The notes below the pieces were generated by a model. That model was not told where the DNA came from and made no database searches. It worked only from the letters and a program-made list of their open reading frames with translations. Shown one piece after another: positions 1 through 33,320 of a DNA stretch of 33,320 nucleotides (positions are counted from its first letter, which is position 1; every line of letters starts with the position of its first letter). The translations under genes were made by a program, and so were the position numbers. Source of the DNA: Paracoccaceae bacterium (GTDB taxonomy: Bacteria; Pseudomonadota; Alphaproteobacteria; Rhodobacterales; Rhodobacteraceae); assembly GCA_025458385.1 (NCBI GenBank), contig JALOSO010000004.1:1-33320 (forward strand), given 5' to 3'.

Positions 1-114
1 ATCATCAATCTGGCGATCTGGGTCGCCGCCGACCCCAGCACAGACCGCCATCTGCGCGCCCATAGGATGCTCGATGCCCTGTTTGACGGGATCAGCCGCA
101 ACGGACCAGCGTAG
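1..114 (+). CDS. C-terminal fragment of an unidentified protein (truncated by the window start)
   Basis: Open frame from base 1, IINLAIWVAADPSTDRHLRAHRMLDALFDGISRNGPA, ending at TAG 112-114. Too short for family assignment; perhaps a TetR-type C-terminus. Confidence 0.4.
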   Translation: MINLAIWVAADPSTDRHLRAHRMLDALFDGISRNGPA

Positions 115-387
115 CCCTGGATGCCCCCGCTCAACACCTGCCCCGGGTGTTCGCGGGTTGCCCGGCCCGACCGGAATGAATTGACGCGCGGATCACACCG
201 GCCCTGCCGTTTTCGCGAAACACGGGGGATTTGCCCTGCCAGCAGCCGATGACGGCCGTTGTGACCGGTTCCGGGACCGGCAATATGGTCGCTGGCACCT
301 GTAACGATGATCCGGGCGACGTGCACATCCACGTCCTGTCGGCAGCCCTGACAGGGCCCCGCCTGCAAGCAGCGCTTGACAGGCAGA

Positions 388-1158
388 TCACGCAGCCCTG
401 CGCCCCGCCCAGGCGGCAGCCGCTGCGCCAAAGGCTGCGAACAGCGGGCGCGAGACCGGATCCTCGCCCGCGCGCCATTCCGGGTGCCATTGCACCGACA
501 GCGTGAAGCCCGGCGCATCCTTGACATAGATCGCCTCTGGCGTGCCATCGGGGGCGTGCCCGTCAATCACGATCCGCGGTCCGGCAACGGCAATCCCTTG
601 CCCGTGCAACGAATTTGTCATCACCTCGGCCGATCCCATCAGCCGGTGGAACAGCCCGCCAGACACAAACCTGACCGGATGACGCAATGCGAATTTTTCG
701 TCAACCGTGCCATCAGGGGGCATCCGGTGGTTCATCCGCCCCGGCAGATCGCGAATTTCGGGGTGCAGCGTGCCGCCCATGGCCACATTCACCTCTTGAA
801 ACCCGCGGCAGATGCCCAGAAACGGTTGCCCGCGTTCCACACAGGCGCGGATCAGCGGCAGGGTGATCGCGTCACGGCAGCGGTCAAAACACCCATGTGC
901 CGGCGTTTCATCATGACCATATTCGCTGGGGTGCACATTCGGCCGCCCGCCGGTCAGCAAAAAGCCATCGCACAGGTCCAGCAATTCATGCACCGACACA
1001 AAGCGCGGATCGGACGGGATCATCAGCGGCAAACCGCCAGCCACCTGTGCCACGGCCTCGGAGTTTGAGGTGCCGGTGGCATGGACAGGGTAATCGCCAT
1101 TCAGAAGGCTGATGTTGCCGATAATCCCGATCACCGGGCGGCGGGTGACATTTACCAT
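388..1158 (-). CDS. Gamma-glutamyl-gamma-aminobutyrate hydrolase family (peptidase C26, class I glutamine amidotransferase-like)
   Basis: MVNVTRRPVIGIIGN..., nucleophile motif FLGICRGFQEVNVAMGGTLHPEI, and C-terminal SVQWHPEW typical of PuuD-like peptidase C26. Start placed at the internal Met before VNVTRRP. Confidence 0.85.
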   Translation of the reverse strand: MVNVTRRPVIGIIGNISLLNGDYPVHATGTSNSEAVAQVAGGLPLMIPSDPRFVSVHELLDLCDGFLLTGGRPNVHPSEYGHDETPAHGCFDRCRDAITLPLIRACVERGQPFLGICRGFQEVNVAMGGTLHPEIRDLPGRMNHRMPPDGTVDEKFALRHPVRFVSGGLFHRLMGSAEVMTNSLHGQGIAVAGPRIVIDGHAPDGTPEAIYVKDAPGFTLSVQWHPEWRAGEDPVSRPLFAAFGAAAAAWAGRRAA

Positions 1159-1354
1159 GGGGCCGGGCCTGTAACGCTTGCGTGGCGCACCATAGGCGCG
1201 CTTTCGGGCAAGGAAAAGGGGCGCGGGTGAACAGAAGGGCTGCGCCTGCGCGCGCAAACCGGGCAAGGCCCGGCGTGCGGCCTTCACCAGACTGTGCCTT
1301 TCCTTTGGGGGCGTGCTGCGCGACTATTCCGCATCACGCGATCAAAGGAAAGTC

Positions 1355-1732
1355 ATGCGCACCCTGACCCAGACCCTGACCCTGACCATTGCCCTTGCCA
1401 CGGCCCTTGCAGGCCCGCTTGCGGCCGAAACGATCGATCACAGCGCCCATGCGGGCCATGCCAGCGATGCCGCGATGACGGCAGCCACCGAAGCCTTCAT
1501 CGCCGCGAATGACCGAATGCATGCCGGAATGGCCATCACCTATACCGGCAGTGCCGATGTCGACTTTGTGCGCGGCATGATCGCGCATCATCAGGGCGCC
1601 GTCGATGCCGCGCGGATCGTGCTTGACCATGGCAGCGACCCCACGGTGCGCAGCTTTGCCGAAGGGGTGATTGCCGCGCAAGAGGCCGAGATTGCCTGGA
1701 TGCAGGCCTGGCTGGCTGAAAACGCCCCCTGA
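1355..1732 (+). CDS. DUF305 family secreted protein
   Basis: N-terminal signal-like hydrophobic segment, then MHAGMAITYTGSADVDFVRGMIAHHQGAVDAAR..., the DUF305 HHQGAVDMA-type motif. Confidence 0.85.
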   Translation: MRTLTQTLTLTIALATALAGPLAAETIDHSAHAGHASDAAMTAATEAFIAANDRMHAGMAITYTGSADVDFVRGMIAHHQGAVDAARIVLDHGSDPTVRSFAEGVIAAQEAEIAWMQAWLAENAP

Positions 1733-1798
1733 CCCCCTATCGCCCGGGTCGGCCGCATGGTTTGATACAGGCAGCGGCAAGAACAGGCGCAAGATATT

Positions 1799-2764
1799 AT
1801 GCATATTCTGATCCTTGGGGCCGCAGGCATGTTGGGCCGCAAATTGGCCCAGGCCATTGCGGCAGGCGGTCTGCCTTGCGCAGCACTGACACTGGCCGAT
1901 CAGGTGCCACCAGTGCCCCCCGCCCCGGCAACCGGCCAATGTGTGATCACCTGCCTGACCACCGATCTGGCCCAGCCCGCAGTGCTGGCGTCGCTGGTGG
2001 CGGGGCGGCCCGATGTGATCTTTCATCTGGCCGCGATTGTCAGCGCCGAGGCTGAGGCCGATCTTGACCGCGGCTATGCCATCAACCTTGATGCAACGCG
2101 CAGCCTGCTGCAGGCGGTATCCGCCCTGCCCGATTATTGCCCGAAGGTCATTTTCGCCTCGTCCATCGCGGTCTTCGGCACGCCCCTGCCCGACATCATT
2201 CCCGACCACCACCACCTGACCCCACGGTCCAGCTATGGCACGCAAAAGGCGATGGCCGAACTATTGCTGGCCGATTACACGCGGCGGGGGTTTGTGCAGG
2301 GTATCGCCTTGCGTCTGCCGACCATATGCATCCGGCCCGGCGCGCCGAACCGCGCGGCCTCGGGCTTTTTCTCGGGCATCCTGCGGGAACCGCTGGCCGG
2401 ACAACCGGCCCGGCTGCCGGTGCGTGACAGCCTGCGCCATTGGTTCGCCAGCCCGCGCGCGGCAACCGGGTTCTTTGTTCGGGCAGCCCGGCTTGACCAC
2501 GCCGCGCTGCAAGGGCAGATCGCATTGAACATGCCGGGACTCTCGGCCACTGTGGCGGACCAGATTGCCGCATTGGCGCGCTTTGCCGGGACAAAGGCCA
2601 CAGGATTGATCCACCATGCGCCCGACCCGGCAATTGCCGCGATTGTCGAGACATGGCCACAGGCGTTTTCCGCAACGCAGGCCCTGGACCTGGGCTTTGT
2701 GGCCGACAGCAGCTTTGATGCCATCATTGCGGCCTATGTGGCCGATGATATGCCGCAGGGGTAA
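1799..2764 (+). CDS. NAD-dependent epimerase/dehydratase (extended SDR, D-erythronate dehydrogenase-like)
   Basis: Rossmann motif GAAGMLGRKLA at the N-terminus; YGTQKAMAELLLADY active-site YxxxK. Confidence 0.8.
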   Translation: MHILILGAAGMLGRKLAQAIAAGGLPCAALTLADQVPPVPPAPATGQCVITCLTTDLAQPAVLASLVAGRPDVIFHLAAIVSAEAEADLDRGYAINLDATRSLLQAVSALPDYCPKVIFASSIAVFGTPLPDIIPDHHHLTPRSSYGTQKAMAELLLADYTRRGFVQGIALRLPTICIRPGAPNRAASGFFSGILREPLAGQPARLPVRDSLRHWFASPRAATGFFVRAARLDHAALQGQIALNMPGLSATVADQIAALARFAGTKATGLIHHAPDPAIAAIVETWPQAFSATQALDLGFVADSSFDAIIAAYVADDMPQG

Positions 2765-2790
2765 CCCTGCCCTGCGCGGTGCCGGGTCGG

Positions 2791-3990
2791 TCAGCCGCCA
2801 TCCGCCCCGGCAATCGCGGCCGCTGCGGCCGCGACGCCCGGCCCATGCGCAATGCCAAGCGCCGTCATCCCGGCCTCGATCACCGCCAGTGCCCCCAAGG
2901 TCATATGCGCGTTCACATGCCCCATATGCCCGATCCGCAACCAGCCGTCACTGTGCGGGTCTTCCGGGCTGGCCATGCCAAGGCCGATGCCCAGCGTCAC
3001 CCCCGCCTCGCGTTCCGTCCAGGCCCGCAGGCGCGATGCATCCGGTGCGCCCATCCGCACCGATGTCACCGACCACCCCCGCGCCGCCGGGTCTGCCACA
3101 TTCAAAGCGATGGCGGCATTGCCCCGCCCCCAGCCCATGACCGCAGCCCAGACCGCCTGCGCCAGCCGGTGATGCCGGTTCCAGACGGCGGGAATGCCCT
3201 CTTCGGCAATCATGTCAAGCGCAGCGCGCAGCCCGTACAGATGATGCGTCGGGGCCGTTCCGCACCAGACCTGCCAGAATTCATCCGCCGCCGCGCGCGG
3301 CCCCCAATTCCAGTAAGGCGTGCGCAGATCGGCCTTCACAGCCTTGGCCTTGTCGTTGAACCAGACAAATCCCATGCCCGGCGGTGTCATCAGGCCCTTC
3401 TGGCTTGCGGCCACCGTGACATCCACACCCCAGGCATCCATCCGGTATTCATCGCAACCCATGGTGGCGATGCAGTCAACCGCCAGCAGCGCCGGATGGC
3501 CCGTTGCATCCATGACCGCCCGCAAGGCCGCAATATCGGTCTTTACCGTTGACGAGGTATCGACATGCGTGGCCAGCACCGCCTTGATCTGGTGGCCCGT
3601 GTCAGCCTGCAGCGCTGCGGCCACGCGCGCCATGTCCGGGGCAGCCGCGCGCCCGAAATCCAGCAGGTCAACGGTGATCCCCATGGCGCGCGCGTGGTTG
3701 GCCCAGCCATGGCCAAAGCTGCCCACAGCCAGGACCAGCGCCCTGTCACCGCGGTTGAACATATTGGCATTGGCCGCCTCCCACACGCCATGGCCATTGG
3801 CGATATAGGCTGCGACATGCCCCGTCGTGCCGGCAAGCGCGCGCAGGTCGGGCCAAAGCCCGCTCACCAGATCATGCAGTTCACCGGCATAAATGTTCGG
3901 GCTGGCCCGGTGCATGGCACGCAGCACCCGGTCCGGCATCACCGAAGGCCCCGGAATCGCAAGGTAAGGCTGGCCGTTCGACAAGGACAT
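2791..3990 (-). CDS. Class V aminotransferase (alanine/serine-glyoxylate aminotransferase family)
   Basis: AIPGPSVMPDRVLRAM..., VDCIATMGCDEYRMDAWGVDVTVAASQKGLMTPPGMGFV (PLP lysine context). Confidence 0.85.
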   Translation of the reverse strand: MSLSNGQPYLAIPGPSVMPDRVLRAMHRASPNIYAGELHDLVSGLWPDLRALAGTTGHVAAYIANGHGVWEAANANMFNRGDRALVLAVGSFGHGWANHARAMGITVDLLDFGRAAAPDMARVAAALQADTGHQIKAVLATHVDTSSTVKTDIAALRAVMDATGHPALLAVDCIATMGCDEYRMDAWGVDVTVAASQKGLMTPPGMGFVWFNDKAKAVKADLRTPYWNWGPRAAADEFWQVWCGTAPTHHLYGLRAALDMIAEEGIPAVWNRHHRLAQAVWAAVMGWGRGNAAIALNVADPAARGWSVTSVRMGAPDASRLRAWTEREAGVTLGIGLGMASPEDPHSDGWLRIGHMGHVNAHMTLGALAVIEAGMTALGIAHGPGVAAAAAAIAGADGG

Positions 3991-4116
3991 CTGCACACTC
4001 CACCCGGTTGCCTGCTGGCTGGCTAGCATCCCGTCGCGGCACCCGCAACCTTGCAGCCGCCCAAGATTTCGGGCTATCTCGGGCGCGTGTGATACACCCT
4101 GGCCAAAGGCTGCCCC

Positions 4117-5916
4117 TTGCCTGACCCTGCCACTGCCCCAAACCCCCAGCCATCAGGCCCTGCCCGCCCATCAAAGCGGACCTATGCATCGCGCGCCATG
4201 TTTGCCCGGCTGTGGCGCAGCTATCTGGCGGCGCACAAGGGGCGCATGGCGCTGGCCTTTCTGTTCATGGTGATCGAAGGTGCCACCCTTGGCTTTCTGT
4301 CATGGCAACTGGAACCCCTGTTCGATGACGTCTTTACCGAAGGCGCCGACGGGGCCTTGCTCAGCGTCGGGCTGGTGATCCTGGCGCTTTTCCTGATCCG
4401 CGCCTTGGCCATGATCATCGGCCGTGGCCTGATGGCCGCGATTTCTGCCCGCGTTGCGGCCGCCATGCAGACCGATCTGCTGCGCCATATCCTGCGGCTG
4501 GATGGTGCGTTCTTTCAGGATCACGCACCCGGCCAGCTGATCGAACGCGTGCAGGGCGATACCATTGCCGTGCAGGGCGTCTGGTCAACGCTGCTGATGG
4601 GAATTGGCCGCGATCTGGTGGCGCTGATCGGGCTGGTCGCCGTGGCCCTATCGATCGACTGGCGCTGGACATTGGCCACGCTTGTCGGCGCGCCATTGCT
4701 GATCTTGCCGACAGCGGTCGTGCAGCGCTACATCCGGCGCAAGACCGACCAGTTGCGTGATCAGGCCGGGTTGCGGGCCACGCGACTGGACGAGATTTTT
4801 CACGGCATTCAGGCGATCAAGCTGAACCGGATGGAAGACTACCAGACAGGCCGTTTTGCCCGCATCGTGGCACGGATCGTGCGGTTCGATGTGCGCATGA
4901 CCTTGGGCCGCGCCATGATGCCCGCCATGATCGACATCGTGACCGGCATCGGCTTTTTTGCGGTGCTGATGCTGGGCGGGCACGAGGTGGCGCGCGGCGA
5001 ACGCACGGTCGGCGAATTCATGGCCTTTTTCACGGCCATGGCGTTGACGTTTCAGCCCATCCGCAGGCTGGGCGACCTGTCGGGCCTGTGGCAGGTGGCT
5101 GCCGCCAGCCTCGAGCGGGTCTATCGCCTGCTGGACACCCGCCCGCTGACACAGCGCTTGGCCTTGCCCACCGGGCAGCGGTTCAGTGCGCCGACAATCA
5201 CACTGACAGATGTGACTTTTGCCTATGGCGAAACGCAAGTGTTGCGCGGTTTGACATTTACCGCCCCGGCAGGCGGGGTGACGGCCCTAGTCGGGGCATC
5301 GGGGGCAGGCAAGACCACTGTATTTCATCTGCTGACCGGCCTGATCGAACCCGATGCTGGCCAGATCCTGATCGCAGGACAGGACAGCGCGACCCTTTCC
5401 CTTGCCGATCTGCGCGGCAATTTTGCGGCCGTGTCACAGGATGCCGCGCTGTTTGATGAAACGCTGCGCGAAAACATCCTGCTGGGCCGCGACGCCCCCC
5501 CAGACGAGACATTGGCCCAGGCACTGGCGGCGGCCCATGTGGCTGATTTCGTGGCTGGCCTTCCTGCTGGCCTGGATACACCGGCTGGCCCACGGGGATC
5601 AGCCTTGTCGGGCGGGCAACGCCAGCGCATTGCCATTGCCCGCGCGCTGATCGCCGATGCACCGATCCTGCTGCTGGACGAGGCGACAAGCGCGCTGGAT
5701 GCGCAGTCCGAGGCGCTGGTTTCGCAGGCCCTGGCGCGGCTGTCGCAAGGGCGCACGACGCTGGTCATCGCGCATCGGCTGTCGACGGTGCGGAATGCGG
5801 ACAAGATCGTGGTCATGGATCAGGGCCGTGTGGCAGAAGAGGGCCGACATGACGACCTGCTTGCCAAGGGCGGCCTCTATGCCGGCCTCTACAAGCTGCA
5901 ATTCAAGGGGGAATGA
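4117..5916 (+). CDS. ABC transporter, fused permease/ATPase (MsbA-like exporter)
   Basis: TM region followed by Walker A GASGAGKTT, signature LSGGQRQRIAIARAL, Walker B ILLLDEATSALD. The 4117 start is TTG; ATG at 4198 (MFARLWRSYL) is an alternative start. Confidence 0.88.
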   Translation: MPDPATAPNPQPSGPARPSKRTYASRAMFARLWRSYLAAHKGRMALAFLFMVIEGATLGFLSWQLEPLFDDVFTEGADGALLSVGLVILALFLIRALAMIIGRGLMAAISARVAAAMQTDLLRHILRLDGAFFQDHAPGQLIERVQGDTIAVQGVWSTLLMGIGRDLVALIGLVAVALSIDWRWTLATLVGAPLLILPTAVVQRYIRRKTDQLRDQAGLRATRLDEIFHGIQAIKLNRMEDYQTGRFARIVARIVRFDVRMTLGRAMMPAMIDIVTGIGFFAVLMLGGHEVARGERTVGEFMAFFTAMALTFQPIRRLGDLSGLWQVAAASLERVYRLLDTRPLTQRLALPTGQRFSAPTITLTDVTFAYGETQVLRGLTFTAPAGGVTALVGASGAGKTTVFHLLTGLIEPDAGQILIAGQDSATLSLADLRGNFAAVSQDAALFDETLRENILLGRDAPPDETLAQALAAAHVADFVAGLPAGLDTPAGPRGSALSGGQRQRIAIARALIADAPILLLDEATSALDAQSEALVSQALARLSQGRTTLVIAHRLSTVRNADKIVVMDQGRVAEEGRHDDLLAKGGLYAGLYKLQFKGE

Positions 5917-6668
5917 TGGCAGAGGCCGCTTTGAACCGTGTCATCTGGCAGGTCACAGGCAAGGATGCCTTGCCGTTTCTGCAGGGCCTTGTGTCAAACG
6001 ACGTGCTGCCCTTGGCCAAAGGGCCGGGCATCGTCTGGGCCGCACTGCTGTCGCCGCAGGGCAAATATCTGGCGGATTTCTTTGTGGTCAACACGGGTAA
6101 TGCATTGCTGATCGACATCGCCGATCAGCTTGCCCCCGCCACGCTTCGCCGCCTGACCATGTACCGCCTGCGGGCCGATGTGCAGATCGTGCCAACAGAT
6201 ATGCCGGTGGCGCGCGGGCTGAGTGTGGCCCCGCCGGGCGCCCTGCCCGACCCGCGCCACGCGGCCCTTGGCTGGCGCGCCTATGGCATGGCGGGCGGTG
6301 CCCCGACCATAGATTGGGATGCCATCCGCGTGGCGCATCTGATCCCAGAGGCGGGGCGCGAATTGATCGTGGATGACAGCTACCTGCTGGAAATGGGCTT
6401 TGAACGCCTGCATGGCGTCGATTTCCGCAAGGGCTGTTATGTGGGGCAGGAAGTCACCGCGCGGATGAAGCACAAGACCGAGTTGCGCAAGGGGTTGGTG
6501 CAGGTGCGGTTGACCGGCACGGCGACTGAAGGCACCGAGATTACCAAGAATGGCAAAGCCCTTGGGACTTTGCACACGATCGCAGGTGATATGGGCTTGG
6601 CCTATCTGCGGTTCGACCGCGCGGATGGCCCGATGCAGGCCGGATCAGCAGAGGTTGCCTTGGCGTGA
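5913..6668 (+). CDS. ygfZ: YgfZ/GcvT-like folate-binding protein
   Basis: KGCYVGQEVTARMKHKTELRKGLVQV matches the YgfZ signature KGCYxGQE. Starts in an overlap with the ABC gene stop. Confidence 0.87.
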   Translation: MMAEAALNRVIWQVTGKDALPFLQGLVSNDVLPLAKGPGIVWAALLSPQGKYLADFFVVNTGNALLIDIADQLAPATLRRLTMYRLRADVQIVPTDMPVARGLSVAPPGALPDPRHAALGWRAYGMAGGAPTIDWDAIRVAHLIPEAGRELIVDDSYLLEMGFERLHGVDFRKGCYVGQEVTARMKHKTELRKGLVQVRLTGTATEGTEITKNGKALGTLHTIAGDMGLAYLRFDRADGPMQAGSAEVALA

Positions 6669-6670
6669 GC

Positions 6671-6715
6671 CACGATTTTTCGACGAAAAATCTGAATTTT
6701 CGTCGAAAATTCGTG
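6671..6715. terminator. Compound palindrome at a convergent gene junction (probable bidirectional terminator)
   Basis: CACGATTTTTCGACGAAAAATCTGAATTTTCGTCGAAAATTCGTG. Two perfect small palindromes (6674-6692 and 6694-6712), or one 19-bp stem with a single mismatch and a 7-nt loop. Confidence 0.7.
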
Positions 6716-6719
6716 TGTC

Positions 6720-7283
6720 TTATGCCCGTTCGGAATATTCCAGCAATTCCGTGTGCACGATGATCAGTTCATCCGCATTGATGAACGGCGGCACCATGAT
6801 GCGCACGCCATTGTCCAGCACAGCCGGCTTGTAGGATTTGCTGGCCGTCTGGCCGTTCTGCACGGGTTCCGTCTCCACGATCCGGCAGGTCACCTTCTGC
6901 GGGATGGCCACGCTCAGCGCCTCATCGCCGTAATACTGCACCGTCGCCATCATGCCGTCCTGCAGGAAAGGCCGCCGGTCACCCAAAAGGTCGGCATCCA
7001 GTTCCGTTTGCTCGAACGTCTCACCATCCATGAACACAAGGCGCCCGTCTGTTTCATACAGGAACTGCTGGTCCTTGTTCTCCAGCTCCACCCGCTCCAC
7101 CTTGTCTTCTGACCGGAAGCGTTCGTTCAGCTTGCGCCCGTCGCGCAGGTTTTTCAGCTCCACCTGCGCAAAGGCCCCGCCCTTGCCCGGTTTGACATGG
7201 TTCACCTTGACCGCCGCCCACAGGCCCGCGTCATGTTCCAGCACAAAACCCGGCTTGATTTCGTTTCCGTTGATCTTCGGCAT
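6720..7283 (-). CDS. efp: Elongation factor P
   Basis: [49 protein letters not shown]..., the conserved EF-P domain I loop with KPGKG. Confidence 0.95.
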
Positions 7284-7498
7284 TGTGGCAAAACCTTGAC
7301 GAGATGTTGAAAGGATCAAGGCGCACCCTATATCTGGGCAGTTGTCCGCTGGCAAGACGACTAGATACGGTAGGGTTTGCGCGTAGTTATGTAAAAACTG
7401 CATGACAGCCATGAAAAAACAGTTGCCCCGAATCAGGCTTTAGTCGCTAGGTTCGCGGCATATCGGAAAAGACAAGAGACGAAGGGTGGGGCGACGGC

Positions 7499-7822
7499 AT
7501 GGCCGATTTCGTGGATAGCACAGCGTTCAACTATGAACAGGGACAGCGCGCACGCAAGTTGTTTGCCGCCGTTGTGCTGGCAGCGCTGGATGATGCAATT
7601 GCAGATGACAAGAAGTACGGCAATGGCCCCGACCAGATCGCCCGCTGGGCCCGGTCACGCGATGGGCGCGAAGTCCTGTCTTGCGCTGGGATCGACCCGA
7701 ATGAACGGGTGGTCAAAGGTCTGATGGAATTCGTTTCCAAAGGCGTGCGGACCTCGGTGGCGCTGTCGCGCGAAGAAAGCGAACGCCGTCATGCCCTCGA
7801 GATGGAAGCCGAAGCCGCCTGA
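7499..7822 (+). CDS. Conserved hypothetical protein, 107 aa (DUF6280-like)
   Basis: Clean ORF followed by an intrinsic terminator. Sequence resembles a small Rhodobacterales conserved protein; family name from memory. Confidence 0.7.
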   Translation: MADFVDSTAFNYEQGQRARKLFAAVVLAALDDAIADDKKYGNGPDQIARWARSRDGREVLSCAGIDPNERVVKGLMEFVSKGVRTSVALSREESERRHALEMEAEAA

Positions 7823-7853
7823 TCACGGATCAGGTCAGTCGGCCAAACACACG

Positions 7854-7883
7854 AACGCGCCCACACCGGGCGCGTTTTCTTTT
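7854..7883 (+). terminator. Rho-independent terminator
   Basis: AACGCGCCC-ACACC-GGGCGCGTT (9-bp perfect stem) followed by TTCTTTTT, 30 nt downstream of the 7822 stop. Confidence 0.88.
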
Positions 7884-7927
7884 TGGGCCTGTCGGTTGCA
7901 ACCAGCTGATGCGCCTATCCGCCGTCT

Positions 7928-8752
7928 CTAGCTGTGGTCAGCCCCGGAATATCGCGGATCGATATCCTGCGTCAGCAGCGCGCGGTTGATCTCGGCCCGC
8001 ACCAGTTTGCGCACATTGCGCGTGATCCGTTCGCCAAGCGTCCCCTGCAGTTCTTCCCGGATGATGTCGCGCACGATTTCGCGCAGCATGTCTTCATCCA
8101 GTTCCGTCAAGGGCGCCGCCTGGTCATCGGCCAGTGCTGCCAGGGCCGCTGCCTCGGCATCATCGGCCACATCGGCCTGCCAATCAGGCGCCGTAGCATC
8201 CTCACCCGCGAATTCTGCAGGCTGTTCAGCGGGCGCCGCAATCACTTGCGCCTCTTCCACGCTGTCAAGCACCGCAGGCGCCTCCCACGACGTATCGGGC
8301 CATTCGGGCACAGGCATCACGTCACCCGTCTCGGATTCATAGCCTTCGGCCGGGATCGCCGCACCAATGGTTGTGACGGTTTCAGCCAGATCCGCCGGCG
8401 CGGCGGCTGTCAGATCAACACGGTTGGCATGGTGCAGGAACATCGGGAACGGGCCGGCACCGTCTTCAGCAGCCTCGGCAGCAGCCCCGGCATCCCATTG
8501 CGGATTGGCGTCGTCTTGCGGTTCATCCTCAACCAAGGCGGCTGCAAGGTCTGCGTCCAGATCGATGTCCAGCGTCTGTTCCGCAGGCCCGGCCACGGCA
8601 TCCGCTGCGTCTGGCACCACCCGCAGGGCTGGTGTCAACAGCAGCTTGTCTTCGGTGGCGGCAACGGGCCTTGGCCGCAGATCCTCGGTCACAAGGCGGC
8701 GGATCGAAGACAGCACATCCTCAATTTCAACCGAGGTCATCCGCTCCACCAT
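7928..8752 (-). CDS. Hypothetical acidic protein with PopZ-like (DUF2497) ends
   Basis: N-terminal VEIEDVLSSIRRLVTEDLRPRP resembles PopZ MEEILASIRRIISED. Long acidic, Ala-rich linker. C-terminal DEDMLREIVRDIIREELQGTLGERITRNVRKLVRAEINRAL resembles the PopZ C-terminal helices. Confidence 0.65.
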   Translation of the reverse strand: MVERMTSVEIEDVLSSIRRLVTEDLRPRPVAATEDKLLLTPALRVVPDAADAVAGPAEQTLDIDLDADLAAALVEDEPQDDANPQWDAGAAAEAAEDGAGPFPMFLHHANRVDLTAAAPADLAETVTTIGAAIPAEGYESETGDVMPVPEWPDTSWEAPAVLDSVEEAQVIAAPAEQPAEFAGEDATAPDWQADVADDAEAAALAALADDQAAPLTELDEDMLREIVRDIIREELQGTLGERITRNVRKLVRAEINRALLTQDIDPRYSGADHS

Positions 8753-8877
8753 CGCCGTTCGTCCTTCACTGCCCTGTCACCACCCGCCATGCGGATGGCA
8801 TGCTTTGTCACAGCGTAACCCGCAAGTGCCCGCAAAACAAGAAATTGCGGCAAATTGATTAACGCCAGTGGCCCCGA

Positions 8878-10257
8878 CTATTCGTTTGCGATCTTGCCCA
8901 GGATGCGATCAAGCGCCTCTCCCTGCGCCGAATGCACTGGGGCATCCTTGACCACGTTGTAATAGGCCGCCGGATCATAGGTCGGCACACCAAGGCCAAG
9001 ATGATCGGCCGTCAGCAAGCCCATCGAGGCCAGCAGACGATAAACACCGACATAGCGCTGCGCCTCGGATTGCAGTTTGTCGGCGCGGGCATCCAGCAGC
9101 TCTTGCTCGGCGTCCAGCACATCAAGCGTGGTGCGCGACCCCAGCGTTGCCTCTTCACGGATCCCGTCAAAAGCCACCTGTGCGGCTGCGATCTGACGGC
9201 TGTTCGCCTCGATGCTGGCGCTGGTGACCAGAATGTTCGCCCAGGCATTGCCAACCGCCTGCTCAATCTGCACACCCACCTGCAGCAGCCCTGCCCGCGC
9301 AGCTTCGTCCTGCGCGATCGCCTTGCGCAGCAAAGACGCCTGCCGCCCGCCTGAATACAGCGTCTGGTTGATCGACAGGCCCAGCGACTGGCTTTCCAGA
9401 CCATTGTCGGCAATGCCGATCCGGCCCTGCGCCGAAATCACGGGTTCAAAATCTGCCCGCGCCCGTTCGATCGACAGGCCCGAGATCACAACCTGATGCT
9501 GGCTTTGCCGTACCGCCGGATGTGTGCGCAGCGCAATCGCCACTGCCTCATCCTGCGTGCGCGCGGTGCGCGGGCTGGGTGGCAACGGTTGCAAATTGCC
9601 CGGATAATCCCCCGTCGCGGCCTTGTAAGCCTCACGTGCGATCAGCAGATCGCCCTCGGCCGCGGCCAGCTGCGCCCGCGATCCGGCAAGCCGCGCTTCG
9701 GCCACCGAGACATCCGTTCGCGTGATTTCACCCACATCGAACCGGTCTTGCGCTGCACGCAATTCCTGCGTGATCAGGCGCAGGTTGCTGCGACGCAGAT
9801 CAACGATTTCCGTCGCAAGCCGGACATCGACATAGGCGGTCACAGCGGCAAGCAGCACGTCCTGCTCAACCGAAACCAGGCTTTCCCGCGTGGCCAGCAC
9901 CGATTCCTTTGCAATCTCGATGGCCAGTGCCGACCGGCCGAAATCATAAAGCGTCATCTCGGCCGAGAACGCGAGTTGCGAATTGAGCTGGTCACTGTCG
10001 AAGACCACGCCGCCGGGTGTGCGGAATTCCTGATTGCTCCACTGTGATTGGATCGTGAATTGGATCACAGGTTGCAGCGCGCTGATGGCAACGGCCACGT
10101 CCTCATCCGCAGCGCGCAACACCGCCTGGTTCTGGTCCAGCAGGTTTGAGTTGCGGTAGGCCGCGATCAACGCATCGGCCAGCGTCTCGGACTGGGCCGC
10201 CAACGGGGCGACCCAGATCATGACCGATGCCAACAATCCCAAAGTCTTGCGCAGCAT
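8878..10257 (-). CDS. TolC family outer membrane efflux protein
   Basis: Signal peptide MLRKTLGLLASVMIWVAPLAAQS, then SETLADALIAAYRNSNLLDQNQAVLRAADEDVAVA..., INQTLYSGGRQ, LGSRTTLDVLDAEQELLDA; typical TolC repeats. Confidence 0.9.
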   Translation of the reverse strand: MLRKTLGLLASVMIWVAPLAAQSETLADALIAAYRNSNLLDQNQAVLRAADEDVAVAISALQPVIQFTIQSQWSNQEFRTPGGVVFDSDQLNSQLAFSAEMTLYDFGRSALAIEIAKESVLATRESLVSVEQDVLLAAVTAYVDVRLATEIVDLRRSNLRLITQELRAAQDRFDVGEITRTDVSVAEARLAGSRAQLAAAEGDLLIAREAYKAATGDYPGNLQPLPPSPRTARTQDEAVAIALRTHPAVRQSQHQVVISGLSIERARADFEPVISAQGRIGIADNGLESQSLGLSINQTLYSGGRQASLLRKAIAQDEAARAGLLQVGVQIEQAVGNAWANILVTSASIEANSRQIAAAQVAFDGIREEATLGSRTTLDVLDAEQELLDARADKLQSEAQRYVGVYRLLASMGLLTADHLGLGVPTYDPAAYYNVVKDAPVHSAQGEALDRILGKIANE

Positions 10258-10322
10258 ATCCCACCCATCCCTTGATCGGCCCGCAGCAGGCCGATCCATC
10301 CGCAAAAAGACCCGATCACGCG

Positions 10323-10976
10323 TTAAAGCCGGAAACCTTTGTTAACCGTAAATCCCGGCAAAACCGGGGCAGTCGCATTGAAAACCGACCGCCATGTGAT
10401 GCGGCCATTCGCCTTGTAGCCAATCCGCGCCTCGCCCAAGGGACCGGTCATGAAAACACAGCCAATCCGCCCGCCATCCTTGATCTGGTCGAGGATGGCA
10501 TCGGGCACAACCTCGACCCCACCCTGCACGGTGATCACGTCATAAGGGCCGTGCTTGGCCGAACCGGCCTGCAGCGGGCCATGAATGACGGCGGCATTGT
10601 CGACACCTTCGGCGCTGAGCGTATGCTGGGCCTCGGCGGCATGGGCTTCATCCTCTTCCACCGCCATCACCGCATCGGCCAGTTGCGCAATCACCGCGGC
10701 CGAGTAGCCAAGGCCACAGCCAAGGTCGAGAACGAGTTCATGTGGCTGAATATCCAATGCATCCAGCAGCTTGGCAAGGGTCCGCGCCTCAAGCAACACC
10801 CGGTTCGACCCAAGGGCGATGTTCTCGCCGACATAGGCCGCTTCGCGCAGCGACGGGGGCACATAAACCTCGCGCGGGACTGACAGCATGGCGGCGATGA
10901 TCGGAAACTTGGTGACGTCCGAAGGGCGCACCTGAGTATCCACCATCATCACACGTCGCGCGGAAAAATCAGTCAT
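10323..10976 (-). CDS. pcm: Protein-L-isoaspartate O-methyltransferase
   Basis: MTDFSARRVMMVDTQVRPSDVTKFPIIAAML..., VLDLGCGLGYSAAVIAQLA SAM-binding motif. Confidence 0.85.
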   Translation of the reverse strand: MTDFSARRVMMVDTQVRPSDVTKFPIIAAMLSVPREVYVPPSLREAAYVGENIALGSNRVLLEARTLAKLLDALDIQPHELVLDLGCGLGYSAAVIAQLADAVMAVEEDEAHAAEAQHTLSAEGVDNAAVIHGPLQAGSAKHGPYDVITVQGGVEVVPDAILDQIKDGGRIGCVFMTGPLGEARIGYKANGRITWRSVFNATAPVLPGFTVNKGFRL

Positions 10977-11125
10977 GGCAGCCTCTTGCACGGTAAACCG
11001 CGCGGTTCAGTTCTTACGTCGCTTTTGTGGCACGTTTGCCGGACAGTGGCAACGGCAAGAAACACCGCGCCCCCGACGTGGCAGGGATTGTCAGCGTCAG
11101 GGGGCGATGCCGATGCGTGATCTTT

Positions 11126-12103
11126 TCACGTGCCGGGCGACAGGCCCTTGAAGCGTGATCCCATCCAGGTGGCGGCCTGTTCGCCCATGTGCCGAAACTT
11201 GTCCGACACGCTGGCAAGCTTTGCCTCCCATTCCGGGTTGGGGCGCTGGCCTTCGGTCACCTTGAAGTAGACCTGCATCATGCAGGCAATGCAAAAGGGT
11301 TCGATCAGCGCGGCCTTCACGGCCCAGGCGAAGACAAAGGCAAAGACGAACCCACCTGCCGCCACATCCCCCGGCATCATGTAAACGACCGCTGCCGCCG
11401 GGGCGAGCATCAGAAGGAACACCACAAAAGACAGCACCCAGGAGATAGCGGTCAGCCAGGCCGCGCTGATCAGCATCGGCTTTGCGTTCTGCGCATAAAG
11501 CACAAGCGCCTCTTGCGCGTTCTTCCAGGGATTTTCGGCCTTTGTGCGAATGGCCTGTGCGATCACCATCTCGTCAATCAGGCCGACCGCCAGCCGCAGA
11601 TAGGCCCGCAATACGCCCATGATCTTGTCCAATCCGGGGATTGGAAAGAACGACATCAGCCCTTCGATGATTCCGGTAATGGCGCCGATAACGCCATGCA
11701 CCAGCCGGTCCAGCGCGAACAGGGCCGACGCCTCGCCAAAACGGTCTCTGACAACGCCCCAAGCATAGTCGATCTGCCCGCGCCCGCCCGGCACCTGCCC
11801 GCCTTGCAGCAGTTCCACCATCACAGCGATATGGCCGGCCTTGACAAGGTAAAGCAGATAGTCGCGGAAAAAGAAGATCACGCCAACGGTGCCGCCAAAA
11901 CCGATGGCCCCGCCCCAGAATGTGGAATTGACCTGAAACTCATCCGTGCCAAAGGCCCCGATGCCATAACCAAAGCCCGCGCCCGTACCCGTGATCAGGA
12001 TGATGGCTGTCGTGATGCCAAAGTAGACGATCAGGCGAAAGACAAGGAACGGCAACGTGCGCGCCATCAATGAAAGCGCCGTACCAACAGAAAAATTCAT
12101 CAT
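11126..12103 (-). CDS. Conserved multi-pass membrane protein of unknown function
   Basis: 325 aa with several hydrophobic Gly-rich segments; long clean ORF; no family recognised. Confidence 0.65.
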   Translation of the reverse strand: MMNFSVGTALSLMARTLPFLVFRLIVYFGITTAIILITGTGAGFGYGIGAFGTDEFQVNSTFWGGAIGFGGTVGVIFFFRDYLLYLVKAGHIAVMVELLQGGQVPGGRGQIDYAWGVVRDRFGEASALFALDRLVHGVIGAITGIIEGLMSFFPIPGLDKIMGVLRAYLRLAVGLIDEMVIAQAIRTKAENPWKNAQEALVLYAQNAKPMLISAAWLTAISWVLSFVVFLLMLAPAAAVVYMMPGDVAAGGFVFAFVFAWAVKAALIEPFCIACMMQVYFKVTEGQRPNPEWEAKLASVSDKFRHMGEQAATWMGSRFKGLSPGT

Positions 12104-12204
12104 TTGGGCAAACCTCTGCGTTTTAATGGGCAGAGATTGTCACAGGTGCGCTTGGTTAATCAAGCGCGACCTGCATCGCGCAGATGCCCCGCAGCCGGGA
12201 TCAC

Positions 12205-12241
12205 GGCCCCGGCTGGGGTGGCTGCTATACCAGCCGGGGCC
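12205..12241 (-). terminator. Inverted repeat at the dxs 3' end (possible terminator hairpin, no U-tract)
   Basis: GGCCCCGGCTGG ... CCAGCCGGGGCC, perfect 12-bp arms spanning the dxs stop codon. Confidence 0.45.
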
Positions 12242-14144
12242 GCGCCAGCATCTTGCGTTCGCGCAACATCGCGGATTTGGCCGTGCGGGCGATATCGGCG
12301 GCTGTCAGGCCTGCCTCGGCATACATGGCACCGGGGCTGGCCTGATCGATGAACTTGTCAGGCAATGTCATGGTGCGCACCGCCAACCCACCTTCCAGCA
12401 TGCCGGCGTTCGCCAGATGATGCAGCACTTGCGCACCAAAACCGCCCGTGGCCCCCTGTTCCACCGTGATCAGCGCCTGATGGTGGCGGGAAAGCTGTTC
12501 GATCAGCGCGGTATCCAGTGGTTTGGCAAAGCGCGCATCGGCAACGGTGGCCGAAATCCCCTCAGCCTCCAGCATCTCGGCCGCTGCAAGCACCTCGGCC
12601 AGATGCGCGCCAAAGGACAAGAGCGCCACGTCGGTGCCTTCGCGCAGCACCCGGCCCTTGCCGATGGTCAAGGGCACACCGCGTGCGGGCAGTTCAACCC
12701 CCACCCCTTCACCGCGCGGAAAACGAAAGGCAATCGGGCCATCGTCATGGGCGATGGCCGTGGCGACCATATGCACAAGGTCGGCTTCATCACCCGCCGC
12801 CATCACCGTGAAATTGGGCAGGTTCGCGAGATAAGCAATGTCGAATGCGCCACAATGCGTGGGCCCGTCCTGCCCCACCAGCCCGGCCCGGTCGATGGCA
12901 AAGCGCACGGGCAGGTTCTGCAGGGCCACATCATGCACGATCTGGTCATAGCCGCGCTGCAGGAAGGTGGAATAGATCGCGCAGACAGGTTTCATGCCCG
13001 ATGCCGCAAGCCCTGCCGCAAAGGTCACGCCATGCTGTTCGGCAATGCCCACATCATAAACCCGCGCCGGAAAGCGCTTGGCCACAATATCCAGCCCCGT
13101 GCCCGATGGCATTGCCGCCGTGATCGCCACCACACGCGGGTCGCGCGCGGCCTCATCGGTCAGCGCATTACCAAAGACCGCCGTATAACTTGGCGCGTTC
13201 GACTTGGCCTTGGCCTGTTCGCCCGTGACCGGATTGAACTTGCCCACGCCGTGATAACGATCAGCCGAAGCTTCGGCCGGCGCATAGCCCTTGCCCTTGA
13301 CGGTGACCACATGGATCAGCACCGGCCCCGTTGCCCGCGCGCGTGCGGCGCGCAAGGTTGCCAGCAGCGTGGGCATATCATGCCCGTCAATCGGGCCGAT
13401 GTATTCAAAGCCAAAGCCTTCGAACATCGTGCCGCCGCCCGGCGTGCCTGTCACCAGTTCCCGCGCCCGCCGCGCCCCATCGCGCAAGGGGCCGGGCAAA
13501 GCCGCCTCAAACCCCTCGGCTGCCGCCTTCAGCGCGGCCAAAGGCCCTTTGTCGGCAATGGAGTTCAGATAGGTCGACATCGCGCCCACGGGCGGCGCGA
13601 TGGACATGTCATTGTCGTTCAGAATGACAAACAGCCGCTTTTTCAGATGGCCCGCGTGGTTCATCGCCTCGTAGGCCATGCCCGCCGTGATGGCCCCATC
13701 CCCGATGACGGCAATCGTATCGCCCACCGGCATGCCGCTTTCGCGCCCCATGGCAAAGCCAAGCGCCGCGCTGATCGAGGTGCTGGAATGCGCCGCGCCA
13801 AACGGATCGAATTCAGACTCGGCCCGTTTGGTAAAACCGCTCAGGCCGCCACCCTGCCGCAGGCTGCGCATCCGGTCGCGCCGCCCGGTCAGGATCTTGT
13901 GTGGATAGCACTGGTGCCCGACATCCCAGATCAACTTGTCCAGGGGTGCCTGAAACACCGCATGGATCGCGACGGTCAGTTCCACCACGCCCAGCGATGA
14001 CCCCAGATGCCCGCCGGTTTCCGACACGACATTGATCACCTCTTGCCGCACTTCGGCTGCAAGGCGCGCAAGTTCACCATCGCTAAGGTGCTTCATGTCG
14101 GCAGGCCCTGAAACACGGTCGAGCAGCGAAAGATCGTTGGTCAT
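12225..14144 (-). CDS. dxs: 1-deoxy-D-xylulose-5-phosphate synthase
   Basis: [59 protein letters not shown]...; [18 protein letters not shown]; classical DXS. SD GGAGG precedes the ATG. Confidence 0.96.
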
Positions 14145-14162
14145 CCTGGCCTCCATCCGGGG

Positions 14163-14197
14163 CAAAAAGTGCCGTGCAGGTATGGCCCGCACGGCAC
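14163..14197 (-). terminator. Intrinsic terminator-like hairpin between pufX and dxs
   Basis: On the minus strand GTGCCGTGC-GGGCCATACCT-GCACGGCAC-TTTTT: 9-bp perfect stem plus a U-tract, 19 nt before the dxs ATG. Confidence 0.78.
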
Positions 14198-14317
14198 CAG
14201 GTTCCTGTCGCCAACAGGTAGGGAACCGGGCTGTGATAGAAGGCCCAGAATCAGGGTCAGCGACGACCCCGACCTTGTGTCCGGACGGCCGGTCTTGCCG
14301 GCCGCCCGACAATCTTG

Positions 14318-14545
14318 TCAGACCATTGCGGTCTGGTCAGGTGCAACCAGGGCGCCCATCGGTGGCGGGGCTTGCTGGCTTTCTTCCGGCAGCAGATAGG
14401 CCACGCCGCGCAATGCCACGAGAGCCAGGATAATCACCGTGACAATTGCCAGTGCCCAGCCAAAGCCGCGCCCCATTTCGGTTGCCACGAACAGATAGAT
14501 CTTGGTCTTGCGGCTTGGTTCGTAAGAGAAATCGTCAGACATCAT
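14318..14545 (-). CDS. pufX: PufX, RC-LH1 core complex protein
   Basis: [62 protein letters not shown]...: single TM helix with GxxxG (GRGFG) and C-terminal LLPE..QQAPPP as in known PufX; directly after pufM. Confidence 0.88.
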
Positions 14546-14553
14546 CTTCCCCT

Positions 14554-15480
14554 TCACTGATCCAGCGGCGCATAGCCGTGGTCCTGTGCCCAGACAAACC
14601 AGTTGTCCACGACTGTGCCCGTCAGCAGGATACCAATGCCGCCTGTCAGCGTCACCAGCACCGCAAACCACCAGGCCCAGCGGTGAATCCCCTCCATCGT
14701 GGCGTTGAAGCCCATCGTCCAGCGCCAGAACAGGGCCGCCCGTTCCGATGCCGTACCCCGGTCTGCAATCTGCTCCAGTTCCCGGTCACCGCCAAAGCGG
14801 CTGACAGCCAGGATGGTGGCCCCGTGCATCGCAAACAGCAGGGCGGAACCGTAAAGGAACGCAATGCTCAGGGCGTGGAACGGGTTGTAGAACAGGTTGC
14901 CGTAGGTCAGGCTGAACAGGTTGGTCCAGTCAAGGTGCGTGAAGATGCCGTAAGGCACGGCCTCACTCCACGATCCCATCAGGATGGGGCGGATCAGACC
15001 CAGCACCAGCACCAGCCAGATCGCGCTGGCAAAGGCCCAGGCAATATGCTTGCCCATGCCCAAGGCGGCGGCCCGCAGGTAGGTGCGTACCCACCAGGTG
15101 CAAAGCGAGATCAGGAAGAAGAAGCTGGCGATCAGCCAATACCCCCCTTCGCGCATCGGCGGAAAGCCAAGCCCGTATTCAGGCGCTGGCGGATCAAGCG
15201 ACAGCCAGAACAGATCACGCATGAAGACCGCCGGGTTATAGCCCGCCTGATCCCAGAACCACAGGCCGACCATGAAGAACCAGACCAGCCCTGCGCCCAG
15301 CGAGATCACCCCGAAAGACCCAAGGTAGACCGGCCCCAGCTGCGCATTGCCCAGCCAGCCCAGCAGCGTCGAGAACCGCGCACCCTTTGTCCGGTTTGAC
15401 AGGTCAACCGCCTCGACCAGACCCATCTCGGGTGCGGCGCGCACCTGAACCTGGGTGAAGATGTTTTGATACTCAGCCAT
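14554..15480 (-). CDS. pufM: Photosynthetic reaction center M subunit
   Basis: [20 protein letters not shown]...; [53 protein letters not shown]-like region; classical RC-M. Confidence 0.97.
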
Positions 15481-16321
15481 TGACGCCTCCCGGAATGCCT
15501 GCCCACCAAGGCAGGTTCAGCCACCAGTCCCACCACGATACCCATTGATCGAACCAGATCGTGCCCGACACGATGATGCACATGGCACTCCAGAACCCTG
15601 CATTCAGCGCCAGCAACAGGCCCAGACGGTGAATGCCCAATGTGCCCACCGAATACCCGATCAGATCACGGAACATCGTGTCTTCATGGTCTGGCGTGCG
15701 CATTTCGCGCCCTTTTTCAGGGTTGGCCGCTGACAGGATCAGCCCGCCATGCAGCGCAAGGGCCAGCGCGTTCGTGAAGAAGAACGTGATGGCGATCATG
15801 TGCAGCGGGTTGTAGTGAAAGTTCCCGTATTGGTAGCCGGTATTCGACACCCAATCGAGGTGCGTCCAGATGCCATAGGGAAAGCCATAGTTCCAGGCGC
15901 CCATCAGGATGGGACGGAACACCACCAGCGTGACATAGGCAAAGATCGCAACCGCAAAGGCAAAGGGCACATGATAGCCCATGCCAAGCTTGTTGCAGAT
16001 TTCCACTTCGCGCAGGGCCCAGGATACAAAGGCCCCGATGGCGCAGATGGTGATCAGTTGCCACAACCCGCCGTTCAGCAGGGGCGCAGGCCCCAGCCCG
16101 TATTCAATTGGCGGCGTGTCGATCGAGATCAGCCAGGGGTTCCAGACCCCCTCCATCGCCGTGCCGTAAAAAATCAGGATCGTGCCGAGGGCTGCGAAAA
16201 AGAACGTCGTGACCCCAAAGAAGCCGACATAGAAAGGGCCGACCCAGAAGTCGAACAAGTTCCCGCCGATCAGCGTGCCGCCTGGCACGCGGTATTTTCG
16301 TTCGAAGCTGAGCAATGCCAT
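15473..16321 (-). CDS. pufL: Photosynthetic reaction center L subunit
   Basis: [50 protein letters not shown]...; classical RC-L. Confidence 0.98.
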
Positions 16322-16425
16322 GCTTCATTCTCCGTGTTGGCAAGGGCCGCGCCCAGGGGCGTTGCCGATGATGGACATCTGCCAAGATCAGACGCACTGC
16401 CGCGCGCCTGCCTGATACGAGGTTT

Positions 16426-16460
16426 TGTTGCGGGCGGCCCATGACAGGCCGCCCGCAACA
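16426..16460 (-). other. pufA-pufL intercistronic mRNA stabiliser hairpin
   Basis: TGTTGCGGGCGGCC / GGCCGCCCGCAACA, perfect 14-bp stem with 7-nt loop, just after the pufA stop. Matches the known puf intercistronic stem-loop position. Confidence 0.85.
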
Positions 16461-16472
16461 GGGGCTGCAGAC

Positions 16473-16649
16473 CTATTCGGTCGCAGCGACGGGATCAGCC
16501 CCTACGGCCGCAGCCGTCTGGAACCAGTTGATGCCGTTGGACAACACCACCAGGTGGATCATTGCCGCCAGCAGGAACAGGAACACACCCTGGGCCACGA
16601 ACACGCGGCGGGGGTCGAAGATCAGCCAGATCTTATAGAATTTGGACAT
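16473..16649 (-). CDS. pufA: LH1 antenna alpha polypeptide
   Basis: Read directly (absent from the ORF track because <60 aa): [58 protein letters not shown]. Classical LH1-alpha with BChl-ligand His. Confidence 0.97.
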
Positions 16650-16661
16650 TTTCGATCCTCC

Positions 16662-16811
16662 TCAGAACCACGGGCGCCAGATGTAGGTGGCAATGTGCGC
16701 GACGATGGCCACCATGGTGAACAGCCAAAGCCCGCTCATGTAGACGGAATGCAGCTCTTGCGCCTGCTCGTCAGTAAGACCTGTGAAGGACAGGTCGGAT
16801 TTATCAGCCAT
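16662..16811 (-). CDS. pufB: LH1 antenna beta polypeptide
   Basis: [49 protein letters not shown]; classical LH1-beta. The track ORF is over-extended upstream. Confidence 0.97.
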
Positions 16812-16962
16812 AATGAACTCCGAAATGGCAGACGTCACCGCACACCCTGCGGCTGGGTTGCCAGGGGAGGTCCCCCAGCGGGCTCGACCCGCCCCCATCG
16901 GGGCCGGATCGAATTTTGTCAGCAGAGCGGGCGCACCCTGCGTGGCAATCCGTCTGCGCCGT

Positions 16963-17190
16963 TCAGGCGCGGAAGATTGATGGCGTAATCGCGCCGGCAT
17001 CAGCCCAGGCGCGGGAAATCGGATTTTTCGCCGGCAGCTTGCGCTTGGCGATCAGGCTGGCCACCCACGCCACCAAGGCATAGGACAGCGCGCCCAAGAA
17101 GATCAGGGCGAAGTAGGCATAGAACTCGGCCTTGGGCGCGCGCTGTGGATGCGTCTGCTGGTGGCCACTGTTCGTCATGTGAACGCTCAT
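16963..17190 (-). CDS. pufQ: PufQ, cytochrome-subunit-like protein of the puf operon
   Basis: ...[56 protein letters not shown] matches the PufQ C-terminal pattern ARAWxxAGxITPxIFR. Overlaps the bchZ stop. Confidence 0.9.
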
Positions 17191-18656
17191 GTCCGTTCTC
17201 CCCTCATTTGTGCAGGTCCCCGCAGGGCCTCCACCGTTTCCTTGACAACCCGCTCATCCCCCTGATCAAGCGCGGCCTTCTCGGCAGCGTCACGCAGGGT
17301 GCGCGCGGCGGAAATGCGTGTCAGCACCGGATGTTCCGAAACGATCCGGTCAAGTTCTGCCTGTGCGTCCGCATCCCAGGGGAAATCGCGGCGCAGGGTG
17401 GTTGGCGTGGAGGCGGCGGCATCCATGTCCGTGCCCAAGGGCAGGATGTGGAACAGCGCATCGAACAGGCCGTTGCACACCTCTTGCAGCAGGTAGACCG
17501 CGCCCGCATAGCCCATGAAGGGCGTGCCCGTGGCGCGCCGGATGGCGGCACCGGGAAAAGACGCCGGAATGAATGTGGGCTGCGGGCCAAAGCCACCTTT
17601 GGTTTCGGCCAGATACATCTTTTCGTTGATCGACCCCATCAGGATCAGCGGGCGATCCTTGCGGATCATCGCGCGCACCGCCTCGTTATTCGTCTTTTTG
17701 CCCGCCACCCGCGCCACCGCAAAGGCGCAGGGCAGGCCAAGGTCTTCTTCCAGAAACAGCCGGATGCCGCGCGCATAGGTTTCATTCGCCACAATGCCGA
17801 AGCTGGCCGTCGCAAAGAAATCCTGCGTGACGCTGCGCCACAGATCCCACAGGGGTTTCAGCGTGGAATGCTTTTCCTGTTCGATGAACGGTTCCGGGTC
17901 CAGCCCCAGCAATTCTCCCAGCTTGCGCAGGAACTGCGTCGTGCTCTCCATACCAATGGGCGCCTGCAGGTAGGGCTTGCCCAACACCTCGCACAGGCCC
18001 CGGCCGAATTCGCGATACATGCAGATGTTCACATCCGCATTCACCAGATGGCGCATTTCGGCCAGATGCGCGCCAAGCGGCATCACCATGTTGACCTCGG
18101 CCCCGATCCCTTCGACCAGGCGGCGGATTTCGTGCAGGTCCGATGGCATGTTGAACGTGCCGTACATCGGCCCAAGGATATTCACGCGGGGTTTTGCCCC
18201 CGCCTCACGCTTGGTCTCGGGCGGCATGCGGCCCTTGGTCATGCCGAATTCCGTGAAGATCCACGTCATCGCGCGATCCGCGCATTGCCATTGATCCTCA
18301 TCAATTGTGCGCGGCAGGAAGCGCTGGATGTTCGTGCCCGCAGGCGTGACCCCGCCGCCGATCATTTCCGCGATAGACCCCGTCACCACCACCGCAGGCA
18401 AGGCCGGATCAAGCGTTTTCCACGCCCGCGCCATCGAGGCTTCGGTGCCCGAACTCATCTCGTCTTCGGCAAGGCCTGTGACGACGATGGGCAATTCATG
18501 GGGGGGAAGCGCATCGGTGTAGTGCAAGACAGAGGTCACCGGCAGGTTTTCGCAGCCCACCGGGCCATCAATCACCACTTGCAGGCCCTTGACCGCGCAG
18601 AAGGCATAGACCGCGCCCCAATAGCCGCCTGCCCGATCATGATCCTGGATCAGCAT
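17187..18656 (-). CDS. bchZ: Chlorophyllide a reductase subunit Z
   Basis: [72 protein letters not shown]..., in the bchXYZ order. Confidence 0.97.
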
Positions 18657-18747
18657 GTGGCACCTCTGTGGCAGAGGTCGGCAGCGGGGATTTCACACCC
18701 CCGCACCCCCGTGGGATATTTGTGCGACATTGAAAGGGTGGAGAGCA

Positions 18748-20298
18748 TCAGATGAACTCCTCGGCTTTGGCGGCTTTGGCGGCCTTGTCGAGTTTCTTCT
18801 GGTGTTGCGCGCGGAAATCGGGACGCAGGTTGGGGGATGCTTCCCAGATGCCGGCCGTATCGCCCGTGCCCACACCTTCGAAGAAGGCGCGCATCTTGGA
18901 CATGCGGCCCTGGTTGCCGATGGCGGCATTGACCACTTGTTGCAAGGACCCCGCGCCCGCAGGCCCCATGAGGGGGCGTGCGGAGATGAGGTTCGTGAAG
19001 TAAAGACTTGGAATACCGAGCTGTTTTGCCTTTTGCACCACGGGCGTTGTGCCCACGGCGAGGTCAGGCTGGAAGCCTTCCATCGCGGCGCAATCATCTT
19101 CAAGGCTGGCGCGGAATTTCACCACGGTGCCTTTGCTTTCCAGCCAGGCGCGGTCTGCATCCGACCATGCGCTGCGCGCGCAGGCGGTGCCGACATAGGG
19201 CACATCCGCCCCGGATTCGATCAAGAGGCGTGCCACCAGCAACTCGCTGCCTTCATAGCCCGACAGGGTGATGCGGCCCTTCACACGGCTGCCTTCGAGT
19301 GCGGCCTTGATCCCCGGCAGGAACGCGTTCTGCGCGACAGAGATCTTTTCACCAGCAATGCCATAAGCTTGCCCGATGTTTTTCAACCATTCCGCCGTGC
19401 CATCAAGGCCCACCGGACCGCCGCCCACAATCACCCGGCCTGCCGCCTGAAACTCGCGGATCGCTGCCGTGTAGAACGGGTGGATCGCGGCCACCACGCC
19501 GCAATCAAGGGCTGCATAAAGCTCGCGCCATTCGCGGCAGGGCACGACCGGGCCAGCCGCAAGGCCCATGGGGGCCAGCATCGCGCCAATCATCATCGGG
19601 TCCGCCGGGAACATCTCGCCCAGCAGCGCCACTGTCGGGCGGTCAGACCGCCCACGTTCGGGGGCCTGCACGGGGCCTGCCTCAATTTCGGCCCGCGCGT
19701 ATTTCAGCATGGCACCGGCCAGCACATCCTTGGCTTCCGCATGGGTTGGCACGCCAAAGCCCGGCACGTCGATGCCCACGATGCGCACGCCGTTGATTTC
19801 AGACGGCAGCAGCTTTAACGGCACGCCAGAAGCCGTTGGAACACATAGGTTTGTCACCACCACGGCATCATAGCGTTCCGGGTCTGCCAATTCGTGCACC
19901 GCATCGCGGATGTCCTCGAACAGCTTGCCGGTCACCAGCGATTCCGAATTAAACGGCACATAGCCCACCGACCGGCGCGCGCCGTAGAAGTGCGACACAA
20001 AGGTCAGCCCATAGACGCAGCAGGCCGACCCGGACAGCACCGTCGCCACCCGCCGCATCCGCAGGCCCACGCGCAGCGAGCCAAAGGCCGGGCACATCGA
20101 CTGTGGTTTGTCATGCGGGCCTTGCGGGTAATCGCGCGCGAAACCATCCAGCAGTTCCGAATTGCCTGCCGCCCGCGCGGCCGCCTCCATCGTCGCCGCA
20201 CCCGCATGGCAACCCATGCCATCGGCAACCGAGGGCGGAAGGCTTTCGCCCGTCATCACTGGGGCAACACGGCCATCATATGTGGCCTCAGCGCTCAC
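18748..20298 (-). CDS. bchY: Chlorophyllide a reductase subunit Y
   Basis: GPHDKPQSMCPAFGSLRVGLRMRRVATVLSGSACCVYGLTFVSHFYGARRSVGYVPFNSESLVTGKLFEDIRDAV; GTG start overlapping the preceding mini-ORF stop. Confidence 0.97.
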   Translation of the reverse strand: MSAEATYDGRVAPVMTGESLPPSVADGMGCHAGAATMEAAARAAGNSELLDGFARDYPQGPHDKPQSMCPAFGSLRVGLRMRRVATVLSGSACCVYGLTFVSHFYGARRSVGYVPFNSESLVTGKLFEDIRDAVHELADPERYDAVVVTNLCVPTASGVPLKLLPSEINGVRIVGIDVPGFGVPTHAEAKDVLAGAMLKYARAEIEAGPVQAPERGRSDRPTVALLGEMFPADPMMIGAMLAPMGLAAGPVVPCREWRELYAALDCGVVAAIHPFYTAAIREFQAAGRVIVGGGPVGLDGTAEWLKNIGQAYGIAGEKISVAQNAFLPGIKAALEGSRVKGRITLSGYEGSELLVARLLIESGADVPYVGTACARSAWSDADRAWLESKGTVVKFRASLEDDCAAMEGFQPDLAVGTTPVVQKAKQLGIPSLYFTNLISARPLMGPAGAGSLQQVVNAAIGNQGRMSKMRAFFEGVGTGDTAGIWEASPNLRPDFRAQHQKKLDKAAKAAKAEEFI

Positions 20299-20360
20299 TT
20301 GGCACCTTTCAGGCGGGCAAGCGCTTCGTCGAATTTGCGCAGGGTTTCCAGATCAAGCAT
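20295..20360 (-). CDS. Possible 21-aa mini-ORF between bchX and bchY
   Basis: [24 protein letters not shown] overlaps the bchX TGA (ATGCTTGA), TGA overlaps the bchY GTG (GTGA), and GGAGGT lies ~11 nt upstream inside bchX. Confidence 0.4.
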   Translation of the reverse strand: MLDLETLRKFDEALARLKGAK

Positions 20361-21354
20361 TGTCGTACACCACCTCCAGCGAAGGCTTTGCCACCGCGTT
20401 CTTGCCGCGCATGTCCATGTCCGTGGCGGGCGTCAGCACGAAATCCTTGCCCGTGGTTTCCGCATCGAACAGGTTCAACAGCCCATCCTGCGACAGCGGC
20501 GCCGGGCGGACGGGTGGCGCAATCCCCACCGCCTCGGCCAACTGGCCAAACAGCGCACCCCATGGGCCAGCCGCTGTGCCGACAATCTGGTAATTTGCTG
20601 ATTTGCGGCGCAGATCCTCATCCGCCGGAATGCTCGCCAGCACCGGAATGTTCACCGCAGCCGCAAAAGCCGCCGCCTCGCCCGTGCCGTCATCCTTGTT
20701 GATCACCAGCCCCGCGATGCCCACATTCCCGCCCAGCTTGCGGAAGTATTCCACCGCCGAGCAGACGTTGTTGGCCACATACAGGCTTTGCAGGTCGTTC
20801 GAGCCGACCAGGATCACCTTCTGCGCCATGTCGCGCGCAATCGGCAGGCCGAACCCGCCGCAAACCACGTCACCCAGGAAATCCAGCAGGACATAGTCAA
20901 AGTCCCAGTCGTGGAACCCCAGCTTTTCCAGCAGTTCAAAGCCATGGATGATCCCACGCCCGCCGCAGCCCCGGCCCACCTCTGGCCCACCAAGCTCCAT
21001 CGCGAAGACGCCACCGCGCTTGAAGCAGACATCGCCGATCTTCACCTCTTCGCCCGCCAGCTTCTTGCGGGTCGAGGTTTCGATGATCGTCGGGCAGGCC
21101 TTGCCACCGAACAGCAGGCTGGTCGTGTCAGACTTGGGGTCACAGCCGATCAGCAGCACGCGCTTGCCCATTTCGGCCATCATGTGGCTCAGGTTCGCCA
21201 GCGTGAAGGATTTTCCGATCCCGCCCTTGCCATAGATCGCGATGATCTGGGTTTTCTTCGTGGGTTCACCCTGCGGAACCTCCAGCGTCGGCTCCTCGTG
21301 CGCTTCATCGCGCAGCCGCGTGGCAAAATCCTTCAGGTTTGGAACGTCGTTCAT
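20353..21354 (-). CDS. bchX: Chlorophyllide a reductase iron protein subunit X
   Basis: [48 protein letters not shown] (NifH-like P-loop). Confidence 0.97.
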
Positions 21355-22292
21355 GCGTGGCCACTCCAGTTCAGGATCATTTTCAGGCAGGCGGGGTCGG
21401 TGAAGGCCGTGTCATAGGCCGCGGCGGCATCTTTGGCGGCGGCGGTGTGGGTAATCAGGCCGGACAGGGACAAGGCCCCTGCATCCAGCAGTGTGCGCAC
21501 GGCGGTGATGTCATCCGGCTGCCATTCGGCGGCGATGCGGAAACGCACCTCACGCATGAAGGCGGGCGGGAAGGTAAAGGAAACGGGTTCGGCGTAGAAA
21601 CCGGCCAGAACAATCTCGCCGCCCTTGGCCACGTGGCGCACAAGCGTATCCAGCAGGCCAGGCGCACCCGAGGCATCATAGATGGCCCGGTAATCACGGC
21701 GGGAATCGGTGGCGGGGTCGATGACGTCATACCCGGTGGCACCCGACCGTCGTGCAGGGTTGGTTTCCCAAACCACAGGCTGGCCACCCGCCGCAACCGT
21801 CAGCCGCGCGAGCAGGCGGCCAAGCGTGCCGTGCCCCACGATCAGATCGGGCAGTGCAGTGTTGAACCCGGCAATTGCGTGCCGCGCGGTGGCGGCCAAA
21901 GCAAGCAGTGCGCCTTCGGCACGCAGGCCGGCATCCACCCGGATGGCCCGCGCGGCGGGTGTGACCAGATGGCGCGAGGCCGCGCCAAACAGCCCGCGCA
22001 CGTTGTTTTCAAAGCAATTTGCGCCCGGAACGAACACCCGGTCACCCACGGCAAGGCCCGTGTCGGCGGCGGCCTCAACCACCTCGCCCACGGCCTCATA
22101 GCCCGGCACTAGCGGATAGCCCATGCCGGGAAACGGCGGCATGGTGCCCGACCAGAACAGCTTTTCCGTACCGGTGGAGATGCCGGAATGCGTGACCTCG
22201 ACAACCACATCACCCGCCATTGGCCGCTTCAGCCCAAGGGTTTCCACCCTTAGCGCCTTTGGCCCGGACAGGATGACGGCATCGGTCAGCAA
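21351..22292 (-). CDS. bchC: Bacteriochlorophyllide a dehydrogenase
   Basis: [74 protein letters not shown] fold. Confidence 0.96.
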
Positions 22293-22358
22293 CGTGAACT
22301 TCTCCCCTTTCGCCCCGCGCCTGCTTTATGAGCAAGCGCGCAAGGCGGAATATCTAAA

Positions 22359-22376
22359 TGTAACATTAAACTTACA
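22359..22376. promoter_or_regulatory. PpsR/CrtJ-type site (bchC promoter, proximal)
   Basis: TGT-AACATTAAACTT-ACA, exact TGTN12ACA. Confidence 0.85.
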
Positions 22377-22384
22377 AACGATAC

Positions 22385-22402
22385 TGTCAATCTAAATAGA
22401 CA
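22385..22402. promoter_or_regulatory. PpsR/CrtJ-type site (bchC promoter, distal)
   Basis: TGT-CAATCTAAATAG-ACA, exact TGTN12ACA, 8 bp from the other site. Contains TTGACA (-35-like) on the minus strand. Confidence 0.87.
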
Positions 22403-22409
22403 GTTTGCC

Positions 22410-23528
22410 TCAGCCCTTTGTGGCTGTAACCACGCTTGTCACAAAGGATCGAAAGCCCGGGCGGCTTTCAACGTGGGTGAACCCGGCGGCGCGCAGCAGG
22501 CCCGCAATGTCAGCAGCACTGCGGGTACGGCCGGTTTGCATGGCCATGGTGTAAAGCGCAAAGTAGACATCGGTGGCGGGATCGGGCTGCGCGCCGCCGG
22601 ACATGGGTTCGGAAATCAGGATGCGTCCACCGGGTGGCAGGGCGGCATGGACCTTGGCAAGCAAAGCAGTAACCGTCGAATCAGCATGGTCATAAAGCAC
22701 GCGGATCAGGCTGATCGTATCGGGGCCTTCCGGCAAAGGATCATCGCGGAAACTGCCGGGATGGATCGTGATGCGATCCGTCATCAGGCCGAAACGCGCA
22801 CCGGCAACCACGGCAGGCAGGTCAAACAGCGTCATCCGCAGCCGGGGATGGGCGGTACCAATGGCACGCAGGAAAGCCCCGGTTCCACCGCCGATATCCA
22901 TCAGATGCCGGGTTTGGGAAAAGTCGAACAAGCCCAGCGTATCGGCGGCAACAAGGCCCTGACTGTCAGCCATCAGCCCAGAGTAAAGTGCCGTCACCTC
23001 CGGGTCGGTCGCCCCGCCCGCGCCAAAGACATAGGGCCAGAAACGGGCAAGTTCGGTCTGATCATGCCCTTTCAGCAAGGCCACGGGATCAGCCAGATCG
23101 CGGTAAAACGCCCCATGATGACGCACCATCGCCTCCAGCCCCGGCACAGTCAGAAAGGCCGCCCCGCGCGCGGACAAATGCCACAGCCCGCGGCGTTGAT
23201 GGAGAAGTTTGAGGGCGGCCCCCGCCTGCAACAGAATACGCATGCGATCGGGGGCAAGGTCGGCCCTTGCCGCAAGGGCTGCCGTGGTGGCGGGGCCGTC
23301 ATGCAGCGCGTGCAGCACCCGCAATTCGACAATGGCCATCAGCGCCTGCGATTGCGCAAAGCCCGACACGATGGAAAACAGCGCCCGCCCTTCAGCCCGG
23401 GCAAGATGCCTAAGCCCCGGAATTCGTGCACAAAAGGCGTGAAACGCAGGGCTGGCGGCCAGCCTTGCAGGCCAGCGCAGCCCTGATCCGCGCGGCGCAT
23501 CATGCCCGCCGATAGGCAGATCGGCCAC
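22410..23528 (-). CDS. crtF: Demethylspheroidene O-methyltransferase (hydroxyneurosporene methyltransferase)
   Basis: SAM-dependent O-methyltransferase with MDIGGGTGAFLRAIG; located between crtE and bchC as in Rhodobacter. Confidence 0.93.
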   Translation of the reverse strand: MADLPIGGHDAPRGSGLRWPARLAASPAFHAFCARIPGLRHLARAEGRALFSIVSGFAQSQALMAIVELRVLHALHDGPATTAALAARADLAPDRMRILLQAGAALKLLHQRRGLWHLSARGAAFLTVPGLEAMVRHHGAFYRDLADPVALLKGHDQTELARFWPYVFGAGGATDPEVTALYSGLMADSQGLVAADTLGLFDFSQTRHLMDIGGGTGAFLRAIGTAHPRLRMTLFDLPAVVAGARFGLMTDRITIHPGSFRDDPLPEGPDTISLIRVLYDHADSTVTALLAKVHAALPPGGRILISEPMSGGAQPDPATDVYFALYTMAMQTGRTRSAADIAGLLRAAGFTHVESRPGFRSFVTSVVTATKG

Positions 23529-24410
23529 TTACTTGCCCGCCCGCGCGCCCTGCGGCGTCAGGTTCACCGGCGTCATCTTCTGGGCATAGGCCCGCACCAT
23601 CTGCGCCAGCATCGCCTCGCCCGGACAGGACGGGATCGATGAAATCGCCCCACCAAGGATGTCTTTCAGGTGCCGCACCGCCCCTTCGATGCCAAGACTG
23701 GTCACCGCATTGGGGCGTGCATGCAGCACATCCTGCCCTGCCGGTTTGCCCATCTGTTCCGCCGTTTCCAAGGCATCGCGCAGGTCATCGGCCACCTGAA
23801 ACGCCTCACCGATCCGCGCGCCTAGTTCTTCCCACGGCTCTGCGTCCTGCCCCGCCGCGATGGCCCCCATCTGCGTGGCCGCAATGAACAAGGCCCCCGT
23901 CTTGGCCCGGTGATAGGCCGCAAGGTTCACCTGCGCCTCGCTCTCCCACCCCTGCCCCGCACAGATGCCAAAGGGCATGCCCGTGCGTTTCGCCAGCACC
24001 TGGATCAACTGCAAAGCCCGCCCCGGCTGGTCACCCGCCGCGCGCGCCAGCACCTCGAACGCCATGATGATCAGGCTGTCGCCTGTCAGCACCGCCAAGG
24101 GCTCGCCAAAGGCGCGGTGCACGGTGGCCTTGCCGCGCCGCAGGTCGGCATCATCAAAGGCCGGCAGGTCATCATGCACAAGGCTGGCACAATGGATCAA
24201 CTCCAATGCCGCCGCCGACGCATCGGCCAGCGTCGGCCGATCATCGCCACAGGCCAGCGCGACCGACAGCAGGATCGTTGGCCGGATTCGCGCCCCGCCC
24301 GGCAGCACGGCGTAGGGAAGTGCGGCCCCCAGACGCGGCGGTGCGGCGCCCCCCATGCCAAGCGCAAGCGCGGCATTCACCGCCAGATCGATCCGCTGGT
24401 TTAATGGCAT
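23529..24410 (-). CDS. crtE: Geranylgeranyl diphosphate synthase
   Basis: Two Asp-rich motifs: HDDLPAFDDADLRRG and QVADDLRD; polyprenyl synthase. Confidence 0.93.
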   Translation of the reverse strand: MPLNQRIDLAVNAALALGMGGAAPPRLGAALPYAVLPGGARIRPTILLSVALACGDDRPTLADASAAALELIHCASLVHDDLPAFDDADLRRGKATVHRAFGEPLAVLTGDSLIIMAFEVLARAAGDQPGRALQLIQVLAKRTGMPFGICAGQGWESEAQVNLAAYHRAKTGALFIAATQMGAIAAGQDAEPWEELGARIGEAFQVADDLRDALETAEQMGKPAGQDVLHARPNAVTSLGIEGAVRHLKDILGGAISSIPSCPGEAMLAQMVRAYAQKMTPVNLTPQGARAGK

Positions 24411-24464
24411 CGTTGCGCCCTTCCTGCTGGCTTGCCTTCGCAATCTCGCATTGCGCGATGTAAC

Positions 24465-24482
24465 TGTAAACAAAATCTTACA
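24465..24482. promoter_or_regulatory. PpsR/CrtJ-type site (divergent crtE/crtD promoter region)
   Basis: TGT-AAACAAAATCTT-ACA, exact TGTN12ACA. Confidence 0.82.
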
Positions 24483-24526
24483 CTGCACCGTAATATCTTC
24501 TGGACAAGTCCAGTCGGCGGCGCATC

Positions 24527-26119
24527 ATGCAGGCCATGGCACAGGCAACAGGACAGTCAACGCGCAGCATTGTCATCGGCGCCGGTTTTGGCGGGCTTGC
24601 CGCTGCGATCCGGCTGGCGGCGGCGGGCCATGCGGTCACCCTGGTCGAGGCGGCAACCAGCCTTGGCGGAAAGGCCCGCGCCGTGTCATCCGCAGCCGGG
24701 CCGGTCGATACCGGCCCCACCGTGCTGACAATGCGCGCCGTATTCGACGATCTTTTCAACCTTGCAGGTGAACGGCTGGAGGATCATGTCACCCTGATCC
24801 CGCAACCCATCCTTGCGCGCCACTGGTGGCCCGATGGCACGACGCTGGACCTGACGCCTGACCGCGCCGCCAACATCGCCGCGATCACCGCCTTTGCTGG
24901 TGCGCGCGAAGCCCGCGCCTTTGCCCGCTTTGACGCCATGGCCGAAAAGCTGCGACTGGCTTTTGATGCGCCCGTCATGCAAGCGCCCCGCCCCGATCTG
25001 CGCGCCATTGCCCGCGCGGCCCTGGGCAGGCCCGCGATCTGGCCCGCCCTGCTGCCCGGCATGACGCTGGACCGCCTGCTGCGCCTGATGTTTCATGACC
25101 CGCGCCTGCGCCAGCTGTTTGGCCGCTATGCGACCTATGTCGGTGGGCGGCCAACCCATGTGCCTGCCGTGCTTGCCATCATCTGGCGGGCCGAGGCGCA
25201 AGGGGTTTGGGCCGTGCAAGGCGGCCTGCATCATCTGGCGGCGCAGTTGGGCGCAGTGTTTGAACGGCTTGGCGGACAGATGTTGCTGAACACGGCGGCC
25301 AGACGCATCGTGAAACAGAATGGCCGGGTCACCGGCGTGGAAACCGCGACGGGCCATCTTCAAGCGGATCACGTGATCTTTGCAGGTGACCCTGCCGCTC
25401 TGGCCAAGGGGCTGCTTGGCAATGCCGCCAGCGACCTTTTGCCAAAGGCCGCAACTGCGCCCCGCAGCCTGTCCGCCCATGTCTGGGCCTTTGCCGCCAC
25501 GCCATCCAAACTGCCGCTTGTCCACCACAATGTCTTTTTTACCGCTGATCCGGCCCGTGAATTCGGCCCGATCGGCAAGGGCCAGCCACCCGAGGCGCCA
25601 AGCCTTTACGTCTGCGCAGAGGACCGTGCTGGCGGCACGCCGACTGGCACGGAACGGTTTGAAATCATCGTCAACGCCCCCGCCGGCCTGCCTGCAACGC
25701 CTGAGGAAATCACGCAATGCCACACACGGACCTTCCAGACACTGGCGCGTTTCGGGCTGACCTTCAGCCCCGAGCCGGGGCCAGCGGCCCTGCTGACGCC
25801 TGCAAAACTGGCGCAGCTTTTCCCGGGCTCGCAAGGCGCAATCTATGGGCGCAGCCCCGAAGGCATGATGGCGACATTCGCGCGGCCCACGGCAACCACA
25901 GCGCTGCCGGGCCTGTATCTGGCGGGGGGCGGGTGCCATCCGGGGGCGGGGGTGCCGATGGCAGCCCTGTCCGGCAAGCATGCGGCCGCAGCGATCTTGA
26001 CCGCCCCGATTTCCGCGTGGAGGTCTCACCCGATGGCTATGCCTGGTGGTATGTCGACGGCGTCAGCGACGCCTCAAGTCCGGGCGGCACCCGCGCCATC
26101 AGCATCATCGGCTTCATAG
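24527..26119 (+). CDS. crtD: Methoxyneurosporene dehydrogenase (carotenoid 3,4-desaturase)
   Basis: IVIGAGFGGLAAAIRLAAAGHAVTLVEAATSLGGKARAVSSAAGPVDTGPTVLTMR...; C-terminal GGGCHPGAGVPMAALSGKHAAAAIL. Confidence 0.93.
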   Translation: MQAMAQATGQSTRSIVIGAGFGGLAAAIRLAAAGHAVTLVEAATSLGGKARAVSSAAGPVDTGPTVLTMRAVFDDLFNLAGERLEDHVTLIPQPILARHWWPDGTTLDLTPDRAANIAAITAFAGAREARAFARFDAMAEKLRLAFDAPVMQAPRPDLRAIARAALGRPAIWPALLPGMTLDRLLRLMFHDPRLRQLFGRYATYVGGRPTHVPAVLAIIWRAEAQGVWAVQGGLHHLAAQLGAVFERLGGQMLLNTAARRIVKQNGRVTGVETATGHLQADHVIFAGDPAALAKGLLGNAASDLLPKAATAPRSLSAHVWAFAATPSKLPLVHHNVFFTADPAREFGPIGKGQPPEAPSLYVCAEDRAGGTPTGTERFEIIVNAPAGLPATPEEITQCHTRTFQTLARFGLTFSPEPGPAALLTPAKLAQLFPGSQGAIYGRSPEGMMATFARPTATTALPGLYLAGGGCHPGAGVPMAALSGKHAAAAILTAPISAWRSHPMAMPGGMSTASATPQVRAAPAPSASSAS

Positions 26120-26940
26120 GATCCGTCTTTTCGCCGTGGTATGCCTGGTCCGGCAGGCGCGATCCGCAAAACCACTGCTGCCTGAACGTCGTCACCTACG
26201 GCCCCGGCGGCCGCTTTACCATGACAGACCGTGGCCGCCCGGCCCTGCGCCAAACACGCGATGCCTTGGAGATCGGCCCCTCGGCCATGCGCTGGACGGG
26301 GCGCGAACTGGTGATCGAGGTAGATGAGATCAGCAGCTTTCCCCTGATCGGCCGCGTAAAGGGCACCATCACCCTGACCCCGCAAGCCATTACTGACCAA
26401 GAGGTTGCCCTGCACCCCCGCCACATCTGGCGGCCCTTTGCGCCCATGGCGCAGATCGAGGTGAACCTGACCCAAGGCCACCGCTGGCAGGGGCATGGCT
26501 ATTTCGACGCGAATTTCGGCACGGCGGCCCTTGAGGCGGATTTTGACCGTTGGACATGGGGCCGCTTTCCGCTGCATGACCGTGCCGTCTGTTTCTACGA
26601 TGCCACCCGCCGTGATGGCAGCACACTTGCCCTGGGCGTTGAGGTCACGCCTGACGGCCACTTGCGCGAGATCACCCCGCCCCCTCTGACCCGATTCGCC
26701 CGCACGCGATGGCAGGTTGCCCGCGATACACGCGCCGACCCCGGAACAAAGCCGCGGCAGGTCATGCCCATGCTCGATGCGCCGTTCTATTCCCGCTCTG
26801 TCGTTGAAACCACGATCGACGGCGAGGTCAGCCATGGCGTGCATGAGGCGCTTGATCTGCGCCGCTTTCGTAATCCACTGCTGAAATTCATGCTGGCCAC
26901 CCGCGTTCCCCGCCGCTACGGCTGGCCCGCCCGCGCCTGA
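26017..26940 (+). CDS. crtC: Carotenoid 1,2-hydratase (hydroxyneurosporene synthase)
   Basis: GYAWWYVDGVSD...SIIGFIGSVFSPWYAWSGRRDPQNHCCLNVVTYGPGGRFTMTDRGRPALR. GTG 26017 is a plausible start; the track ORF begins far upstream inside crtD. Confidence 0.9.
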   Translation: MEVSPDGYAWWYVDGVSDASSPGGTRAISIIGFIGSVFSPWYAWSGRRDPQNHCCLNVVTYGPGGRFTMTDRGRPALRQTRDALEIGPSAMRWTGRELVIEVDEISSFPLIGRVKGTITLTPQAITDQEVALHPRHIWRPFAPMAQIEVNLTQGHRWQGHGYFDANFGTAALEADFDRWTWGRFPLHDRAVCFYDATRRDGSTLALGVEVTPDGHLREITPPPLTRFARTRWQVARDTRADPGTKPRQVMPMLDAPFYSRSVVETTIDGEVSHGVHEALDLRRFRNPLLKFMLATRVPRRYGWPARA

Positions 26941-26963
26941 AAATTTTAGTACTAAAATTTTCA
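26938..26963. terminator. Perfect 26-bp palindrome between convergent crtC and tspO (probable bidirectional terminator)
   Basis: TGAAAATTTTAGTACTAAAATTTTCA; includes the stop codons of both genes. Confidence 0.7.
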
Positions 26964-27416
26964 GCTGGTCCGGTTCAGCCGCCAGACGGAAAAATTCAGC
27001 GCCCCGGCCACGGTCACCCACAGCAGATACGGCGCGAACAGCAGGCCCGCCACCCGGTCATGCCCCCAGAACGCCAGCATCGTCGCCGTCACCGCCAGCC
27101 ACAGGCACCCCAGCACCACCAGCCCGGCCCCCAGCCGCCGCAAGCCAAAGAACACCGGCGTCCATAGCGTATTGAAGGCAATCTGCACCGACCACAGCGC
27201 CAGCGCCAGCCCCGTGCCCGGCAGTTGCGCCACGCGCATCGCGGCCAGGCTCATGCACAAATAAAGCGTGGTCCAGGCCAGTGGAAACAACCAGTCCGGC
27301 GGGGTCCAGACCGGTTTGTTCAGGCTGCGATACCACGCCCCCGGCATGAACATCGCACCTGTTGCCGCCGCCGCACCGCAAGCCACAAGATAGGTAAAGA
27401 ACAGCGTGTAATCCAT
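26961..27416 (-). CDS. tspO: Tryptophan-rich sensory protein TspO (CrtK)
   Basis: MDYTLFFTYLVACGAAAATGAMFMPGAWYRSLNKPVWTPPDWLFPLAWTTLYLCMSLAA..., W-rich TspO/MBR family. Confidence 0.95.
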   Translation of the reverse strand: MDYTLFFTYLVACGAAAATGAMFMPGAWYRSLNKPVWTPPDWLFPLAWTTLYLCMSLAAMRVAQLPGTGLALALWSVQIAFNTLWTPVFFGLRRLGAGLVVLGCLWLAVTATMLAFWGHDRVAGLLFAPYLLWVTVAGALNFSVWRLNRTS

Positions 27417-27435
27417 TGGTGGCACTCCCCGATGT

Positions 27436-27456
27436 CTTTTGCAGATAGTGCAAAAG
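27436..27456 (-). other. crtB-tspO intercistronic hairpin
   Basis: CTTTTGCA-(5 nt)-TGCAAAAG, perfect 8-bp stem in a 45-nt spacer. Confidence 0.6.
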
Positions 27457-27461
27457 GCCGA

Positions 27462-28466
27462 CTATGCCATCCCCCGGTCACGGGCCTCAAGCTGGGCCAA
27501 CACCGAAAGCAATGCATCTGACCGGGCCGGGGCTGCCTGCGCCTGTGCCGCCGCCTGCACCAGAAACGCCACTTCCGGCACCACCCGCGCATGCAGCACG
27601 GATGAGCGTGGCAAGGCCAAGGTCACTGCACTGCGCGCAAAAGCCAGCCCCAACCATCCCAGTTTGCGCCATTTGCCCGTACTGGCCCGGCCTGTGACGG
27701 AATCGTATCGGGCTGCGGCAACCCGTCCGCCGATCCCCGCATAGATATGCCGCGCGGCAAAAATGCCGGGTCGGCAAGCCACTGGCAGGGCCGCGACGCC
27801 CGCTTCGGCCCGCTGATAATGTCGATCTGCCTCGACCAACAGCCGTGCCGTGGCCCGCCGCACCCCTGTACAGGCCTGCGGATCTGCCAGAAAGCCCTGT
27901 GGGTCAACACCTTCGGCCCGCAGCCAGTCCTTTGGCAGAAACAGCCGTCCGGCCCGCGCATCTTCGCCCACGTCGCGTGCGATGTTGGTCAACTGCATCG
28001 CCAGCCCCAGGTCGCAGGCCCGCGCCAGCGCATCGGCATCGCGCACCCGCATCAACACACACATCATGGCCCCGACAGCCGCAGCCACCCGCGCAGAATA
28101 GGCCAGTACGCCCGACAGATCATCATACTGCCGCCCCACGGCATCCCAGGCCAGGCCTTCCAGCAGCGCATCCGGCAGGGCGCGCGGCATGTCGAAATCA
28201 GCCACCACGGCAGCAAAGGCGCGATCAGCGGGCGCATTGCGTGGCCGGCCGGCATAAACCAGATCAAGCCGGTCGCGCAGATGCAGCACCGCAGCCGCCT
28301 TGTCATCCCCATCGTCCACCGCATCGTCGGCCAGCCGACAAAACGCATAAAGCGCAAGCGACGGATCGCGCACACGGGACGGCAGCAGCCTTGATGCCGC
28401 GTGGAAGGACAGGGATCCTGTCCTGATGGCTGCCTTGCAGGCCGCAAGATCGGCGGGCGCAATCAT
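27462..28466 (-). CDS. crtB: Phytoene synthase
   Basis: SFHAASRLLPSRVRDPSLALYAFCRLADDAVDD...; GLAMQLTNIARDVGEDARAGRLFLPKDWL signatures. Confidence 0.96.
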   Translation of the reverse strand: MIAPADLAACKAAIRTGSLSFHAASRLLPSRVRDPSLALYAFCRLADDAVDDGDDKAAAVLHLRDRLDLVYAGRPRNAPADRAFAAVVADFDMPRALPDALLEGLAWDAVGRQYDDLSGVLAYSARVAAAVGAMMCVLMRVRDADALARACDLGLAMQLTNIARDVGEDARAGRLFLPKDWLRAEGVDPQGFLADPQACTGVRRATARLLVEADRHYQRAEAGVAALPVACRPGIFAARHIYAGIGGRVAAARYDSVTGRASTGKWRKLGWLGLAFARSAVTLALPRSSVLHARVVPEVAFLVQAAAQAQAAPARSDALLSVLAQLEARDRGMA

Positions 28467-30022
28467 TCGGCAGCCAGCGACATGGGCAGTGTTGCGCGCA
28501 GCGGGGCATCCGGCACCAGCTTGCCCAGCACCTCGGCCGAAGCGATCACCCCTGGCAGGCCTGCGCCCGGATGCGTGCCCGCCCCGGCCAGATACAGGCC
28601 CGGCAATTCCTCAGACACGTTATGCGGGCGGAACCAGGCCGATTGCAGGATGCGCGGCTCGATCGAGAACCCGGCCCCATAGGGCGAAAGATAGCGGTGC
28701 TGAAACGTCAGCGGCGTAAAGACACGACTTGATGTAAGATGTGAAGAAAGGCCTGGAAGCAACTGTTCTTCCAACACTTTCACAACCTTCTGTCGATAGG
28801 GTTCAGCTTCAGCTTCCCAATCAACCCCGTTGTCATGGCCCAGATGTGGCACGGGCGACAGCGCATAGAACGTATCGTCGCCTGCGGGCGCGCAACTCGG
28901 GTCTGTCACCGAAGGCCGGTGAACATACAGGCTCATGTCATCGGCCAGCTTGCCCTTGATGAAGATATCGCGCGTCAGGCCCTTGTAGCGCGGGCCGTTC
29001 AGAATGGTGTGGTGCCCCACATCCGGCCACAGGCCTGCCGTGCCTTTCGTGCCAAAATACCAGACGAACAGCCCCATCGACCAGCGTGTCCGCTTCAGCC
29101 GCGCAGATGTCCAGCGTTTGCGCGGCGCATGGCGCAGCAGGCGATCGTAGGTGTGCCCGGCATCGGCATTCGAGACCACCAGCGGCGCACGCACAACCTC
29201 GCCGCCCGCCAGCCGCACCCCCGCCGCCCGACCGCCTTCGATCAGCACCGCGTCAACCTCGGTATTCAGGCGCAGCACACCGCCCTGCCCTTCGATCACA
29301 CGGCCCATTGCCGCGGCGATCGCCGCCACGCCACCCATGGCGTAATGCACGCCGAAGGCCGCCTCCAGATGGCTGACAAGCGCATACATGCTGGTCACAT
29401 GGAAAGGATCGCCGCCGATGAACAAGGGATGGAACGACAGCGCCATGCGCAGCCGCTCATCCTTTACCCGCCGTGCCGCATGCGCATAGATCGACCGGTC
29501 CGCCCGGAACATCGCAAACTGCGGCAAGACCTTGATAAGGTCCCACAGCCGGTGCATCGGCCGCCGCCCCAGATTTTCAAACCCGAACTGATAGCGCGCC
29601 TCGGCGTCGCGCAGAAAGCGCGCATAGCCCGCGCTATCCCCCGGTGACAGCCGTGCCACCTCGGCTGCCATGGCGGCCTTGTCGCCGCACATGGTGAATT
29701 TCGATCCATCCCGCCAGCGGATTTCATAGAACGGGTCCATCGGCACCAGCGTCACGTCGTGATCAAGACGCCGCCCGCATGCAGCCCACAGATCGCGCAG
29801 GCCCTGTGGCACCGTCACGATCGTCGGCCCAAGATCAAAACGATGCCCACCTTCGCTGATCGCAGTGCCACGCCCGCCAGGCATATCCAGCCGGTCAATC
29901 ACCGTAACGCGATAGCCCTTTGCCCCCAGGCGCATGGCTGCCGCCAATCCGCCAATGCCGGCACCGATGACAATGGCGGGCGGGGCGGTGGCGGGGATCG
30001 GGTCACAGGATGTATCGCGCAT
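28463..30022 (-). CDS. crtI: Phytoene desaturase
   Basis: AIVIGAGIGGLAAAMRLGAKGYRVTVIDRLDMPGGRGTAISEGGHRFDLGPTIVTVPQ...; C-terminal LYLAGAGTHPGAGLPGVIASAEVLGKLV. Confidence 0.96.
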   Translation of the reverse strand: MRDTSCDPIPATAPPAIVIGAGIGGLAAAMRLGAKGYRVTVIDRLDMPGGRGTAISEGGHRFDLGPTIVTVPQGLRDLWAACGRRLDHDVTLVPMDPFYEIRWRDGSKFTMCGDKAAMAAEVARLSPGDSAGYARFLRDAEARYQFGFENLGRRPMHRLWDLIKVLPQFAMFRADRSIYAHAARRVKDERLRMALSFHPLFIGGDPFHVTSMYALVSHLEAAFGVHYAMGGVAAIAAAMGRVIEGQGGVLRLNTEVDAVLIEGGRAAGVRLAGGEVVRAPLVVSNADAGHTYDRLLRHAPRKRWTSARLKRTRWSMGLFVWYFGTKGTAGLWPDVGHHTILNGPRYKGLTRDIFIKGKLADDMSLYVHRPSVTDPSCAPAGDDTFYALSPVPHLGHDNGVDWEAEAEPYRQKVVKVLEEQLLPGLSSHLTSSRVFTPLTFQHRYLSPYGAGFSIEPRILQSAWFRPHNVSEELPGLYLAGAGTHPGAGLPGVIASAEVLGKLVPDAPLRATLPMSLAAE

Positions 30023-30038
30023 GACGCAACCCTACGAC

Positions 30039-30056
30039 TGTCTAGAAAAATTGACA
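30039..30056. promoter_or_regulatory. PpsR/CrtJ-type site (crtI/crtA intergenic, crtI-proximal)
   Basis: TGT-CTAGAAAAATTG-ACA, exact TGTN12ACA. Confidence 0.84.
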
Positions 30057-30113
30057 ACTATTGTCTTGCGACAGACAGCCAAGGCTTTACCTGCCTGCAA
30101 ACCCGGATTAGCC

Positions 30114-30131
30114 TGTCAATCGAACGTTACA
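30114..30131. promoter_or_regulatory. PpsR/CrtJ-type site (crtI/crtA intergenic, crtA-proximal)
   Basis: TGT-CAATCGAACGTT-ACA, exact TGTN12ACA, 4 bp before the crtA ATG. Confidence 0.82.
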
Positions 30132-30135
30132 GCAA

Positions 30136-30879
30136 ATGGGTTCAACCATTCAGACCGTCAGCCTATCCCTGTTCCGCTTTGACGGGCCATTCAACCGCGC
30201 CTGGGTCATTGGCCAGATGGGCGCGGCGCGGTTGTCATTCATGCGGATGCGCGACGTCGCGTTCTGGAAGCTGTGCGGATCGGGCACCGGCGAAGGATTT
30301 ACCCCTCGGCCGAACTGGGGCGTCTGGGCGATTCTCGCCGTCTGGCCCGACGAAGTGACGGCCCGCATGCATACCCAATCTGCGCCGGTCTTTGCCCGTT
30401 GGCGTGCCCGGGCCGGCGAAAGCTGGACAGTCTATCTGTCACCGACATCGGTCCGGGGCGCATGGTCGGGGCGCACACCCTTTACCGCCGAGGACAGCCC
30501 CCATGGCCCGGTGGCAGCCCTGACGCGCGCCAGCATCCGCCCGCGCAACCTGCTGCGGTTCTGGCGGCGTGTGCCCGATATTTCGGCGGTCATCGGAACG
30601 GACCCGAATGTCGCCTTCAAGATCGGCATTGGCGAGATGCCAATGCTGCACCAGATCACGTTTTCGCTTTGGCCAGACCCTGCCAGCATGGCGGCCTTTG
30701 CCCGTGGCAATGGCCCGCATGGTTGCGCGATCAAGGCCGTACGTGACGGCGACTGGTTTGCCGAAGAACTTTACGCCCGTTTTCGCATTCTGGGGTCTAC
30801 CGGCACCTGGGGTGGGGCCAACCCGCTGAACCGTCTTGATTTTCCCACTGACCACCCGCCTGAAAGCCACGCTGCATGA
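30136..30879 (+). CDS. crtA: Spheroidene monooxygenase
   Basis: VSLSLFRFDGPFNRAWVIGQMGAARLSFMRMRDVAFWKLCGSGTGEGFTPRPNWGVWAILAVWPDE..., CrtA family; upstream of bchI. Confidence 0.94.
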   Translation: MGSTIQTVSLSLFRFDGPFNRAWVIGQMGAARLSFMRMRDVAFWKLCGSGTGEGFTPRPNWGVWAILAVWPDEVTARMHTQSAPVFARWRARAGESWTVYLSPTSVRGAWSGRTPFTAEDSPHGPVAALTRASIRPRNLLRFWRRVPDISAVIGTDPNVAFKIGIGEMPMLHQITFSLWPDPASMAAFARGNGPHGCAIKAVRDGDWFAEELYARFRILGSTGTWGGANPLNRLDFPTDHPPESHAA

Positions 30880-31880
30880 GACAACCCTTTCCGTTCAGCG
30901 CCATCGTCGGGCAAGAAGCGATGAAACAGGCCATGGTGCTGACGGCCATTGATCCCAGCATCGGTGGCGTGCTGGTCTTTGGTGACCGGGGCACCGGCAA
31001 ATCAACGGCCGTGCGCGCGCTGGCGGCCCTGTTGCCCGAGATTTCGGCAGTTCAGGGTTGCCCTGTCAACAGCCCGGCGCCGGACCTTGTGCCCGACTGG
31101 GCGCAGGGGGTGGGCACGAAGATCATCAAGAAACCGACGCCGGTGGTGGACCTGCCCCTTGGCGTGACCGAGGACCGCGTTGTCGGCGCGCTTGATATTG
31201 AACGCGCCTTGACACGCGGCGAAAAGGCGTTCGAGCCGGGGCTGCTGGCGCGGGCGAACCGGGGATATCTGTACATTGATGAAGTGAACCTGCTGGAGGA
31301 TCACATCGTTGATCTGCTGCTGGATGTGGCCCAATCCGGCGAGAACGTGGTGGAGCGTGAGGGGTTGAGCATTCGACACCCCGCGCGTTTTGTGCTGGTA
31401 GGGTCGGGCAACCCGGAAGAAGGCGAACTGCGCCCGCAACTGCTTGATCGCTTTGGGCTTTCGGTAGAGGTAACCTCGCCCCGCGATGTGCCGACGCGGG
31501 TAGAGGTGATCACACGGCGTGATGCTTATGACCGCGACCATGACAGCTTCATGGCGCATTGGCGCGCGAAGGATACACGGTTGCGCAACGCGATCTTGAA
31601 AGCGCGCACGGCGATGCCGGGGCTGCAGACGCCGGCGTCGGTGCTGCATGATTGCGCGGCCTTGTGCATTGCGATCGGGTCGGACGGGTTGCGGGGCGAG
31701 CTGACGCTGCTAAAGGCCGCGCGGGCGCAGGCGGCGTTCGAGAAATCCACCGCCGTCACCCGCGCACATTTGCGCAGCGTGGCAGCCATGGCGCTGTCGC
31801 ACCGCATGCGGCGCGATCCGCTGGATGACGCAGGATCAACCGCGCGCGTGCTGCGCGCCGTGGCCGAAATCCTGCCATGA
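30876..31880 (+). CDS. bchI: Magnesium chelatase ATPase subunit I
   Basis: FPFSAIVGQEAMKQAMVLTAIDPSIGGVLVFGDRGTGKSTAVRALAALLP..., YIDEVNLLEDHIVDLLLDVAQSGENVVEREG. Confidence 0.97.
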   Translation: MRQPFPFSAIVGQEAMKQAMVLTAIDPSIGGVLVFGDRGTGKSTAVRALAALLPEISAVQGCPVNSPAPDLVPDWAQGVGTKIIKKPTPVVDLPLGVTEDRVVGALDIERALTRGEKAFEPGLLARANRGYLYIDEVNLLEDHIVDLLLDVAQSGENVVEREGLSIRHPARFVLVGSGNPEEGELRPQLLDRFGLSVEVTSPRDVPTRVEVITRRDAYDRDHDSFMAHWRAKDTRLRNAILKARTAMPGLQTPASVLHDCAALCIAIGSDGLRGELTLLKAARAQAAFEKSTAVTRAHLRSVAAMALSHRMRRDPLDDAGSTARVLRAVAEILP

Positions 31881-31890
31881 TCGTGGCCGG

Positions 31891-32024
31891 CCCCCCCCAC
31901 CCCCATCCCCTCCCCACAAGAGGGGGAGGGGAGGCGCCCATTGCCGCCCGGCAGGCACTGTCTTTGCGATCACAGAACCGCCGCCTCCCTCCCCCCCTCG
32001 TGGGGGAGGGATGGGGTGGGGGGG
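31891..32024. repeat. G/C-rich palindromic element, copy 1 (bchI-bchD intergenic)
   Basis: Left arm CCCCCCACCCCCATCCCCTCCCCACAAGAGGGGGAGGGGAGGC, right arm GCCTCCCTCCCCCCCTCGTGGGGGAGGGATGGGGTGGGGGGG. Each arm is self-complementary and the outer ends are imperfectly inverted. Confidence 0.88.
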
Positions 32025-32058
32025 CAACCTGCGGCAGCATGTGCGGCATGGCCAATCC

Positions 32059-33320
32059 ATGCTGACCCGCGCCGCATTGGCCCTGTCCTTGCTGGCCATT
32101 GATCCTGCGGGCCTCAAGGGCCTGCGGCTGCGCGCGCGCGCAGGGCCAGTGCGCGACATGGTCACAGCCGCCATCACCACCCCCTTGCCCACCCGCCGTC
32201 TGCACCCCGGCATCGCCGATGACGCGCTGTTCGGTGGGCTTGACCTTGCCGCAACGCTTGCCGCCGGGCATCAGGTCACTGCGCAGGGCATTCTGAACAC
32301 CCCCGCCTGCCTGACCCTGACCATGGCCGAACGCTGCCCCCCCGGCCTTGCCGCACGTCTGGCGCAGGCGCTTGACGCACCCGCCCATTGCCTGATCGCC
32401 CTTGATGAAGGCGACGCCGACGAAGCCCTGCCCCCCGCCCTGTCCGAACGCCTTGCGCTGTTTGTCGATCTTGGCGATGTCGTCTGGTCTGACACCCAGC
32501 CCCTGACCCTTGACGATGCCGCCATCACCGCTGCCCGCATGCGCCTGCCTGCCGTGCAAACCCCATCCGAGGCCATCACCACACTGACCCGCGCGGCTGC
32601 AAGCCTTAACATCACCTCCTTGCGAGCGCCCATCCTTGCCCTTGCCACCGCCCGCGCCCATGCTGCCCTGCGCGGCGCTGATCTGATCGGCGATGCCGAT
32701 CTGCGTGCGGCTGCTGAACTCGTCTACGCCCACCGCGCCATGCCCCAACCTGAGGCCGCCCCGCCGCAAGACCAGCCAGAACCGCCCCCACCCGCCAATG
32801 ACACCCCGTCAGAGATCCAGCAAAGCACGGATATCCCGGAAGAAATCCTGATCGAGGCCGCACGTGCCGCCCTTCCCGCCGATCTTCTTTTGGCGCTCAA
32901 CGCCGGTCGCGCCGCGCGTACGGCCAAGGGCGCATCCGGCACGGGTGGCGCACGTGCGGGCAACAGGCGGGGCCGCCCGCTGCCGTCACGCGCGGGGCGC
33001 CTTGGCACCGGGGCGCGGCTTGATCTGGTGGCAACCTTACGCGCCGCCGCGCCCTGGCAGGGCGTCAGGCAACGGCAAATGGACCAAGGGCCTATGGCCC
33101 CCCGCACCGCAGCTTTACCCCCCACCCCCATCCCCTCCCCACAGGGGGGAGGGGAGGCACTTTGCACGACTCAGGTCCCCGTAACAACGATGACAGAGCA
33201 GGCGCCTCCCTCCCCCCCTGTGGGGGAGGGATGGGGTGGGGGGGAGGGATGGGGTGGGGGGGAGGGATGGGGTGGGGGGGCCGCCGTCCGCACACACCGC
33301 CTGCATATCCGTCCCGCCGA
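32059..33320 (+). CDS. bchD: Magnesium chelatase subunit D, N-terminal part (runs off the window)
   Basis: Read directly (not in the track): MLTRAALALSLLAIDPAGLKGLRLRARAGPVRDMVTAAI...; Pro/acidic linker; GRLGTGARLDLVATLRAAAPWQ. Frame open to the last base. Confidence 0.9.
   Translation, partial: MLTRAALALSLLAIDPAGLKGLRLRARAGPVRDMVTAAITTPLPTRRLHPGIADDALFGGLDLAATLAAGHQVTAQGILNTPACLTLTMAERCPPGLAARLAQALDAPAHCLIALDEGDADEALPPALSERLALFVDLGDVVWSDTQPLTLDDAAITAARMRLPAVQTPSEAITTLTRAAASLNITSLRAPILALATARAHAALRGADLIGDADLRAAAELVYAHRAMPQPEAAPPQDQPEPPPPANDTPSEIQQSTDIPEEILIEAARAALPADLLLALNAGRAARTAKGASGTGGARAGNRRGRPLPSRAGRLGTGARLDLVATLRAAAPWQGVRQRQMDQGPMAPRTAALPPTPIPSPQGGGEALCTTQVPVTTMTEQAPPSPPVGEGWGGGEGWGGGEGWGGGAAVRTHRLHIRPA
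33118..33280. repeat. G/C-rich palindromic element, copy 2 (inside bchD, frame kept open)
   Basis: Same arms as copy 1 (CCCCCACCCCCATCCCCTCCCCACAGGGGGGAGGGGAGGC ... GCCTCCCTCCCCCCCTGTGGGGGAGGGATGGGGTGG). Translates as PTPIPSPQGGGE...APPSPPVGEGWGGG in the bchD frame. Confidence 0.9.
33226..33279. repeat. Perfect 3 x 18-bp tandem repeat in bchD
   Basis: (GAGGGATGGGGTGGGGGG)x3, encoding (EGWGGG)x3. Confidence 0.92.

Follow-up and report, generated by a model that had tools for sequence, protein, structure and literature searches.

A REP-like palindromic element carried in frame within bchD of a Paracoccaceae bacterium

The gene for magnesium chelatase subunit D (bchD) at the end of the window (the whole stretch of DNA analysed, 33,320 nt) carries a palindromic element of REP-like appearance, and the bchD reading frame is kept through it and resumes behind it. 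With a probability of roughly 80%, we propose that this is a non-autonomous REP-like element with copies dispersed over the genome, that it inserted shortly ahead of the vWA domain, in a part of bchD that tolerates changes in length, with the frame kept, and that bchD stayed open. The window corresponds to contig C57 of a draft genome (G000 in the following; 350 contigs, 79.8% complete), and the contig ends with it at 33320, only 40 nt beyond the element. The features concerned are as follows.

30876-31880, plus strand: bchI, the gene 5' of bchD (open reading frame; match to the gene adjoining bchD in relatives)
31894-32023, unstranded: second copy of the element in the bchI-bchD intergenic gap (unit pair 31894-31931 / 31986-32023; BLAST 81% identity, 111 bits)
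32059-33320, plus strand: bchD (magnesium chelatase subunit D), cut before the vWA domain by the contig end (NCBIfam PRK13406, E 1.5e-104; BchD-ChlD, 3.5e-68; AAA_lid_2)
33118-33280, unstranded: REP-like palindromic element in bchD, frame kept (frame reading, BLAST, nhmmer, folding)
33119-33156, plus strand: left unit of the bchD element (nhmmer, 36.4 bits)
33157-33206, unstranded: 50-nt spacer between the units (between the HMM matches)
33207-33243, minus strand: right, inverted unit of the bchD element (nhmmer, 33.8 bits)
33222-33280, plus strand: perfect 18-bp tandem, 3.3 copies, encoding EGWGGG repeats (the right arm runs into the tandem)
33281-33320, plus strand: native BchD sequence AAVRTHRLHIRPA between the element and the contig end (matches LHIRPAD / LHLRPDD / LLIRPDD of other BchDs)

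The gene was identified as bchD by both NCBIfam and Pfam models. From its ATG at 32059 there is no stop up to the contig end (last codon to 33318), so that the open frame through the whole element, described in the initial annotation, is borne out and reads as quoted there. We take the gene upstream to be bchI from the known bchI-bchD order, together with its match to the bchD-adjoining gene of relatives. The nearest named relatives of this BchD, Pseudotabrizicola alkalilacus and Fertoeibacter niger (65% identity), both lack the element; they also point to Rhodobacteraceae as the family of G000.

In the element, a 39-nt unit (CCCCCCACCCCCATCCCCTCCCCACA..GGGGGAGGGGAGG) is present as an inverted doublet, and the 18-bp tandem follows. 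It folds with -139.7 kcal/mol, compared to -106 kcal/mol for shuffled sequence (z -6.4). The tandem is unique to the bchD copy among all copies fetched, and its dense G-run motif on the coding strand has predicted quadruplex potential. Judged from the sequence, the element may affect bchD expression, because a very stable mRNA hairpin would be combined with a strong G-run motif in the tandem. An Rfam scan of the element gave matches that were all far below the curated cut-offs and mostly to miRNA hairpins, a result to be expected from any hairpin that is long and G+C-rich. As a separate observation, the tandem with its G-run motif may be the cause of the contig end at 33320.

We aligned the translation with 53 other BchDs and compared the lengths of the stretch between APW and the strand preceding the VDASGS motif. 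This stretch measures 30-36 residues in 49 of the 53 proteins (the outliers have 41, 44, 60 and 69), and would comprise about 102 residues here, the last 15 being borrowed from relatives as the contig ends first. The excess of about 68 residues over the usual length is larger than the approximately 50 added residues first estimated; about 14 of the extra residues lie in the flanks and are left unexplained by the element. The insertion site lies between the conserved LVATLRAAAPWQ and LHIRPADIRVKRF, some 20 residues ahead of the first vWA strand. The junction of the Pro/acidic linker and the vWA domain had been suggested as the site, but the element lies about 90 residues beyond that linker and not directly at it. 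The BchD structure 2x31 spans only the portion after the linker, and AlphaFold predictions for three BchDs (mean pLDDT 42.9) were too poor for placing the loop.

Before the element, the bchD translation reads LVATLRAAAPWQGVRQRQ, and after it HRLHIRPA up to the contig end. The frame resumes correctly, since HRLHIRPA corresponds to the LHIRPAD, LHLRPDD and LLIRPDD that relatives have at this place. The element was absent from all other BchDs sampled; about 150 BchDs of the family match only up to or before its start. Together with the dispersal described below, this agrees with the original view of a dispersed element that is not native BchD sequence. The contrary idea, that the segment belongs to the BchD of this lineage and merely resembles a repeat, could appeal to the few other BchDs whose linker length differs, yet the segment occurs in none of the BchDs from the approximately 150 genomes, and its arms recur at tens of further places in G000 with up to 98% identity over about 40 nt; we regard it as hardly credible.

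The stretch as such appears to tolerate changes in length, because unrelated expansions are present there in two other lineages, namely an insert of about 26 residues of its own in F. niger (L059) and one of about 35 residues in genome G103 (L146). The tolerance of the site, ascribed in the initial annotation to its interdomain position by inference, gains support from these two cases.

An open frame alone is weak evidence, because the arms consist of C-runs and G-runs that hold almost no stops. Among 28 doublets outside the genes named here (from three genomes), 82% of the six frames contained no stop, where 34% would be expected if the DNA were random with equal G+C content and length. The informative event is rather a net length divisible by three (a chance of 1/3) plus survival under selection. 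One might accordingly read the locus as a bchD in the course of being lost, disrupted by the element and open only as a by-product of a stop-poor repeat. Such a reading would draw on the stop-poor doublets and the one-in-three chance just mentioned, on the missing C-terminal domain in the assembly, and on the congener G001, in which bchD was not found in a genome only 71% complete. It is nevertheless unlikely: the remaining open reading frame is stop-free, shares 65% identity with relatives and is in the right frame on both sides, the neighbouring frames including bchI are intact in the window, and the same element family stands in frame in the conserved nnrD of five genomes. Regarding the C-terminal vWA domain, which had been expected to follow, the window ends before it, and a search of the other G000 contigs for the BchD C-terminus gave only a weak match (33%) to another protein, so that no other contig carries it; a stop or frameshift further on in bchD is possible, as the available sequence reaches only 40 nt beyond the element.

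The nearby contig end, the G-rich tandem and the fragmented draft also call for considering an assembly artefact, either a chimeric join or a wrong copy number at the repeat. We consider this quite improbable. Both flanks are bchD in one frame, whereas a repeat that had been joined falsely would rarely return to the right next residues; moreover, nnrD copies in frame are seen again in assemblies made independently, among them the near-closed genome G035. Real doubt is limited to the copy number of the tandem.

The inserted element is one member of a repeat family. An alignment with the BchDs of relatives and a copy count by BLAST, both proposed beforehand, confirmed the insertion and yielded at least 39 sites in G000. 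These sites, found with an HMM of the unit on fetched loci, are mostly intergenic and comprise 13 head-on doublets, 8 doublets of opposite order and 18 singles; the number is a lower bound, as copies were counted via BLAST matches and fetched loci. Related copies were found in the congener G001, in G035, which belongs to another genus, and in several other genomes. The arms also recur as non-coding DNA 1.1 kb upstream of the bchD element, as noted from the outset, at 31894-32023. In Pseudotabrizicola the bchI-bchD gap measures a few nucleotides only, whereas here it holds this second copy. No other site in the genome matches the bchD copy better than this one, although the average density is about one copy per 80 kb; a local duplication linking the two copies is possible.

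Apart from bchD, in-frame copies lie within further coding sequences.

G000:C251:12623-13072 (L027), minus strand: nnrD copy (NCBIfam/Pfam NAD(P)H-hydrate repair)
G000:C190, L013:1501-1539: copy immediately behind the start codon of a nasA-like gene for nitrate reductase (reading of the open reading frame)
G001:C278, L217:593-715: in-frame copy in cobB (cobyrinic acid a,c-diamide synthase), at what we take, from the known CobB domain order, to be the interdomain linker

In G000, three of the 39 sites (bchD, nnrD and nasA) are in-frame copies inside coding sequence. All long open reading frames through G000 sites were read for this count; many of them, at first candidates for intragenic copies, were rejected as antisense frames or upstream extensions.

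The nnrD element of G000 is placed in a loop between LGPGMGTGAREVGLVGVALGV and GRQLVLDADALTIL. The same site, orientation and frame are common to G000, G001, G035, G312 and G395, spanning at least four genera (loci L151, L179, L214 and L227 in addition to L027), and the empty site is represented by G392 and G076, which align without any bases at the element position. Other genera carry different hairpin-forming inserts in this loop, some of the CCCGGG type, with folding z values from -3.3 to -6.4 (mononucleotide shuffles). The nnrD tree is weak and leaves the carriers unresolved; one old insertion with losses fits as well as repeated insertion. In the case of the nasA-like gene, the G000 protein reads M-Q-V-[PPTPIPSPRGGGE]-APIRTTCPYCG, that of G161 M-T-A-V-RTTCPYCG, and a start codon is absent between the element and the RTTCPYCG domain. 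By this reading of the sequence, the nasA-like protein of G000 has been given a putative N-terminus derived from the element.

These copies bear on whether the bchD segment might be removed from the mRNA or bypassed by ribosomes. The very stable hairpin (-139.7 kcal/mol) could be cited in favour, but with the frame kept no removal is needed, and the frame is kept in nnrD, cobB and nasA too, which points to reading through; this explanation is the least probable of those considered, to the point of being negligible.

We return to insertion of a dispersed element with the frame kept. A REP-like element would insert irrespective of genes; insertions breaking needed genes would be lost, and frame-keeping ones in loops, linkers and protein ends would survive, selection in this way sorting random insertions. 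That bchD stayed open is attributed to arms so rich in C and in G that they hold hardly any stops, plus a net length keeping the frame. In translation, the element would then contribute an insertion of roughly 55-68 residues, predicted to be rich in Pro/Ser and then in Gly/Glu/Trp, which is probably translated with a near-neutral effect on BchD. More tentatively, and as something possible rather than probable, in-frame palindromic repeats might have a standing niche in the nnrD loop of Rhodobacteraceae, which is occupied by the CCCCACCCC/GGGGAGGGG family in several genera and by different hairpin inserts in others, with bchD, cobB and nasA as further loops or linkers colonised repeatedly and not through one ancestral event. 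The nnrD and BchD sites, some of them empty, some filled and some filled by a different insert, form a natural series for asking if these inserts do harm, are of use or are neutral. For annotation, a segment resembling P-S-P-P-x-G-E-G within a conserved protein need not be an error of gene calling and may be a real insertion.

In-frame palindromes as such are already known from Rickettsia, enterobacteria and Neisseria (PMC2229807, PMC2759123), from many REP-rich genomes (PMC3733652) and from Coxiella (PMC5896051). Full-text searches of the open-access literature returned no in-frame repeats for Rhodobacter or Rhodobacteraceae, and neither Rhodobacter nor Paracoccus is mentioned in the text of PMC3733652. 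What is new is a case in Rhodobacteraceae, which extends palindromic protein-coding repeats to phototrophic members of this family and to the well-studied magnesium chelatase.

Among alphaproteobacterial inverted repeats, the CIR elements of Caulobacter and Brucella contain stop codons in every frame and are absent inside genes (PMC2229807). A similarity is given by GANTC (as GACTC) in the spacer of the bchD copy, but the family described here includes open copies inside genes, and the copy at 31894-32023 has no GANTC. ERIC/RU-1 and other MITE fusions (PMC2759123, PMC2229807) as well as the Coxiella QMITEs (PMC5896051) are likewise short and non-autonomous, and their open frames are fused in frame to genes. 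They belong to other organisms and are compared by description. As to terminal repeats and target duplications in the present family, the arms of the element are inverted, and the empty nnrD sites have diverged too far for a target-site duplication to be recognised.

The intragenic GTAG/CGTC REPs are small palindromic units, single or as inverted dimers, some of them within open reading frames, for which linkers and loops were proposed as tolerated sites (PMC3733652). In contrast, GTAG was found in only 2 and CGTC in 8 of 103 units of the present family, 6-nt flanks included. With REPIN/RAYT systems it shares the inverted doublets (at 21 of the 39 G000 sites), but differs in that RAYT (PF01797, Y1 transposase) was not found in G000 and eight relatives, some of these nine genomes being incomplete, while control genomes were positive.

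The Rickettsia palindromic elements (RPEs; Ogata et al. 2000, reviewed in PMC2229807) are dispersed palindromes of 100-150 bp, located between genes and in frame in conserved genes, and the RPE host protein Gmk stayed active (PMC2229807). The likeness drawn by the initial annotation holds as an analogy, not as membership. As far as a comparison by description goes, both families are intergenic and also in frame in conserved genes (bchD, nnrD and nasA in G000; cobB and nnrD in G001), whereas the present family differs in its G+C-rich doublets, built from a 39-nt unit, in its free-living phototrophic host and in the low number of intragenic copies (3 of 39 sites). The counts of GTAG and CGTC and the search for RAYT set the family apart from those REP systems, and it is the RPEs that it resembles in the way it works.
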